Shown: positions 1 through 64,000 of the stretch, piece by piece
Position numbering within the stretch: position 1 is the stretch's first letter
How the letters are laid out: each line of letters begins with the position of its first letter
NCBI RefSeq assembly: GCF_001543325.1
Contig: NZ_CP013355.1
Coordinates: forward strand, 310,001-374,000
DNA from: Lutibacter profundi
GTDB taxonomy: Bacteria; Bacteroidota; Bacteroidia; Flavobacteriales; Flavobacteriaceae
Direction of reading: 5' to 3'
DNA length: 64,000 nt
Position numbers and translations under genes: made by a program
The notes under the pieces: generated by a model
What the model was told of the DNA's origin: nothing
Seen by the model: the letters and a program-made list of their open reading frames with translations, nothing else
Databases searched by the model: none

Positions 1-2
1 GT

Positions 3-260
3 GAAGCTGTTATAAGAATTGCAGGTACTGCAATTGTTGTAGAACTGATGCGTAATGGAATGTCGCCATATGAAGCTTGTAAAGAAGCTGTAGCCAGAAT
101 TGTAAAAAAGCACAAAAATTTAACAAATTTACAAGTTGGCTTTTTAGCCTTAAACAAGTATGGGGAACATGGAGGATATAGTGTTTATAAAGGTTTTAAT
201 TACGCATTACAAACTAAAACTCAAACTAAAATGATTGATGCTAAATTTAATAGAAAATAG
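3..260 (+). CDS. glycosylasparaginase (N4-GlcNAc-asparaginase), C-terminal part, cut by window edge
   Basis: Only the last 85 or so codons are present; the frame is open from base 3 and stops at 258-260. The residues read GEAVIRIAGTAIVVELM and later LQVGFLALNKYGEHGGYSV, which match the C-terminal end of the beta chain of the Ntn-hydrolase family T2 (glycosylasparaginase). This family splits the N-glycosidic bond of GlcNAc-asparagine and, in Bacteroidota, is usually exported. The catalytic Thr lies upstream of the window and cannot be checked. An internal Met at base 48 is not a real start, because the family-specific sequence continues upstream of it. Confidence 0.7.
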   Translation, partial: EAVIRIAGTAIVVELMRNGMSPYEACKEAVARIVKKHKNLTNLQVGFLALNKYGEHGGYSVYKGFNYALQTKTQTKMIDAKFNRK

Positions 261-311
261 CACTAGACAATATTTAAAATAATTTAGCTTAAAAGATTAG
301 TATAGAAACTT

Positions 312-1613
312 TTACTTTTGATTAATCAGTCTGTAAATTAATAAAGCTGCACGTTGTGTTAATTCTTTAAAATGGTTTAAATCAATATATTCATTAGGGG
401 TGTGAGACCCTTTTCCCATAGTACCTAGTCCGTCTAAGCAATCTACATAATTAGCTACAAATGAAATATCTCCAGCTCCTCGTTTACTAGGGTCATAAGC
501 TTTAACATTTCCTTTTCCCATTGCCACACTAATAGCATCTAAAACACTTAAAATAGCATAATTTCCAGGTGTGGGTTTCATAGGAGGGTATTTTAATTGA
601 AAACTAATAGTTGCAGAAGTTTTAGGTAAATTAGTTGAAATAATAGCTTTCATTTTGGCAATTGTATTTTCAATTTGCTCATTAGTAAGGCATCTTAAAT
701 CTCCTTTAACAATCGCTTCTTGAGCTACAATATTTGTTTTGCCAAACATAGTTCCTTTAGACTGTGCACTGTCATAATTTACAATAGTACCTCCAACAAT
801 TGTTGCCGGATTAAATGTTAAGTTTTGTTCAGGTAATTCGTTGTAAAAATCATTGAGTATTCTAGACATTTCAAAAATAGCACCTGCACCAACTTTTTTT
901 GTAAATATACCTGATGAGTGTGCGCGAACTCCTTTCGTTTTGAGAATCCAACTTCCAGAGCTTCTTCTGGCTACTGTGGCGTAATTTAAACCAGTTGCTC
1001 CTTCAAATCCTAAAGCAATATCGCTGCGTTTACTTGCATCAATTAAATCCTTTCTGCTAATACTAAGTGGAAATCCAACTTTTTCTTCATCACCAGTAAA
1101 AGCAGCAATTATTTGAGTGTTTTTTAAAACTCCAGTTTCAGATAACGCTTTTAATGCATATAAAACAATAATGTTACCACCTTTAATATCTCCTACTCCT
1201 GGTCCATATAATTTATTTTTTTCTTTGCTTGCTTTTTGAAACGGACTATTTTCTTCAAAAACGGTATCTAAATGTCCAATTAACAAAAGTTTCTTTCCTT
1301 GAACATTTCCTGTATTTAATTCACAAAATAAATGCCCAGCTCTTTCCATTTCACTTGGCATAGGAATCCAAGTAGGTGTAAATCCAATTTTTTTGAATTC
1401 TTCAGAAAAAACAGACCCTACCTTTTCTACTCCCAATACGTTCATCGTTCCACTATTGATGTTTACCACTTTTTCTAAAAGTGTTAGTGCTTCATCATTA
1501 TTATTTACTACTTGTTTCAATATTTTTTTTTCAATTCGACTTAATTTTTGTGCGTTTACAGAAAAAATGTTTATAAAAAGAAGTAATGCTAGACTTAACT
1601 TTATGATTTTCAT
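312..1613 (-). CDS. secreted M20-family metallopeptidase (glutamate carboxypeptidase-like)
   Basis: A 433-residue zinc hydrolase with a signal peptide (residues 1-22, ending NAQ). The M20 metal-site motifs are present: LIGHLDTVF (His114, Asp116), PGVGDIKGGN (bridging Asp142), FTGDEEKVG (catalytic and ligand Glu at 176-177) and a late GSHTPNEYI with the last His. The layout is catalytic domain, inserted dimerization domain (about 220-340), then catalytic domain, as in carboxypeptidase G2. It probably trims a C-terminal residue from periplasmic peptides or folate-like compounds; the substrate is not readable from sequence. It is convergent with the glycosylasparaginase. I saw no clear promoter. 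Confidence 0.85.
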   Translation of the reverse strand: MKIIKLSLALLLFINIFSVNAQKLSRIEKKILKQVVNNNDEALTLLEKVVNINSGTMNVLGVEKVGSVFSEEFKKIGFTPTWIPMPSEMERAGHLFCELNTGNVQGKKLLLIGHLDTVFEENSPFQKASKEKNKLYGPGVGDIKGGNIIVLYALKALSETGVLKNTQIIAAFTGDEEKVGFPLSISRKDLIDASKRSDIALGFEGATGLNYATVARRSSGSWILKTKGVRAHSSGIFTKKVGAGAIFEMSRILNDFYNELPEQNLTFNPATIVGGTIVNYDSAQSKGTMFGKTNIVAQEAIVKGDLRCLTNEQIENTIAKMKAIISTNLPKTSATISFQLKYPPMKPTPGNYAILSVLDAISVAMGKGNVKAYDPSKRGAGDISFVANYVDCLDGLGTMGKGSHTPNEYIDLNHFKELTQRAALLIYRLINQK

Positions 1614-1782
1614 AAAAGATTGATATTTATTATTTTGGGTAAATTTAATAAAATTTAAACATATTTAAGAAGTATTTATAAACAGCTATTCATTTTTGAA
1701 AAAAAACTGAAAAGGCAATTTTATTTTTTATCAATATTGAATATATTCTGAAGAATAAGCAACATGTGTAAAGATAAATTTC

Positions 1783-1790
1783 TAAGTTTG
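1783..1790 (+). promoter_or_regulatory. -7 promoter box (TAAGTTTG) for guanine deaminase gene
   Basis: TAAGTTTG fits the Bacteroidota sigma-A -7 consensus TAnnTTTG and lies 42 bases before the ATG at 1832. No convincing -33 TTTG is seen at the expected distance. Confidence 0.5.
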
Positions 1791-1831
1791 CATATTAAGA
1801 AAAAAGAAGATAAATACACAGATTGTAAATA

Positions 1832-2308
1832 ATGAAAGAACAACATAATAAATTTATAAGAAGAGCTGTAGCGTTAGCAAATGAAGGTGTAAATTCAAAT
1901 TGCGGAGGCCCTTTTGGTGCGGTTGTAGTTAAAAACAATGAGATTATTGCAGAAGGATATAATAGTGTAACATCTGTGAATGACCCAACAGCACATGCTG
2001 AAATTGTAGCCATTAGAAAAGCTTGTAAAAAGCTAGGAACATTTCAATTAGATGATTGTATAATTTATACTTCATGTGAACCTTGTCCTATGTGCTTAGG
2101 AGCTATTTATTGGGCAAGGCCTAAAGAGGTTTACTATGCTTGTACACGAGAAGATGCTGCAGCGATTGATTTTGATGACCAATTTATTTACAATGAGATT
2201 GGTAAAAATATTAATGATCGTCAAATTAAGTTTACTCAAATTCTACAAAATGAAGCATTGCAAGTTTTTGAGAATTGGAAATCAAAGACTGATAAAACAG
2301 AATATTAA
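1832..2308 (+). CDS. guaD: guanine deaminase / nucleoside deaminase
   Basis: A 158-residue cytidine/deoxycytidylate deaminase-fold enzyme, the size of Bacillus GuaD (156). Zinc ligands and catalytic Glu are visible: HAE (His55, Glu57) and PCPMC (Cys85, Cys88). The alternative reading is a tRNA adenosine deaminase (TadA). The GGPFGAVVV segment, the TSCEPCPMCLGAIYWA block and the length fit GuaD better, and the xanthine dehydrogenase genes nearby make guanine-to-xanthine conversion the natural role. It is cytoplasmic and a single gene behind its own promoter. It ends four bases before the converging minus-strand membrane protein gene. Confidence 0.8.
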   Translation: MKEQHNKFIRRAVALANEGVNSNCGGPFGAVVVKNNEIIAEGYNSVTSVNDPTAHAEIVAIRKACKKLGTFQLDDCIIYTSCEPCPMCLGAIYWARPKEVYYACTREDAAAIDFDDQFIYNEIGKNINDRQIKFTQILQNEALQVFENWKSKTDKTEY

Positions 2309-2312
2309 ATTT

Positions 2313-2690
2313 TTAGAAAATAGTTTCACTTAAAGCATAATAAATAGCCATTAATGCTGAGAAAATAGCACTTGCTAAAAAACGCCAGTTTAGTGGCATT
2401 TTATTTTGAATACTATAATTTGCAATAAATGAAATTGGAATATTTGCAAGAAATGACCAAAGTGCTATTTCTAGTAAATGGCTGTTAATAGCATTGAAAT
2501 TTCCTGAAAATAATTTGATGAATAATAAGTGCCTTCCTATCCACAACGGATTAAAGTATGCAATTGCCAACCCTGTTTTAGCCAACGTTAGTTTTATACC
2601 TGAATATAACTTCGTTTTTTGTACTATCCAGTTAAAGTAATTAGGAATTTCAAATGCGTATAGCGTAGCACCAATAAATACCATACCCAT
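2313..2690 (-). CDS. membrane protein, possibly Mpv17/PMP22-like, with doubtful start
   Basis: From the only in-frame ATG this is 125 residues with several hydrophobic segments and the blocks FEIPNYFNWI, FNPLWIGRH and ANIPISFIANY. The spacing recalls the Mpv17/PMP22 family of small membrane proteins (usually 160-180 residues). This is a weak resemblance. The frame stays open upstream to base 2811 and codes for LKGAIIYSAGDTIAALFLNE, which looks like a genuine N-terminal part with the family's GD motif, yet it contains no ATG, GTG or TTG. Either translation starts at a rare codon (ATT) or the original start has been lost. Function unknown. Confidence 0.45.
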   Translation of the reverse strand: MGMVFIGATLYAFEIPNYFNWIVQKTKLYSGIKLTLAKTGLAIAYFNPLWIGRHLLFIKLFSGNFNAINSHLLEIALWSFLANIPISFIANYSIQNKMPLNWRFLASAIFSALMAIYYALSETIF

Positions 2691-2821
2691 GAAGCGACTC
2701 CAAGAAAATTCATTTAAAAATAGGGCCGCAATTGTGTCTCCTGCACTATAAATAATAGCACCTTTTAGAATGTTTGATTTGGTATAATGTAGTTTGATAA
2801 TTGAAATGTTTTAAATAGTGA

Positions 2822-5083
2822 TTATTCCTCGTACAATCCCATCAACACCTTTTCAGGTGTAAAAGGAGCATCAAATTTTAGTTGATAGTTAGGGTTGAAT
2901 TCTTTTACTGCATTTTGAATGGCAAAATAAGCACCAATACCATACATTAATGGAGGTTCACCAACAGCTTTAGATTTGAATATGGCCTGCTCGTTTCCAA
3001 GAGTTTTAAGAGGGAGTACTTCAATTGTTTTTGGAGCAGAGAACACATCTGGAACTTTGTATGTAGATAATGCATTTGAAAGTAATTGCCCTTGTTCATT
3101 ATAGGAAATTTCTTCTAAAGTCATCCAGCCAATTCCTTGTACCAAAGCACCTTCAACCTGACCTACATCAATACCAATATTCATGCTTTTCCCAAAATCA
3201 TGTACAATTTTCACAGCATCAATTTCATAAGTACCTCTAAGGCAATCTACCGTAACAATAGTAATTGCCGTTCCATATACGTGATATGCAAAAGGATGTC
3301 CTTTTTCTTTGGATTTATCAAAATGAATAATAGGAGTTGCATAATGCGCATTTTCTGAAAGAGCAACACGTTCAAACATAGCCTGTTCAACCACTTTTTC
3401 CCAAGTGAGAGAAGTTTGCTGTTGGTTAGCATATATCATGTTATTTTTAAATTCAATAACATCCTTATCAACAGCTAATAGTGCAGATGCAACAGTTGTT
3501 AACCTGTCAATTAAAGAATTACATGCTTTTAAAACTGCTTTTCCATTTAAATCGGCTGTAGCACTTGCAGCTGTAGGAGAAGTGTTGGCAACTCTTGTTG
3601 TATTTGTAGTTTCCAATTTAACTTTAGAAGTGCTAATACCTAATGTTTCTGAAGCTACTTGTAGCATTTTTGTATTCACACTTTGTCCCATTTCAACAGC
3701 TCCTGTACTTACTCCAACACTACCATCTTGGTAAATATGAATTAAAGCTCTTGCATGGTTCATAGGTGTATTGGTAAATGAAATACCAAAAGTAATTGGC
3801 ATAAAAGACAATCCTTTTTTGTATTGTGCATTTTTATTGTTGAAATTTACTATTTCTTCTTCTAATTTAGCTGAATTAAAGTTGCTTTTTGCAGATGTCC
3901 AGCTATTTTTAATTTCAACTTGCGTTGCTATTTGACCATACGAAAACTCATCATTTTCACTAAGTAAATTTAGCTCTTGAATTTTCTTTTTATTGACTCC
4001 TATTTCTTCAGCTGCTTTGGCAATTGCAGCTTCAATAACAAACATTCCTTGTGGTCCTCCAAAACCTCTAAAAGCTGTATTTGGCGGTAAATTTGTTTTA
4101 CAGCTATGTACAGTTGTAGTTACATTGGGAATAAAGTAACTGTTGGTTGCGTGAAACAAGGTGCGCTCTGCAATTGCAGGTGATAAATCTGCTGCAGCTC
4201 CTGAATTTTGAAGAAATTCAACTTCAAAAGCTTGAATTTTCAACTCTTTAGACAATCCAATTTTAAAAGTAGATTCATACGGATGACGTTTCCCTGTCAT
4301 ACGTAAATCATCGTGGCGATTTAAAATGTATTTTACAGGCTTTTTCAAATTTTGTACCGCAACAGCAGCCATAACCGCCCAAGGTGTTGCCTGATCTTCT
4401 TTTCCTCCAAAACCACCTCCTAAACGAATAACATCAACTTCAATTTTATGCATAGAGACACCTAACACCTTCGCAACTGTTTTTTGAACTGAAGTTGGGC
4501 CTTGTGTTGAAGAAGTAATTTTAATGTTTCCATTTTCCATAGGAATAGCGTAACAACCTTGAGTTTCTAAATACAAATGTTCTTGTCCGTTAGAAAAAGT
4601 TTCACCTTCAATTACATACTTGCAATTTGAAAAGGAAGTGGTTGTATTTCCTAATTTAAATGAACGAGGAGCATTGATAAAACTACCTTTTTCTTTTGCC
4701 TCTTTCGCTGTGGTAATAACAGGTTTTTCATCAATTTCAATGGTAATAAGAGCTCTTGATTTTTTTGCAATAGCTTCAGATGTTGCAACAATAAAAGCAA
4801 TAGGCTGCCCTATAAAATGCACTTCACCTTCTGCCCACAAAGGTTCATCAGGTATAATACCGCCAATTTGATTTTCCCCTAAAATATCTTTATACGTAAA
4901 TATTTTTACCACACCTTCTAAACTTTCCGCTGTAGAATAATCTATATTTTTTATGGTTCCATGTGCTTTTGGGGAATCAAATGTTACGCCATATAAGGTA
5001 CCTTGTAAGGTAGTAATGTCATCTACAAAAAGAGATTCACCTCTAACGTGTCCAAAGGAATCTATATTTTTCATTGTTTTCAT
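2822..5083 (-). CDS. xdhB: xanthine dehydrogenase, molybdenum-binding subunit
   Basis: 753 residues, the usual size of the separate molybdopterin subunit of Rhodobacter-type XDH (about 777). Visible cofactor and catalytic motifs are GGGFGGKEDQ (about 222-231), the RGFGGPQG arginine loop (339-346) that contacts the purine, and AVGEPPL near the C terminus, whose Glu (about 709) is the general base. It oxidizes hypoxanthine/xanthine towards urate. It overlaps the upstream Fe-S/FAD subunit gene by 4 bases (ATGA), so the two are translationally coupled. A second ATG three codons in (MKTMKN) could also serve. No XdhC insertion factor gene is in the window. Confidence 0.88.
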   Translation of the reverse strand: MKTMKNIDSFGHVRGESLFVDDITTLQGTLYGVTFDSPKAHGTIKNIDYSTAESLEGVVKIFTYKDILGENQIGGIIPDEPLWAEGEVHFIGQPIAFIVATSEAIAKKSRALITIEIDEKPVITTAKEAKEKGSFINAPRSFKLGNTTTSFSNCKYVIEGETFSNGQEHLYLETQGCYAIPMENGNIKITSSTQGPTSVQKTVAKVLGVSMHKIEVDVIRLGGGFGGKEDQATPWAVMAAVAVQNLKKPVKYILNRHDDLRMTGKRHPYESTFKIGLSKELKIQAFEVEFLQNSGAAADLSPAIAERTLFHATNSYFIPNVTTTVHSCKTNLPPNTAFRGFGGPQGMFVIEAAIAKAAEEIGVNKKKIQELNLLSENDEFSYGQIATQVEIKNSWTSAKSNFNSAKLEEEIVNFNNKNAQYKKGLSFMPITFGISFTNTPMNHARALIHIYQDGSVGVSTGAVEMGQSVNTKMLQVASETLGISTSKVKLETTNTTRVANTSPTAASATADLNGKAVLKACNSLIDRLTTVASALLAVDKDVIEFKNNMIYANQQQTSLTWEKVVEQAMFERVALSENAHYATPIIHFDKSKEKGHPFAYHVYGTAITIVTVDCLRGTYEIDAVKIVHDFGKSMNIGIDVGQVEGALVQGIGWMTLEEISYNEQGQLLSNALSTYKVPDVFSAPKTIEVLPLKTLGNEQAIFKSKAVGEPPLMYGIGAYFAIQNAVKEFNPNYQLKFDAPFTPEKVLMGLYEE

Positions 5084-6480
5084 TTGGATACTAAGTTTTG
5101 AAAATTAATTAGTTGAGGAAATAATGTAATAAAATGTGCATAAAAAAGTTGTTTGGCTAGTGCCCGCTTGTATGTTTCAGTTCCTCTAACATCGCTGATA
5201 GGGTTAATTTCAGACTGCAGAACTTTTTCAGCTTCTTTTATAGTAGATATGCCAATAGTTTTGTTTTTTAAAAATTGGTTGGTTTTTGAAAGATATTTTG
5301 GAATTGGAGCCACACCGCCCATAGAAAAGTGAGCATAAGAAATAACATTGTTTTTAGCTGCAATTTCACAGGCAGCATTCACAGTAGCAATATCCAAATG
5401 GGTTCGTTTGCTAACTTTTTCAAAATTAAAATTAGCTATTGGAATATTAAATGAGATAGCTACAATTAATTCACCTTCTTTCAAATCTACAACTTTGTAA
5501 TCTTTGTGAAATTCTTGAAATGGTATTTTTCGCACACTACCACTTGTATGTTGTAAGGTTAGTTCACTGTTTAATGCTAAAAAAAAGATAGACATATCTC
5601 CAATAGGTGAGGCATTTACAAAATTACCACCTAAAGTTCCCATATTTCTAATTTGTTCAGAAGAAATTAGTTTCAGAAACTTTTTCAGTGAAGGGAAAAT
5701 AGTATTTAATTGTTCGTTTTGTAAAATCTCTGTTGCGGTTGTATTGGCACCAATAATACATTTATCTTTAGTGAATACAATACCTTTTAACGCTTTTTCA
5801 TCAGAAATTAAATGTACTTTTTCTTCTGAAAGTTGATCGGCATTGCGGACATACACGTCTGTTCCATTAGCTACAATTGTTCCTCTTTTGGCTAACTCAA
5901 TTGGTTGTAGCCGTTGTAATTTTTGAGGAATTTCTTTAAAATAAGTAGGTAAAAAACCTTCCTCAATTAACCAAGAAATAGAGTTGTTACTGTCTTTACC
6001 TAGTAGTTTTTGGTCTATTGAGTTAGCCGCTTTTTCAATAGATTTATACCCTGTACATCTGCAAATATTACCACTAATAGCATCATTACAAGTTGAAGTT
6101 GTTTGTGGCGACTTTTCTAGTGCGTAACCAACTAAAGAAACTACAAACCCAGGCGTGCAATAGCCACATTGAGTAGCGTAATTATCGGCCATTTTCTTTT
6201 GTGTGAAATTTAAATTTTTAGGTAAATTAATTCCTTCAATGGTTACAATATGTTTTCCATTCGCATTTCCTAAAGGTGAAATACAAGAAGTAATACTTTT
6301 ATAGGTAATTTGGGAGTTATTTAAAGTGCCAACTAAAACTGTACAGGCTCCACAATCACCCTCTCTACAACCAATTTTTGTTCCTTTTAATTGTTGATGG
6401 TCTCTAATAAAATCGACCAAAGTTATTCCCGCATTTGCGGTTGTTTTAATAACTTCGTTGTTTAATATAAATTGTATCAT
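5080..6480 (-). CDS. xdhA: xanthine dehydrogenase, fused 2Fe-2S and FAD subunit
   Basis: 466 residues, matching Rhodobacter XdhA (about 460), in which the iron-sulfur and flavin domains are one chain. The N-terminal plant-type 2Fe-2S cluster uses Cys38, 43, 46 and 66 (CREGDCGAC and CISPLG). The second cluster uses CGYC and CRC, in QCGYCTPGF and ICRCTGYKSI. The FAD domain follows, with IVANGTDVYV and the signature MGTLGGNFVNASPIGD near residues 280-296. It passes electrons from the Mo site of the partner to NAD or another acceptor. First gene of a two-gene operon; promoter not recognised. Confidence 0.88.
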   Translation of the reverse strand: MIQFILNNEVIKTTANAGITLVDFIRDHQQLKGTKIGCREGDCGACTVLVGTLNNSQITYKSITSCISPLGNANGKHIVTIEGINLPKNLNFTQKKMADNYATQCGYCTPGFVVSLVGYALEKSPQTTSTCNDAISGNICRCTGYKSIEKAANSIDQKLLGKDSNNSISWLIEEGFLPTYFKEIPQKLQRLQPIELAKRGTIVANGTDVYVRNADQLSEEKVHLISDEKALKGIVFTKDKCIIGANTTATEILQNEQLNTIFPSLKKFLKLISSEQIRNMGTLGGNFVNASPIGDMSIFFLALNSELTLQHTSGSVRKIPFQEFHKDYKVVDLKEGELIVAISFNIPIANFNFEKVSKRTHLDIATVNAACEIAAKNNVISYAHFSMGGVAPIPKYLSKTNQFLKNKTIGISTIKEAEKVLQSEINPISDVRGTETYKRALAKQLFYAHFITLFPQLINFQNLVSK

Positions 6481-6644
6481 AAGCTAAGGGGCAATGTACT
6501 AAAAAGTATAAAGCCTAAAAATTATTTCAACTATTTTTTTTGTAATATTTATTTCATTTGGAAGTATAATTTGTATTTTTATTAAGGTTATTTAAGTGGT
6601 TATATTGTTTCTATATTTTTTTGCATTTTTGTAATTGTAAATGC

Positions 6645-6652
6645 TATATTTG
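6645..6652 (+). promoter_or_regulatory. -7 promoter box (TATATTTG) for ychF
   Basis: TATATTTG matches TAnnTTTG, 20 bases before the ATG at 6672. TTG triplets lie upstream in the T-rich stretch at 6621-6631, where a -33 element would be expected. Confidence 0.55.
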
Positions 6653-6671
6653 CAGCGCTAAAAATAAAATT

Positions 6672-7766
6672 ATGAAGGCAGGAATTGTAGGATTACCAAA
6701 TGTAGGAAAATCAACCTTATTTAATTGTTTATCAAATGCAAAAGCACAAAGTGCAAACTTTCCATTTTGTACTATTGAACCAAATATAGGAGTTGTAAAT
6801 GTCCCAGATGATAGATTGGTAAAATTAGAAGAATTGGTAAATCCTGAACGTGTATTACCTGCAACAGTTGATATTGTTGATATTGCCGGATTGGTACGTG
6901 GAGCAAGTAAAGGAGAAGGCTTAGGAAACCAGTTTTTAGCTAATATTAGAGAAACTGATGCTATTATTCATGTAGTTCGTTGCTTTGATAATGATAATAT
7001 AATTCATGTTGATACTACTATTGATCCAGTAAGAGATAAAGAAACTATTGACATAGAATTACAGTTAAAAGACTTAGAATCTTTAGAAAAAAGAATAGAT
7101 CGTGTTAAAAAAAATGCGAGAACAGGAAATAAAGAAGCTCAAAAAGAGCTGGATGTGCTGGAAAAAGTAAAAGCAGGCTTGGAATCAGCAGTTTCAGTAA
7201 GAGCCATTGAATTATTAGATAAAGAGCGTGAAGAGTATATTAAGCCATTACAGCTAATTACTGATAAACCTGTATTGTATGTTTGTAATGTAGATGAAAA
7301 CTCAGCAGTTGATGGCAATGATTATGTAAAAGTATTAAAAGAAGCTGTGAAAGATGAAAATGCCGAAGTTATTATTTTAGCCGTAGGAACAGAAGCTGAC
7401 ATTACTGAATTAGAAACATTTGAAGAGCGTCAACTATTTTTAGAAGATTTAGGTTTAGAAGAACCTGGAGCTTCCGTTTTAATTAGGGCTGCTTATAAAT
7501 TATTAAACTTACAAACCTATTTTACGGCTGGAGTAAAAGAAGTACGTGCTTGGACTATAAACATTGGAGACACAGCACCACAAGCAGCAGGTGTTATTCA
7601 TACTGATTTTGAAAAAGGATTTATTCGTGCTGAAGTTATAACCTATAACGATTTTGTTGCTTATGGTAGCGAAGCTAAAGTTAAAGAAGCTGGTAAAATG
7701 CGCGTTGAAGGAAAAGAATACATTGTAAAAGATGGAGATATGATGAATTTTCGTTTTAATGTTTAG
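6672..7766 (+). CDS. ychF: redox-regulated ATPase/GTPase YchF (Obg-like)
   Basis: 364 residues, the family length (363 in E. coli). Motifs are P-loop GLPNVGKST at the N terminus, switch-[12 protein letters not shown], and NVDE in place of the usual NKxD, which is typical of this ATP-preferring Obg-family member. The C-terminal TGS domain includes [12 protein letters not shown] and [13 protein letters not shown]. The frame is open upstream to 6621, but the start at 6672 gives the canonical [10 protein letters not shown] beginning and sits just after the promoter box. It is a cytoplasmic protein linked to ribosomes and oxidative-stress control. Confidence 0.93.
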
Positions 7767-7853
7767 TAGTTGCTATTCCTTCTCTCTTAAATATGAAATT
7801 CTTTTAAGGAGTTGTTTTTAGAACAAAAATGGTTTAAAAAGAATATTGGAAAA

Positions 7854-8573
7854 TCAATTAAAAAGGTTCCATTGCAATCCTAGTTGAAATGTATAATAAC
7901 GTGTATCCCAATGTGGCCCAAATCTAAAAGGGAACCATCTTCCTGATGTATCTACAAACCAACCATTTTTATTTGCTAATGTATCTATGTCTCTGGTGAG
8001 TAAATAATTAAATTCTAATAAAGCTCTTACTCTTTTTGTTATAGGTAATGAAAGACTGTAAGACAATTTAAATGCAGCTCTCCATTGTGTTCTTCCTTGT
8101 TCTACTTCTGTTAATGTTTCTCCAATTCCTATTCCCAAAAAGGAATATTTCTCTGATGATTGATTACTGTCTTTACCCAAAAAAGGGAAACGATACTTAC
8201 GCAGAACACTGAAGAAAAAAGCTTCTCTACCTTGTTCTATCCTATAGAAAGGAGGAAGCTCATTAGTCAAAAACTCATTAGCTTCACTTATATGTTCCCA
8301 TCCATAATAGTCTAACCTAACTCCATATTTTTTAAAATAATAAGTTGCATTTATATTAAAAATTGGAGTAACAGATGAATGTACTTCTGTGGTTTTTATG
8401 TTCTCTTCTAAAATACCATCTTGATATCGTCTAAATTTAAGATCTTGCCTTCCAGGTATTTGAATACCGTAAGATGAGCCAATAGAAAATTGAGCGTAAG
8501 TTGATTCTGCAAAAAGTATAAAGATTAGGACTAATAGTGTAGAAACAAAAGTATTTTTTTTAAATTTACTCAT
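7854..8573 (-). CDS. exported hypothetical protein, probable outer-membrane beta-barrel
   Basis: 239 residues, with a signal peptide (about 1-27, ending TYAQ). The mature part has alternating hydrophobic/polar stretches and ends in an aromatic-rich strand (YYTFQLGLQWNLF), as outer-membrane barrels do. I do not recognise a named family. Single gene between ychF and parE, convergent with ychF. Confidence 0.6.
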   Translation of the reverse strand: MSKFKKNTFVSTLLVLIFILFAESTYAQFSIGSSYGIQIPGRQDLKFRRYQDGILEENIKTTEVHSSVTPIFNINATYYFKKYGVRLDYYGWEHISEANEFLTNELPPFYRIEQGREAFFFSVLRKYRFPFLGKDSNQSSEKYSFLGIGIGETLTEVEQGRTQWRAAFKLSYSLSLPITKRVRALLEFNYLLTRDIDTLANKNGWFVDTSGRWFPFRFGPHWDTRYYTFQLGLQWNLFN

Positions 8574-8990
8574 TATAGCTATGGCTTTTTATATTCATAT
8601 TTATATTGGTACAAAATGCCATTACCGCATAAATAAATAGAATTATTTTGATATAAACATTTAAAGCTTACGAATATTGTATAAAAAGTAAAATAAGTTT
8701 TATAAATTTTAAAGCATCTAAATTCTATTTTCATAGCATCAATGGTAGTGCAAAAAGAAGAAACAGAATGTTAATGAACTACTATACTTGTAGAGGTTAG
8801 ATAATTTTGAGGGTAATTTTGGTTAAACTTATTAGGAATCATCTCCATTAATTTTTTTAATTTATTTCTTCATTACACTCGCAACAAAGTTTATACAACT
8901 TAGTTGTTGATAATTATTTTAATAGACTTCTTTTTATATTTTAAGTCAAAATTGTACTTTAGCGACTCTTCAAGAATATTATAGAAATAA
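8574..8990. other. 417-base intergenic region between an outer-membrane gene and parE
   Basis: Divergent promoter region. Apart from the parE -7 box at 8955-8962 I see no RNA gene, repeat or ORF of interest. Confidence 0.6.
8955..8962 (+). promoter_or_regulatory. -7 promoter box (TACTTTAG) for parE
   Basis: One mismatch from TAnnTTTG and followed by C as in the other boxes here; 28 bases before the parE ATG. Confidence 0.45.
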
Positions 8991-10844
8991 ATGGCTAAAC
9001 AAGCAGCATATACTGAGGATAATATCCGTTCACTCGATTGGAAAGAGCATATAAGAATGCGTCCGGGAATGTATATTGGTAAATTAGGCGATGGTTCATC
9101 ACCTGATGATGGTATTTACATTTTAATAAAGGAAGTATTAGACAACTCCATTGATGAATATGTAATGGGTGCAGGAAAAACCATTGAAGTTTCTGTAAAA
9201 GAGAATACCGTTACTGTTCGTGATTTTGGGCGTGGAATTCCTCTAGGAAAAGTAGTAGATGTAGTTTCGAAGATGAACACAGGAGGAAAGTATGATTCTC
9301 GTGCGTTTAAAAAATCGGTAGGGCTAAATGGAGTGGGGACTAAGGCTGTTAATGCACTTTCATCATATTTTAAAGTGCAATCTATTCGTGATGGACAAAC
9401 GGCTTTTGCCGAGTTTTCAGCAGGAGATATTACAGCAAATGAAAAAGCTCATGATTCATCACAGCGTAAAGGAACTAAAGTAACCTTTGTACCAGATAAA
9501 GAAATATTTTCAAAATATAAATACAGAAGTGAATACATTGTAAAAATGATTAAAAACTATGTGTATTTAAACACAGGGTTAACAATTGTTTTTAATGGGG
9601 AAAAATATTTTTCTGAAAATGGATTAAAAGATTTATTAGAAGAAAATATAGCAGATGAGTTTATGTTGTTCCCAATTATTCACCTCAAAGGAGAAGATAT
9701 TGAAGTAGCTATAACTTATAGTAAAGCTCAGTATAGCGAAGAATACCATTCTTTTGTAAATGGACAGCATACTACACAAGGAGGAACACATCAAAATGCT
9801 TTTAGAGAAGCTATTGTAAAAACAATACGTGATTTTTTTGGTAAAAATTATGAAGCCTCAGACATACGAAAATCTATTGTTTCAGCCATTAGTATAAAAG
9901 TGATGGAGCCCGTTTTTGAAAGTCAGACCAAAACAAAATTAGGTTCTACAGAAATGGGAGGAGGATTGCCAACTGTAAGAACATTTATAGGCGATTTTGT
10001 TAAAACAAATTTAGACAACTATTTACATAAAAATCCTGATGTTGCTGAAAAAATTCAAAAGAAAATTTTACAAGCCGAGAAAGAGCGAAAAGATTTATCA
10101 GGAATACGGAAATTAGCACGAGAACGCGCTAAAAAAGCGAGTTTACATAATAAAAAATTACGAGATTGTAGAGTTCATTTAAACGATTTAAAAAAAGACA
10201 ATCGTTTAGAAAGTACCTTGTTTATTACTGAAGGAGATTCAGCAAGTGGTTCTATTACAAAATCTAGAGATGTTAATACGCAGGCAGTTTTTAGTTTGAG
10301 GGGGAAGCCATTAAACTCATACAATATGAACAAAAAAATAGTGTATGAAAATGAAGAATTTAATTTATTACAAGCAGCGTTAAATATTGAAGATGGTTTA
10401 GAAGATTTACGATATAATAATATTGTAATTGCTACCGATGCTGATGTAGATGGTATGCACATTAGATTGCTATTAATTACTTTCTTTTTACAGTTTTTTC
10501 CTGAGTTAATTAAAGAAGGCCACCTATTTATTTTAGATACACCATTGTTTAGAGTGCGTGATAAAAAACAAACGTTTTACTGCTATTCGCCTGAAGAAAA
10601 GCAACATGCAATTAATAAATTAAAGGGGAAACCAGAAATAACTCGATTTAAAGGATTAGGAGAAATTTCTCCAGATGAATTTGTCCATTTTATAGGGAAA
10701 GATATTCGATTAGACCCTATTATGCTAGACAAAGAAATGTCTATTGATAAATTGTTAGAGTTTTATATGGGAAAGAATACACCCGATAGACAAAAATTTA
10801 TTATAGAAAATTTAAAAGTTGAATTAGATATTGTAGAAGAGTAA
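8991..10844 (+). CDS. parE: DNA topoisomerase IV subunit B
   Basis: 617 residues, the ATPase subunit of a type IIA topoisomerase. The GHKL ATP site shows [10 protein letters not shown] (catalytic Glu and Asn), DFGRGIP and [14 protein letters not shown]. The TOPRIM domain shows the EGDSASGS motif and [10 protein letters not shown]. The chain is short, like ParE of this phylum, and lacks the large insert seen in E. coli GyrB. The partner subunit follows 84 bases downstream in the same direction, supporting ParE over GyrB. Confidence 0.9.
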
Positions 10845-10928
10845 TTTTTGATTTACAACTGAAGAAATTAGAATGACACAAAAGAAAAAATTTTCTTCCA
10901 TACGGGAAGAATAACCAAAGGGCATAAA

Positions 10929-13577
10929 ATGCAACAAGAGGAGAGAGATAAAGATTTAAAAGAGGAATTTGGAAATCAAGAAACCATTACCAAAGTTACG
11001 GGAATGTATAAAGATTGGTTTTTAGATTATGCTTCATATGTTATTTTAGAACGTGCAGTGCCAGCCATTAAAGATGGCTTTAAACCTGTACAGCGTAGAA
11101 TATTACATTCTATGAAAGATTTAGATGATGGGCGCTACAATAAAGTAGCAAATATTGTTGGACATACTATGCAATATCATCCTCATGGTGATGCTTCAAT
11201 TGCCGATGCAATGGTACAAATTGGTCAAAAAGAACTATTGATTGATATGCAAGGGAACTGGGGAAATATTTTAACTGGCGACCGAGCAGCTGCTTCACGT
11301 TATATAGAAGCCCGTTTGTCAAAATTTGCACTAGATGTTGTTTTCAATCCTAAAACTACAGAATGGCAAGCATCTTATGATGGTAGAAGAAAAGAACCAG
11401 TAGATTTACCGGTGAAGTTTCCTATGTTATTAGCTCAAGGTGCAGAAGGAATTGCAGTAGGGCTTTCAACAAAAATATTACCTCATAATTTTAAAGAATT
11501 AATAGATGCTTCAATAAAACATTTAAGAGGAAAGAGTTTTACATTAATACCAGATTTTTTAACTGGCGGAATTGCAGATGTTTCCAATTATAATGACGGC
11601 AAACGTGGAGGTAAAATTAGAGTTCGTGCAAAAATTTATCAACTCGATAAAAAAACGTTGGTTATTTCAGAAATTCCTTTTGGTACAACAACTTCAACCC
11701 TAATTGATTCTATTTTAAAAGCGAATGAAAAAGGAAAAATTAAGGTTAAAAAAATAGAAGATAATACGGCGGCAAATGTTGAAATTTTAGTGCATTTACC
11801 AAATGGTATTTCGCCTGATAAAACAATTGATGCTTTATATGCATTTACCAATTGCGAAAATTCTATTTCACCTTTGTGTTGTGTTATTGAAGATAATAAA
11901 CCTGTTTTTATAGGCGTCTCAGAAATTTTAAAACTTTCTACACAACATACCGTTGACCTTTTAAAGCTAGAACTTGAAATTCAATTAAATGAGCTAGAAG
12001 AACAGTGGCATTTTGCTTCATTAGAACGTATTTTTATTGAAAAAAGAATTTATAGAGATATTGAAGAACAAGAAACTTGGGCAGGTGTAATAAAAGCTAT
12101 AGATAAAGGTTTAAAACCCCATATAAAACATTTAAAACGTGCTATTACTGAAGAAGATATTGTGCGTTTAACAGAAATACGGATTAAAAAAATATCAAAA
12201 TTTGATATTGATAAAGCAAAACAATTTATAGAAAGTTTAGAAGATAAAATAGAAACTGTTAAACAGCATTTAGCCAATTTAATAGACTATGCTATTGATT
12301 ATTTTAAAAATTTAAAAATAAAATACGGTAAAGGGAAAGAACGGAAAACAGAGATACGTTTATTTGATGATATTGTTGCAACAAAAGTTGTAATGCGCAA
12401 TACAAAGCTATATGTTAATAGAGAAGAGGGCTTTGTAGGTACATCATTAAAACGAGATGAATATGTTGCCGATTGTGCAGATATAGATGATGTTATTGTT
12501 TTTAGAAAAGATGGAATAATGACTGTTACTAGGGTAGATAGTAAAACTTTTGTAGGTAAAGATATTATTTATGTTGCAGTATTTAAAAAGAATGATAAAC
12601 GTACGGTTTATAATATGATTTACCGTGATGGACGAAGTGGGCCAAGTTATATGAAGCGTTTTAATGTTACAGGAGTAACGCGTGATAAAGAATATAATTT
12701 AACTGTAGGAAATAAAGCCTCAATAGTGCAGTATTTTACGGCAAACCCTAATGGAGAGGCAGAAACCGTCACCATTAATTTACGTGCTGTTAAAGGTGTA
12801 AAAAAAATAAAATGGGATATAGATTTTTCAAATTTAGCAATTAAAGGTAGAGGTGTTAGAGGGAATAGAGTAACCAAAAATACCATTAGAAAAATTGAAT
12901 TAAAATCTGAAGGAGTTTCTACGCTTAAACCTCGTAAAATTTGGTTTGATGATGTAACTCAACGCCTAAATGTTGATGGAAGAGGAGATTTGTTAGGAGA
13001 ATTTAAAGGGGAAGATAGGTTGTTAGTTATCAATCAAAAAGGTTTAGTTAAAACTATAAAGCCAGAATTAACCACGCATTTTGATTCTAATATGATTGTT
13101 CTTGAAAAATGGATTCCAGAAAAACCAATTTCAGCGATATATTTTGATGGAGATAAAGGAAAATATTATGTGAAACGGTTTATGATTGACAACCCTAATA
13201 AAGAAGAACTCTTTATTTCTGAACACCCAAAATCACAGTTAGAAATTGTAGCAACAGATTATAGACCAATGGCTGAAATTATTTTTTCAAAACGTAGTTT
13301 AGAACCTATAACTATTAATTTTGAAGAATTTATTGCTGTTAAAGGTATTAAAGCGCTTGGTAATCAATTAACTACAGATAAGATGAAACAAGTGAATTTA
13401 TTAGAGCCATTACCTTATGAACCTCCAATAATTGAAAATGTAGAAGTAAATGATGAAGAGATAATTGATAGTAACAGTGTAGAGAAAACAGCTGAAAACA
13501 ATCAAACTAATTTAAAGAGAGGTAAAGATGTTGATAATGCCACAAAAGAAGATGATGGACAGATAACACTATTTTAA
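10929..13577 (+). CDS. parC: DNA topoisomerase IV subunit A
   Basis: 882 residues. The breakage-reunion domain carries DYASYVILERAVPAIKDG, the HPHGDAS loop and the active-site Tyr125 in AASRYIEARL. A C-terminal pinwheel domain follows after about residue 500. The position equivalent to GyrA Ser83 is Ala89 (HPHGDA), and the Asp87 equivalent is kept (Asp93). The last 25 residues are acidic and low-complexity. It follows parE and is probably co-transcribed. Its 3' end overlaps the convergent BtuF-like gene by 9 bases. Confidence 0.9.
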   Translation: MQQEERDKDLKEEFGNQETITKVTGMYKDWFLDYASYVILERAVPAIKDGFKPVQRRILHSMKDLDDGRYNKVANIVGHTMQYHPHGDASIADAMVQIGQKELLIDMQGNWGNILTGDRAAASRYIEARLSKFALDVVFNPKTTEWQASYDGRRKEPVDLPVKFPMLLAQGAEGIAVGLSTKILPHNFKELIDASIKHLRGKSFTLIPDFLTGGIADVSNYNDGKRGGKIRVRAKIYQLDKKTLVISEIPFGTTTSTLIDSILKANEKGKIKVKKIEDNTAANVEILVHLPNGISPDKTIDALYAFTNCENSISPLCCVIEDNKPVFIGVSEILKLSTQHTVDLLKLELEIQLNELEEQWHFASLERIFIEKRIYRDIEEQETWAGVIKAIDKGLKPHIKHLKRAITEEDIVRLTEIRIKKISKFDIDKAKQFIESLEDKIETVKQHLANLIDYAIDYFKNLKIKYGKGKERKTEIRLFDDIVATKVVMRNTKLYVNREEGFVGTSLKRDEYVADCADIDDVIVFRKDGIMTVTRVDSKTFVGKDIIYVAVFKKNDKRTVYNMIYRDGRSGPSYMKRFNVTGVTRDKEYNLTVGNKASIVQYFTANPNGEAETVTINLRAVKGVKKIKWDIDFSNLAIKGRGVRGNRVTKNTIRKIELKSEGVSTLKPRKIWFDDVTQRLNVDGRGDLLGEFKGEDRLLVINQKGLVKTIKPELTTHFDSNMIVLEKWIPEKPISAIYFDGDKGKYYVKRFMIDNPNKEELFISEHPKSQLEIVATDYRPMAEIIFSKRSLEPITINFEEFIAVKGIKALGNQLTTDKMKQVNLLEPLPYEPPIIENVEVNDEEIIDSNSVEKTAENNQTNLKRGKDVDNATKEDDGQITLF

Positions 13578-14702
13578 TTTCTCATAAAAAGTAAACTCAT
13601 AGTCTTTTAATAATTCTGGATGTGCCATTTTAATAATATCTTTCAATACTAAATCGGGTCGGGCAGGAGCTAATTCAAAATAAAGAACACCTCCTTTTTC
13701 ACCTTTTTTATTAACAAATGTAAAAATATTATGATGTTGAAAAGCGTTAAATTTAGCGTAAATACTATTGGCATTTTTAAGTTGTTCCATAGTTTTGTAA
13801 TAACTGGGAGAAATCCATAATTCGGCGTCTTTTCCTTTTTCAAAAACATTTTCAATATTTAAAGAAAGGCTTCCTTTTCCTTTAGAATTTTTCCATAAAT
13901 AATTAGTATTCGCATCCTGTAAAAAAGTAGCTTCAAAACTGTTACCTGCAGGTAAATTCCAAATATCTTTAAAAAGTCCACCAGAAATAATAGTCGGTAT
14001 TTTTTCAGCTTTTAAAGCAATAGATTTGGCATTTAAATAATTTTTTTCAATGTTTTTGAATATACTATCAGCTTCACGTTCTTTATTAAATAATACACCA
14101 AAAAACTTAATCCATTCAGCCCTGCCTAGAGGAGTTTCTTCTAACCAGTCACCATTTAGGAGCACAGGAATTCCAAATTTTTGAATAATATTAAACATTT
14201 TATTGTTGCTAGTTATAGAAAACCCTATTACAGCATCTGGTTGTAACTCAAGTAATAATTCAGTATTTATATTTTCTTCATTCCCTAGCTCTTTTATGTC
14301 ACCATTTTTAATTAATACCCTTGTTTTTTTTGATGAAATATATTTAGTGTTTGGAAATCCAACTAATTTAGTTTCAACACCTAACAATTCTAACATAGGG
14401 ATATGTGTAGTACTAGTTACTACAATTGATTGTAATGGTGTTTTTAAGGTATTTAACTGCTTTTTACCCAATGAATCAGTCAATATATATTCAAAAGTTT
14501 CTTTTGAGTTTTGGTAAGGAGCTTTTATACTAAGTTTAGTGTATTTTTTATAATGTTTAATCTCAAAGCCTTTTGCGTATTTTATAGCGTTATCAACAGT
14601 GTTTTCTCCATTAAAAGAATTTTTGTTTTCGTTCTTTTTACAAGAATAAATAAGTAATAGGAAAAATATGGATGTTAAAAATTTTATGACAAATAGTTTC
14701 AT
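13569..14702 (-). CDS. BtuF-like periplasmic binding lipoprotein (cobalamin or Fe-siderophore ABC transport)
   Basis: 377 residues with a lipobox (LLIYSC, lipidated Cys21) followed by lysines rather than acidic residues, so it should stay on the periplasmic side. The rest is a helical-backbone binding protein of the TroA/BtuF superfamily: segments MLELLGVETKLVGFPN, LQPDAVIGFS and LLNGDWLEETPLGRAEWIKF are typical of the iron-chelate/B12 group. Divergent from the riboswitch-controlled BtuB-like gene, which argues for cobalamin as ligand. No BtuCD permease/ATPase genes lie next to it. Confidence 0.75.
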   Translation of the reverse strand: MKLFVIKFLTSIFFLLLIYSCKKNENKNSFNGENTVDNAIKYAKGFEIKHYKKYTKLSIKAPYQNSKETFEYILTDSLGKKQLNTLKTPLQSIVVTSTTHIPMLELLGVETKLVGFPNTKYISSKKTRVLIKNGDIKELGNEENINTELLLELQPDAVIGFSITSNNKMFNIIQKFGIPVLLNGDWLEETPLGRAEWIKFFGVLFNKEREADSIFKNIEKNYLNAKSIALKAEKIPTIISGGLFKDIWNLPAGNSFEATFLQDANTNYLWKNSKGKGSLSLNIENVFEKGKDAELWISPSYYKTMEQLKNANSIYAKFNAFQHHNIFTFVNKKGEKGGVLYFELAPARPDLVLKDIIKMAHPELLKDYEFTFYEKLK

Positions 14703-14718
14703 TAAAAATTAATTTTTA

Positions 14719-14726
14719 CAAATGTA
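14719..14726 (-). promoter_or_regulatory. -7 promoter box (TACATTTG, minus strand) for BtuF-like gene
   Basis: On the minus strand TACATTTG lies 17 bases before the ATG and fits TAnnTTTG. This transcript leaves the riboswitch region in the opposite direction, so the B12 switch does not control it directly. Confidence 0.5.
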
Positions 14727-14767
14727 ATATTTTATATATTTAATGGTACAAATTGGTCTTAATTAAT

Positions 14768-14775
14768 TAAATTTG
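14768..14775 (+). promoter_or_regulatory. -7 promoter box (TAAATTTG) for riboswitch-btuB transcript
   Basis: Fits TAnnTTTG and lies about 20 bases before the first riboswitch helices, so transcription would start just ahead of the aptamer. Confidence 0.45.
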
Positions 14776-14784
14776 TTGCCGATT

Positions 14785-14990
14785 ATGGTTTTTATTTATG
14801 CTTCTGTATAAATAAATTAAAAGGGAATTCGGTTAGAAACCGAAGCTGTACCCGCAACTGTAAGCTTTGTCGAATTTTTTCGATGGTTGTTATTAAACTT
14901 TATAACCACTGTTCAGTTTTTTTGAATGGGAAGGTGAATAACAATACGCAAGCCAGGAGACCTGCCAAAATCATTTTAATTAACACTTTC
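14785..14990 (+). ncRNA. cobalamin (B12) riboswitch
   Basis: The conserved aptamer blocks appear in order: GGGAAT, a small hairpin (TTCGGTTAGAAACCGAA), GCTGTACCCGCAACTGTAA at 14845-14863, then GGGAAGGTGAATAA near 14928, and the B12 box AGCCAGGAGACCTGCC at 14951-14966. It lies in the 5' leader of the BtuB-like receptor gene, whose ATG is at 15011. Binding of adenosylcobalamin should reduce expression of the receptor operon. The outer limits are approximate; the core is unambiguous. Confidence 0.95.
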
Positions 14991-15010
14991 GGGAGAAAAG
15001 TAAATTAGGT

Positions 15011-16852
15011 ATGAAACAGTTTAGCAGATTTTTATTTTTTTTATTTCTTATTAATAATTGGAGCTCTTATGGGCAAAAAGATTCAATTGTAGCCCTAGAT
15101 ATTGTTGTTTTAAGTGATGTTAAATTGAAGAAATTTTCTGCAGGATACAATGTGAATGAAATTTTAGATTCTGTAATTAAAACACAAACCTCATTAACTG
15201 ATTTACTCAATTTAAATACGTTAATTTATTTCAAGACAAATGGTTATGGAATGATTTCTTCACCATCATTTAGAGGTACAAATGCATCACAAACTGCAGT
15301 TATTTGGAATGGTATAAATATAAATTCTCAGTTAACAGGACAAACAGATTTTAACAACGTTTCAATAGTTAATTACAATGAGATAACTGTTAAAAGAGGT
15401 GGGAGTTCAGTACAATACGGTAGTGGTGCTATTGGAGGTAGCATACACCTCAACAATTCTTTTCATTTTTACAATCATTTTATAAATGAGATTCAAGTTT
15501 CTTATGGTAGTTTCAACACCTTAAATACTTCATATAAATTAAGTGCGGGTACTACTAAAAGTTACATAACTACAGGAATTGATTATAAGAAATCTGAAAA
15601 TGATTACAAATACTTAGGATATGGTGAAAAAAATGAAAATGGAGCTTATAATTTTTTGGGTTTCAACTTTAATGCTGGGTATTTTATAAATGAAAATGTA
15701 CTGCTAAAATTATTTCATAATTCTAGTTTAAATGACAGAAATTTATCAGGAACATTAACATATAACGCAAAAGATGCTTACAAAAATAATGATTCCAAAA
15801 CACTGTTAGTACTTGATTTTTTAGATGAAAAATTCTCATCAAATTTAAATTTAGCACATATTTATGAAGACTATAAGTATTATCCAAATAACGAAAATAA
15901 CACTCAATTTTCGTTCGGAAAAGTGAATACTTTTATTGTGAAATACGATGCTTCATTATTTTTTAAATCTGCAAATTTATTAGTAAAAGGAATATTAGAA
16001 TATGATAGTGTAAAAGGAAGTGGTAGTAATATTGGTTTCAACCAGAGAGATGTATTTTCAGCTGTTTTTTTGTTAAATCATAAATTAACGCCAAAAATAG
16101 ATTACGGTGTTAATATTAGAACAGAAGTTACAAATCAATACAACGTTCCATTAATTTTTTCAATAGGTTCAAATTTTAAAATTACTAAGTTTTATACGTT
16201 ACAACTAAATACTTCAAAAAATTATAGAATACCAACATTTAATGATTTATACTGGGTTCCTGGCGGAAATACTACTTTAAAACCTGAAAATTCATATCAA
16301 TTTGAACTAGGAAATGATTTTAATTTTAATTCTCAAAAAATTAATTTAACAGGGTATTATATCAACTCTAAAGATATGATAAAGTGGTTGCCAAATAGGA
16401 ATAATATTTGGTCACCTATTAATGTTGAAGAAGTTGAAAGTTATGGCATTGAATTTAAGTATGAAGTACTAAAGAAAATTGGAAACAATACGTTTGAGTT
16501 TTTAACAAATTATGGGTATACCATTTCAAAAAATGTTCAAACAAATAACCAATTAATTTATGTGCCAAAAAATAAAATAACAGGAACATTTTCTTATAAT
16601 TATAAGAAATTCTCAGCTTATTATCAATTACTATATAATGGTAGTGTTTATACTACAACCGATAATTTTAGTGATTTAAGTTCATACGATATTTCAGATG
16701 TAGGTGTGGGTTATAAGTTATCTAGCAAAAAGAAAGAGGCTACTATAATAACGTTTAAAGTACAAAATATTTTTAATAAAAAATACCAAAATGTGGCATA
16801 TAGACCTATGCCTAATATAAATTATAAATTAAAATTAATCTTAAATTTTTAG
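15011..16852 (+). CDS. btuB: BtuB-like TonB-dependent cobalamin receptor
   Basis: 613 residues, about the size of E. coli BtuB (614). A signal peptide (1-22) is followed by a plug domain with PSFRGTNASQTAVIWNG, EITVKRGGSSVQYGSGAIGG, and a beta-barrel with a long run of aromatic strands ending in NYKLKLILNF. There is no N-terminal carboxypeptidase-regulatory domain, unlike SusC-type receptors. The B12 riboswitch directly upstream assigns cobalamin as substrate. The next gene starts 4 bases after the stop. Confidence 0.88.
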   Translation: MKQFSRFLFFLFLINNWSSYGQKDSIVALDIVVLSDVKLKKFSAGYNVNEILDSVIKTQTSLTDLLNLNTLIYFKTNGYGMISSPSFRGTNASQTAVIWNGININSQLTGQTDFNNVSIVNYNEITVKRGGSSVQYGSGAIGGSIHLNNSFHFYNHFINEIQVSYGSFNTLNTSYKLSAGTTKSYITTGIDYKKSENDYKYLGYGEKNENGAYNFLGFNFNAGYFINENVLLKLFHNSSLNDRNLSGTLTYNAKDAYKNNDSKTLLVLDFLDEKFSSNLNLAHIYEDYKYYPNNENNTQFSFGKVNTFIVKYDASLFFKSANLLVKGILEYDSVKGSGSNIGFNQRDVFSAVFLLNHKLTPKIDYGVNIRTEVTNQYNVPLIFSIGSNFKITKFYTLQLNTSKNYRIPTFNDLYWVPGGNTTLKPENSYQFELGNDFNFNSQKINLTGYYINSKDMIKWLPNRNNIWSPINVEEVESYGIEFKYEVLKKIGNNTFEFLTNYGYTISKNVQTNNQLIYVPKNKITGTFSYNYKKFSAYYQLLYNGSVYTTTDNFSDLSSYDISDVGVGYKLSSKKKEATIITFKVQNIFNKKYQNVAYRPMPNINYKLKLILNF

Positions 16853-16856
16853 AAGT

Positions 16857-17915
16857 ATGAAGAATAGTAAAATTATAGTAATGGCAATTTTATTTTTAGG
16901 AATATTTGTTACATCATGTGATGATGATGATACAATTATAGAACCTAAAGGAGATTACGAAAATGGAATACTAATTGCAAATGAAGGCCCTTTTGGAAGC
17001 GGTACAGGAACCGTAATGTTTATAAGTGATGATTATACTATAACAGAGAATGCCATTTTTAATAAAGTAAATAATCAGGATATAGGTAATATCTTACAAT
17101 CTATTGGCTTTGAAGAAGATAATGCTTATTTAATAGCAAATGTATCAAATAAAATAACAGTTGTTAACAGGTATACTTTTGAGGTTATAACAACTATTAC
17201 CGAAGGGCTAAATAACCCTAGATATTTTGCTGAAGTTAATGGGAAAGGGTACGTAACTAACTGGGGAGATCCATTAAATAATAATGATGATTACATTGCG
17301 GTACTAAATTTGAGCACAAATATTGTTGAATCAACAATACCAGTTGCATTTGGACCCGAAGAAATTGTGGTAGTAAACAATACACTTTATGTAGCACATC
17401 AAGGGGGTTATGGACAAAATAATATTGTTTCTGTAATTAGCGCAAGTTCTAATAGTATTGTAAAAACATTAGAAGTTGGCGATGTGCCAAATTCATTAAC
17501 TGTTGACGATAATGATAATATATGGGTTTTATCAGGGGGTAAACCTAGTTGGACAGGTGTTGAAACTAAAGGTGTTTTATCAAAAATTAATACAGCTACT
17601 AATTTAATAGATACAAGTTTTGATTTTCAGGTTACAGAACATCCGAATTTTTTATCTGTTGATGATGATTATTTGTACTATAACTTAGGAGGGAATGTGT
17701 ATAAAATGAGTAGTACAGCTTCTGCATTGCCAACTACAGAAGAAATTTCAGGGTTATATAGTTACAATATGGTGGCTAAAGATGGCATATTATATGCAAC
17801 AGATGCCGTTGATTATGCTAGTAATGGGAAATTGTATCTGTACGATTTATCTACAAATTTATTAACAAATACATTCACAACAGGAATTATTCCAAGCGGA
17901 ATTTACTTTAATTAA
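16857..17915 (+). CDS. BtuG-like surface lipoprotein, YncE/DUF5074-type beta-propeller
   Basis: 352 residues with a lipobox (LGIFVTSC, Cys21) followed at once by DDDD, an acidic signal of the kind that sends Bacteroidota lipoproteins to the cell surface. The mature protein is built of repeated blades: ILIANEGPFGSGTGTV, YLIANVSNKITVVNRYTFE, VLNLSTNIVESTI, VISASSNSIVKTLEVGDVP. In Bacteroides the equivalent partner of BtuB is BtuG, a propeller that captures cobalamin with very high affinity. Here the coupling to btuB behind the B12 riboswitch supports the same job; the assignment is by context and fold rather than by a recognised ligand site. Confidence 0.75.
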   Translation: MKNSKIIVMAILFLGIFVTSCDDDDTIIEPKGDYENGILIANEGPFGSGTGTVMFISDDYTITENAIFNKVNNQDIGNILQSIGFEEDNAYLIANVSNKITVVNRYTFEVITTITEGLNNPRYFAEVNGKGYVTNWGDPLNNNDDYIAVLNLSTNIVESTIPVAFGPEEIVVVNNTLYVAHQGGYGQNNIVSVISASSNSIVKTLEVGDVPNSLTVDDNDNIWVLSGGKPSWTGVETKGVLSKINTATNLIDTSFDFQVTEHPNFLSVDDDYLYYNLGGNVYKMSSTASALPTTEEISGLYSYNMVAKDGILYATDAVDYASNGKLYLYDLSTNLLTNTFTTGIIPSGIYFN

Positions 17916-17934
17916 ATTGTAGCCTAATAAAAAA

Positions 17935-17972
17935 AGAAGGTTTTCTAACTTTTTAGAAAGCCTTCTTTTTTT
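17935..17972. terminator. bidirectional terminator after the B12 operon
   Basis: AGAAGGTTTTCTA pairs with TAGAAAGCCTTCT (one mismatch), with A-rich sequence on the left and a T run on the right. It serves btuB-btuG and the convergent 179-residue gene. Confidence 0.8.
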
Positions 17973-18510
17973 ATATAAAACTTTTAACTTCTTCTTTAAT
18001 AAATGCCAGGGCAGTAATTGAAGGAGGAGTTATATCCAACATTTTTCGTAAAATAACCTCCCTTAATTCTTCAGCATTTTCAATTGTAGTGTTTTCAGAA
18101 GCATTTTTGATGAGTTGAATTGTTGCATTTTTTGAAGTAATAATAACGCTCCAACATTCTTCTGAAAGATATATTTGCTGTGCTAAATTATGTTCAAACT
18201 CATGTTCTATAGTATCAATAAGACTTATTGTGTATGAATTTTTATCATTATTAACAGAAGTAACTCTAATTAATAATTTAGAAGGATTTATTCGTTCTAA
18301 AAATAATGTCATTCGCTCATAAGCCTGTAATTTTAGAGGTAAGCTATTCTTTTGATTTTCTTTTAAAGCTAAAATTTTTAACTTTTTTTCTTCTGTTTTA
18401 GTGTGATTTAAAAAAAAATAATAGGCTATTAAACCGGTTACAATTGAAGGGATGGTATAGCTTAATAAATCAATAATTTTAGATATCTCAATAATTTGTA
18501 AAATTTTCAT
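17971..18510 (-). CDS. hypothetical protein with one membrane segment
   Basis: 179 residues. One transmembrane segment near residues 18-34 (SIVTGLIAYYFFL) is followed by a cytoplasmic-looking mixed helical domain containing LPLKLQAYERMTLFLERINP and EFEHNLAQQIYLSEECW. I recall similar proteins as conserved unknowns in flavobacteria but cannot attach a function or domain name. Single gene, convergent with the B12 operon. Confidence 0.65.
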   Translation of the reverse strand: MKILQIIEISKIIDLLSYTIPSIVTGLIAYYFFLNHTKTEEKKLKILALKENQKNSLPLKLQAYERMTLFLERINPSKLLIRVTSVNNDKNSYTISLIDTIEHEFEHNLAQQIYLSEECWSVIITSKNATIQLIKNASENTTIENAEELREVILRKMLDITPPSITALAFIKEEVKSFI

Positions 18511-18603
18511 AATAATTCAAAATTAAACGCAAATTTATTACAAGTTTATTAATTTTCTATATTTTAGCTGATATTTATCATTAAATCTCTATACAAAACT
18601 TTC

Positions 18604-18611
18604 TAATTTTG
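18604..18611 (+). promoter_or_regulatory. -7 promoter box (TAATTTTG) for the FadL-type porin gene
   Basis: Fits TAnnTTTG. The start point would fall near 18618, so both operator-like repeats (18614-18631 and 18646-18663) lie at or just after it. Confidence 0.5.
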
Positions 18612-18613
18612 TT

Positions 18614-18663
18614 GTGTAACAAATGTTAAGTACTTAGTAATCAAAGTGTAACAATTGTTACAC
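18614..18663. promoter_or_regulatory. two operator-like palindromes in the porin leader
   Basis: GTGTAACAATTGTTACAC at 18646-18663 is a perfect 18-base palindrome. A degenerate copy, GTGTAACAAATGTTAAG, begins at 18614, exactly 32 bases earlier (about three helical turns), so both sites would lie on one face of the DNA. The position over and after the inferred transcription start suggests repression. A matching motif occurs near 34231 and 48418. The size and symmetry resemble Crp/Fnr-type sites, but the protein is not identified. Confidence 0.6.
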
Positions 18664-18694
18664 AACAAAGAACATTAAAATTAAAATTAAAATT

Positions 18695-20080
18695 ATGAGA
18701 AAATTATTAAGACTAGTAGTCGTACTTTTTACAACAGCAACTTTTGCTCAAGCTGGACACATTATGCAAGGAGTTGGAGCCGTTAACATGTCAATGGGAG
18801 GGGCTTCTACCGCTCAACCTATAGATATTAGTGGGGCATTACAATGGAATCCAGCATCAATATCTGTTTTTGATAGTAAAATATTAGACTTTAATATAGG
18901 TTTATTCTTTTCATCTCCAGAGTTGAGTTCTTCATTACCTGCTGGAGCCATGTGGCCAGCTGATGCTTTTGGACCTGGATCACCAGCTTCACCTGCTGTT
19001 TCTGGTGTAACTAAAGATGATAGGGGAGCATCTCCAATGCCTGCATTTGCCATGGTTTGGGGAAAAGAAGATAGCAAGCATACTTTTGGTGTTTCAGCCT
19101 TTGGTATTAGCGGGTTTGGGGTAACATTTCCAGAGGAAACTAATTTACCAATGGATGCAAATGGAAACCCTAATCCAAACTGGGATCCAAATAATTCTAA
19201 CCCTATAAGTTATCCACAAAGTTTAAATGGCTTTGGTCATATAGAATCAGACTATATGTTGTTACAAGTTGGTTTTACTTGGGCGTATGAATTAAGTGAA
19301 ACATTCTCTATTGGTATTGAACCAACGTTTAACTACGCCGCCTTAGAATTAGCACCTAACCCAACTGCTAATCCAAATGCTTCTGGATATGCAGTAAGTG
19401 ATAAAGCTTCTGCTTTAGGATTTGGAGCGCAATTTGGAGTGTTTTATAATTCACCAAGTGGATTTAAATTAGGAGCATCTTATAAAACAGCTCAAAATTT
19501 TGGTGATTTAGAATTTAACAATACATATTTAGATGGTTCTACTGCTACCAATAACTTCAATATGGACTACCCAGCAATTTTATCGTTTGGTTTAGGTTAT
19601 TCAAAAGGAAATATTGATTTTGCACTAGATTATAGAATGGTAGATTATGAAAATACCGATGGTTTTGCAGAAAAAGGATGGACACAAACAGGTTCTGTAG
19701 CTGGTTTTGGATGGAAAAACATCAATATTCTTTCAGTTGGTTTACAATATAAAGGAATTGAAAAATTACCTTTACGTTTTGGGTATACTTACAGTAGTAA
19801 TCCTATTGATAGCGATGTAGCCTTTTTCTCAATTCCTGCAACTGCTGTTATAAAAAATGCATTCCAATTTGGATTCAGTTACCCAATGACAGATAACTTA
19901 AAATTAAGTGGTGTTTACCATTATGGTACTAGTGGTGGAGATACAAAAGGACAATTGCTTAATCCTATGCTTGCTCAAACGAACCCTCCTTATGGCGCAA
20001 TACCAGGAACTGAAGTTTCTTATAAAATGGATACAAGTTTAATTATGTTTGGTATTTCTTATACTTTTGCAAAAAAATAA
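18695..20080 (+). CDS. OmpP1/FadL/TodX family outer-membrane transport protein
   Basis: 461 residues with a signal peptide (1-20, ending FAQA). The mature start GHIMQGVGAVNMSMGGAST and the WNPASISVF segment are the hallmark of FadL-type barrels (NPA motif near the hatch). Later strands include FALDYRMVDYENTDGF and PLRFGYTYSSNPI, and the chain ends in aromatic SYTFAKK. Such porins take up hydrophobic compounds such as long-chain fatty acids; the substrate here is unknown. Single gene with its own promoter, palindromic operators and terminator. Confidence 0.85.
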   Translation: MRKLLRLVVVLFTTATFAQAGHIMQGVGAVNMSMGGASTAQPIDISGALQWNPASISVFDSKILDFNIGLFFSSPELSSSLPAGAMWPADAFGPGSPASPAVSGVTKDDRGASPMPAFAMVWGKEDSKHTFGVSAFGISGFGVTFPEETNLPMDANGNPNPNWDPNNSNPISYPQSLNGFGHIESDYMLLQVGFTWAYELSETFSIGIEPTFNYAALELAPNPTANPNASGYAVSDKASALGFGAQFGVFYNSPSGFKLGASYKTAQNFGDLEFNNTYLDGSTATNNFNMDYPAILSFGLGYSKGNIDFALDYRMVDYENTDGFAEKGWTQTGSVAGFGWKNINILSVGLQYKGIEKLPLRFGYTYSSNPIDSDVAFFSIPATAVIKNAFQFGFSYPMTDNLKLSGVYHYGTSGGDTKGQLLNPMLAQTNPPYGAIPGTEVSYKMDTSLIMFGISYTFAKK

Positions 20081-20111
20081 AAATTAATAATAACCTATAA
20101 ATTAGTATTAA

Positions 20112-20152
20112 AAAACAACTGTTTAAAAAATTATAAATGGTTGTTTTTTTAT
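20112..20152 (+). terminator. terminator after the FadL-type porin gene
   Basis: AACAACTGTTTA pairs with TAAATGGTTGTT (small central mismatch) and is followed by T7. Confidence 0.75.
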
Positions 20153-20210
20153 GTTTAAATTTAAGATAATACATAAAATTCTTGTTTATTTGTAGTCCAA
20201 AACTATATAA

Positions 20211-21428
20211 ATGTTGTTTAAAAAAGATAGTAAACTTTTGTCCTTATTGGCATTGTCATTATTTATGTTATCAGCAATTTACGGATTGTTGTTAAGATGG
20301 AATTTTACTTTTTCATTACCGTTTGTAAACTATCATCATTTTTTACAAAGTCATTCTCACGTAGCATTTTTAGGGTGGGGTTATTTAGCAACTATTGGAG
20401 TTCTTCTCTCTAATTTTGTAGCAGTCAATGCTAAACAAAAGAAGATTTATAAAACAGTAATTTTAATTATAGTAGTAGCTATTTCTTTAATGTTAATTAG
20501 CTTTCCTTTAGGAGGTTATAAGTTATTTTCAATTGTGTTACTTTCTGTATTTGGATTGGCTAGTTATGTGCTCTCCTATAGATTGTTAAAAGATATAAAA
20601 GGAAATAGTGTAGCTGTTAAATTAATAAAATATGGTATTTATTATTACATATTATCAAGTTTGGCAACTTGGTTTTTAGCAGGTGTTGTAGTTACACAGG
20701 GAAAAACAGATTTGTATCACAACACCATTTATTTTTATTTACATTTTTTGTATAATGGTTATTTTGTTTTTGTACTCTTCGGGTTTTTATTCAAAATATT
20801 TGAAAAACAAAAAATTACAATTTCTAAAAAATTACAAGAAAACTTCTTTATATATTTAAATGTAGCTTGTATTCCAGCTTATGCATTATCCATTTTATGG
20901 AGTGGTGTATCTTCAGTGTATTATATAATAGGTTTTGCAGCTTCAATTTTACAGTTATTTTCTTTATTTTTTTTGATAAAAATAGTAAGACAAGCAATAC
21001 CACAATTAAAATGGAATTCAATTTCTAAATTATTACTAAATTTCGCATTGATTGCTTATAGTTTGAAAATTTGTATTCAAATAGCATCAGCATTTCCTTA
21101 TATTGTTAAAAAATCATTGGCTTTAAAACCTTTTTTTATCATTGGCTATTTACATTTGTTTACCTTGGCTTTTATGAGTGTTTTACTCTTCTTAATTTTA
21201 GATAAGCTAAAAATTGTTATGTTAAAAAATAACATTTCAAAAATTGGAATAATTATTTTTTTAATTGGAGTTTTTACCACAGAAGTTATCTTGTTTTTAC
21301 AAGGGTATTTATTATTTAAAGGACTTTCACCAATAGTAAACTACAATTTATTACTGCTAATTTTTAGTGCTGCAATGGTAATAGGACTGTTAATGCTTTT
21401 TGTAAATAGGTTTAGAAATCAGGAATAA
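20211..21428 (+). CDS. polytopic membrane protein, possibly heme-copper-oxidase-like
   Basis: 405 residues with about 12 hydrophobic segments. Conserved-looking His positions are YHHFLQSHSHVAFLGWGYL (about 41-59) and LYHNTIYFYLHFLYNGYF (about 173-190). The HxHVxFLGW pattern resembles the heme-ligand helix of short oxidase-subunit-I-like proteins and NnrS-type heme proteins of Bacteroidota. This is a resemblance, not a clear match: the usual HPEVY copper motif is absent. No partner subunits are nearby. It lies 78 bases before the helicase gene in the same direction. Confidence 0.5.
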   Translation: MLFKKDSKLLSLLALSLFMLSAIYGLLLRWNFTFSLPFVNYHHFLQSHSHVAFLGWGYLATIGVLLSNFVAVNAKQKKIYKTVILIIVVAISLMLISFPLGGYKLFSIVLLSVFGLASYVLSYRLLKDIKGNSVAVKLIKYGIYYYILSSLATWFLAGVVVTQGKTDLYHNTIYFYLHFLYNGYFVFVLFGFLFKIFEKQKITISKKLQENFFIYLNVACIPAYALSILWSGVSSVYYIIGFAASILQLFSLFFLIKIVRQAIPQLKWNSISKLLLNFALIAYSLKICIQIASAFPYIVKKSLALKPFFIIGYLHLFTLAFMSVLLFLILDKLKIVMLKNNISKIGIIIFLIGVFTTEVILFLQGYLLFKGLSPIVNYNLLLLIFSAAMVIGLLMLFVNRFRNQE

Positions 21429-21506
21429 TATTTAAATAAACTTTGTCAATAACTTTTATTGCTAAACTAAATTTGGAATGGTACTTTTGAAAATCAAAGA
21501 ATTCCT

Positions 21507-23834
21507 GTGAATAATTACTTAGAAAATCTTAATGAATCGCAAAGAGAGGCTGTCTTACACAAAGAGGGACCAATGATTATTATTGCTGGAGCTGGTTCGG
21601 GTAAAACACGTGTTTTAACCTATAGAATAGCCAATTTAATGCATAATAATATTGATGCATTTAATATTTTAGCATTGACATTTACCAATAAAGCAGCACG
21701 TGAAATGAAAAGTCGTATTGCCGATGTTGTTGGTGATTCTGAAGCTAAAAATTTATGGATGGGTACTTTTCATTCAGTTTTTGCACGAATTTTACGTTCA
21801 GAAGGTCATCATTTAGGGTTTCCATCAAATTTTACAATTTACGATACACAAGATGCTGTTAGGTTGATTTCTTCTATTATTAAAGAAATGCAATTGGATA
21901 AAGATAGGTACAAACCAAAACAAGTTCTAAGTCGTATCTCGTCCTTTAAAAATAGCCTAATTACGGTAAAATCATATTATAGTAATCCAGATTTATTGGA
22001 GGCTGATAAAATAGCACAACGTCCAAAAATTGGAGAAATTTATCAACAATATGTAAATCGTTGTTTTAAATCAGGTGCCATGGACTTTGATGATTTATTA
22101 CTTAGAACCAATGAACTATTAACCCGTTTTCCGGAGGTTTTAGCAAAATACCAACAACGGTTTAAGTACATTTTGGTTGATGAATATCAAGATACAAATC
22201 ACTCACAATATTTAATTGTTAGGGCTTTGGCCGATAGGTTTCAAAATATTTGTGTTGTAGGAGATGATTCTCAAAGTATTTATTCATTTCGTGGGGCAAA
22301 TATTCAAAACATATTGAATTTTCAGCGTGACTATGAGAAAGTGAGTATTTTTAAATTGGAACAAAATTATCGTTCTTCAAGAAATATTGTTGACGCATCA
22401 AACAGCATTATTCAAAGAAATAGAACAAAATTAGATAAGCAAATTTGGACAGCTAATAATGAAGGCACTAAAATAAAAGTAATGCGAACTTTTACAGAAG
22501 CTGAAGAAGGACGTTTTATTGCAAATTCAATTTTTGATAATAAATTAAATTTGCAGCTTAAAAATTCAGAATTTGCTATTTTATATCGTACAAATGCGCA
22601 ATCACGTGCTATTGAAGACGCTCTTCGAAAAAAAGATATTAAATATAAAATATACGGAGGCTTGTCTTTTTATCAGCGTAAAGAAATTAAAGACACACTA
22701 GCGTATTTGCGTCTGTTGATAAACCCAAATGATGAGGAAGCGTTAAAAAGAGTTATTAATTATCCTGCACGCGGTATTGGAGCAACAACAATAGATAAAT
22801 TAACAGTTGCTGCCAACCATTATAAAAAGTCAATTTTCGAACTACTTTTAACGTTAAATCAGTTAGATATTAATATAAATGCAGGTACAAAAACAAAGTT
22901 GATAAACTTTGTTACAATGATGCAACATTTTCAAATTGAAGCACAAACTAAAAATGCTTTTGAAGTAGCTGAATTTGTAATAAAACAAACAAGACTAATA
23001 AAAGATTTAGAAAGTGATGGTACACCAGAAGGTGTAAGTAAAGTTGAGAATATACAAGAATTATTAAACGGACTTAAAGATTTTGTAGATGTTCAAAAAG
23101 AAAATGAAGAAGAAGATTCTTTAGCTTTTTTCTTAGAAGATGTTGCTTTAGCTACTGATTTTGATAGTGAAAAGAAAGATGATATTCCAAGAGTTTCATT
23201 AATGACTATTCACTTAGCGAAAGGTTTAGAATATCCATATGTGTACATTGTTGGTTTGGAAGAAAATTTATTCCCTTCAGCAATGAGTATGAATACTCGA
23301 AGTGAGTTGGAAGAAGAACGCCGTTTATTCTACGTAGCATTAACAAGAGCAGAAAAACAGGCATATTTAACGTATGCTCAAACGCGTTATCGTTGGGGTA
23401 AATTGGTAGATTGTGAACCAAGTAGATTTTTAGAAGAAATTGATGAAAAATATTTAGAATATTTAACAGTTAAGAAACCTTCTTTTTCCCAAAATAAATT
23501 CATAAATGAAGATATTTTTGGTAGCGTACCTCAACATAAAATTCGTTTTAAAAAACCAATTCAACGACCACCAAAAAAAGTAATAAAACAACAAAAAACA
23601 GAATTCAATCCTCCTAAAAATTTAAAAAAGGTGTCAAAGTCAACACCAAACGCTTCAAATTTGTTTGACAGTAAAATAGCTGTAAGCAATATAGTTGAAC
23701 ATTCAAAGTTTGGTAAAGGAGAAGTACTTAGTTTAGAAGGCTCTGGAGCTAATAAAAAAGCTGAAATAAGATTTGCTTCAGTTGGGGTTAAAAAGCTGCT
23801 ATTGCAGTTTGCGAAACTTAGAATTATTAGCTAA
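21507..23834 (+). CDS. UvrD/PcrA-type superfamily 1 DNA helicase
   Basis: 775 residues with all SF1A motifs in order: Q motif LNESQREAV, Walker A IAGAGSGKTRVL, LTFTNKAAREM, Walker B LVDEYQDTN, VGDDSQSIYSFRGA, LEQNYRSS, MTIHLAKGLEYPYV and FYVALTRAEK. A Lys-rich linker is followed by a small C-terminal beta domain (from about 710, SNIVEHSKFGKGEVLSLEG), as in PcrA. It acts in nucleotide excision and mismatch repair or in removing RecA. The start is a GTG, chosen because it precedes the Q motif by a normal distance and no ATG is available. Confidence 0.9.
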   Translation: MNNYLENLNESQREAVLHKEGPMIIIAGAGSGKTRVLTYRIANLMHNNIDAFNILALTFTNKAAREMKSRIADVVGDSEAKNLWMGTFHSVFARILRSEGHHLGFPSNFTIYDTQDAVRLISSIIKEMQLDKDRYKPKQVLSRISSFKNSLITVKSYYSNPDLLEADKIAQRPKIGEIYQQYVNRCFKSGAMDFDDLLLRTNELLTRFPEVLAKYQQRFKYILVDEYQDTNHSQYLIVRALADRFQNICVVGDDSQSIYSFRGANIQNILNFQRDYEKVSIFKLEQNYRSSRNIVDASNSIIQRNRTKLDKQIWTANNEGTKIKVMRTFTEAEEGRFIANSIFDNKLNLQLKNSEFAILYRTNAQSRAIEDALRKKDIKYKIYGGLSFYQRKEIKDTLAYLRLLINPNDEEALKRVINYPARGIGATTIDKLTVAANHYKKSIFELLLTLNQLDININAGTKTKLINFVTMMQHFQIEAQTKNAFEVAEFVIKQTRLIKDLESDGTPEGVSKVENIQELLNGLKDFVDVQKENEEEDSLAFFLEDVALATDFDSEKKDDIPRVSLMTIHLAKGLEYPYVYIVGLEENLFPSAMSMNTRSELEEERRLFYVALTRAEKQAYLTYAQTRYRWGKLVDCEPSRFLEEIDEKYLEYLTVKKPSFSQNKFINEDIFGSVPQHKIRFKKPIQRPPKKVIKQQKTEFNPPKNLKKVSKSTPNASNLFDSKIAVSNIVEHSKFGKGEVLSLEGSGANKKAEIRFASVGVKKLLLQFAKLRIIS

Positions 23835-23897
23835 AATAGTAGTGAAAACAATATTTATATTGTAATTTGCAATTTCTAAAAATAGAAGAATAAATAC

Positions 23898-24542
23898 ATG
23901 GAATTTGATTTAGAATACAATTCAGAAAGACCTCATTTAATTATACCAGAATACGGTCGTCACATACAAAAATTAGTAGATTATTGCATAGCATTAGAAG
24001 ATGTTGAAGAACGAAATAAAATGGCAAAAGCTATTGTTGATGTTATGGGTAATTTACAACCACATCTAAGAGATGTTCCTGATTTTAAAAGTAAACTTTG
24101 GGATCAGTTATTTATAATGTCTGATTTTAAATTGGATGTTGATTCCCCATACGAAAAACTTAAAAAAGAAGTTTTACAGGCAAAACCTGAGAAATTAGAT
24201 TATCCTAAATACGCATTTAAATACCGTTTTTATGGGAATAATATTCAAACTATGATAGACACAGCTTTGACTTGGGAAGAAGGAGAAGCTCGTGATGCAT
24301 TGTATTTTACCATTGCAAATCATATGAAAAAATGTTATTTGAATTGGAATAAAGATACCGTTGATGATCAAGTAATTTTTAAGCATCTAGTTGAATTATC
24401 AAAAGGTAAAATAGATTTAACTGATAAGAATGAAACTTTATCAGATGTTAAAGATCTACTTAGAAAAAGGAAACCAACAAATAAACAATCCAATAAACAA
24501 TCCAATAAGCATTCAACTAAACAACGATTAAAAAAAAAGTGA
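23898..24542 (+). CDS. DUF4290 protein
   Basis: 214 residues, matching the Bacteroidota DUF4290 family by MEFDLEYNSERPHLIIPEYGRHI, VVDVMGNLQPHLRDVPDF and ANHMKKCYLNWN-like blocks. The function is unknown. It sits 23 bases before murA, an arrangement common in the group, so a link to cell-wall synthesis is possible but unproven. The tail is strongly basic and contains a short repeat (NKQS NKQS NKHS), so its length probably varies between strains. Confidence 0.8.
   Translation: MEFDLEYNSERPHLIIPEYGRHIQKLVDYCIALEDVEERNKMAKAIVDVMGNLQPHLRDVPDFKSKLWDQLFIMSDFKLDVDSPYEKLKKEVLQAKPEKLDYPKYAFKYRFYGNNIQTMIDTALTWEEGEARDALYFTIANHMKKCYLNWNKDTVDDQVIFKHLVELSKGKIDLTDKNETLSDVKDLLRKRKPTNKQSNKQSNKHSTKQRLKKK
24480..24515 (+). 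repeat. 12-base tandem repeat in the DUF4290 tail
   Basis: AATAAACAATCC occurs twice in a row, followed by a degenerate third copy. Being a multiple of three it adds four residues (NKQS) per copy without breaking the frame. Confidence 0.8.
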
Positions 24543-24565
24543 GACTAAATTAATTTCAACTAAAA

Positions 24566-25870
24566 ATGGCTACATTTAAAATAGAAGGAGGTCATAAATT
24601 AAGTGGTAATATTACTCCTCAAGGTGCTAAAAATGAGGCTTTACAAGTTATATGTGCAGTTTTATTAACAGCAGATAAAATTACAATAAGCAACATACCA
24701 AACATTAGAGATGTAAATAAATTAATTTATATTTTAAGTGAATTAGGTGTTAAAGTGAATAAAACTAGTGATAATACCTACACTTTTCAGGCAGATACAT
24801 TAGATTTAAATTATTTAGAATCTGAAAAATTCAAGAAAGAAGGAAGCTCATTGAGAGGTTCTATTATGATTGTTGGTCCTCTTTTAGCTCGTTTTGGAAA
24901 AGGATATATTCCTAGACCAGGAGGTGACAAAATAGGAAGAAGAAGGTTAGATACCCATTTTGAAGGATTTATTAAATTAGGAGCTACATTTAGGTATAAT
25001 AAAAATGAACAGTTTTATGGTGTTGAGGCAGTAAAGTTAACAGGAACAGATATGTTGTTGGATGAAGCTTCAGTCACAGGAACAGCGAATATTGTTATGG
25101 CAGCAGTAATGGCTGAAGGTGTAACCACAATATACAATGCCGCATGTGAACCATATTTACAACAATTATGCAAAATGTTGAATAGTATGGGCGCTAAAAT
25201 TGATGGAGTAGGGTCTAATTTACTTACAATTAAAGGTGTTGAAAAATTAACTGGTTGTACCCATAGAATTCTTCCTGATATGATTGAAATTGGGAGTTTG
25301 ATAGGTATGGCAGCAATGACAAAATCTTCTATTACCATAAAAGATGTTAGTTGGAAAGATTTGGGTTTAATACCAAGAGTTTTTCAAAAATTGGGAATTA
25401 AATTAGAACGAAAAGGAGATGATATTTTTATACCTGAACAACAAAATTATGAAATTCAAAATTTTATAGATGGATCTATTTTAACAATTTCTGATGCTCC
25501 TTGGCCAGGTTTCACGCCTGATTTGTTAAGTATAGTATTAGTTGTTGCAACGCAAGCGAAAGGAAGCGTACTGATTCATCAAAAAATGTTTGAAAGTCGA
25601 CTTTTTTTTGTTGATAAATTAATTGATATGGGAGCAAAAGTAATACTTTGTGATCCACATAGAGCAACAGTTATAGGTATGAATCATGAGTCGAGTTTAA
25701 AAGCGACAACTATGACTTCTCCAGATATAAGAGCAGGTATTTCTTTATTAATTGCGGCTCTCTCTGCTAATGGTACTAGTACTATTCATAATATTGAACA
25801 AATAGATAGAGGATATCAAAATATAGATGGACGTTTAAAAGCTATTGGAGCTAAAATTACTAGAATTTAA
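24566..25870 (+). CDS. murA: UDP-N-acetylglucosamine 1-carboxyvinyltransferase
   Basis: 434 residues, the first committed step of peptidoglycan synthesis (PEP transfer to UDP-GlcNAc) in the cytoplasm. Family blocks are GGHKLSGNITPQGAKNEAL (with Lys22), RGSIMIVGPLLARFG, a GGxxIGRR loop and DRGYQNIDGRL near the end. The catalytic loop reads RPGGDKIGRR, so the residue that is Cys115 in E. coli is Asp121 here. Enzymes with Asp at this place remain active and are not alkylated by fosfomycin. Likely co-transcribed with the DUF4290 gene. Confidence 0.93.
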   Translation: MATFKIEGGHKLSGNITPQGAKNEALQVICAVLLTADKITISNIPNIRDVNKLIYILSELGVKVNKTSDNTYTFQADTLDLNYLESEKFKKEGSSLRGSIMIVGPLLARFGKGYIPRPGGDKIGRRRLDTHFEGFIKLGATFRYNKNEQFYGVEAVKLTGTDMLLDEASVTGTANIVMAAVMAEGVTTIYNAACEPYLQQLCKMLNSMGAKIDGVGSNLLTIKGVEKLTGCTHRILPDMIEIGSLIGMAAMTKSSITIKDVSWKDLGLIPRVFQKLGIKLERKGDDIFIPEQQNYEIQNFIDGSILTISDAPWPGFTPDLLSIVLVVATQAKGSVLIHQKMFESRLFFVDKLIDMGAKVILCDPHRATVIGMNHESSLKATTMTSPDIRAGISLLIAALSANGTSTIHNIEQIDRGYQNIDGRLKAIGAKITRI

Positions 25871-25880
25871 TAAAAAATTT

Positions 25881-25906
25881 AAATCCTGCTCAATGCAGGG
25901 TTTTTT
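25881..25906 (+). terminator. terminator after murA
   Basis: AAATCCTGC and GCAGGGTTT pair around a 5-base loop, followed by Ts. Confidence 0.75.
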
Positions 25907-25988
25907 ATAAATGTCATATTGGCATAATTTAAAAAATGGCAATGTTTTTGCAAACGTAAAATTGATAAAATTTTTTAAGCTAAAAATT

Positions 25989-26507
25989 ATGAGTAAAAAG
26001 GAAGATAATCTAAAGGATAAAGACAAAGATAGAAAAGAGCAAGAAACTCAAGAAATTAGTGTTGAAGAGCAACTGAAAGAAGAAATAACAAAAGAAAAAG
26101 ATAAGTTTTTGCGTTTGTTTGCTGAATTTGAAAATTATAAAAAACGTACATCAAAAGAACGAATAGAACTGTTTAAAACAGCCAATGAAGATTTGATGGC
26201 TGCTCTTTTGCCAATTTTAGATGATTTTGACAGAGGTTTAGCAGAAATTAAAAAAGTTAAGGAAAAAGAACTTTTAAAAGGAATGGAGCTAATTAATAAT
26301 AAACTTTTTAATCTTCTCCTTCAAAAAGGACTAAGTCCTATTCAAGTAAAAAAAGGAGATGTTTTTGATGTAGAACTCCATGAAGCAATTACTCAACTAC
26401 CTGCACCTTCAGAAGATTTAAAAGGAAAAATAATTGATGTAATAGAACAAGGCTACAAACTAGGAGATAAAGTAATTAGATATCCAAAGGTAATAGTAGG
26501 TCAATAA
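25989..26507 (+). CDS. grpE: nucleotide exchange factor GrpE
   Basis: 172 residues from the ATG at 25989. A longer frame from 25911 would add 26 unrelated residues overlapping the murA terminator leader and is rejected. An acidic/basic coiled-coil N-terminal part ([20 protein letters not shown]) is followed by the GrpE head with [18 protein letters not shown] and the closing [10 protein letters not shown]. It releases ADP from DnaK. dnaJ follows 11 bases downstream; dnaK is not in the window. Confidence 0.92.
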
Positions 26508-26518
26508 TTAAAGTAAGT

Positions 26519-27640
26519 ATGAAGATAGATTATTACGAAGTTTTACGTATTACAAAAACTGCAACACAAGCAGAAATAAAGAAAGCTTATAGAAAAAAGG
26601 CAATAAAATATCATCCAGATAAAAATCCAGGAGATAAAGAAGCCGAAGAAAAATTTAAACAAGCAGCCGAGGCTTATGAAGTTTTAAGTGATGAAAACAA
26701 AAGAGCTAAATATGATCGCTTTGGTCATGCGGCTTTTGAAAATGGAGGAGCTGGAGCCGGTGGTTTTGGTGGAGGAATGAATATGGAAGATATCTTTAGT
26801 CAGTTTGGAGATATTTTTGGTGGAGCATTTGGAGGTAGCGGTTTTGGAGGACATTCAAGAGGTAGAGCAAGAGTAAAAGGAAGTAATTTAAGAATTAGAG
26901 TAAAGTTAACTTTAGAAGAAATTGCAAAAGGTGTTGAGAAAAAAGTAAAAGTTCGCAGAAAAGTAAAAGCTTCAGGAGTAACATTCAAAACATGTTCAAG
27001 TTGTAACGGTGCCGGTCAAGTAATGCGTGTTACAAACACTATTTTGGGTCGTATGCAAACTGCAACTACCTGTCCTACATGTCAGGGAGCAGGAGAAATT
27101 TTAGATTCAAAGCCAAAAGGAGCAGATAGTAATGGATTAGAATTTAAAGAAGAAACCGTTTCTATAAAAATACCACCAGGTGTTACTGAAGGTGTGCAGC
27201 TAAAAGTAAATGGCAAGGGAAATGCAGCACCTGGAAATAATTCAATTGATGGTGATTTAATAGTGGTTATTGAAGAAATTAAGCATGATACTTTAAAACG
27301 AGAGGGAACAAATTTACATTTCGATTTGTATATTAATTTATCTGAAGCTGTTTTAGGTACAAGTAAACATATTGATACAGTTTCAGGAAAAGTAAAAATA
27401 AAAATAGAGCCAGGAACTCAGTCTGGAAAAATACTGAGGTTAAGAGGTAAAGGTTTACCAAGTATAGACCATTACGGTACAGGAGACTTGTTAATACATA
27501 CAAATGTTTGGACTCCTCAAAACCTTACAAAAGAACAAAAAATGTTTTTTGAAAAAATGAAAAATGATGAAAATTTTGAACCAAACCCTTCAAAATTTGA
27601 TAAATCTTTTTTTGAAAAAGTAAAAGATATGTTTTCGTAA
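26519..27640 (+). CDS. dnaJ: chaperone DnaJ with a reduced zinc domain
   Basis: 373 residues. The J domain has [11 protein letters not shown] and the HPDKNPG motif, followed by a Gly/Phe-rich stretch (about 77-115). Then comes only half of the usual Cys-rich domain: CSSCNGAG and CPTCQGAG, i.e. two CxxCxGxG motifs instead of four, enough for one zinc site. The C-terminal substrate domains include [14 protein letters not shown] and [17 protein letters not shown] recall the two-motif form as normal in flavobacteria. Operon with grpE. Confidence 0.9.
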
Positions 27641-27742
27641 AAAAAAACAAAAAAAATTATTTATTTTAAAAAAAATAAATATATTTGACAAAGTTTATTA
27701 GTGAAATATCTAATAACACTTTTTCTTTTTCATAGCAATTTT

Positions 27743-27771
27743 CCCACTCATACTGTGAGTGGGTTTTTTTT
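27743..27771 (+). terminator. terminator after grpE-dnaJ
   Basis: CCCACTCA pairs perfectly with TGAGTGGG across a 5-base loop, followed by T8. It separates dnaJ from the RNase P RNA gene. Confidence 0.85.
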
Positions 27772-27786
27772 AATCTATTTTTAACG

Positions 27787-27794
27787 TACTTTTG
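27787..27794 (+). promoter_or_regulatory. -7 promoter box (TACTTTTG) for rnpB
   Basis: Fits TAnnTTTG. The mature RNA 5' end inferred from the P1 helix is at about 27801, seven bases after the box, which gives a local yardstick for start points elsewhere in the window. Confidence 0.7.
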
Positions 27795-27800
27795 CAAAAT

Positions 27801-28096
27801 TAAGTAGGTCGTCTTATCGCTCCATTCTAATGGAGAGGAAAGTCCGGACACCAAAGAGTAGTGTAGCGGATAACATCCGTCCAACGTGAGTTGAGGACAA
27901 GTGCAACAGAAAGCAAGTACAGTTCGGCTGTAGTGAAACCAGGTAAACTCTATGCGGTGAAATGCTACGTATATTGAAATTTTAGGGTTACTCGCTCTAT
28001 TTCAAGGGGTAGGCAGCTTGAGCTATAAAGTAATTTATAGCCTAGATAAATGATAAGAACTTTTTAAGTACAAAATCCGGCTTATAGACCTACTTA
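27801..28096 (+). ncRNA. rnpB: RNase P RNA, bacterial type A
   Basis: About 296 nt. The ends pair perfectly as helix P1 (TAAGTAGGTC with GACCTACTTA). The conserved core GAGGAAAGTCCGGAC lies at 27833-27847, followed by ACAGAAAG, ATGCGGTGAAATGCTACG and the closing AAATCCGGCTTATAGACC. It cleaves 5' leaders from tRNA precursors together with RnpA. A spurious frame on the opposite strand covers the 5' part and is not a gene. Confidence 0.95.
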
Positions 28097-28235
28097 ATTT
28101 TATTAAATTCTTAAAAAACAGGGTAATTTACCCTTGTTAATTTGTATTTTTCAAAAAAATAGCTCTTATTTATATTTATATCTATAAAAATATGATAGGT
28201 ATTGATAATTTTATAATTTAAAACATCATTTTTTG

Positions 28236-28243
28236 TAACTTCG
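28236..28243 (+). promoter_or_regulatory. possible -7 promoter box (TAACTTCG) for the aconitase gene
   Basis: One mismatch from TAnnTTTG and followed by C, 30 bases before the ATG. Weaker than the other boxes. Confidence 0.35.
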
Positions 28244-28272
28244 CGTAATAAAATAATTAAATAAAAATAGAT

Positions 28273-30534
28273 ATGGCTTTTGATATTGAAATGATTAAAG
28301 GTGTGTATAATCGCATGGCTGAAAGAGTTGATTCTGCAAGAAAAGTAGTTAATAAACCCTTAACATTAGCTGAAAAAATATTATACAATCACCTTTGGGA
28401 AGGTAATGCAAATAGTGCCTTTAAAAGAGGTAAAGATTATGTTAATTTTGCTCCAGATAGAATTGCTTGTCAAGATGCAACTGCACAAATGGCTTTGTTG
28501 CAGTTTATGCAAGCAGGAAAAAATAAAGTTGCAGTACCTACAACCGTACATTGTGACCATTTAATTCAGGCAAAAATAGGAGCAGATAAAGATTTACAAA
28601 CTGCACTAAATAATAGTAGTGAAGTATTTAACTTTTTAGCTTCTGTATCAAATAAATACGGTATTGGGTTTTGGAAACCAGGAGCAGGAATTATACATCA
28701 AGTTGTACTAGAAAATTATGCATTTCCTGGAGGAATGATGATTGGTACAGATTCTCATACAGTAAATGCTGGCGGTTTAGGAATGGTTGCTATTGGTGTT
28801 GGAGGTGCTGATGCTGTAGATGTAATGGCTGGGATGCCTTGGGAATTAAAATTTCCAAAAATGATAGGCGTAAAATTAACAGGAAAATTATCAGGCTGGA
28901 GTGCTCCAAAAGATGTAATTCTAAAAGTAGCAGGTATTTTAACTACTAAAGGAGGTACAGGATGCATTGTCGAATACTTTGGAGAGGGGGCAAAATCTAT
29001 ATCTGCAACAGGTAAAGGTACTATTTGTAACATGGGAGCTGAAATAGGAGCAACTACTTCAACTTTTGGTTATGATGAATCAATGGAACGTTATTTAAGA
29101 GCTACAAACCGAAATGAAGTTGCTGATGAAGCAAATAAAATTGCTTCATATTTAACAGGTGATGAAGAAGTTTATGAAAACCCAGAGCAGTATTTTGATC
29201 AAGTAATTGAAATTAATTTAACAGATTTAAAACCTCATTTAAATGGCCCTTTTACACCAGATTTAACGACGGAAGTTGGTGAAATGACTGAAAAAGCGAC
29301 TAAAAATGGATGGCCATTAAAAGTAGAGTGGGGATTGATAGGTTCTTGTACTAACTCTTCTTATGAAGATTTATCACGAGCGGCCTCAATTGCTAAGCAA
29401 GCTATTGATAAAAAATTAGTTGCAAAAGCTGAGTTTGGCATAAATCCAGGTTCAGAACAAGTTAGATATACAGCTGAACGTGATGGATTATTAAAAATAT
29501 TTGAAGATTTAGATGCGAAAATTTTCACCAATGCTTGTGGACCTTGTATTGGGCAATGGGCTAGAGAAGGGGCTGATAAGCAAGAAAAAAATACCATAGT
29601 TCACTCTTTTAATCGTAATTTTTCTAAAAGAGCAGATGGAAACCCAAATACACATGCTTTTGTAGCTTCTCCATCAATGGTGGCAGCAGTTGCAATCTCT
29701 GGGCGATTAGATTTCAATCCAATCACTGATACATTAATCAATCAAAATGGAGAAGAAGTTTTATTAGATGAACCAACAGGTTTTGAATTGCCTCCAAAAG
29801 GTTTTGAAGTAGATGATCCAGGATATGTACCTCCAATAGAAGACGGTTCAAAGATTGATATTAATGTAGCTCCTGATTCTAAACGTTTACAGTTGTTAAC
29901 TCCATTTACACCGTTAGGAAATGATATTAAAGGTGCTAAGTTGCTGATAAAAGCCTATGGCAAATGTACTACAGATCATATTTCTATGGCTGGACCTTGG
30001 TTGAGATATAGAGGACATTTAGATAATATTTCAAATAATATGCTTATTGGAGCAATAAATGCTTTTAATAAAGAAACTAACAAAGTTAAGAATCAGTTAA
30101 CTGGGGAGTATGGACCAGTACCTGATGTTGCTAGAGCATATAAAGCAGCAGGAATTAAATCTATTGTAGTTGGGGATCACAATTATGGTGAAGGATCTTC
30201 TCGAGAGCATGCTGCTATGGAGCCTCGTCATTTAGGTGTTGCTGCAGTTATTGTAAAATCATTTGCGCGTATTCATGAAACCAATTTAAAGAAGCAAGGG
30301 ATGTTAGGATTAACATTTGCAAATGAATTGGATTATGATTTAATTCAAGAAGATGACACTTTTAACTTTTTAGATTTAAATGAATTTGCACCAGGTAAAC
30401 AATTGACTTTAGAAATTATACACACTGATGGAAGTAAAGATATTATTAAGTTAAATCACACTTACAATGCGGGGCAAATAGAGTGGTATAAAGAAGGTTC
30501 TGCATTAAATTTGATTAAAAAGCAAAACGATTAA
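28273..30534 (+). CDS. acnA: aconitate hydratase (mitochondrial-type)
   Basis: 753 residues, the size of mitochondrial-type aconitase, shorter than E. coli AcnA (891). It converts citrate to isocitrate in the TCA cycle. The 4Fe-4S ligands are in [14 protein letters not shown] and [10 protein letters not shown]. Other active-site blocks are [25 protein letters not shown], the domain-4 loop [20 protein letters not shown], and [13 protein letters not shown]. It is a single gene between rnpB and a terminator. The symbol follows common usage; acn would serve equally. Confidence 0.93.
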
Positions 30535-30572
30535 AAAAAATAAAGTGAAATTATAAAAATAGAATAACTTTA

Positions 30573-30602
30573 AAGAGGGGTTTTTTACTCCTCTTTTTTT
30601 AT
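30573..30602 (+). terminator. terminator after the aconitase gene
   Basis: AAAGAGG and CCTCTTT pair around a T-rich loop, followed by further Ts. Confidence 0.75.
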
Positions 30603-30655
30603 TTTAAAAACTCATTAATTTAGATTTTTAAAGATATACAGTAAATTATAAACGG

Positions 30656-31084
30656 TTAGTTTCTAAAAAATAGAATAGGTAAATTAAGTAAAGTGCTTGT
30701 AGCCTTACCATTTTTTAAAGCAGGTTTCCAATTAGGCATATTAATAACAACTCTTTTAGCTTCTTTATTTAGAATTTTGTTAACACCTTTAACAATTGCT
30801 ACATTAGAAATTCTTCCATTTTTTTCAATTTTAAAGCAAACAATAACTTTCCCTCTAGAACTTGAATTTTCTGAATTTCTTGGATATCTAATATTTTTAC
30901 TTAAATATTTAGCTAATTCTTCATGGCCACCTGGAAACTGAGGTTGGGAATTTATTTTTGTTGAAACTAAATTTAATTCAGAAGTCTTAAATTCCACATT
31001 ATCATCTATTGAAGCTAGCGTGTTTTGTGCATTTGTTTGTGCAATTAAAAGTATTAGAAATAATGTAGCTGAAATAATTTTCAT
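30656..31084 (-). CDS. small exported TonB C-terminal-domain protein
   Basis: 142 residues from the ATG at 31084 (another ATG three codons earlier is possible). A signal peptide (ending TNAQ) leads directly to a TonB_C fold: FPGGHEELAKYLSKNIRYP, GKVIVCFKIEKNGRISNVAI, EAKRVVINMPNWKPALKNGK. There is no membrane anchor or Pro-rich spacer as in energy-transducing TonB, so it is more likely a stand-alone periplasmic TonB-like protein, which are frequent in this phylum with unknown roles. Located downstream of, and in the same direction as, the large TonB receptor gene. Confidence 0.8.
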   Translation of the reverse strand: MKIISATLFLILLIAQTNAQNTLASIDDNVEFKTSELNLVSTKINSQPQFPGGHEELAKYLSKNIRYPRNSENSSSRGKVIVCFKIEKNGRISNVAIVKGVNKILNKEAKRVVINMPNWKPALKNGKATSTLLNLPILFFRN

Positions 31085-31224
31085 TTTATGCATATTTAAT
31101 AATTAGATTTTTAAAAATTCTAATTATAGTTGTTAAATTAATTACTACAAAATTCGCTAATATTTCCATTACCTGATATGATAAATATCACACCATTTTT
31201 TATTTTAAATAATATTCACAAAAG

Positions 31225-31258
31225 AAAACCCGAAAAGAATTAATTCTTTTCGGGTTTT
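31225..31258 (-). terminator. terminator after the TonB-dependent receptor gene
   Basis: AAAACCCGAAAAGAATT pairs perfectly with AATTCTTTTCGGGTTTT, a 17-base arm with no loop, flanked by T-rich ends on both strands. Confidence 0.9.
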
Positions 31259-31281
31259 AAAATTATCTTTTTTAGATATTT

Positions 31282-34164
31282 TTATTTTAGTACAAAATTT
31301 AATCTTGCAAAAAGGAAACGTCCACCAATACCAAATTGTTGTGCTCTTCTTGACCAATCAAATCTACCACTACTTCTATTTGTTCCTCCATCAGAGAATG
31401 CTAAAGCAGCTCTATCTGGATAAATATCAAACAAGTTGTTAGCACCAACAGTAATAGTTAAAACTTCTGTTGCTTTGTAACCAAAAGATAAATCTGTAAC
31501 CACTTTAGTTCCAAACACTTGTTGTCTAAGAACATTATTTGTTGCTTCAGTTACTTCACCGAAATAAACATTTCTTAAGAAAATATTATATTTATCTGTT
31601 GTTAAACTATGTGATAAATTAATTTTTGTACGAGGTACAGCTTCTTCTAAGTAAACTCTACTTGCCTCATCAAAATAAGTATCAACTTTACCTGCAGCTA
31701 TTAAAACATCAGATGCTTTTACATTACCAACACGTTTTGTGTTAGAGAAAGTAGCAGCCAAGTCTGTTTTTAATTTAGTACTACCACCCAACATTGCATC
31801 ATGAGTAATTACAACATCTAAACCTTTTGATTCAGTATCTATTGCGTTTGCAAAGAATGCAGCGGCTCCAGCATTTGCTTGTGCTAATAAGTTATCTAAC
31901 TCAGTACCTGTTCCAGGGCCAGTAAATCTACCCGTGTATACAACTCTATCATCAATACCAATCCAGTAACCATCAACAGTAAATGTTAAATTTGCGTCAG
32001 GTAATTTAGATGTAAATCCTAAACTTAAAGATCTAGAAGTTTCTTCTTTTAATTGAGGAATACCTAATAATTTTGCAGCTCTACTGTCATTAGCAAATGT
32101 TCCAACTTCAATTGGATCACCATTTTGATCAAAAATTGTTGAAGTAGAGTTAAAGTTTAATTGGTGTAATGAAGGAGCTCTAAAACCAGTGTTAAATGCA
32201 GCTCTAATATTTGTGTTTTCAGTAGCTTTAATTCTAGTTGCTACTTTAAAGTTTAATGTAGAACCAAAATCAGAATAGTCTTCATATCTAGTAGCTAAAC
32301 TTACTAAAAAGTTTTCAGTAACATCAGCTTCCATATCTAAATAACCAGCAACACTACTTCTACCACGAGATAACTCATTAGCAGGGCTAAATCCTGGGAA
32401 TACTTGAGATCCACCTGGTCTAGCTCTATCAAAGAAATCTACTGAAGGATTTTGTGAAGGTAAAGTAATTACCTGTCCATCAGCTGTATATTGAGCATAA
32501 GAACCCAACTCACCAGCGTATATTTCATAAGTTTCAACTCTATACTCTGCTCCAAAAGCTACGTTAAAACCAGACATTGTATCTTCATAAAATTTACTAA
32601 TATCTAAATTTGTAGTGTTTTGGGCAAATGAGAATCCACCAGCATCAAAAGTTGTTGGAGATGCACTTTGCATAGAAGCATTAAATGTATTTCCTATAGT
32701 ATACAAGAATTCGTTTTTACCGTAAGTATTACTAAAATCTACATCCCAATCAGAAACTTTACCCTTTATTCCAACAGAAAAAGATTTATCAGTAATTGCT
32801 GAATTAATTTCAGGTAAAAAACCATTGATATAAGCAGGTGTATATGTTCTATTTTGACTAGGAAGTCTGTAAAAACCTGCAGAATTACCAACTCTAGAAC
32901 TAACTCCAGCAAAAGAGTAAAGTTCAGTACCATCATCATTTAGAGGTAATGAGAAGTTTGCAAAGAAACGACCACCACGTAAAGCAGATTGACCAACTCT
33001 CATATTAAAATCACTTCTGGTTAATCCACGTGCAGTTAATTCTGCAGTAGTATTATCAGCAGATAATATACTTTGTAGGTCAGCTTTTGTAGCATTAAGA
33101 GGTAGGCCTAATCCTGCAGCATTACCATATTGAATTACGTCAGAAACGTCATCATCTAATAAATTAGTAATATCGTATCCAGCATTGTCTGCAACTCTTT
33201 CAACAGTATTATAAAGGTTGAAAATTCCACCTTCAAATTCTTTCATTCTACTGTATTCATCTCTAACATCAAAATCACCAGTAAAGTTAATAAATCCACC
33301 TTTGTCTCCTAGTTGTAAACCATAGTTAGCACTTATGTTTGTTGTGTTACCATCGCTACCTCCAGTTTGATCATTTGAATTTTTTGAAAAATAGGCACCA
33401 TTAGTAACATTTACAGTTAATTCATTGGTACTTCTTTTTAATACAATATTAATTACACCAGCAATGGCATCAGAACCATATTGTGCTGCTGCACCATCAC
33501 GTAAAACTTCAATACGTTCAATTGAAGCAGCTGGTATAGCATTTAAATCTGTACCAACACTACCACGACCGAATGTTCCATTTACATTAACTAATGAAGA
33601 AGTATGCCTTCTTTTACCGTTAATTAAAACTAATACTTGATCTGGACCTAAACCTCTCAAAGAAGCAGGATCAATATGGTCAGTACCATCAGAAATAGTT
33701 TGTGTGTTTGATGTAAATGAAGGGGCCACATAATTTAAAATTTGATTTAAATTAATTTGTGGTCCAGCTGTAAGAAGCTCTGTCACATCAATAACATCAA
33801 CTGGTACTGCAGTATCTACAGCTGTTCTGTTTGGATTTCTAGATCCAACAACAACAACTTCATTCAAAGAAACTCCAGAAACTAAGACAACGTTAAATGT
33901 TCTAGTTCCATCCATTTGTAATTTCTTTTCATTAAATCCAACGTATGAAAAAATAAGATTTTCACTGGACTCAACTTTAATAGAGAATTTTCCATCAAAA
34001 TCAGTAGTAGTTCCCCTTGATGTTCCTTCAATAGTAACAGTAACCCCTGGTAATGGCTGACTATTGGAGTCAGTAACCGTTCCTGTAACTTGATACGATT
34101 GCGCATAAATTGCCATCGTAAAAAGCGATAAAATCGCTAAAATAAATTGTCTTTTTTGTTTCAT
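31282..34164 (-). CDS. TonB-dependent receptor with carboxypeptidase-like N-terminal domain
   Basis: 960 residues. A signal peptide (1-22, ending YAQS) is followed by a CarboxypepD_reg-like domain (about 24-105; VTGTVTDSNSQPLPGVTVTI), then the plug (PASLRGLGPDQVLVLINGKR, ASIERIEVLRDGAAAQYGSDAIAGVINI) and a long barrel (SLATRYEDYSDFG, NIRAAFNTGFRAPSLHQLNF) ending in FGIGGRFLFARLNFVLK. No SusD-like partner gene follows, so it is a stand-alone receptor; the substrate is not readable. A motif similar to the porin operator lies about 67-83 bases before its start. Confidence 0.88.
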   Translation of the reverse strand: MKQKRQFILAILSLFTMAIYAQSYQVTGTVTDSNSQPLPGVTVTIEGTSRGTTTDFDGKFSIKVESSENLIFSYVGFNEKKLQMDGTRTFNVVLVSGVSLNEVVVVGSRNPNRTAVDTAVPVDVIDVTELLTAGPQINLNQILNYVAPSFTSNTQTISDGTDHIDPASLRGLGPDQVLVLINGKRRHTSSLVNVNGTFGRGSVGTDLNAIPAASIERIEVLRDGAAAQYGSDAIAGVINIVLKRSTNELTVNVTNGAYFSKNSNDQTGGSDGNTTNISANYGLQLGDKGGFINFTGDFDVRDEYSRMKEFEGGIFNLYNTVERVADNAGYDITNLLDDDVSDVIQYGNAAGLGLPLNATKADLQSILSADNTTAELTARGLTRSDFNMRVGQSALRGGRFFANFSLPLNDDGTELYSFAGVSSRVGNSAGFYRLPSQNRTYTPAYINGFLPEINSAITDKSFSVGIKGKVSDWDVDFSNTYGKNEFLYTIGNTFNASMQSASPTTFDAGGFSFAQNTTNLDISKFYEDTMSGFNVAFGAEYRVETYEIYAGELGSYAQYTADGQVITLPSQNPSVDFFDRARPGGSQVFPGFSPANELSRGRSSVAGYLDMEADVTENFLVSLATRYEDYSDFGSTLNFKVATRIKATENTNIRAAFNTGFRAPSLHQLNFNSTSTIFDQNGDPIEVGTFANDSRAAKLLGIPQLKEETSRSLSLGFTSKLPDANLTFTVDGYWIGIDDRVVYTGRFTGPGTGTELDNLLAQANAGAAAFFANAIDTESKGLDVVITHDAMLGGSTKLKTDLAATFSNTKRVGNVKASDVLIAAGKVDTYFDEASRVYLEEAVPRTKINLSHSLTTDKYNIFLRNVYFGEVTEATNNVLRQQVFGTKVVTDLSFGYKATEVLTITVGANNLFDIYPDRAALAFSDGGTNRSSGRFDWSRRAQQFGIGGRFLFARLNFVLK

Positions 34165-34230
34165 GTATTTTGATTTATGTTAATTAATTCGCCAATATAT
34201 AACAAAAATTTAACATTTGACGGGTAGTAA

Positions 34231-34247
34231 TGTATCATTTATTACAT
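34231..34247 (-). promoter_or_regulatory. operator-like motif upstream of the TonB receptor gene
   Basis: On the minus strand the sequence reads ATGTAATAAATGATACA, an imperfect palindrome with one difference from the arm TGTAATAAATGTTAC found before the DUF2202 gene and close to the sites before the porin gene. Same-regulator control is an inference from this similarity. Confidence 0.4.
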
Positions 34248-34335
34248 ATTAGTATGTGAAAATGTATATTTAGTATCAAATATATTCAATATTTTTTATT
34301 AAGTCATTAATAACGTGTAAATTATTTAATTTAGT

Positions 34336-34343
34336 TATTTTTG
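34336..34343 (+). promoter_or_regulatory. -7 promoter box (TATTTTTG) for the thioredoxin-like gene
   Basis: Fits TAnnTTTG followed by C, 46 bases before the ATG at 34390. Confidence 0.5.
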
Positions 34344-34389
34344 CATACAAAATAAATTTATTTTTTTTTAGAATGCTAAATGTTTATGT

Positions 34390-34947
34390 ATGAACAAATT
34401 ATTAAATAAAAAAACGATATCTAATATTATTTTTGGTATTGCGGTTGTATTATTATTGTATCCTCCAACGCGAGAGTGGGGTATGAGGCAACTTGCTTTT
34501 GCCCCTACCATTAAAAATAACAAAAAAGCTGAATTTGTTAAATCTTACGACTGGAATTTGAGGGGTCTAAATACAAAAGATATTAATTTAAGCGCATTTA
34601 AAGGGAAAATTATTTTTGTTAATTTTTGGGCAACATGGTGTCCTCCTTGTAGGGCTGAAATGCCAATGATTCAAAAGTTATATAATGATTATAAAGATAA
34701 GGTTACCTTTATATTTGTAACAAATGAGGATTGGAAAACAGTTGAAACTTTTTTTAATAAGAGAGCGTTTAATTTACCTGCTTATAACTCAATAAGCACA
34801 CCTCCAGAGATATTTTTAAAAACGAATAGTATTCCGGCAACTTATTTAGTTAATAAAAACGGTGCTATTTTGATTTCCAAAACTGGTGCTGCCGATTGGA
34901 ATAGTAGTAAAGTAAGGAATTTATTAGACGATTTATTATCAAAATAA
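34390..34947 (+). CDS. TlpA/ResA-type membrane-anchored thioredoxin-like protein
   Basis: 185 residues. One N-terminal membrane anchor (about 10-25), then a thioredoxin fold facing the periplasm with active site FWATWCPPCRAEMP (Cys84, Cys87) and the cis-Pro loop SIPATYLVNKNG. The CPPC active site and AhpC-TSA/Redoxin layout place it with TlpA/ResA thiol reductases, often used in cytochrome c maturation or disulfide repair. No cytochrome maturation genes are next to it. Confidence 0.85.
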   Translation: MNKLLNKKTISNIIFGIAVVLLLYPPTREWGMRQLAFAPTIKNNKKAEFVKSYDWNLRGLNTKDINLSAFKGKIIFVNFWATWCPPCRAEMPMIQKLYNDYKDKVTFIFVTNEDWKTVETFFNKRAFNLPAYNSISTPPEIFLKTNSIPATYLVNKNGAILISKTGAADWNSSKVRNLLDDLLSK

Positions 34948-35298
34948 AACCTATTGATTTTAATTACTTTATACCTATAGGTTAGAGTTCTATTTTTTAT
35001 AAATCAAATGTTTAATTTAAATACTTGTTAATAACCATATCTCCTAAATTTATTCCATTGTAATCTTTTGGTATTTGTAAAGTTAATAAAAGATATTTTT
35101 TTTCTGTTTTGTTGCGGTAAGTTTAAATTTAAAATAGTCATAATAAATAGTATTTAAATATGTTAGTTTTACATGTATGACGCTTAACAATTTATTTTGT
35201 TACGCTATTATGTATAACAAGGTACTATATTAATATTTATTTAACTAAACTTTTTATAATTAAAGAAGGGAGAGATTTTTCATGTATTGAAATAGATG
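34948..35298. other. 351-base convergent intergenic region, no feature found
   Basis: AT-rich spacer between two converging genes. I see no ORF, tRNA, strong hairpin or repeat; a short palindrome ACCTATAGGT at 34974 is the only symmetry and is too short to interpret. Confidence 0.6.
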
Positions 35299-36486
35299 CT
35301 AAGATTTAACCAAAAGTTCATTTAAAGTCTCAAGGATTATAGTACAACCTTTGGTTATTTCATCATTAGATATTGTTAGGGGAGGTGTTATTCTAATAGC
35401 TTTTCCTTCAAACAATAGCCAAAACAATAACAATCCTTTTTCAAGGCTATTTAAAATTACTTTTGAGGCAATTTCCTCGGTCTTAACAATTATAGCCAAC
35501 ATTAAACCTTTACCTCTAATTTCTGTTATTAAAGGATGTATTAATAATTTCCGAATTAATTTTTCTTTATGAAGAGTTTCTTTAATAAGATTTGAATTAA
35601 GTAATTCAATTAATGTTGCATTAGCTGCTGATGCAATTACAGGGTGACCACCAAAAGTAGTAATATGACCTAGTTTTGGATGTGTTTTTAGGCAACTCAT
35701 AATTTTGTTTGAAGATATAAAAGCACCAATTGGCATTCCTCCTCCCAAGCCTTTTCCCGCAACAATAATATGGGGGATAACATTGTAATTCTCAAAGCCA
35801 AATAATTTACCGGTTCTTCCAATTCCAGTTTGTATTTCATCTAAAATAAGTAAGGCACCAACCTCATCACATTTTTCCTTTACTTTTTTTAAATAATTAT
35901 TTTTAGGTTCAATAAAACCTGCACCACCTTGAATGGTTTCCAAAATTACAGCAGCAGTTTTAGAAGTTATTTTCTGAATATCAATTACGTTATTAAATTC
36001 AATAAATTTAATGCCTGGTATTAAAGGTCTAAATGCACTATTTTGTAATTCAAATCCGCAAACACTCATAGCGCCTTGGGTATTGCCATGATATGAGTTT
36101 TTAGCAGCTATTATTTCACTTCTACCAGTATATCTTTTAGCTAGCTTTAAGGCACCTTCAGTTGCTTCTGTCCCAGAATTAGTAAGGTATACTGTTTCTA
36201 ATGGTTTAGGTAAATTTTTAGCGAGTAACTTTGCAAGATTAACTTGTGGCTGTTGAATAAACTCTCCATACACCATAACATGTGTATATTTTTCAACTTG
36301 CTCTTTTATTGCTTGTATTATTTTAGGATGGTTGTGCCCTAATGTATTTGCTGAAACACCAGCTATAAAATCTAAATATGATTTGCCATTAGTATCATAT
36401 ATAAAGCTTTCATTGGCATGGGATATTTCAATGGCCAATGGATGATTGGAAGTTTGTGCTTGATATTTAAAGAAATCTTCTTTCAA
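35299..36486 (-). CDS. class III pyridoxal-phosphate aminotransferase (acetylornithine/ornithine type)
   Basis: 395 residues. PLP site: NSGTEATEGALKLAKRYT (phosphate loop, 103-120), LILDEIQTGIGRTG with Asp216, and the Schiff-base lysine Lys245 in VAGKGLGGGMPIGAF. The length and motifs fit ornithine/acetylornithine aminotransferases, but no arginine genes are adjacent, so the exact amino donor is open. Its start overlaps the stop of the OstA-like gene by 4 bases (ATGA), showing translational coupling. Confidence 0.83.
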   Translation of the reverse strand: MKEDFFKYQAQTSNHPLAIEISHANESFIYDTNGKSYLDFIAGVSANTLGHNHPKIIQAIKEQVEKYTHVMVYGEFIQQPQVNLAKLLAKNLPKPLETVYLTNSGTEATEGALKLAKRYTGRSEIIAAKNSYHGNTQGAMSVCGFELQNSAFRPLIPGIKFIEFNNVIDIQKITSKTAAVILETIQGGAGFIEPKNNYLKKVKEKCDEVGALLILDEIQTGIGRTGKLFGFENYNVIPHIIVAGKGLGGGMPIGAFISSNKIMSCLKTHPKLGHITTFGGHPVIASAANATLIELLNSNLIKETLHKEKLIRKLLIHPLITEIRGKGLMLAIIVKTEEIASKVILNSLEKGLLLFWLLFEGKAIRITPPLTISNDEITKGCTIILETLNELLVKS

Positions 36487-38021
36487 TTTTTTTCTAAATC
36501 TTTCTTTTTAGTTGTTATTATTTTATGAATAAAAATGTCTTCTTTTGTTAAAGGTTGCTCATCTTCTCTCCACTTAAATCCTTTAAATAATTTTTCATTG
36601 GGATTTAATTTTTCAAATTCAGAAGGAGGATACGTTTTACCTTCAATCATGTCGTAGTATTCAATAAAACTAAATTCGTTATTTTCTAATCCTATAAAAA
36701 TATTTTTGCTACATTTTTTCTTGTCAATACCTATAAGTTTTTGATTTTCATCTCTTAGAAATAAAATAGATTCACTATTTCCAATAACTTTTAAGGATTT
36801 CAAATCGTTGTTTTTAAATTTACCATACATATATTTACCCTTTAATTGACTAAAGCCGCTAGAATCTTTTTTAATCATAAATGCATTGTTTAAAATTTTT
36901 AAAGAGTCAAGTTTCTCAGTTTTTAAGTTCGAGATTAAATAAATAGTATCGCCTGTTATTTGATTACCTTCAGCCCATAAAATAGGATTTTTAAATAATT
37001 TAGTAATTCCTAATTTTTCATTTGAAACCAGAGAGTCACATTTCCCTTGCAAATCTGATTTAAAAAATTTAACACGATTAAAAGTTCTTATAATACGGTC
37101 ATTAACTTTGCCTGTAACCATAATTGTATCTCCATGAATATAAAGTGAATCTTTTTCCATTTTAGAAATTGCCACAGCTCTTTTTGTTATGAATAGAGAA
37201 TCTTTTAGTTTGAAAATCTCAGCGTAACCTCCTTTAATTACGGTATTGTTTACAGTATCAACAACTTTTATGTTTCCTGTTGCAGAAGCAAAATCAATAT
37301 TTTTATCGTAGTATAAGCTATCTCCTTTGATTGTTCTATCTCCATAAAAAATCTTTGATTTTTTTAAAAAATAGGAAATGTTTGTTTTTGAATTATGATG
37401 CCCTCTTTCAGTATAAATAGAGTTTTCTTCACTTGTAATGGTTGATGGGCCATACAGTTCGGCAATACCTGTATCGGTATAATAATCTAAATGATTTGAG
37501 ACTAGTTTACTATCCTTATTAACAACATCAACATCAGTAAAAGCCTGAAATTTATTAGTTTTCAAATAATAATTACCAATTTTACTTGTTAAAACGTTGG
37601 TGGTATCTTTAATTGTGCCTCCACTTTTATAAAATAAATGTTGGAGAATTCTATCAAACCTTAGCGTATCAGTTCTTAACTCCATAAATTCATCTTTTAA
37701 AAATACATTTCCCCAAGAGGTCGCTATTTTTTTATTACCATCATAATCAGTGTATTTACTATATTGAATTATAGTATCACCTTGATTGATGATTACATTC
37801 CCCATTGCTTTTATTAATTTTTGTTCTTGATAAATGTAAGCTTTATCACAGCGCAATGTTGCGCCTTCATGTTCAATAAAAACGTTCCCTAACGATATTG
37901 TAGCTCCAGGAAATTCAGGTTTAACAAATGTATTATCAGCATGTATAATTTTAATTTTTTTTGACTGGGAATATGCAATAATACTAGATAGTATAAAAAA
38001 TATATGTAGTAATTTTTTCAA
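36483..38021 (-). CDS. OstA/LptA-like exported protein
   Basis: 512 residues with a signal peptide (1-18, ending AYSQ). The first third has the OstA/LptA beta-jellyroll repeats (FIEHEGATLRCDKAYIY, MGNVIINQGDTIIQYSKYT, TSWGNVFLKDEFMELRTD). Further repeats of the same kind run through the rest (ATGNIKVVDTVNNTVI, VTGKVNDRIIRTFNRVKFF). This fold forms the periplasmic slide for lipopolysaccharide transport. It is much longer than LptA (about 185), as is usual for the Bacteroidota version. Followed by the coupled aminotransferase gene. Confidence 0.8.
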   Translation of the reverse strand: MKKLLHIFFILSSIIAYSQSKKIKIIHADNTFVKPEFPGATISLGNVFIEHEGATLRCDKAYIYQEQKLIKAMGNVIINQGDTIIQYSKYTDYDGNKKIATSWGNVFLKDEFMELRTDTLRFDRILQHLFYKSGGTIKDTTNVLTSKIGNYYLKTNKFQAFTDVDVVNKDSKLVSNHLDYYTDTGIAELYGPSTITSEENSIYTERGHHNSKTNISYFLKKSKIFYGDRTIKGDSLYYDKNIDFASATGNIKVVDTVNNTVIKGGYAEIFKLKDSLFITKRAVAISKMEKDSLYIHGDTIMVTGKVNDRIIRTFNRVKFFKSDLQGKCDSLVSNEKLGITKLFKNPILWAEGNQITGDTIYLISNLKTEKLDSLKILNNAFMIKKDSSGFSQLKGKYMYGKFKNNDLKSLKVIGNSESILFLRDENQKLIGIDKKKCSKNIFIGLENNEFSFIEYYDMIEGKTYPPSEFEKLNPNEKLFKGFKWREDEQPLTKEDIFIHKIITTKKKDLEKN

Positions 38022-38185
38022 ACTTTTTTTTATTTGTTACAAAACTAATGAAAAAGTAATAAGGGAAGTTATAAAAGTGAGTTAAAAAAAACGTCATTAT
38101 AAAGTGAGGAAAAGATAAAAAAAACTGTTTAACTACAGTAATATTGTTTCATCTTATTTATAATGACGCTTTGCCATCTTATTGT

Positions 38186-39457
38186 TTATCTTATAATCGT
38201 TTGTTTTCTGTCAGGGCCAACAGAAACAATTTTAACAGGAACTTTTACAAAATCTTCTATAAATTGAATATATTCAATCAATTCTTTTGGTAGGGTATTA
38301 GCAGTAGTCATAGATGTTATATCCTCTTTCCATCCTTTAAATTCTTTGTATATTGGAGTTACATTATGTTTTTCAATATTGTAAGGAAAGTGCTTAATGT
38401 TGTTTCCCTTGTAGTTATATGAAGTACAAATTTTTAGCTTTTCAAAGCCAGAGAGCACATCTCCTTTCATCATCATTAATTGAGTAACGCCATTAATTTC
38501 AACGGCATATTTTAAAGCAACCAAATCTAGCCAGCCACACCTACGAGGGCGACCTGTTGTAGCACCAAATTCATGACCAATTTTTGCCATGTTTTTTCCA
38601 TCTTCATCAAATAATTCTGTAGGGAAAGGACCAGAGCCTACACGTGTAACATAAGCTTTAAAAATACCAAATACTTCACCAATTTTATTAGGGGCAACAC
38701 CTAAACCTGTACAGGCACCTGCAGCAGTTGTGGTTGAAGATGTTACAAAAGGGTAAGTACCAAAATCAATATCTAAAAGTGAGCCTTGAGCACCTTCAGC
38801 TAATATAGTTTTTTTATTTCTTATAGCATTATTTAGATATTCCTCACTATCAATAAAAGTTAATTGTTTTAAAACTTTTATTGCTTCAAAGAATTCAGTT
38901 TCAAGTTCATTTAAATCATATTGAATATCAACATCAAAGAAATTTAACATTTTAAGATGTTTCTTTGCTAATAATTGGTATTTTTCTTTCCAATTATCCA
39001 ATTCTAGGTCACCAACTCTTATGCCATTTCTACCAGTTTTGTCCATATATGTTGGACCAATACCTTTTAAAGTAGATCCAATTTTTGCTTTACCCTTAGC
39101 AGTTTCACTAGCTGCATCGAGTAGGCGGTGTGTTGGTAAAATTAAATGTGCTTTTCTAGATATGAGTAATTTATTTTTAAAATCTAGCTTAAATGAAGAT
39201 AGATTGTCTAATTCTTTTTTGAAAATAACAGGATCAATTACAACACCATTACCAACAATATTTATCGCATTTTTATGAAAAATACCTGAAGGAATAGTGT
39301 GTAAAACATGTTTATGACCGTTAAATATTAAGGTGTGTCCGGCATTTGGACCGCCTTGAAATCTAGCAATAATATCATAATTAGAGGTAAGAACATCAAC
39401 AATTTTACCCTTTCCTTCATCTCCCCATTGTAGTCCTAATAATAAGTTTACATTCAT
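38186..39457 (-). CDS. purA: adenylosuccinate synthetase
   Basis: 423 residues from the ATG at 39457. The frame is open further up to 39529 but that would overlap the fur gene and add 24 foreign residues. It joins IMP and aspartate using GTP. Motifs: GLQWGDEGKGKIVD (phosphate loop), QGGPNAGHTL, GNGVVIDP, GVAPNKIGEVFGIFKAY, TTGRPRRCGWLDLVAL. It starts 13 bases after the fur stop, so the two are probably one transcript. Confidence 0.93.
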   Translation of the reverse strand: MNVNLLLGLQWGDEGKGKIVDVLTSNYDIIARFQGGPNAGHTLIFNGHKHVLHTIPSGIFHKNAINIVGNGVVIDPVIFKKELDNLSSFKLDFKNKLLISRKAHLILPTHRLLDAASETAKGKAKIGSTLKGIGPTYMDKTGRNGIRVGDLELDNWKEKYQLLAKKHLKMLNFFDVDIQYDLNELETEFFEAIKVLKQLTFIDSEEYLNNAIRNKKTILAEGAQGSLLDIDFGTYPFVTSSTTTAAGACTGLGVAPNKIGEVFGIFKAYVTRVGSGPFPTELFDEDGKNMAKIGHEFGATTGRPRRCGWLDLVALKYAVEINGVTQLMMMKGDVLSGFEKLKICTSYNYKGNNIKHFPYNIEKHNVTPIYKEFKGWKEDITSMTTANTLPKELIEYIQFIEDFVKVPVKIVSVGPDRKQTIIR

Positions 39458-39470
39458 TTTACTTAATGTG

Positions 39471-39914
39471 TTAGTTGTTTTTTGTTTTTTTTGTTCCGTA
39501 GAAATAAAGGGAATGGTTGTGAATATCAATATTAAAAGTTTCTTCTATTGTTTTTTTAATTATTTGAATTCTAGGATCACAAAATTCCAGCACTTCGTGT
39601 GTATCTGTTAAAATAATATGGTCATGTTGTTTATCGAAGTACGATTTTTCATAATGTGCTTGGTTTTGTCCAAATTGATGTTTTCTAACGAGTCCAGAAT
39701 CTAGAAGTAATTCTATGGTATTGTATAGTGTTGCTCTACTTACTCTATAATTTTTATTTTTCATTTGAATATAAAGAGATTCTATATCAAAGTGATGATC
39801 TAAATCATAAATTTCTTGTAGAATAGCAAATCTTTCAGGAGTTTTTCTATGGCTGTTTTCTTCTAAAAATTTAATAAAAACATTTTTAACAATTTTTTGA
39901 TTTTCAATACTCAT
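39471..39914 (-). CDS. fur: Fur-family metal-responsive transcriptional regulator
   Basis: 147 residues. Winged-helix N-terminal part ([34 protein letters not shown]) and dimerization part with the metal ligands [18 protein letters not shown] and [11 protein letters not shown]. The CxxC pairs that bind structural zinc in many Fur proteins are absent. Fur and PerR cannot be separated with certainty; the residues fit Fur slightly better. First gene of a probable fur-purA transcript. Confidence 0.85.
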
Positions 39915-39957
39915 AAAAATAATATTTGAGTTGCCAGTCTATTGTAGCAAAGTTAAT

Positions 39958-39965
39958 TTTTATTT
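39958..39965 (-). promoter_or_regulatory. -7 promoter box (TAACTTTG, minus strand) for fur
   Basis: TAACTTTG followed by C on the minus strand, 43 bases before the fur ATG. Confidence 0.55.
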
Positions 39966-40018
39966 TTTAATATAGTAAATGTCACTTGTATATTTATTAA
40001 CTTTAATTGTGAATAAAA

Positions 40019-42238
40019 TTAATGTTTATAAATTCTTTTAACAGTATCAATTCCTTCAATTTTCTTTATGCTATCACTTAATTTTTGAAGTTGAGATTGA
40101 TTTTGAACACTTACTGTTATATCACCTTCAAAAATACCATCATGACCTGAAATATTTAATCCATGAATATTAACATTCATGTTTTTTGAGATAATTTGAG
40201 TTATTTCGTTGACCATACCTACGTGATCTGCTCCATAAATTTTCAAAATTGCTTTAAATTCTTGTTTGGTTGAGTCAATCCATTTAGCCTTAATTATTCT
40301 ATAGGCGTAATTAGATTGCAAGCTTATAGCATTTGGACAATCTTTTTTATGTATTTTAATTCCATCGTTTATGGTAATAAATCCAAATACTTTATCACCA
40401 GGAATAGGGCTACAGCACGGAGATGTTTTATAATCTAATTGTTCTTCTTCTTTCCCAAAAACTAAGGAGTCATATTTGTCAATAATTTCTTCATTATCAA
40501 TAGTTGCAGATTTATTAGGGTTACGTTTTATCCTATTTTTAAAGAAACTAACAAAAGCATTGTTACGTTTGGAAATAAAATCTTTAAGTTGATTATTGTC
40601 AATAGAACCATTACCCATTCTATAAAATAAATCTAAGCTTGTTTTTAATTTAAAATAGCTTACTAATTCGTTTATAACTTTTTCGGATAGTTTAATTTTT
40701 AAATGTCGAAGTTTTCGAGTTAAAACTTCTTTACCTTCTTCAGCAATTTTCTTCTGATCTTCTTTTAATATATTTTTTATACGAGTTCTAGCCCTAGCTG
40801 TAACAACAAAATCTAACCAACCAATATTTGGTTTTTGATTTTTGGATGTTATAATTTCAACTTGGTCTCCACTTTTTAATTGATGACTAATTGGCTTTAA
40901 TTTCCCATTAATTTTTGCACCCCTACAATGCATTCCAACTTGTGTGTGAATTGCAAAAGCAAAATCCAACGCAGTTGCATTTTTAGGCAGTGCTTTTAAG
41001 TCTCCATCAGGTGTAAAAACAAAAATTTCTTTTGCATACAAATTTAATTTGAAATCTTCAACAAAATCAATAGCATTTCCATCAGGATTTTCAAGACTTT
41101 CTTTAATTCTGTTTAGCCAATCATCTAAACCACTATCCCGTTCATTCTGATTTTTATATTTGTAATGAGCAGCATACCCCTTTTCTGCAATTTCATTCAT
41201 TCTTTCCGATCGAATTTGTACCTCAACCCATTTTCCTTTTGGTCCCATAACAGTAATATGGAGTGATTCATAACCAGTAGACTTGGGCTGGCTAATCCAA
41301 TCTCTTAACCTACTAGGGTTAGGAATGAAATTATCGGTTACAATAGAATAAATTTTCCAAGCATCAAATTTTTCATTCTTTAATGTTGATTGATAAATTA
41401 TTCTAATCGCAAATTTGTCGTAAATTTCATCATAAGTAACTCCTTGCGTAAGCATTTTTTTTCGAATAGAGTAAATGGACTTTCTTCTACCTTTTATATA
41501 ATATTTAAAGCCTTCTTTGTCTAATGATTCTTTAATAATATTTGAAAAAGATTCAATGTACTTATTTTGTTCTTCAGTACTTTGTGTAATTTTTTCGGCA
41601 ATATCATTATAAACTTCAGGTTCAGTATATTTTAGTCCAAGGTTTTCAAGTTCAGATTTAATGTTGTAAAGCCCAAGTCTATGCGCAAGAGGAGCGTAAA
41701 TATACAGGGTTTCTGAAGCTATTTTTATTTGTTTATCAGCAGGCATTGCATCCATAGTTTGCATATTGTGTAACCTGTCTGCAATTTTTATTAAAATAAC
41801 ACGTACATCATCACTTAAAGTCAATAGCATTTTCCTAAAATTCTCAGCTTGAATAGATGAGTTTTTATCTTTCTTTAAGTGAGAAATTTTGGTTAATCCA
41901 TTTACAATTCTTGCAACATTTTCACCAAATAAACGTTCAATATCCTCAATGGTATATTCAGTATCTTCAACAACATCATGTAATAATGCGGCAATAATTG
42001 AAGTAGTGTCTAAACCAATTTCGTATGCAACAATTTTGGCTACAGCAATAGGGTGAAATATATAAGGCTCACCAGTTTTTCTGCGTTGGTTACTGTGAGC
42101 TTCAAGAGAAATATCAAATGCTTTACGGATCTCTTTTTTATCAGCACTAGTAAAAGTTTGATAAGCTCCTTTTAGCAAATCTTTATATCTCCTCGCTATT
42201 TCCTTATTTTCTTCTTCTGAACTTAAGTTATATGCCAT
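40019..42238 (-). CDS. rel: bifunctional (p)ppGpp synthetase/hydrolase, RelA/SpoT (Rel)
   Basis: 739 residues, full domain order. HD hydrolase (GEPYIFHPIAVAKI and LLHDVVEDTEYTIED with the His-Asp pair at 87-88), synthetase (YIKGRRKSIYSIRKKM, DKFAIRIIY, STGYESLHITV), TGS (IFVFTPDGDLKALPKNATALDFAFAIH), a zinc-finger/helical part (CCSPIPGDKVFGFIT) and the C-terminal ACT domain. The intact HD motif means it can both make and destroy the alarmone. It follows the M48 protease gene by 44 bases. Confidence 0.92.
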   Translation of the reverse strand: MAYNLSSEEENKEIARRYKDLLKGAYQTFTSADKKEIRKAFDISLEAHSNQRRKTGEPYIFHPIAVAKIVAYEIGLDTTSIIAALLHDVVEDTEYTIEDIERLFGENVARIVNGLTKISHLKKDKNSSIQAENFRKMLLTLSDDVRVILIKIADRLHNMQTMDAMPADKQIKIASETLYIYAPLAHRLGLYNIKSELENLGLKYTEPEVYNDIAEKITQSTEEQNKYIESFSNIIKESLDKEGFKYYIKGRRKSIYSIRKKMLTQGVTYDEIYDKFAIRIIYQSTLKNEKFDAWKIYSIVTDNFIPNPSRLRDWISQPKSTGYESLHITVMGPKGKWVEVQIRSERMNEIAEKGYAAHYKYKNQNERDSGLDDWLNRIKESLENPDGNAIDFVEDFKLNLYAKEIFVFTPDGDLKALPKNATALDFAFAIHTQVGMHCRGAKINGKLKPISHQLKSGDQVEIITSKNQKPNIGWLDFVVTARARTRIKNILKEDQKKIAEEGKEVLTRKLRHLKIKLSEKVINELVSYFKLKTSLDLFYRMGNGSIDNNQLKDFISKRNNAFVSFFKNRIKRNPNKSATIDNEEIIDKYDSLVFGKEEEQLDYKTSPCCSPIPGDKVFGFITINDGIKIHKKDCPNAISLQSNYAYRIIKAKWIDSTKQEFKAILKIYGADHVGMVNEITQIISKNMNVNIHGLNISGHDGIFEGDITVSVQNQSQLQKLSDSIKKIEGIDTVKRIYKH

Positions 42239-42282
42239 AGTTTAAAAATAGTATTTTAAAATTGACTTTCAAATAGAAAAGT

Positions 42283-43515
42283 TTATTTTTTTAAGTTTAA
42301 AATTCGTTGTAGTAACGTTGGGTGAGAATAATGAATTTTTACATACAAATTGCTAGGAGTTAAATTACTTAGACTGTTTTTCGATATTTTTTTTAACGAT
42401 GAAATTAAATATTCTGGATTGAAATTTTCTTTTGCATAATTATCAGCTTGATATTCAAATTTTCTAGATAAAGCATTCATAAGTAAATTAGCTATTTCAG
42501 AGATAGGGCTGTATAAAATTACAAAAGCTATTAATCCAATATGAAAACTTGGAGTTTGAACATTCAATGCTTGAGATAGGGTTAAATTACCAACTAATAG
42601 AGATAAAATATATAGAGTTAAACCTGTTATACTAATTGATAAAATTAGGTTGTATATAATGTGTTTTCTTTTGTAATGTCCTACTTCGTGAGCTAAAACG
42701 GCAACAATCTCGTTTGTGTCTAAATCATTTATAAGAGTGTCAAATAATGTAATTCGTTTTTGTGAACCAAATCCCGAAAAATAGGCATTTGCTTTTGTTG
42801 AGCGTTTTGAACCATCTATCACAAAAATATTATCTAATTTGAATCCTATTTTTTTTGCAAAATTTTCAATAGCATTTTTTAATTCTCCTTCTTCAAGAGG
42901 TTTTTGTTTATTAAAAATAGGAACTACTAATTTGGAATAAAATAAATTTATAAAAATGGTAAAAATTGTAATTACACCCCAAGTATAAATCCAAAAATTT
43001 GTAGTTGTTAGTTCATAAAACCAAGTAATAAGAGATATTAATCCTCCTCCAATAATTAACAGCATAAACCATCCTTTAAATTTATCGAATACAAATGTTT
43101 TAATTGAAGTTTTATTAAATCCAAATTTATCTTCAATTACAAATGTTTTGTAATATGAAAAAGGAATCGCTAAAATGTCACTTGCAAAAAAAATAATTCC
43201 AAAAAAAACTAAGGTAATTACTATGGTATTGTTAGACACGCTCCTTGCTAGTTCGTCAACAAATTTAAATCCATCTAGAAAAAAAAACAATAATGTAGTT
43301 AAAACGGAGAATAGACTAGAAATTAGTGAAAATTGATAATTTTCTTTTTTATACTTTTGAGATTTTAAATATTCACGTTCGTTATAAATTCCTTTTAATT
43401 CTTCAGGAATGGGATCATTAAAATGCTTTGAATTTTGAGCATTAATATAGGTATCAAATAGAAATTTAATTAGAATGATAGCTATTAAAATATAAAATAG
43501 TATTTGTGGATTCAT
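42283..43515 (-). CDS. M48-family Ste24-type membrane metalloprotease
   Basis: 410 residues with about seven membrane segments. Zinc motif HEVGHYKRKH (about residues 275-284) and downstream Glu ligand region SRKFEYQADNYA. The N-terminal CAAX-protease block has YNEREYLKSQKYKKENYQF and FVIEDKFGFNKTSIKTF, the pattern of Ste24-like enzymes. Bacterial members probably act in membrane protein quality control. In a run of minus-strand genes: SpoU methyltransferase 11 bases upstream, rel 44 bases downstream. Confidence 0.87.
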   Translation of the reverse strand: MNPQILFYILIAIILIKFLFDTYINAQNSKHFNDPIPEELKGIYNEREYLKSQKYKKENYQFSLISSLFSVLTTLLFFFLDGFKFVDELARSVSNNTIVITLVFFGIIFFASDILAIPFSYYKTFVIEDKFGFNKTSIKTFVFDKFKGWFMLLIIGGGLISLITWFYELTTTNFWIYTWGVITIFTIFINLFYSKLVVPIFNKQKPLEEGELKNAIENFAKKIGFKLDNIFVIDGSKRSTKANAYFSGFGSQKRITLFDTLINDLDTNEIVAVLAHEVGHYKRKHIIYNLILSISITGLTLYILSLLVGNLTLSQALNVQTPSFHIGLIAFVILYSPISEIANLLMNALSRKFEYQADNYAKENFNPEYLISSLKKISKNSLSNLTPSNLYVKIHYSHPTLLQRILNLKK

Positions 43516-43525
43516 GAAGTGTATA

Positions 43526-44329
43526 TTATAAATTTCGTTGTCTTACGGCTTCAAAGATAATAATTGCGGCACTAACTGATACATTCATTGAATCAATAGC
43601 TCCACGCATTGGAATTAGTATATTTTGCGTGCTATTTTGAAGCCATTCATTAGAGAGGCCTGTTGATTCAGTACCAACAACTATTGCTGATGCTTTTTTG
43701 TAATTTATAGTTTGATATGCTACAGAAGCGGTTAAAGCAGCACTATATATATGTATGTTATTTTCTTTCAAAAAAGATATAATTTCTGAAGTTGTTCCTG
43801 TAGCAATGGTTGTGGTAAATACGCAACCAACACTTGAGCGAATTATATTTGGATTGTAAATGTCTGTTTTTGGATTAGCAATAAAAACGGCATCAACTCC
43901 AGCAGCATCTGCAGTGCGTAAAAGTGCTCCAATATTTCCTGGCTTTTCAGGAGCTTCTGCGATTAAAATTAAAGGATTTTCACTTTTTAATTGAATAGAA
44001 CTTAAAGATAAATTTTTACTTTTTGCAATAGCTAAAACACCTTCGGTAGAATCTCTTATGGCTAATTTTTTATAGATATCTTTAGAAATTTCAATAATTT
44101 CAATAGTTGAATTTACGTTGTTTAATAATTTTTCAATTTCTTTATTGTTACTAACTGACGAAGCAATTAAAATTGTTTTAATTTGATAGTCTCCACGAAT
44201 AGCCAAAGCAATTTCGCGAAATCCCTCAATTAAAAAAGTATTTGTTTTTTTTCTAAGACGAGATTTTTCTTTTAACTGAACAAGTTCTTTAATGTATGAA
44301 TTTTGTGGACTTGTTATTTGTTTATACAT
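43526..44329 (-). CDS. SpoU/TrmH-family RNA 2'-O-methyltransferase
   Basis: 267 residues. An N-terminal substrate-binding part (KTNTFLIEGFREIALAI) is followed by the knotted SPOUT fold with motif 1 EAPEKPGNIGALLRTADAAG, motif 2 IVVGTESTGLSNEW and motif 3 IPMRGAIDSMNVSVSAAI. This size with the extra N-terminal domain is typical of 23S rRNA or tRNA ribose methylases of the RlmB/TsnR group; the target nucleotide cannot be read. The first gene of the minus-strand block. Confidence 0.85.
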   Translation of the reverse strand: MYKQITSPQNSYIKELVQLKEKSRLRKKTNTFLIEGFREIALAIRGDYQIKTILIASSVSNNKEIEKLLNNVNSTIEIIEISKDIYKKLAIRDSTEGVLAIAKSKNLSLSSIQLKSENPLILIAEAPEKPGNIGALLRTADAAGVDAVFIANPKTDIYNPNIIRSSVGCVFTTTIATGTTSEIISFLKENNIHIYSAALTASVAYQTINYKKASAIVVGTESTGLSNEWLQNSTQNILIPMRGAIDSMNVSVSAAIIIFEAVRQRNL

Positions 44330-44348
44330 ACTTAATTAAATAAGGTGA

Positions 44349-44356
44349 CAAAGATA
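44349..44356 (-). promoter_or_regulatory. -7 promoter box (TATCTTTG, minus strand) for the SpoU gene
   Basis: TATCTTTG on the minus strand, 19 bases before the ATG, fitting TAnnTTTG. Confidence 0.5.
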
Positions 44357-44631
44357 CAAATAATTAAAATTTTAAATAAAGTAGGTCTTCTAAAAAGTAA
44401 TTTTTAGGCGATTTTTTTTTGAATATTTATCATCCAATTTTTCATATTGATTATTCATCTAAAATTGCAATAAGAAAAAAGTAAACTCTCTATAGAGTGT
44501 TAAATTATACTTTTTAAGGTTATACGCCATTGCAATTAGCACTATTCCTATGTTTACTTTACCATACGGATAGGACTTTTTGCGTTGCGTCCGTTATTTA
44601 AACAATAGTTGTTTACTAATTCATCGTAAAT

Positions 44632-44643
44632 AAAATAAAATAA
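44632..44643 (+). repeat. left target-site duplication of the IS4-family element
   Basis: AAAATAAAATAA directly before the left inverted repeat; the same 12 bases follow the right inverted repeat at 46030-46041. Confidence 0.75.
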
Positions 44644-44669
44644 ATATTAGTGTCCGATAAACATTTTTA

Positions 44670-44702
44670 AAAGCAGGATTTCCATTTTGGATTTCCTGCT
44701 TT
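44670..44702. terminator. hairpin near the IS left end, probable transcription insulator
   Basis: AAAGCAGGA and TCC pair with GGA and TCCTGCTTT in a near-continuous stem just inside the left inverted repeat and upstream of the transposase ATG. Such hairpins in insertion sequences stop outside transcription from reaching the transposase gene; this role is inferred. Confidence 0.55.
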
Positions 44703-44736
44703 ATTTATATCTTGATTTTTACTACAAAATTGAGAT

Positions 44737-45933
44737 ATGAACAAAAGTACACACTTTAGCGGAACTCCCATAATTAAACAAATTTTAAAGTATATCCCAC
44801 AAGAAGATATTACTCGGACAGCCAAAACCTATAATAGCGACAGATATTATAAAAAGTTCAAAACCTACGACCATTTAGTCACGATGCTATATGCCACAAT
44901 GAGCGGAGTATCCTCACTTAGAGAGTTGTCGACCGTTTTATTAGCCTGTGAAGGACGTATCAGTCATTTAAACCTAAAACATTTTCCAAAACGAAGTACA
45001 TTATCAGATGCCAACAGGAAGAGAACCAGTGAAGTCTTTGGCGCAATTTATTCAAAACTATTGCAACGCTATGCTCCGTTTTTATCGGACAGCAGTCCAT
45101 TAAAACCAACAATAAAGAATTTAAAAATTGTAGATTCTACCACAATCAGCCTATTTAGTGATATTTTAAAAGGAGTTGGTCGTAATCCTCTTAATGGCAA
45201 AAAGAAAGGAGGTATCAAGATGCACACAATGATAAATGCTTTGGAAGATGTACCTTGTCTGATACGTTTTAGCAGTGCTGCTACTCACGACCACACCTTT
45301 TTAAAAGAGTTAAATTTAGAGAAAGATTCTTTTGTAGTTTTTGATAAAGCATACAATGATTATCTCCAATATTTAGAGTGGACTTTAAATGATATTTACT
45401 TTGTAACTCGCCAAAAAGACAATGCTGTCTATAAAAGCATTAAAGAATTTGATTTAGCAGACAAAACAAGTGATGCAGTGCTAAAAGATGAACTTATATT
45501 GATAAAAAAAGACGATACATCTATTCAAATAAGAAGAGTTGCTTATTGGGATGCTACACAAGAAAAAGTGTATGAGTTTATCACCAATAATGTAGAAATA
45601 TCTCCAGACCAAGTAGCCGATATATACAAACACAGATGGCAGATTGAAACAATGTTTAAAAGACTTAAGCAGAACTTCCCTCTTAAATATTTTCTTGGAG
45701 ATAATCAAAATGCAATAGAAATTCAGATATGGTCAGCATTAATTATTCAACTCATTATACTAGTTATTCAACGAAAAATCAAACGGAAATGGGCATATTC
45801 AAATATGATTTCTGTGATGAGATTTCATCTGATGACCTACATTGATCTGTTTAAATTTCTCGAAAATCCAAACAAACAATGGTGGGAACTAACATCTAAA
45901 CCTCCAGATATACAACTGCAACTTTTTAAGTAA
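44737..45933 (+). CDS. IS4-family transposase
   Basis: 398 residues, complete. The RNase-H-like DDE residues are Asp133 in IVDSTTISLF, Asp203 in VVFDKAYNDY and Glu304. The IS4-family YREK signature is perfect: Tyr297, Arg300, Glu304, Lys311 in YKHRWQIETMFKRLK. An N-terminal DUF4372-like part (residues about 5-75, FSGTPIIKQILKYIPQEDI) precedes the catalytic domain. It performs cut-and-paste movement of the 1386-base element. Confidence 0.93.
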   Translation: MNKSTHFSGTPIIKQILKYIPQEDITRTAKTYNSDRYYKKFKTYDHLVTMLYATMSGVSSLRELSTVLLACEGRISHLNLKHFPKRSTLSDANRKRTSEVFGAIYSKLLQRYAPFLSDSSPLKPTIKNLKIVDSTTISLFSDILKGVGRNPLNGKKKGGIKMHTMINALEDVPCLIRFSSAATHDHTFLKELNLEKDSFVVFDKAYNDYLQYLEWTLNDIYFVTRQKDNAVYKSIKEFDLADKTSDAVLKDELILIKKDDTSIQIRRVAYWDATQEKVYEFITNNVEISPDQVADIYKHRWQIETMFKRLKQNFPLKYFLGDNQNAIEIQIWSALIIQLIILVIQRKIKRKWAYSNMISVMRFHLMTYIDLFKFLENPNKQWWELTSKPPDIQLQLFK

Positions 45934-46029
45934 GACACCTTGCTAAATCAAAAAGAAAAATATAAAGCGTATTTATTGGGATCAAAGATGGGTTTAATTA
46001 AAATTCGTAGTTTTATCGGACACTAATGT

Positions 46030-46041
46030 AAAATAAAATAA
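46030..46041 (+). repeat. right target-site duplication of the IS4-family element
   Basis: AAAATAAAATAA, identical to 44632-44643. Confidence 0.75.
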
Positions 46042-46178
46042 AATCAATTCATTGATTTTTCTAAGAAGATTATCTTTCGGTACAATTAAATCCTATAAAT
46101 CAGAATACGCACTTAATTGAATTTTTTACTACTGGAATAACATACTTAGGGATTTGTTAATCAATATAAAATAGGTAA

Positions 46179-46216
46179 AAAAAGGAGTGAAAATAATACG
46201 GTTATCACTCCTTTTT
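46179..46216 (-). terminator. terminator after the 43-residue membrane protein gene
   Basis: AAAAAGGAGTGA pairs perfectly with TCACTCCTTTTT around a 14-base loop; on the minus strand it ends in Ts. Confidence 0.75.
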
Positions 46217-46311
46217 ATTCAACTTTTTAAGATGCTTTTCAGTTCACTTCTTTTCAGACAGCCTCTTTTTAGTAGGTAATTTACGATTCCAAAAAGAGTG
46301 TGACTTAAAAA

Positions 46312-46443
46312 TTATTTTTTCTTATCAGATCTCATCAAGAGAAAAAGCGCCACCACTAATCCCAAAAATATCAAAAACATAAAGGCAGCACCAATGATAC
46401 CCCAATTCCAATTAAATAATGCTATGCTGTTTATTAAATTCAT
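46312..46443 (-). CDS. small single-span membrane protein (43 residues)
   Basis: The frame from ATG at 46443 to TAA at 46312 codes for MNLINSIALFNWNWGIIGAA, then a hydrophobic span of about 20 residues (FMFLIFLGLVVALFLL), then a basic tail MRSDKKK. The start with NW repeats, one membrane helix and positive tail (inside) is a plausible small membrane protein, and a terminator lies downstream. Divergent from typA. I do not recognise a family. Too short for routine gene callers. Confidence 0.6.
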   Translation of the reverse strand: MNLINSIALFNWNWGIIGAAFMFLIFLGLVVALFLLMRSDKKK

Positions 46444-46542
46444 AATATAAAAGTTTTAAAACAAATATAACGAGTAGGTTAGACTTTTTTTATGATATCT
46501 ATCATTCTTTAACTTTTGTTACAATAAACGAAATAAAACAAC

Positions 46543-46550
46543 TACTTTTG
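46543..46550 (+). promoter_or_regulatory. -7 promoter box (TACTTTTG) for typA
   Basis: Identical to the rnpB box, followed by C, 22 bases before the ATG at 46572. A TTTAACTTTTGTTACAA stretch just upstream resembles the operator-like motif seen elsewhere in the window. Confidence 0.6.
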
Positions 46551-46571
46551 CAGCTTCTAAAAAATAAGAAA

Positions 46572-48341
46572 ATGCAATCTATCAGAAACATAGCAATTAT
46601 AGCCCACGTAGACCATGGGAAAACTACTTTGGTTGATAAAATTATTGATCAAGCTCATATATTAGATGAGCGTAAGGTTAGAACAGATTTATTATTAGAT
46701 AATAATGATTTGGAACGAGAACGTGGTATTACTATTCTATCTAAAAATGTTTCAATCATTTATAAAGGTGTAAAAATTAATATTATAGATACACCAGGTC
46801 ACGCAGATTTTGGAGGAGAAGTAGAGCGAGTATTAAAAATGGCTGACGGAGTATTATTATTAGTTGATGCATTTGAAGGCCCAATGCCTCAAACTCGTTT
46901 TGTTTTAGGTAAAGCATTAGAATTAGGATTAAAACCCATTGTTGTTATAAATAAAGTAGATAAACAGAACTGTACTCCAGATATTGTTCATGAAAAAGTA
47001 TTTGATTTAATGTTCGCTTTGGATGCAACAGAAGATCAATTAGAGTTTGATACTATTTATGGTTCTGCTAAACAGGGTTGGATGAGTACTGATTGGAAAA
47101 ATGAAACAGATAACATAGTTCCTTTATTAGATTCAATTTTAAAAAACATACCTGAAGCTCCATACTATGAAGGAACTCCTCAAATGCAAATTACATCGTT
47201 AGATTTCACATCTTTTGTTGGACGTATTGCTATTGGACGTGTTTTTAGAGGTGATTTGGTTGAAGGTAAAGATTATATGTTATGCAAATCTGATGGAAGT
47301 TTTAAAAAAGTTAGAATTAAGGAATTACATACTTTTGAAGGATTAGGTAAAGACAGGGCAACTAAAGTTAGAAGTGGAGATATTTGCGCTATAACTGGGA
47401 TTGAAGGATTTGAAATTGGAGATACTATTGCTGATTTAGAAAATCCAGAGGTGCTAAAAAGACTAAAAGTGGATGAACCTACAATGAGTATGTTGTTCAC
47501 AATTAACAACTCTCCTTTTTATGGTAAAGAAGGTAAATATGTAACTTCTAGACATTTAAGAGAAAGGTTGTACAAAGAGACTGAAAAAAATCTCGCTTTG
47601 AGAGTTGAAGATACAGACTATGAAGATAAGTTTAATGTTTTTGGTCGTGGAATTTTACATCTATCGGTTTTAATTGAAACAATGCGTAGAGAAGGCTATG
47701 AATTACAAGTGGGAAGACCTCAAGTAATTATGAAGGAAATAGATGGCGTTAAATGTGAACCTTATGAAACATTGGTTATTAATGTTCCTGAAGCTTTAGC
47801 TAGTAAAGCAATTAACTTAGTTACTATTAGAAAAGGTGATATGTTAGTTATGGAACCAAAAGGAGATATGCAACATTTAGAGTTTGATATTCCTTCGCGT
47901 GGTTTAATAGGCTTACGTAACAAAATATTGACAGCAACTCAAGGTGAAGCAATTATAAATCATAGGTTACGTGGATTCGACACTTATAAAGGAGAAATTT
48001 CAACTTCTAATAATGGAGCTTTAATCTCTGGAGATACTGGTAAAGCAACCGCTTATTCTATTGATAAATTAGGTGATAGAGGTATTTTCTTTATAGATAT
48101 TAATCAAGAAATTTACAAAGGACAAGTTGTTGGAGAAAATAATAGACAAGATGATATGTCTATTAATTTAACAAAAGGTAAAAAATTAACAAACGTTCGT
48201 AAATCAGGTACAGATACGGCTGTTAATATTGCTCCTAAAAAAGAATTTTCATTAGAAGAATGTATGGAATACATTAAAGATGATGAATATTTGGAAGTTA
48301 CGCCTTTGAGCTTACGTATGCGTAAAATTTCATACAGATAA
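46572..48341 (+). CDS. typA: ribosome-associated GTPase TypA/BipA
   Basis: 589 residues from the ATG at 46572; the frame also offers a TTG or ATG upstream at 46548, but that lies inside the promoter. Translation-factor GTPase motifs: AHVDHGKTTL (P-loop, 11-20), ERERGITI, DTPGHADFGGEVERV and NKVDK. The C-terminal BipA-specific part contains GRPQVIMKEIDGVKCEPYE, KGDMQHLEFDIPSRGLIGLR and NVRKSGTDTAVNIAPKK. It helps 50S assembly and growth under stress. Confidence 0.93.
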   Translation: MQSIRNIAIIAHVDHGKTTLVDKIIDQAHILDERKVRTDLLLDNNDLERERGITILSKNVSIIYKGVKINIIDTPGHADFGGEVERVLKMADGVLLLVDAFEGPMPQTRFVLGKALELGLKPIVVINKVDKQNCTPDIVHEKVFDLMFALDATEDQLEFDTIYGSAKQGWMSTDWKNETDNIVPLLDSILKNIPEAPYYEGTPQMQITSLDFTSFVGRIAIGRVFRGDLVEGKDYMLCKSDGSFKKVRIKELHTFEGLGKDRATKVRSGDICAITGIEGFEIGDTIADLENPEVLKRLKVDEPTMSMLFTINNSPFYGKEGKYVTSRHLRERLYKETEKNLALRVEDTDYEDKFNVFGRGILHLSVLIETMRREGYELQVGRPQVIMKEIDGVKCEPYETLVINVPEALASKAINLVTIRKGDMLVMEPKGDMQHLEFDIPSRGLIGLRNKILTATQGEAIINHRLRGFDTYKGEISTSNNGALISGDTGKATAYSIDKLGDRGIFFIDINQEIYKGQVVGENNRQDDMSINLTKGKKLTNVRKSGTDTAVNIAPKKEFSLEECMEYIKDDEYLEVTPLSLRMRKISYR

Positions 48342-48364
48342 ATTAAGTAACAATATAAAAAGTT

Positions 48365-48399
48365 AAAACGCTTCCATTATTTTGGAGGCGTTTTTTTAT
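48365..48399 (+). terminator. terminator after typA
   Basis: AAAACGCTTCCA pairs with TGGAGGCGTTTT (one G-T pair) and runs into T7. Confidence 0.85.
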
Positions 48400-48417
48400 A
48401 CAATAATATATAGTTTT

Positions 48418-48461
48418 GGTTGTAATAAATGTTACTATGTGTGGTAACTTTTATTACAACC
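48418..48461. promoter_or_regulatory. long inverted repeat upstream of the DUF2202 lipoprotein gene
   Basis: Arms GGTTGTAATAAATGTTAC (48418-48435) and GTAACTTTTATTACAACC (48444-48461) are complementary except for one base, with an 8-base spacer. Each arm also matches the porin operator motif. It lies about 70-110 bases before the ATG and upstream of a weak -7-like box (GACTTTTG) at 48490, so it is placed to bind an activator. The regulator is unknown. Confidence 0.65.
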
Positions 48462-48529
48462 TTTTAATTTTTTGGGAATGACTTTTGCTTTTCATTAAAA
48501 GTACAAAAGAAATGTAAAAAACTAAAAAA

Positions 48530-49135
48530 ATGAAAAAATTAACTTTATTGGTATTGGCATTAACAGCTTTAATAAGTTGTTCAGATGATGAGAATGATGT
48601 AATTACTGAATCAACAACTTTATCTCAGCTAGAAATAGATGACTTGTTATTTTTAAGAGAAGAAGAAAAATTAGCAAGAGACGTTTATCTATTTTCATAC
48701 GACAAGTATGGAGAAACTATATTTAATAGTATAGCTCAGAGCGAACAACAACATATGAATAGTGTGTTAACATTATTAAATACCTATGGAATTGCTGATC
48801 CTGCATCTTCTGAAAGAGGTGTTTTTACAAACCAAGCTTTACAAAGTTTATATGCTGATCTTACTAATCAATCAAATATATCATTTTTAGAAGCTTTAAA
48901 AGTAGGTGCAACAATTGAAGATTTAGATCTTAATGATATACATGAAGATGAATCTAACACAACAAAAGAAGCTATTTTAGATGTGTATGAAAAATTGAGT
49001 TGTGGTTCTAGAAATCATTTAAGAAGTTACATAAATCAACTTGTTTTAAATGGAGAAAACTATGTTCCACAATTTATTTCATTAGCTGAGTTTACAGAGG
49101 TAATTAATAGTGAAAGTGAAAGATGTGGTTATTAA
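48530..49135 (+). CDS. DUF2202 ferritin-like surface lipoprotein
   Basis: 201 residues. Lipobox LTALISC (Cys17) followed by SDDE, an acidic surface-export signal for Bacteroidota lipoproteins. The mature part is a four-helix ferritin-like DUF2202 domain: LLFLREEEKLARDVYLFSY (first Glu pair), IFNSIAQSEQQHMNSVLTLL (E..H motif), ALKVGATIEDLDLNDI and KLSCGSRNHLRSYINQL. The Glu/His positions suggest a di-metal site; the role is unproven. Next to a cytochrome c gene in the same direction. Confidence 0.82.
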   Translation: MKKLTLLVLALTALISCSDDENDVITESTTLSQLEIDDLLFLREEEKLARDVYLFSYDKYGETIFNSIAQSEQQHMNSVLTLLNTYGIADPASSERGVFTNQALQSLYADLTNQSNISFLEALKVGATIEDLDLNDIHEDESNTTKEAILDVYEKLSCGSRNHLRSYINQLVLNGENYVPQFISLAEFTEVINSESERCGY

Positions 49136-49170
49136 ATAAATGTATATTTGTATCAATTAAATAAAAATAT

Positions 49171-49662
49171 ATGAAAATAAATAATTTGGCAGTATTAATG
49201 CTTACATCAATAGCTTTATTAAGCTGTAACACAACAAAAAAAGAGGAGAAAAAGTTAGAAAATAAAGTTATTTCCAAAGAAATAACAGAAGGATACACTT
49301 TATTAAAAAATAATTGCTATGCTTGTCACTCTGTAATTAGTAAATCTCATGATGAAATTATAGCTCCTCCAATGGTAGCTGTTAAAAGAAGATATAAAAT
49401 GGCATATAATTCAAAAGAAGATTTTGTTAAAGCAATGGTGTCTTGGGCAATTGATCCTAAAGAAGAAAAGGCTTTAATGCGGGGTGCTGTTAGTCAATTT
49501 AAAGTAATGCCTAAGCAATTATTTAAAAAAGAGGATTTAACAAAAATAGCTGAGTATATTTACGATAATGAAATTGAACAACCAGCCTGGTTTGAAAGTC
49601 ATTTTAAAACTATGCACCCTAATGGTATGGGAAGTAAAAAAGGAATGAGAATGAATAATTAA
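49171..49662 (+). CDS. cytochrome c lipoprotein
   Basis: 163 residues. Lipobox ALLSC (Cys19) followed by NTTKK, with no acidic signal, so it should be periplasmic. A single c-type heme site CYACH (Cys49, Cys52, His53); a Met in FKVMPKQLF or further on is the likely sixth ligand. It has class I cytochrome c size, with an unusual His/Met-rich tail (HPNGMGSKKGMRMNN). It starts 35 bases after the DUF2202 gene, and the two may share a transcript and role in periplasmic electron transfer. Confidence 0.82.
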   Translation: MKINNLAVLMLTSIALLSCNTTKKEEKKLENKVISKEITEGYTLLKNNCYACHSVISKSHDEIIAPPMVAVKRRYKMAYNSKEDFVKAMVSWAIDPKEEKALMRGAVSQFKVMPKQLFKKEDLTKIAEYIYDNEIEQPAWFESHFKTMHPNGMGSKKGMRMNN

Positions 49663-49687
49663 TTTACATTTTCAAAAATTTTAGAAT

Positions 49688-49722
49688 AAAAAAGGTCTGA
49701 ATTTAAATTTTGACCTTTTTCT
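49688..49722 (+). terminator. terminator after the cytochrome c gene
   Basis: AAAAAGGTC pairs perfectly with GACCTTTTT around a T/A-rich loop; it can act in both directions between two converging genes. Confidence 0.75.
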
Positions 49723-49745
49723 ATTTACATTATATCATAAAATAT

Positions 49746-50141
49746 TTAGTGATGGTGGTGATGATTTCCATCACAGTTACATCCAGACTTGTCATGTGAA
49801 ATAGGGGACACAGCTTCTAATGTGCCATTAATTAATTTATGAATAGCCTTATCTGGATCTGTTTCTTCAATTTTATAACAAGCTACATTATGATTTGCTA
49901 GTTTTTGAATAGCTCCATTTCCAATACCTCTTGTTAGTAATATATCAACATCAAAAAGAACACTACCTTTAGTATTGCCATGAAAAACATTGTGTAAAGA
50001 CTCTTCTTTAGGTAGTTTTAGTAATTTTTTATGTTCTATAATATTATTATTAATTGTGTAGATCAAAAAATTTGTACACCTTCCAGCGTGTTCAAAAACT
50101 GTTTTTCTATTTTGTGCAGTAACAGCTACAATTGTTTTCAT
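49746..50141 (-). CDS. NifX/NifB-type dinitrogenase cofactor-family protein with His-rich tail
   Basis: 131 residues from the ATG at 50141 (the frame continues to 50192 but the family begins with this MKTIVAV). A single Nitro_FeMo-Co domain with FEHAGRCTNFLIYTI, FDVDILLTRGIGNGAIQKL and CYKIEETDPDKAIHKLINGT. The tail GCNCDGNHHHHH adds Cys and five His, a likely metal-binding end. No nif genes are present, so nitrogen fixation is not implied; stand-alone members are thought to handle iron-sulfur or molybdenum cofactors. Followed by the cytochrome gene's terminator. Confidence 0.8.
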   Translation of the reverse strand: MKTIVAVTAQNRKTVFEHAGRCTNFLIYTINNNIIEHKKLLKLPKEESLHNVFHGNTKGSVLFDVDILLTRGIGNGAIQKLANHNVACYKIEETDPDKAIHKLINGTLEAVSPISHDKSGCNCDGNHHHHH

Positions 50142-50540
50142 TTCTAATAATTTTAGTACAAATCTAGTTTTAATACTTAAATTAATTTGCAACCAAAGTT
50201 ACTGCAAAATGAATTGTCAGATACTAAAAATCTGATATCAAATGTGCTATTTTAAATGAATAGATTGATACTTATTAACAATTTAAGATTTTATTTTTTT
50301 AAAAGCGTTATTTTTTTATTCTCATTAAAATTAATACAGTCATATCTAATTTTTTGAATAAAAACAAATTTAAAAATTACTGTAACCCTTTGAAAATAAG
50401 GGTGTATGTAAATTAAATATTGAAATAACAATATTCAATTATATTTTATTTTACGTAAATAACACCTATATAAATGGTTAAAAGTTGAAATTAATTCAAA
50501 GTTTTTAACAAAAAAATTTGTTTGTTTTAATAATTGTATA

Positions 50541-50548
50541 TACATTTG
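50541..50548 (+). promoter_or_regulatory. -7 promoter box (TACATTTG) for the MarR gene
   Basis: Fits TAnnTTTG; a TTTG at 50521-50524 lies 16 bases upstream as a possible -33 element. Confidence 0.5.
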
Positions 50549-50578
50549 ACGTATATACGATAGTAGTATAGATAATTG

Positions 50579-50591
50579 TTGTCCCCCACAA
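50579..50591 (+). repeat. GTTGTCCCCCACAAG hairpin directly before the MarR start
   Basis: TTGT and ACAA pair around CCCCC, one base before the TTG start codon. It carries the same core as the repeats at 52291, 52349 and 52449, so it is listed as a family member and as a possible translational control element. Confidence 0.45.
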
Positions 50592-50592
50592 G

Positions 50593-51039
50593 TTGAATAA
50601 AAATGATAAAAAGGATGAGTTAAACTTACCTGAATTTACAATTGAAAATATATTGCAAACAGGTAACTGGATGAATGAAAATTTTTCAGATCATTTAAAA
50701 CAATACGCTTTATCGATTCAACAATACAAAGTTTTACGTTCTTTAAAAGATTTAAATGGAAAACCTACCGACCTTTTAACTTTGCAGTCTCAAATGGTTA
50801 GTAAAAATAGCAATACTACACGTTTGGTTGAAAAATTAAGATTAAAAGGGTTAATCACAAGGCTGCAAAATGAAGAGAATAGGAGGAAAGTAGATATTAA
50901 TATTACTGAGCTAGGTTTAAATTTATTAGATGAAATAGCTCCAGCTCAATTAAAATTTGAAAAGAGCATTGTAGGTAATTTGTCAAAAAAAGAAATTTTA
51001 AGTCTTAATACATTATTAGAAAAAATTAGGAATAAATAA
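50593..51039 (+). CDS. MarR-family transcriptional regulator
   Basis: 148 residues. Winged-helix blocks: YALSIQQYKVLRSLKDL, DLLTLQSQMVSKNSNTTRLV (recognition helix region), LRLKGLITRLQNEENRRK (wing with conserved Asn-Arg-Arg) and DINITELGLNLLDEI. Start is TTG; the nearby ATG is in another frame. Its ligand and targets are unknown. The neighbouring sequence is rich in repeats and lacks an obvious regulated operon, so it may control itself or a distant gene. Confidence 0.82.
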   Translation: MNKNDKKDELNLPEFTIENILQTGNWMNENFSDHLKQYALSIQQYKVLRSLKDLNGKPTDLLTLQSQMVSKNSNTTRLVEKLRLKGLITRLQNEENRRKVDINITELGLNLLDEIAPAQLKFEKSIVGNLSKKEILSLNTLLEKIRNK

Positions 51040-51172
51040 ATCAACCCAAGATAAAAGGTTATTTTTTAATTCAAATATTTAACCCCTAAATATTTTGTTT
51101 GAAAATAGCTTACAATTAGAATAGTAAGAATGAATAATTAGTAAGAGATTATGAAAAAGTAAATCAACCCTT

Positions 51173-51272
51173 AGAGGTAGTCACACTGTAGTCACATACT
51201 TATAAAGCAGTCCGAAAAGTGCTTTAATAATGTTAGATGGTTAGTAAGAACTTTGTTTCTACCTCTTTTTTT
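51173..51272 (+). ncRNA. possible structured RNA ending in a terminator-like stem
   Basis: AGAGGTAG (51173-51180) pairs perfectly with CTACCTCT (51259-51266), which is followed by T7. Inside are a 9-base direct repeat (GTAGTCACA twice, 51178-51197), a hairpin AAAGCA-TGCTTT (51204-51225) and the block GGTTAGTAAGAA shared with the repeat at 51500. There is no ORF across it. It could be a small RNA or an attenuator between marR and the lipoprotein gene. Purely sequence-based; expression unknown. Confidence 0.4.
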
Positions 51273-51329
51273 AAAATTAAATTAGTATAAAAAGAATAGA
51301 TTAACCCAAACGAGCCAAAACCCCAATTT

Positions 51330-51545
51330 ATGATACCAATTGTTATCACTATCACCATGGCTATTATGTTCTATAATAGCAAGTTTCAAAATAGAAAGAA
51401 CATTTCTAAACGTTTGAAACATTTATATGCAATAATTTTAGCTGATTTAAGCAATTTTTCAAGTGAAAAATTAGCTGAACCTATGTGCATAGTTAAAAGC
51501 AGTCGCAGCATAATTATCAAACCACACCATTCCCACAACGGTTAG
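51330..51545 (+). other. hairpin-dense segment covering a doubtful 71-codon ORF
   Basis: An ATG-started frame of 71 codons exists (MIPIVITITMAIMFYN then basic residues), but it has no recognisable domain. The DNA is packed with perfect hairpins: GCTATTAT-ATAATAGC (51360-51380), GTTTCAAA with nested TAGAAA-TTTCTA and TTTGAAAC (51383-51420), and AATTTTTC-GAAAAATT (51453-51472). The frame ends inside the repeat at 51500. A structured RNA is at least as likely as a protein gene. Confidence 0.4.
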
Positions 51546-51568
51546 TAAGAAGGTAATAGTTGCGACTG
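51500..51568 (+). repeat. hairpin repeat copy 1 (CAGTCGCA ... TGCGACTG)
   Basis: Outer arms CAGTCGCA and TGCGACTG are perfectly complementary; the centre contains TTCCCACAACGGTTAGTAAG. Copies 2 (52316-52397) and 3 (52422-52501) have related ends (ACAGTTGCA/CAACTGT; ACAGCCGCA/ACGACTGT), the same spacing of about 70-80 bases and a related centre. Confidence 0.55.
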
Positions 51569-51605
51569 TATTTTAAATGTATAACCCCTAAAACCCCAAA
51601 CTAGC

Positions 51606-52103
51606 ATGAAAACAATTCATTTTAAACTAGTATTAATTATTATAATTAGTAGTACTGTACTAGCCTCGTGTGCTAAAGAAGATGATGGTATTTATTTTAA
51701 TGAAGTAAATGAAATTAAGGTTTCTTATTCAAAGATAGAGTTAGAAATACTAGACTTAGTAAATAAACACAGAAATTCAATAGGATTAGAGTCTTTAAAT
51801 AAACTTGATGTAATTTCATCTGTAGCACGAAGCCACACATCTTATATGGTTGAAACTGGAAATGTTAATCATTTTAACTTTTCAAAAAGGCAAGAAAATT
51901 TGGTAGTTAATGCAAATGCAAAAACCGTTGGCGAGAATGTAGCATATGGATTTAATTCATCACAAGGTGTTGTAGAAGCATGGTTAAAAAGTGAAAGCCA
52001 TAGAGCTTTAATAGAGAGTGATAGTTATACTCACTTTGGAATTTCTACAGAAAAAAATGCAGATGGAAGAAATTATTTTACACAAATGTTTATAAAACGT
52101 TAA
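51606..52103 (+). CDS. CAP-domain (SCP/PR-1-like) lipoprotein
   Basis: 165 residues. Lipobox VLASC (Cys22) followed by AKEDD, an acidic signal for surface display. The CAP domain has ILDLVNKHRNSIGLESL, ARSHTSYMVETGNVNHFNF (His and the NHxxF block), VGENVAYGF (CAP motif), VVEAWLKSESHRALI and HFGISTEKNADGRNYFTQMF. These cysteine-rich-secretory-protein/PR-1 folds bind lipids or act in interactions; some have been suggested to be proteases. Function here unknown. Sits between hairpin repeats and may be accessory. Confidence 0.82.
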   Translation: MKTIHFKLVLIIIISSTVLASCAKEDDGIYFNEVNEIKVSYSKIELEILDLVNKHRNSIGLESLNKLDVISSVARSHTSYMVETGNVNHFNFSKRQENLVVNANAKTVGENVAYGFNSSQGVVEAWLKSESHRALIESDSYTHFGISTEKNADGRNYFTQMFIKR

Positions 52104-52119
52104 TTAAAAAATATAAATC

Positions 52120-52278
52120 ATGATTTTAATTGAAAATACACCTATAAGAATTAAAAAATCAAATTTGTATATAAAATCAAAGAGTAAAATATACATAAAT
52201 ACATTAGTTCCATACTTTGAGTTTAAAAATAAAATTGGAAGAATTATTAAGGCTAAAAATAATTGTATCTGCTTATAA
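52120..52278 (+). CDS. small lysine-rich ORF (52 residues), low support
   Basis: Starts 17 bases after the CAP gene stop, same direction, coding for MILIENTPIRIKKSNLYIKS and on to NCICL. It is basic and has no recognised domain. The opposite strand also has an open frame here but it begins inside a hairpin repeat and looks like a shadow. Listed because of the close spacing only. Confidence 0.25.
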   Translation: MILIENTPIRIKKSNLYIKSKSKIYINTLVPYFEFKNKIGRIIKAKNNCICL

Positions 52279-52286
52279 AGTAGAGA

Positions 52287-52325
52287 AACTGTTGTCCCCA
52301 TTATAGTTACAATAAAAAAACAGTT
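52287..52325 (+). repeat. hairpin repeat, partial copy (AACTGTTGTCCCC)
   Basis: AACTG and TTGT pair with ACAA and CAGTT with a bulge, around GTTGTCCCCATTATAG. Its right arm is the left arm of copy 2, so the two hairpins are mutually exclusive. Confidence 0.45.
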
Positions 52326-52397
52326 GCAAAAAATCTTTTTGTAATTGTCGTCCCCACAACGGTAGTGTAATAAGATTCTTTATTTACAACTGTTTTT
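52316..52397 (+). repeat. hairpin repeat copy 2 (AAAAACAGTTG ... CAACTGTTTTT)
   Basis: An 82-base hairpin: 11 perfect outer pairs (52316-52326 with 52387-52397), then 10 inner positions with one mismatch (52328-52337 with 52372-52381). The 34-base loop holds GTCGTCCCCACAACGG. It ends in T5 and could also stop transcription. Confidence 0.6.
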
Positions 52398-52421
52398 ATG
52401 TAACACAAGTATATTAATTAA

Positions 52422-52501
52422 AACAGCCGCAATATTTTGAAAAAAACTGTCGTCCCCACGATAATTTTTTAAACTCAATCAATCACGACTGTAAGTTTTT
52501 T
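52422..52501 (+). repeat. hairpin repeat copy 3 (AACAGCCGCA ... CGACTGTAAG)
   Basis: Contains a strong stem: AAAAAACT then GTCGT (52441-52453) pair with ACGAC and AGTTTTTT (52485-52489 and 52494-52501) with a 4-base bulge. The core reads GTCGTCCCCACG. Ends in a T run. Confidence 0.55.
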
Positions 52502-52689
52502 AGCCGTATTATTACAAACATGGTTAAAAAACAAAACATTCTTGAACTTTTTAGGTTTCGTAAATGTAAAATATAACATTCATAAATCCAACTATTTTTA
52601 ATTGTAAATATTTAAACATTTCAACAACTTATTAAAGAAATATTCTTTAAATAGTAATTAGTTTATATTTAATTGTTAATATTGTTTTG
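52502..52689. other. AT-rich spacer before the thioesterase gene
   Basis: No ORF, promoter box or repeat recognised; together with the ORF and repeats listed above it fills the 586 bases between the CAP and thioesterase genes. Confidence 0.5.
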
Positions 52690-53085
52690 ATGCATAAAAA
52701 AATATTCTCTTTCCAATTAACTATAACTAAAGATGTAATAGATGTTTTAAACCATGTAAACAATGTTTATTATTTGCAATGGGTACAAAATGCTGCTCAA
52801 AAGCATTGGGATTTGTTAAGCACCTCAGATTTAAATAATAAGTATGTTTGGATTGTTTTAAGGCATGAGATTGACTATTTATATGCTGTAAAGTTAAATG
52901 ATGAGATAACAATAAATACTTGGATAGAAAATATTTACGGTGTTAAATCTGAACGTATTGTTGAAATTAAAAAAGGAAATAAACTTGTTGCCAAAGCAAA
53001 AACTACTTGGTGTTTATTAGATAAAAAAACTATGAAACCTATTCGAATTCCTTCAGAAATAATAAAACTATTTAAAGCTGTTTAA
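52690..53085 (+). CDS. hotdog-fold acyl-CoA thioesterase (4HBT-like)
   Basis: 131 residues from the ATG at 52690 (a TTG directly before it is less likely). The 4-hydroxybenzoyl-CoA thioesterase pattern is clear: DVLNHVNNVYYLQWVQNAA with the catalytic-type Asp at the start and HVNN, then VLRHEIDYLYAVKLNDEI and TWCLLDKKTMKPIRIP. It cleaves acyl-CoA or acyl-ACP; chain preference cannot be read. Single gene, convergent with the glycosyltransferase. Confidence 0.83.
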   Translation: MHKKIFSFQLTITKDVIDVLNHVNNVYYLQWVQNAAQKHWDLLSTSDLNNKYVWIVLRHEIDYLYAVKLNDEITINTWIENIYGVKSERIVEIKKGNKLVAKAKTTWCLLDKKTMKPIRIPSEIIKLFKAV

Positions 53086-53111
53086 GTATAACTTTATATT
53101 AAAAAAATCTT

Positions 53112-54335
53112 TTAGTTGTTTTTTTCTTCTATCCATTTTGAAAAATACTTTGTACTATTTAAAGTATGATGCATTAATATTGTTCCTGTAAAATTATTTA
53201 GCCTGTGTTCTATAATTTGTTTTTGGAGAAAGTTAATTTTGTTAATAAGCTTCTTACCATATTTATTTTTTGAATAGCATTTATGAAGTATTTTAATCCC
53301 ATTTTGTTGTGAATTTCTCCATATTAATTCATCGTTATATAATTTAACAGATTTTAAGGCAAAATCTGCAGGGTCATTTGTTATAAAACCATTCCATGGT
53401 AAATTATTATGCATAGCTTCTGCACCAATTGTGGTAGTAATACTTGGAGTTCCATACTTCATTGAATCAATTAACTTACCTTTTAATCCTGCGCCAAATT
53501 GAAGAGGAGCAATACAAACCCTAGCATTTGTAAAAACTTTTTCAATACTTTCAGCCCATCCTTTTATTAAAAATCCATCTTTAATACTATGTAGTTGTTG
53601 TATTTTTTGAGTTGAATAGGCTCCGTATATGTATAATTTAGTACCGGGCAAATCTTTTCTTATCAATGGCCAAATATTAGTTTTTAGGTACATAACTGAG
53701 TCTAAATTTGGAGCGTGTTTAAAGTTTCCTATTGCAATAAAATTTTCTCTTTCAGTAAAAGACGGATATGAGTTGGGTAAAACTACTTTTTGAAGAAGAA
53801 AAGGAACATAATGTAAAAGAGATTTGTCAACGCCAAAAAAACGCTTCAGTAATTTAATTTCATATTTTGAAATAATAAGTGTTAAATCGCACCTGAAAAT
53901 ACTTGCAATTTCACGCTTAGTTATATCATTTTTCAATAAATTTTCAGAGATAGGAATCTTTTTTTTATAAGCCATTTGTCTTGCATTTCGTAAAAAATGT
54001 AGATCCTCTGTATCTAAAATTCTAAGCGCATTAGGACAATTTTCAGCAACTCTCCATCCAAATTGCTCTTCTGTTAAATAACGATCAAACAATACCAATG
54101 TAGGGTTTAACTGTTTTATTAATTCATCAAAACTACTGTTGTTTAGCTCAATATCAAATGTTTGAATATTTAATTTATTCAGGTTAAATGATTTATTTGT
54201 TTTAGAAGCAGCGCAAACGAAAGTTATGTTGTACTTATTATCTTGAAATAATTCAATAAGTTGTAACATTCTTGAGCCTGCAGCTGTGGTGTTAGGTTCG
54301 GGCCATACAAATCCAATAATTAATAGGTTCTTCAT
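53112..54335 (-). CDS. glycosyltransferase, GT4/GT-B type
   Basis: 407 residues from the ATG at 54335; an upstream ATG at 54383 would add a hydrophobic stretch but MKNLLIIGFVWPEPNTTAAG is the natural start of this family. N-terminal Rossmann half, C-terminal half with NFIAIGNFKHAPNLDSVMYL, KLYIYGAYSTQKI, IKGWAESIEKVFTNARVCIA and PLQFGAGLKGKLIDSMKYGTP, where the donor-binding Gly/Lys/Glu region is modified. Probably adds sugar to a surface glycan; not linked to a polysaccharide cluster here. Divergent from trmH. Confidence 0.75.
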   Translation of the reverse strand: MKNLLIIGFVWPEPNTTAAGSRMLQLIELFQDNKYNITFVCAASKTNKSFNLNKLNIQTFDIELNNSSFDELIKQLNPTLVLFDRYLTEEQFGWRVAENCPNALRILDTEDLHFLRNARQMAYKKKIPISENLLKNDITKREIASIFRCDLTLIISKYEIKLLKRFFGVDKSLLHYVPFLLQKVVLPNSYPSFTERENFIAIGNFKHAPNLDSVMYLKTNIWPLIRKDLPGTKLYIYGAYSTQKIQQLHSIKDGFLIKGWAESIEKVFTNARVCIAPLQFGAGLKGKLIDSMKYGTPSITTTIGAEAMHNNLPWNGFITNDPADFALKSVKLYNDELIWRNSQQNGIKILHKCYSKNKYGKKLINKINFLQKQIIEHRLNNFTGTILMHHTLNSTKYFSKWIEEKNN

Positions 54336-54418
54336 AAGAAGTAAAAATAATAAAGTTATGCTACAATATAGGAGTTTACACAAAGTGATTAGATACTGTA
54401 ATTTATGAATTTAAATTT

Positions 54419-54426
54419 TATCTTTG
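54419..54426 (+). promoter_or_regulatory. -7 promoter box (TATCTTTG) for trmH, inside a perfect palindrome
   Basis: TATCTTTG fits TAnnTTTG. It overlaps the 16-base palindrome ATCTTTGTACAAAGAT at 54420-54435. Confidence 0.5.
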
Positions 54427-54443
54427 TACAAAGATGTTATTAA

Positions 54444-55124
54444 ATGCCAGATTATAAATTTATAGAATATTTAGAACAGTTTGTTACTAATGACAGAAAA
54501 GAGTTGTTTAAGAAAGTAATAAATAACAGAACACGCCATTTTACGGTTGCCATTGAAGATATTTATCAGCCACATAATGCTAGTGCAGTAGTTAGAAGTT
54601 GTGAAATATTTGGAATTCAAGATGTACATGTTATTGAAAATAAATACAAATTTTATGCTTCAAATCAGGTAGCAAAAGGAGCTCAAAAATGGCTTGATTT
54701 TAAATTTTATAAAGAAAAAGATATAAATAACACACTTGAATGTATTAATAATTTACGAGAGAAAGGATATAAAATTATAGCAACCACACCACATAATGAT
54801 TCGTGTGTTTTACAAGATTTTGATGTTACTGAAAAATCAGTTTTCTTCTTTGGAGTAGAGAAAGAAGGACTTTCAAAAGATGTGTTGGAAAATGCAGATG
54901 GATTTTTAAAAATACCAATGGTTGGTTTTACTGAGAGCTTAAATATTTCGGTTGCTGCAGCAATAATTTTACAACGTATGAATGAAAAATTAAAAGCATC
55001 TAACGTAAAATGGCAGCTTAATGAACTAGAAAAAAGTGAATTATATTTAGAATGGCTCGAAAAATCAATTAAAAGTATCAAAAAAATAAGAGAACATTAT
55101 TATTCTAAAATTATTCAACAGTAA
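54444..55124 (+). CDS. trmH: tRNA (guanosine-2'-O)-methyltransferase TrmH
   Basis: 226 residues, the size of TrmH (229 in E. coli). SPOUT-knot motifs: NRTRHFTVAIEDIYQPHNAS and AVVRSCEIFGIQDV (motif 1), VFFFGVEKEGLSKDVL (motif 2), IPMVGFTESLNISVAAAI (motif 3). Methylates the ribose of G18 in the tRNA D-loop. Its 3' end overlaps the convergent small gene by 14 bases. Confidence 0.88.
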   Translation: MPDYKFIEYLEQFVTNDRKELFKKVINNRTRHFTVAIEDIYQPHNASAVVRSCEIFGIQDVHVIENKYKFYASNQVAKGAQKWLDFKFYKEKDINNTLECINNLREKGYKIIATTPHNDSCVLQDFDVTEKSVFFFGVEKEGLSKDVLENADGFLKIPMVGFTESLNISVAAAIILQRMNEKLKASNVKWQLNELEKSELYLEWLEKSIKSIKKIREHYYSKIIQQ

Positions 55125-55479
55125 TTTTTTCAATAAAAGCAACTGAATCACACCTTTTAACTGTTAGCATAATATTTTTTAAATTATTACGCCCTTGAAT
55201 ATTGTATTGCATACAAGAATCTAATTTAAGTTTATTCCATATATCAACATTTCCATTTTTTAAAATTTGATTTATTGTTGAGGAATCTATTTTTTTTGAA
55301 TGGATTATTTGTAGTACTTCTGGAGAAAAGATTTGTGGTTTTCTTCGAATACTTTTTAAAACTCTAGCATTGGGTAAATAATCAAATTCTACATTTTTTT
55401 TATTAAGAAAAAAATAGACAAGCATAATTCCCAAAAAGAAGCCAATAATATAATAGGGTAAACGTTGTTTAACAGTCAT
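55111..55479 (-). CDS. membrane-anchored protein with a possible DUF4258 domain
   Basis: 122 residues from the ATG at 55479, one base after the alanine dehydrogenase stop (a longer frame from 55533 would overlap that gene by 53 bases). One N-terminal membrane span (about 8-25, YYIIGFFLGIMLVYFFL), then a small domain with FSPEVLQIIHSKKIDSSTI and NQILKNGNVDIWNKL resembling DUF4258, a RelE-like fold seen in toxin-like proteins. No antitoxin partner is visible, and the neighbours suggest a housekeeping position. Function unknown. Confidence 0.6.
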   Translation of the reverse strand: MTVKQRLPYYIIGFFLGIMLVYFFLNKKNVEFDYLPNARVLKSIRRKPQIFSPEVLQIIHSKKIDSSTINQILKNGNVDIWNKLKLDSCMQYNIQGRNNLKNIMLTVKRCDSVAFIEKITVE

Positions 55480-55480
55480 T

Positions 55481-56683
55481 TTACAAAAACAATAAATTAA
55501 TATCTCTAAATGGTAAATTAAACCAATCGGCAACAGTTCTATTGGTTAAAATTCCGTGGTAAAAGTACATACCTTTTTGCAAACTTTTGTCTAAACGGGC
55601 AGCATTTTCAAAACCTCCTTCTTCTGCAATACTTAATAAATAAGGTGTAAAAATATTACTTATTGATACTGAGGCTGTTCTGGAATATCTGGAAGGGATA
55701 TTTGGCACACAATAATGAATAACGCCATGTTTCATAAATGTAGGCTTTTTATGGGTTGTAACTTCAGAAGTATCAAAACAACCACCTCTATCAATACTTA
55801 CATCAACAATTACAGATCCATTTTTCATTTGCTGAACCATTTCTTCAGAAACTATAACAGGAGACCTAGATTTACCTCTTAAAGCCCCAATGGCAACATC
55901 ACAACGCATTAATGCCTTTTGTAAAGTTTTTGGTTGAATTGTAGAAGTATAAATTGACCGTCCTAAATTACGTTGTAAACATCGCAATTTAGTTATTGAA
56001 TTATCGAAAACTTTTACATTTGCACCTAAACCAATTGCAGATCGTGCAGCAAATTCACCTACAGTACCAGCACCTAAAATAACAACTTCAGTGGGAGGAA
56101 CACCACTAATATTTCCCAATAACAATCCGTTACCTTCATTATCATTACTCATTATTTCTGAAGCAATTAAAATTGAAGCTGTACCTGCAATTTCACTCAA
56201 TGATTTTACAATTGAATAAACACCTTGATCATCTCTAATATAATCAAAAGCAACAGCGGTAATTCTTTTACTAGCAATTGCTTCAAAGTATTTTTTTGTT
56301 TGAGTTTTTAGCTGTAAAGCTGAAAATAAAGTACTCTGTGGGTTTATTAGTTTAATTTCATCTAATGAAGGTGGCTCAACTTTTAAAATGATATTGCACT
56401 CAAAAGCTTCTTTAACATCATAAGAAATTTTGGCTCCAGCTTCTGAATATTCACTATCAGAAAAGTTTGAACCATCACCAGCGCCGGTTTCAATTATAAA
56501 ATTATGTCCATGCATTGTTAATGCGGCAACAGCATCAGGTGTTAAGCAAACTCTTTTTTCTTGGTAATGTGTTTCCTTAGGGATACCAATAATAAGTTTT
56601 CCTTTTTGTTTTTGAATTTCTAAAGTTTCTTCTTGAGGAAGTAGTTCCTGTTTGCTAAATGGAGAGGTTGCTTTTTTACTCAT
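55481..56683 (-). CDS. ald: alanine dehydrogenase
   Basis: 400 residues from the ATG at 56683. NAD-dependent interconversion of alanine and pyruvate. Motifs: GIPKETHYQEKRVCLTPDAV (substrate Arg/Lys region), AFDYIRDD, the Rossmann loop VILGAGTVGEFAARSAIGLG with KVFD, and IVDVSIDRGGCFDTSEVTTH. The length matches the longer Bacteroidota form. Overlaps the tsaE end by 8 bases; a start at 56698 would overlap by 23. Gene order tsaE-ald-small protein suggests one transcript. Confidence 0.85.
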   Translation of the reverse strand: MSKKATSPFSKQELLPQEETLEIQKQKGKLIIGIPKETHYQEKRVCLTPDAVAALTMHGHNFIIETGAGDGSNFSDSEYSEAGAKISYDVKEAFECNIILKVEPPSLDEIKLINPQSTLFSALQLKTQTKKYFEAIASKRITAVAFDYIRDDQGVYSIVKSLSEIAGTASILIASEIMSNDNEGNGLLLGNISGVPPTEVVILGAGTVGEFAARSAIGLGANVKVFDNSITKLRCLQRNLGRSIYTSTIQPKTLQKALMRCDVAIGALRGKSRSPVIVSEEMVQQMKNGSVIVDVSIDRGGCFDTSEVTTHKKPTFMKHGVIHYCVPNIPSRYSRTASVSISNIFTPYLLSIAEEGGFENAARLDKSLQKGMYFYHGILTNRTVADWFNLPFRDINLLFL

Positions 56684-57092
56684 TATTTTTAAGTTCAATG
56701 GTTCGTTGCTGGTTGTTTTTTTTAGTAATTGAAATAGTTACCGACTTTAAAGGTAATAAATTTTCAACTTTATTAGGCCATTCAATCAAACACCAATTAT
56801 CACTGTAAAAATATTCTTCTATTCCAATATCTAATGCTTCTTCTTCAGTTTCAATTCTATAAAAATCAAAATGAAACACTTTTTTATTTTGAGTTGTATG
56901 GTACTCATTTACTAATGAAAAAGTAGGAGAGCTAACTGTATCAATAACTCCAAGTTGTTTAGCAATTTCTTTAATAAGCGTTGTTTTTCCAACACCCATT
57001 TTTCCATAAAAAAGCAATATTTTATGGTTGGATAATTTTATAATTTCTTCAGAAATTTTGGGTAATTGTTTTAGCGAGTAATTTTTAAACAT
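56676..57092 (-). CDS. tsaE: tRNA threonylcarbamoyladenosine biosynthesis ATPase TsaE
   Basis: 138 residues. P-loop FYGKMGVGKTTLIKEI (30-38 core), SSPTFSLVNEYHT (the TsaE switch motif), FHFDFYRIETEEEALDIGIEEYF and WCLIEWPNKVENLLP. It works with TsaB and TsaD in making t6A37 of ANN-decoding tRNAs. Overlaps ald by 8 bases. porX lies 148 bases upstream, reading the same way. Confidence 0.9.
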   Translation of the reverse strand: MFKNYSLKQLPKISEEIIKLSNHKILLFYGKMGVGKTTLIKEIAKQLGVIDTVSSPTFSLVNEYHTTQNKKVFHFDFYRIETEEEALDIGIEEYFYSDNWCLIEWPNKVENLLPLKSVTISITKKNNQQRTIELKNNE

Positions 57093-57240
57093 ATAATAGA
57101 ATTTAATACTAACTTCAGGTCATTTTTAAAAAAAATTGATTGTTATTTATAGCAGAATTTTTAAATATAATATCTCAATATTAGGACAATTTGACTGCGC
57201 TCAATGTGACAACTTTATAAAATTCTCTAACAATGTACTT

Positions 57241-58791
57241 TTATTTAGGTACAAATATAGCACAAGGAATTATCATTTCCTCTAAAGAAATTCCTCCGTG
57301 TTGATATGTGTTTTTGTAATACTTAACAAAATGGTTGAAATTATTTGGATACGCAAAAAATAAATCTTCTTTGGCAAATATAAAGGAGCTATTTATAGAG
57401 ATAGAAGGTAACCCAATTTCTTTAGGGTTTTTAACTGCAAAAACTTCTTTGTCTTCATAAGATAAACTTCGGCCAGTTTTATAGCGTAAATTGGAACTTA
57501 TATTTTTATCTCCAATTACTTTTGAAGGAGTTTTAGTATTTATGGTTCCGTGGTCTGTGGTTATAATTAATTTTAAACCTAAATTTTGTGCTTTTTGAAT
57601 TATTTCAAGCAAAGGAGAATTTTTAAACCAACTATTACTTAATGATCTGTATGCTTTGTCATCACTAGCCAATTCTTTAATAACTTCCATTTCAGTTTTA
57701 GCATGTGAAAGCATATCAACAAAATTATAAACAATAACTGTTAAGTCATTTTCTTTTATTGAATTAAAATTGTCAGCCAATTGTTTTCCAGATTTTAAAT
57801 TAGTTATTTTATAATAGGCCAGTTTTAGATTTTCTCTAAGCCTGTTTAATTGTGCTCTTAAAAAATCTTCTTCGTGTAAATTTTTACCACCTTCATCAGT
57901 ATCATTTTTCCAATAATTAGGATGTTTTTGCTCCATTTCTAGAGGCATTAACCCTGAGAAAATAGCATTACGAGCATATTGAGTTGCTGTTGGTAAAATA
58001 CTGAAATAAGAGATTTCTTCTTCTTTTTTATAATATTTTGTAATAGTTTGTTCTAGTATGTAAAATTGATCATAGCGTAAATTATCAATTATAACCAATA
58101 AGGTTCCCTTAGATTTTTTTACTTCTGGAAGTATTACATTTTTAAATAATGTATTCGATAAAATAGGCTCATGGTCATCATTATAAATCCAATCGGCATA
58201 ATTTTTCTTTATAAATTTAAAAAAAAGGGTATTTGCCTCTTGTTTTTGACTTTCAAGTATTTCAATCATACCAGAATCGCTAATATTTTCTAATTCTAAT
58301 TCCCAATAAACAAGTTTTTTATAAATATCAATCCATTCTGAATAGGAATTAACCATAGCTAAATCCATTGCTATTTTTCTAAATTCTTGTTGGTAATTTG
58401 ATGTGGTTTTTTCAGAAATTAGCCTAGAATGATCTAAATTTTTCTTTAGACTTAATAATATTTGGTGTGGATTAACGGGCTTAATTAAATAATCGGCTAT
58501 TTTATTACCAATAGCATCATCCATAATGTATTCTTCCTCACTTTTGGTAATCATAACTACGGGTATGTTTGGCCGTTTACTTTTAATTTTAACCAATGTT
58601 TCTAAACCACTTAAACCGGGCATATTTTCGTCTAAAAAAATAATATCATAATTATTTTCATCACACATATCAATAGCATCTGCACCATTATTACAAGTTG
58701 AAACGGTATAGCCCTTTTTTTCTAGAAAAAGAATGTGTGGTTTTAAAATATCTATCTCATCATCTACCCAAAGGATGTTTATATTGCTCAT
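57241..58791 (-). CDS. porX: PorX: response regulator with PglZ domain, type IX secretion control
   Basis: 516 residues. Receiver domain (1-120) with acidic pair D10-D11, phospho-accepting Asp54 in IIFLDENMPG, Thr in VMITKSE and Lys in YLIKPVNP. A helical linker follows, then a PglZ/alkaline-phosphatase-like domain (about 205-516) with LVIIDNLRYDQFY, FSILPTATQYARNAIFSGL, VIVYNFVDMLSHAKTEM and LIITTDHGT, which carry metal ligands (Asp, Thr, Asp, His). This pairing is diagnostic of PorX, partner of the histidine kinase PorY and regulator of gliding and T9SS genes; the PglZ part has been reported to be a zinc phosphodiesterase of oligonucleotides. PorY is not in the window. Confidence 0.92.
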   Translation of the reverse strand: MSNINILWVDDEIDILKPHILFLEKKGYTVSTCNNGADAIDMCDENNYDIIFLDENMPGLSGLETLVKIKSKRPNIPVVMITKSEEEYIMDDAIGNKIADYLIKPVNPHQILLSLKKNLDHSRLISEKTTSNYQQEFRKIAMDLAMVNSYSEWIDIYKKLVYWELELENISDSGMIEILESQKQEANTLFFKFIKKNYADWIYNDDHEPILSNTLFKNVILPEVKKSKGTLLVIIDNLRYDQFYILEQTITKYYKKEEEISYFSILPTATQYARNAIFSGLMPLEMEQKHPNYWKNDTDEGGKNLHEEDFLRAQLNRLRENLKLAYYKITNLKSGKQLADNFNSIKENDLTVIVYNFVDMLSHAKTEMEVIKELASDDKAYRSLSNSWFKNSPLLEIIQKAQNLGLKLIITTDHGTINTKTPSKVIGDKNISSNLRYKTGRSLSYEDKEVFAVKNPKEIGLPSISINSSFIFAKEDLFFAYPNNFNHFVKYYKNTYQHGGISLEEMIIPCAIFVPK

Positions 58792-58796
58792 ATTGT

Positions 58797-58804
58797 TATC
58801 TTTG
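58797..58804 (+). promoter_or_regulatory. -7 promoter box (TATCTTTG) for the HD hydrolase gene
   Basis: TATCTTTG in the 38-base gap between the divergent porX and HD genes, 25 bases before the TTG start. Confidence 0.5.
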
Positions 58805-58829
58805 TTGTAATATTATAAAAATAATTATT

Positions 58830-60059
58830 TTGATCGAAATTAAAACGAACAAACTTAAAATATTAAACGATCCAATTTACGGTTTTATTACCATTCCAAA
58901 TACATTAATTTGCGATTTAATAGATCACCCTTATTTTCAACGTTTAAGGCGAATTTCACAAATGGGTTTATCCTATTTAGTGTATCCAGGTGCACATCAT
59001 ACAAGGTTTCACCATGCAATAGGAAGTATGCATTTAATGCAAAAGGCTGTGAGAATTTTAAAATTTAAAGGAATAAATATAACTACTGAAGAAGCAAATG
59101 CGCTCTATATTGCTATTTTGTTACATGATATTGGTCATGGTGCTTTTTCGCATGCATTGGAAAACAATATTGTTTCAGGAATAAACCATGAATTAATTTC
59201 TTTAAAATTTATGGAAGCCTTAAATAAAGAATTTCAAGGAAAACTTTCATTAGCAATTACAATTTTTAAGGGGAATTATCATCGTAATTTTTTGTATCAA
59301 TTGATTTCAAGTCAGTTAGATATGGATAGGTTAGACTATTTAAATAGGGATAGTTTTTATACAGGTGTAGCCGAAGGAAATATAAGTTCAGAACGTTTAA
59401 TTACGATGCTAAATGTTAAAAATGATAATTTAGTAGTTGAAGAAAAAGGAATTTATTCAGTAGAAAAATTTATTGTTGCTCGTAGGCTAATGTATTGGCA
59501 AGTTTATTTACACAAAACAGGGTTAGTTGCTGAAAAATTATTAGGAAAAATTTTAAAACGAGCTAAAGAATTAACATTACAAGGCAAAAAATTACCTGCT
59601 AGTAAAGCATTTCTGTATTTTTTAAAACGAGATACAGAACTTGAAGAATTTACAGATGAAGCGTTAAAAACTTTTGCGAAATTAGATGATTATGATGTTT
59701 TTTCAGCTATAAAAGAATGGATTTCTTGTAATGATTTTATAATTTCAACATTGTCAGAAAGTTTGATAAACAGAAAATTACCTAAGGTAATTCTTCAAAA
59801 AGAACCATTTGCTGAAAATCAAATTGAAATTATAAAAAAACAAGTTAAAGAAGCTTTTGATTTGAGTGACAAAGAATTAGATTATTTTGTTTACACCGGT
59901 AAAATCCAAAATCAAGCTTATGATGCAACAAAAAATAATATCCAAATACTGTATAAGAAAGGAGTAATAAAAGATGTTACAGAAGCATCAGATCACTTAA
60001 ATTTGCAAGCATTATCAAATCCAGTAATTAAGTACTATATCTGCTATCCTAAGAAATAG
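58830..60059 (+). CDS. HD-domain phosphohydrolase (dNTPase-like)
   Basis: 409 residues from a TTG at 58830 (LIEIKTNKLKIL). A frame open from 58698 would overlap porX and lie ahead of the promoter box, so it is rejected. Motifs: DPIYGFITIPNTL, HPYFQRLRRISQMGLSYLVYPGAHHTRFHHAIGS (in short pieces) and AILLHDIGHGAFSHALE with the HD pair at 99-100, then SQLDMDRLDYLNRDSFYTG. This is the YdhJ/SAMHD1-like group of HD hydrolases, many of which cleave dNTPs. Substrate unproven. Confidence 0.82.
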   Translation: MIEIKTNKLKILNDPIYGFITIPNTLICDLIDHPYFQRLRRISQMGLSYLVYPGAHHTRFHHAIGSMHLMQKAVRILKFKGINITTEEANALYIAILLHDIGHGAFSHALENNIVSGINHELISLKFMEALNKEFQGKLSLAITIFKGNYHRNFLYQLISSQLDMDRLDYLNRDSFYTGVAEGNISSERLITMLNVKNDNLVVEEKGIYSVEKFIVARRLMYWQVYLHKTGLVAEKLLGKILKRAKELTLQGKKLPASKAFLYFLKRDTELEEFTDEALKTFAKLDDYDVFSAIKEWISCNDFIISTLSESLINRKLPKVILQKEPFAENQIEIIKKQVKEAFDLSDKELDYFVYTGKIQNQAYDATKNNIQILYKKGVIKDVTEASDHLNLQALSNPVIKYYICYPKK

Positions 60060-60079
60060 GTAGTCGCCATTTTTTTTTT

Positions 60080-60087
60080 TACTTTTG
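60080..60087 (+). promoter_or_regulatory. -7 promoter box (TACTTTTG) almost touching lpxD
   Basis: Same box as rnpB, only six bases from the lpxD ATG. If transcription starts 7 bases after the box, as inferred for rnpB, the message begins at the A of the start codon and has no leader. Confidence 0.55.
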
Positions 60088-60093
60088 CAACTC

Positions 60094-61128
60094 ATGAAAT
60101 TTACAGCAAATCAAATAGCCGAAATATTAGAAGGTGAAATAGAAGGAAACGAAAATGTTGAAGTATTTAAACTTTCGAAGATTGAAGAAGGTGAAAAAGG
60201 CTCTTTAACTTTTTTATCAAATCCAAAATACACACCGCATATATACTCTACAGAAGCTTCTATAACTATAGTAAATAAAGATTTTATTGCAGAGAAAGAA
60301 GTAAAAACTACACTTATTAAAGTGTTGAATCCTTATGAGGCTTTTTCAAAACTATTAGAAGTTTATAGTGAGGTTAAATTAAACAAATCAGGTATAGAGT
60401 CGCCTTCTTTTATTAGTAAATCGGCATCTATAGGTAAAAATATATATCTAGGGGCTTTTGCTTACATAAGTGATAATGTAATAATAGGGAACGATGTTAA
60501 AATTTATCCGAATGTTCATATAGGAGAAAATGTTGTAATTGAGTCGAATACAACCATATTCACTGGCGCAAAAATTTACTCAGAAACTATCATTGGAAAA
60601 AATTGTGCAATTCATTCAGGAAGCATTGTTGGTGCTGACGGATTTGGATTCGCACCAAATTCAAAAGGTACATTTAGCAAAATACCTCAAATAGGAAATG
60701 TTATTATTGAAGATAATGTAGATATTGGAGCTTTAACAACAATAGATAGGGCAACATTAGGGTCAACTATCATTAGAAAAGGAGTGAAATTAGATAATCA
60801 AATTCAGGTAGCACATAATGTTGAAATTGGCGAAAATACCGTAATTGCAGCTCAAACAGGTATCGCTGGTTCAGTTAAAATAGGTGAAAACTGCATGATT
60901 GGCGGTCAAGTAGGTATAGCAGGACATTTAGTTATTGGTAATAATGTACGTATACAAGCTCAAACAGGTGTAGGTAGAAATATCAATGATAACGAAATAA
61001 TTCAAGGGTCACCTGCACTTAATTATTCAGATTATTTTAAATCGTATGTTTACTTTAAAAAACTTCCTGAATTGGTAGCAACGATAAATTTATTAGAAAA
61101 GGAAATAAAAGCTTTAAAAGAGAAATAA
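60094..61128 (+). CDS. lpxD: UDP-3-O-acylglucosamine N-acyltransferase
   Basis: 344 residues. An N-terminal uridine-binding part ([35 protein letters not shown]) precedes a left-handed beta-helix of hexapeptide repeats and a C-terminal helix. The catalytic His region is [20 protein letters not shown]. It adds the second hydroxy-acyl chain to the lipid A precursor. The ATG at 60094 is preferred over a TTG at 60085, which lies inside the promoter box. First of four genes of the lipid A cluster. Confidence 0.92.
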
Positions 61129-62525
61129 TGAGTAACAAACAAAAAACAATCAAAAATGAGGTAACACTTACAGGTGTTGGTTTGCATACAGGCAATAAAG
61201 TTACTTTAACTTTTAAACCAGCTCCTGTAAACCATGGATATGCTTTTGTAAGGATAGACTTAGAAGGAGAGCCTATAATTGAGGCTAGTGCAGAATATGT
61301 TGTAAATACTCAAAGAGGTACTAATTTAGAAAAAAGAGGTGTTTTTGTTAATACTTCTGAACATGTTTTGGCTGCTGTTGTAGCAATGGACATTGATAAT
61401 ATTAAAATTGAAATTAGTGCAGCGGAACCTCCAATAATGGATGGTTCATCGAAATATTTTGTAGAAGCACTCGATAAGGCAGAAGTTATTGAACAAGAAG
61501 CCGAAAGAGAAGAGTACGTTGTAAAGGAAGTTATTTCGTATAAAGATGAGGAAACGGGAAGTGAAATTATCTTAATGCCCTCTGAAAAATATCAGATAAC
61601 AGCAATGGTAGATTTTGGCACTAAAGTTTTAGGAACTCAAAATGCAACCCTAAATTCACTTTCAGATTTTAAACATGAAATTGCAAATGCAAGAACATTT
61701 AGCTTTCTACATGAACTAGAAACATTGCTTGATAATAATTTAATTAAAGGAGGAGATTTAAATAATGCGATAATATACGTAGATAAAGAAATCTCTAGAC
61801 AAACAATGTTAAAATTAAAAAAAGCTTTTAAGAAAGAAAATTTAGCAGTTAAACCAAACGGTATACTAGACAACCTTACATTGCGTTGGGCTAATGAAGC
61901 TGCTCGTCATAAATTATTAGATGTTATTGGAGATTTAGCGTTGGTTGGTACAAGAATAAAAGGTAAAGTAATAGCGAATAAACCAGGTCATTTAGTAAAT
62001 ACAGTTTTTGCAAAAAAGTTACAAAAAATTATTAAACACGAAAAAAGAAATAGTGTACCCGAATTTGATTTAAACGAGCCTCCGTTAATGGATATTCATA
62101 AAATAATGAGTATTCTTCCTCATAGGCCTCCTTTTTTGTTAATTGATAGAATTTTAGAATTATCAGATAAGCATGTTATTGGAATGAAAAATGTAACTAT
62201 GAATGAGGCTTTTTTTGTAGGGCATTTTCCAAACGCACCAGTTATGCCGGGGGTTTTACAAGTTGAAGCTATGGCACAATGCGGAGGTATTTTGGTATTG
62301 AGCTCAGTACCAGATCCTGAAAATTACTTAACATATTTTATGAAAATGGATAAAGTTAAGTTTAAACGTAAAGTATTACCAGGAGACACTTTAATTTTTA
62401 AAGCAGAACTTATTACACCAATTAGAAGAGGTATTTGTCATATGCAAGCATGCGGTTATGCAAATGGAAAATTAGTAGTAGAAGCAGAGTTAATGGCTCA
62501 AATAGCAAAAAAATCAAAAGAATAA
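61128..62525 (+). CDS. lpxC/fabZ: bifunctional LpxC deacetylase / FabZ dehydratase
   Basis: 465 residues in one chain. LpxC (about 1-310) removes the acetyl group of UDP-3-O-acyl-GlcNAc: Zn ligands His79 in NTSEHVLAAV, and His and Asp in HKLLDVIGDLAL. FabZ (about 318-465) dehydrates 3-hydroxyacyl-ACP: ILPHRPPFLLIDRI, catalytic His in VGHFPNAPVMPG and Glu in VEAMAQCGG. The fusion is typical of Bacteroidota and Chlorobi. Overlaps the lpxD stop by one base (TAATG), so translation is coupled. Confidence 0.94.
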   Translation: MSNKQKTIKNEVTLTGVGLHTGNKVTLTFKPAPVNHGYAFVRIDLEGEPIIEASAEYVVNTQRGTNLEKRGVFVNTSEHVLAAVVAMDIDNIKIEISAAEPPIMDGSSKYFVEALDKAEVIEQEAEREEYVVKEVISYKDEETGSEIILMPSEKYQITAMVDFGTKVLGTQNATLNSLSDFKHEIANARTFSFLHELETLLDNNLIKGGDLNNAIIYVDKEISRQTMLKLKKAFKKENLAVKPNGILDNLTLRWANEAARHKLLDVIGDLALVGTRIKGKVIANKPGHLVNTVFAKKLQKIIKHEKRNSVPEFDLNEPPLMDIHKIMSILPHRPPFLLIDRILELSDKHVIGMKNVTMNEAFFVGHFPNAPVMPGVLQVEAMAQCGGILVLSSVPDPENYLTYFMKMDKVKFKRKVLPGDTLIFKAELITPIRRGICHMQACGYANGKLVVEAELMAQIAKKSKE

Positions 62526-63307
62526 TGAATCAACCGTTGGCTTATATACACCCAGGAGCAAAGATAGCAACAAATGTAGTAGTAGAGCCCTTTACTACTA
62601 TTTATAACAATGTAACAATTGGTGCAGGAACTTGGATTGGTTCTAACGTAACCATTATGGAAGGAGCGAGAATAGGAAAAAATTGTAGAATTTTCCCCGG
62701 TGCAGTTATTTCTGCAATTCCTCAAGATTTAAAATTTGATGGAGAAGATTCTTTAGCAATTATAGGTGATAATACTACTATTAGAGAATGTGTAACAGTA
62801 AATAGAGGAACAAAAGTATTAGGGAAAACCCAAATTGGTGATAATTGTTTAATTATGGCAACTTCACATATTGCCCATGATTGTATTGTTGGGAATAACT
62901 GTATACTGGCAAATGGATCAATAATTGCAGGGCATGTAACCATAGGAGATTATGCAATATTAAGTGGTTTAGTGGCTGTTCATCAATTTATTCATATAGG
63001 AGATCATTCATTAGTATCAGGAGGGTCATTAGTTAGAAAAGATGTACCTCCATATACCAAAGCAGGTAAAGAACCTATTTCATTTATAGGTATTAATTCT
63101 ATTGGCTTAAGAAGAAGAGGTTTTGAAACGCAAAAAATTAGAGAAATTCAAAATATTTTTAGAATTTTATATCAAAAAAATCACAATACAACTCAAGCAC
63201 TCGAAAAAATTGAAGCTGATATGGAAGCAACAAAAGAAAGAGATCAAATCATACTTTTCATTAAAAATTCTCAAAGAGGGATTATGAAAGGTTATATAGG
63301 AGGTTAA
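62525..63307 (+). CDS. lpxA: UDP-N-acetylglucosamine acyltransferase
   Basis: 260 residues from the ATG at 62525, which overlaps the last base of the lpxC/fabZ stop; the longer frame from 62435 overlaps that gene by 90 bases. Hexapeptide beta-helix (AYIHPGAKIATNVVVEPFTT onwards) with the catalytic His in MATSHIAHDCIVG, and the C-terminal helical part NSIGLRRRGFETQKI. It performs the first step of lipid A synthesis. Confidence 0.94.
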   Translation: MNQPLAYIHPGAKIATNVVVEPFTTIYNNVTIGAGTWIGSNVTIMEGARIGKNCRIFPGAVISAIPQDLKFDGEDSLAIIGDNTTIRECVTVNRGTKVLGKTQIGDNCLIMATSHIAHDCIVGNNCILANGSIIAGHVTIGDYAILSGLVAVHQFIHIGDHSLVSGGSLVRKDVPPYTKAGKEPISFIGINSIGLRRRGFETQKIREIQNIFRILYQKNHNTTQALEKIEADMEATKERDQIILFIKNSQRGIMKGYIGG

Positions 63308-63359
63308 TATTTATAAACTAGGTTAGATAATTCTACTTAGACTAAAACTTAAAATAAAA

Positions 63360-63926
63360 ATGGCAACAACATCAGACATAAGAAATGGTTTGTGTATAAA
63401 ACACAATAATGATATTTTTAAAGTAGTAGAATTTTTACATGTAAAACCAGGTAAAGGGCCTGCATTTGTTAGAACTAAATTAAAAAGCTTAACATCTGGT
63501 AAAGTGTTAGAAAATACATTTCCAGCTGGAAGAAAAATAGAGGATATAAGAGTTGAAACTAGAAAGTACCAATTTTTATATCCAGAAGGAGACACTTTTC
63601 ACTTTATGAATACAGACGATTACAACCAAATAACATTAGAAAAAGAAACTCTTGATGCTCCAGATTTGTTAAAAGAAGGAGAAATAGTAACTATAATTTT
63701 TAATACAGAAGATAGTATGCCTTTATCTGTAGATATGCCAGCAAGTGTTATTTTAGAAATTACACATACTGAGCCTGGAGTAAAGGGCAATACAGCAACA
63801 AACGCAACAAAACCAGCAACCGTTGAAACAGGAGCAAAAATAAATGTTCCTTTATTTATTAACGAAGGTGATAAAGTTAAAGTTGATACTTCAAAAGGAT
63901 CTTATTTAGAACGTGTTAAAGAATAA
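63360..63926 (+). CDS. efp: translation elongation factor P
   Basis: 188 residues, the usual EF-P length. KOW-like domain I with the loop HVKPGKGPAFVRTK, in which Lys32 is at the tip that is modified in many bacteria. OB domains II and III contain YPEGDTFHFMNTDDYNQI, SVILEITHTEPGVKGNTA and KVDTSKGSYLERV. It relieves stalling at polyproline. It lies 52 bases after lpxA; the modification enzyme is not in the window. Confidence 0.94.
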   Translation: MATTSDIRNGLCIKHNNDIFKVVEFLHVKPGKGPAFVRTKLKSLTSGKVLENTFPAGRKIEDIRVETRKYQFLYPEGDTFHFMNTDDYNQITLEKETLDAPDLLKEGEIVTIIFNTEDSMPLSVDMPASVILEITHTEPGVKGNTATNATKPATVETGAKINVPLFINEGDKVKVDTSKGSYLERVKE

Positions 63927-63948
63927 TTAATTCTGCTTAATTAGTATC

Positions 63949-64000
63949 ATGAAAAATTTAAAATCTGTTGAAGAAATAAATAAGACAGAACAGGAATATT
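63949..64000 (+). CDS. start of an unidentified gene, cut by window edge
   Basis: An ATG 22 bases after efp opens a frame coding MKNLKSVEEINKTEQEY to the edge. Seventeen residues are too few to identify it. Confidence 0.4.
   Translation, partial: MKNLKSVEEINKTEQEY

Follow-up and report, generated by a model that had tools for sequence, protein, structure and literature searches.

A predicted family of paralogous small RNAs with G-rich loops beside marR and a CAP-domain lipoprotein gene in Lutibacter

Genes and repeated cores at the marR locus

The window analyzed here is a stretch of 64,000 nucleotides of the Lutibacter profundi genome (contig NZ_CP013355.1, positions 310,001 to 374,000), and all positions are counted from its first letter unless stated otherwise. 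The locus contains, all on the plus strand, marR, an ORF of 71 aa, a CAP-domain lipoprotein gene, an ORF of 52 aa, and a thioesterase gene (from 52687 or 52696). The core GTYGTCCCC occurs exactly four times in the window, always on the plus strand, at 50578, 52291, 52347, and 52449, compared with a mean of 0.12 and a maximum of 1 in 100 dinucleotide shuffles of the window. The cluster of four cores within about 2 kb, on which the original prediction was based, is thus far above chance, with one position corrected from 52349 to 52347. The second shared sequence that it named, CCCACAACGG, matches exactly at 51532 and 52353, and three copies do have complementary arms (51498-51571, 52319-52394, and 52422-52493). 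On both strands, the fold of each hairpin is more stable than that of shuffled sequences (z -3.7 to -5.3). The cores at 50578 and 52291 are lone cores rather than hairpin members; we predict that the lone cores, one in the marR leader and one on the 3' side of the short ORF, are pairing sites of the small RNA (sRNA) described below. In the whole genome, the pattern TGTYGTCCCC has eight copies and a reversed control pattern has two. Four of the eight lie outside the window, three of them (genome positions 2438820, 2816209, and 2816301) within the same kind of element and the remaining one in an unrelated setting.

Table 1. Genes and predicted elements of the marR-CAP locus (positions in the window)
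Feature	Position	Strand	Remarks
marR promoter (TTTG, 20 nt, TACATTTG)	50517..50560	+	Overlapped by palindromic operator (likely), 50534-50560
C-rich pairing site AATTGTTGTCCCC, marR leader	50574..50586	+	Predicted; 6 nt before TTG start
marR, MarR-family regulator	50593..51039	+	TTG start; Pfam MarR 1.2e-10
Second structured RNA candidate	51173-51273	+	3' of marR; AGAGGTAG...CTACCTCT and T tract
Short ORF, 71 aa	51330..51545	+	C box at 51321-51324
Hairpin A	51498..51571	+	Same repeat family, plus-strand reading; about 35 nt ahead of CAP gene
Hairpin A loop TTCCCACAACGG	51530-51541	+	Complementary to sRNA loop
Two C boxes in CAP leader (ACCCCTAAAACCCC)	51584..51597	+	
CAP-domain lipoprotein gene	51606..52103	+	Pfam CAP 2.6e-14
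Small protein gene, 52 aa	52120..52278	+	Downstream of CAP; motif IYINTLxPxFxYxNxxG
Lone core ACTGTTGTCCCCA	52288..52300	+	Directly after stop of 52-aa gene; possible further pairing site
Predicted sRNA, about 240 nt	52312..52554	-	Two G-loop hairpins, 3' U tract; predicted start
3' U tract of predicted sRNA	52314-52320		A run on the plus strand
3' hairpin B' of sRNA	52320..52393	-	Loop GUUGU-GGGG-ACGAC; terminator-like
5' hairpin C' of sRNA	52423..52492	-	Loop UCGU-GGGG-ACGA
Predicted sRNA promoter	52560..52591	-	-33 TTG 52589-52591, 20 nt, -7 TACATTTAC 52560-52568

Strand and structure of the predicted sRNA

The outer arms contain three variable pyrimidine-purine pairs each, and these were counted in 71 distinct sRNA-type hairpins, with 12 type-A hairpins kept apart and one divergent copy set aside. 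In the plus-strand reading, the variable pairs were T-A in 100 cases, C-G in 48, C.A in 63, and T.G in 2. Because a C.A mismatch on the plus strand is a G.U pair on the minus strand, the helix survives in a minus-strand RNA and not in a plus-strand RNA. A wobble asymmetry of this kind can reveal that an RNA candidate was assigned to the wrong strand. The RNAalifold consensus of 30 stretches of site 2 (described below) was -28.1 kcal/mol with 37 pairs on the minus strand, compared with -6.6 kcal/mol and 16 pairs on the plus strand. The minus-strand covariance model R2, built from 36 sequences, thinned and hand-picked, plus the window's C copy, scored B' at 73.0 bits on the minus strand and 23.5 on the plus strand, and C' at 64.3 and 27.8 bits, each copy being itself part of the model. 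The folding energy of C' was -22.9 on the minus strand versus -13.1 on the plus strand. For T tracts (at least 6 T in 8), the counts on the minus and plus strands were 28 and 8 for the 31 B hairpins, 9 and 1 for the 16 C hairpins, and 18 and 13 for the 24 D hairpins. As a single sequence, the sRNA stretch of the window beats shuffles on both strands (z -3.56 on plus, -3.63 on minus), since inverted repeats fold on either strand. The plus-strand covariance model R1 was useful for locating copies; its inner P3 helix was dropped on the basis of the wobble counts and the RNAalifold strand comparison.

The loops of the sRNA hairpins are G-rich (GUGGGGACGAC), and the apical domain GTGGGGACGA is constant in 30 of 30 alignment rows for both hairpins. 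In alignment A8, 96.1% of the cells in the arms and the apical helix are paired, and two-sided changes occur in 28 cells (shuffle mean 10.3). Comparison between genomes shows the strand, structure, and conservation of the predicted sRNA, and the two hairpins at 52.3-52.5 kb appear to be parts of one minus-strand RNA of about 240 nt, whose transcription we infer. The original prediction placed all copies in the same direction, which is correct for the letters; as RNA, the copies at 52.3-52.5 kb are minus-strand and the copy at 51.5 kb is plus-strand.

The covariance models of Rfam (release 15) gave no match at E<=5 in 50300-52700, and across the window RNase P and cobalamin alone reached gathering scores. 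As regards a type I toxin-antitoxin system, in which an antisense RNA represses a small toxic membrane peptide, two small ORFs adjoin the sRNA, and the 52-aa protein, judged by eye, is not evidently hydrophobic.

Promoter of the predicted sRNA

When the minus strand to the right of hairpin C was aligned for 30 loci, a conserved block around TTGGAATTATAAATGTTATATTTTACATTTAC stood out from variable surroundings. The pattern TTG-N18-21-TANNTTTR was found upstream on the minus strand in 35 of 108 clusters, some of them A hairpins (mononucleotide shuffles: mean 5.4, largest 13); on the plus strand, 2 of the 108 had it (shuffles: mean 3.5, largest 8). Thirty-two of the 35 matches lie at the same place of site 2, where the pattern is present in 32 of 33 stretches, including all 30 aligned loci; the exception is L092. 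The part of PMC9723704 that covers F. psychrophilum promoters gives the sigma-A consensus as TAnnTTTG at -12 to -5. The sRNA start would lie about 7 nt past the -7 box. The pattern was absent at site 1 (ompA), and no clear match was found at site 3 (gcvP-pdhA).

Distribution and synteny

A covariance model for the genus was built from 25 copies, of 27 core matches in the input (one cut-off copy was skipped and two gcvP-pdhA copies were left out). The model search proposed in the original prediction was thereby carried out and, at E<=5, returned seven places in the own genome, of which the two lowest-ranked were weak. The own genome contains five sRNA hairpins in three places, or six copies counting strong and weak ones. 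At E<=0.1, 37 of the 38 genomes searched in the genus had the repeat family, with 1 to 7 matches each; all 29 good genomes carry it, and the sole genome without a match is 86% complete. The plus-strand model matched 5 of 199 family genomes, and model R2 matched 7 of 397 genomes (5 of 330 good ones), which belong to 3 of the 237 genera sampled. In the public genome collection, exact 24-base cores fell in 23 stretches, most of them labelled Lutibacter. The original prediction had also reckoned with chance similarity, in which case there would be no other copies and no covariation; more copies were found in the genome and in relatives, and the arms covary. Many scattered copies at variable positions, as in REP or other high-copy palindromic repeats, were found neither in the own genome nor across the genus. 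Viral spread was considered because 12 viral contigs carry GTYGTCCCCACAACGG, and it was rejected because those inspected lack the rest of the element and are chance matches.

The neighbors were identified by tblastn in 100 fetched stretches, and three recurring syntenic sites hold most copies. Site 1 lies beside an ompA-family gene, and in the own genome its hairpin begins 6 nt from the ompA stop. Site 2 has the order marR, hairpin A, the CAP gene (in part of the loci), a small ORF, hairpins B and C, and the thioesterase gene. Site 3 has the order gcvP, a terminator, two hairpins, and pdhA. Some stretches have other neighbors (e.g., L091, L125, L127, and L154). In another genus (G345), two tandem copies lie directly after the stop of an ompA-like gene. 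Both are on the coding strand and have a T tract, as would suit an RNA derived from a 3' UTR; the ompA-site copies would need no promoter of their own.

Predicted pairing with the marR leader

The upstream region of marR is kept in 30 loci of the genus, with the promoter, the palindrome TTGTATATACA-N5-TGTATATACAA, the C-rich end of the leader, and the TTG start. The palindrome overlaps the -7 box and is likely to be an autoregulatory operator. We rejected it as a motif common to the elements because, in the own genome, it is present only at marR; many other genera of the family have a similar sequence ahead of their marR homologues. The site AATTGTTGTCCCC aligns in 30 of 30 marR leaders of the genus with single-base differences.

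Pairing energies were calculated with ViennaRNA for pieces of the sRNA against 51 start regions of the window. The marR start region ranked first of 51 with the B core (-23.8; mean -9.56, sd 3.38), the C core (-22.1; mean -8.08, sd 3.0), and the 13-mer (-20.8; mean -5.47, sd 3.03), and second of 51 with the full C hairpin. The full sRNA barely sets marR apart (-34.9, the next being -32.6). The complementarity at marR is implied by the shared core that led to it, so the strand evidence alone is independent, and it is this strand evidence that makes the complementarity meaningful.

Against the Lutibacter sRNA core, the 30 marR leaders of the genus averaged -24.8 (weakest -19.8), those of other genera gave -35.8 (G345) and -28.7 (G149), and those of g4 gave -19.0 and -16.1. 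Most of 28 other marR homologues, from RNA-less genera or second copies, gave -7 to -17; the two strongest (-21.4 and -19.6) are as low as the g4 leaders. Paired with their own sRNA cores, the marR leaders gave -25.8 in G149, -31.5 in G345, and -21.3 in G040, and the G425 leader gave -18.4 with the G040 core.

Hairpin A, the CAP gene, and C boxes

The arms of hairpin A in 29 copies comprise 70 C-G, 9 T-A, 8 T.G, and 0 C.A pairs. This wobble is of the plus type, which places hairpin A on the mRNA strand. The loop sequences of hairpin A (CCCACAACGG) and of the sRNA (CCGUUGUGGG) are complementary. The predicted duplex of the window copy with the B' core is -27.5 kcal/mol, and the copies listed gave -19.5 to -35.0 kcal/mol with the sRNA core. 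Hairpin A therefore resembles a hairpin in the leader of the CAP mRNA, a partner of the sRNA rather than a member of its family. Complementary hairpin loops are also found in ColE1, where RNAI and RNAII, a sense and an antisense RNA, form kissing hairpins; unlike these, the Lutibacter partners are encoded at different loci and resemble one repeat read on opposite strands.

A C box, scored as CCCC within 60 nt ahead of the CAP gene, was found for 48 of 53 CAP genes in RNA-bearing genomes (48 of 51 in the first set and, in the second set, 0 of 2 from G040, which has the RNA), compared with 2 of 29 elsewhere (2 of 27 CAP genes of other genera in the second set and 0 of 2 from G217 in the first), with three genes of the second set repeating genes of the first. 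G217 was counted as RNA-less, as a genus without an RNA match at E<=0.01. Ahead of other ORFs in the stretches, the CCCC box was found in about 4 of 319 (25 CAP genes removed by eye), and in the window, CCCC lies within 45 nt of the start in 2 of 50 ATG-started genes, one of which is CAP. This comparison shows that the sRNA and the C boxes co-occur and that the boxes are rare in RNA-less genera. The short ORF has a C box ahead of its ATG in 18 of 20 loci. The possible duplexes of the sRNA with the CAP boxes are short (5-10 bp by eye).

Of the 38 genomes of the genus, 37 have the 52-aa protein family, with 1 to 5 matches each, usually directly 3' of CAP lipoprotein genes (another example is L006, 1653-1841, minus strand). 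Nothing in Pfam or NCBIfam scored above the cut-off, and the family is undescribed. The CAP gene was dropped as an obligate partner, since one clade without it at site 2 keeps hairpins A, B, and C and mostly the small ORF.

Interpretation and alternative explanations

We consider it about 75% probable that the family consists of paralogous base-pairing sRNAs that repress the translation of marR and the CAP operon. The G-rich loops match C-rich stretches immediately ahead of the start codons of neighboring genes, so these genes are probably turned down. Transcription of the sRNA, pairing that begins at the loop, and translational repression are what we infer from sequence. The window would encode one minus-strand sRNA, starting near 52554 and ending near 52312, that converges on the CAP/small-protein operon. 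It would consist of two hairpins with GGGG tetraloops and end in the second hairpin and a U tract. Sister hairpins are located at the 3' end of an ompA-family mRNA and between gcvP and pdhA. The GGGG loop may nucleate pairing with the C-rich marR leader, forming 13 bp beside the start codon, and may also pair with hairpin A in the mRNA and, more weakly, with the C boxes ahead of the 71-aa ORF and CAP. Pairing would block translation initiation and thereby repress marR and the CAP/small-protein operon. More speculatively, two adjacent leader sites, Y and X, might each receive one of the two sRNA hairpins.

A tentative extension, which we would put a little short of even, is that one repeat family supplies both partners: the minus-strand copies as G-loop sRNAs, and hairpin A and the lone cores as targets. 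The sRNA, MarR, CAP, and the small protein might then form a self-regulated island, spread in the form of CAP/small-ORF units. If so, an sRNA and its target would have arisen from one repeat through use of opposite strands, which is a testable case.

It is unlikely that the hairpins are instead sites or a sponge for an RNA-binding protein that also binds C- or G-rich leaders, without sRNA-mRNA pairing. The short, invariant loop and the C boxes of several leaders would suit such a protein, and RbpB of Bacteroides is described, in the part of PMC11697453 that deals with it, as binding a paralogous sRNA family. However, once the strand is corrected, the sRNA loops and the leaders are complementary, not identical. 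Ordinary intrinsic terminators between genes, some of them bidirectional, are considerably less probable still. T tracts flank the outer arms, on both strands at the ompA site, where the hairpin follows the stop so closely; terminators, however, have no need of a constant apical domain or a private promoter, and the gcvP-pdhA hairpins are already preceded by a separate terminator.

A plus-strand cis element, i.e., the leader or 3' UTR motif that the original prediction drew, is very improbable. The neighboring genes of site 2 are on the plus strand, on which the window stretch also folds better than shuffles, and at gcvP-pdhA one exchange within the core, C-G to A-T, suits either strand, but the excess of C.A over T.G and the two consensus energies argue against it, and hairpin A alone acts as a plus-strand element. 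Least probable of all is a non-autonomous mobile element, REP-like repeat, or recombination site, for which the several loci, the tandem copies beside ompA in some genomes, and the duplication of CAP/small-ORF units (weak matches follow some of them) could be cited, against the low copy number in the own genome, genus-wide synteny, the private promoter, and strand-biased wobble. Recombination sites of a known type, the attC sites of integrons, have R' and R'' boxes and come with an integrase. Among the three readings offered originally, regulatory RNAs are favored. The non-autonomous element is disfavored, given few copies that are syntenic across the genus, although tandem duplications do occur locally and there are additional copies linked to CAP.

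Comparison with known sRNAs

The base-pairing sRNAs proposed here can be compared with FopS of Bacteroides thetaiotaomicron. The portions of PMC11697453 concerning FopS describe multicopy paralogous sRNAs of about 65-70 nt with one shared 5' seed, which pair beside start codons and target SusC-like genes; nine members are intergenic, four antisense, and one 3'-UTR-derived. By that description, the Lutibacter family is similar in having several paralogous sRNAs with one conserved seed, in the predicted pairing of the seed at translation start regions, and in the ompA-side copies, which resemble the 3'-UTR-derived member. It differs in having two G-loop hairpins in about 240 nt and marR and CAP as predicted targets. 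The likeness would be one of the way of working; membership in FopS proper, marked by the R1/R1' seed sequence and by binding of RbpB, is not claimed.

Rfp18 of Flavobacterium psychrophilum is presented, in the part of PMC9723704 devoted to it, as a structured sRNA in which one stem-loop is the predicted pairing region and which affects protease mRNAs. Compared by description, not by sequence, the Lutibacter RNA is likewise a structured flavobacterial sRNA, whereas its predicted targets are marR and CAP. The C-rich sRNAs of staphylococci, such as RsaE, use a short repeated loop motif to pair with the ribosome binding region, according to their treatment in PMC8334554. In that type, as treated there, a C-rich sRNA meets a G-rich Shine-Dalgarno sequence; in Lutibacter, the arrangement would be reversed, with a G-rich sRNA and a C-rich leader. 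Literature on Lutibacter small RNA, flavobacterial sRNAs, and C-rich sRNAs, mainly open-access papers, contained no earlier description, and the small RNA family appears to be undescribed so far. Base-pairing sRNAs of Bacteroidota outside Bacteroides are poorly mapped, and the present reading, if true, would provide a genus-wide sRNA family with predicted targets and a rule by which G-loops pair with C boxes, the mirror image of pairing by the C-rich Staphylococcus sRNAs.

Additional observations

In L091 (1479-2933, plus strand, and 3000-3602), three tandem sRNA hairpins adjoin a gene for a 484-aa lipoprotein, the leader of which has two C boxes and may be a further target. L175 contains three tandem CAP/small-ORF units, two of which have G-loop hairpins next to them. 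The CAP genes of other genera (L284-L310) mostly share another conserved leader, roughly TAATTTTAC...ACCAAATC, ahead of the start; it may combine a promoter with another leader motif. The second structured RNA candidate of Table 1 had no Rfam match, and its single window sequence folds weakly (z -1.36). It is present in 20 stretches, with two-sided changes at 4 of 26 consensus pairs, and shares the motif GGTTAGTAAGAA with hairpin A.
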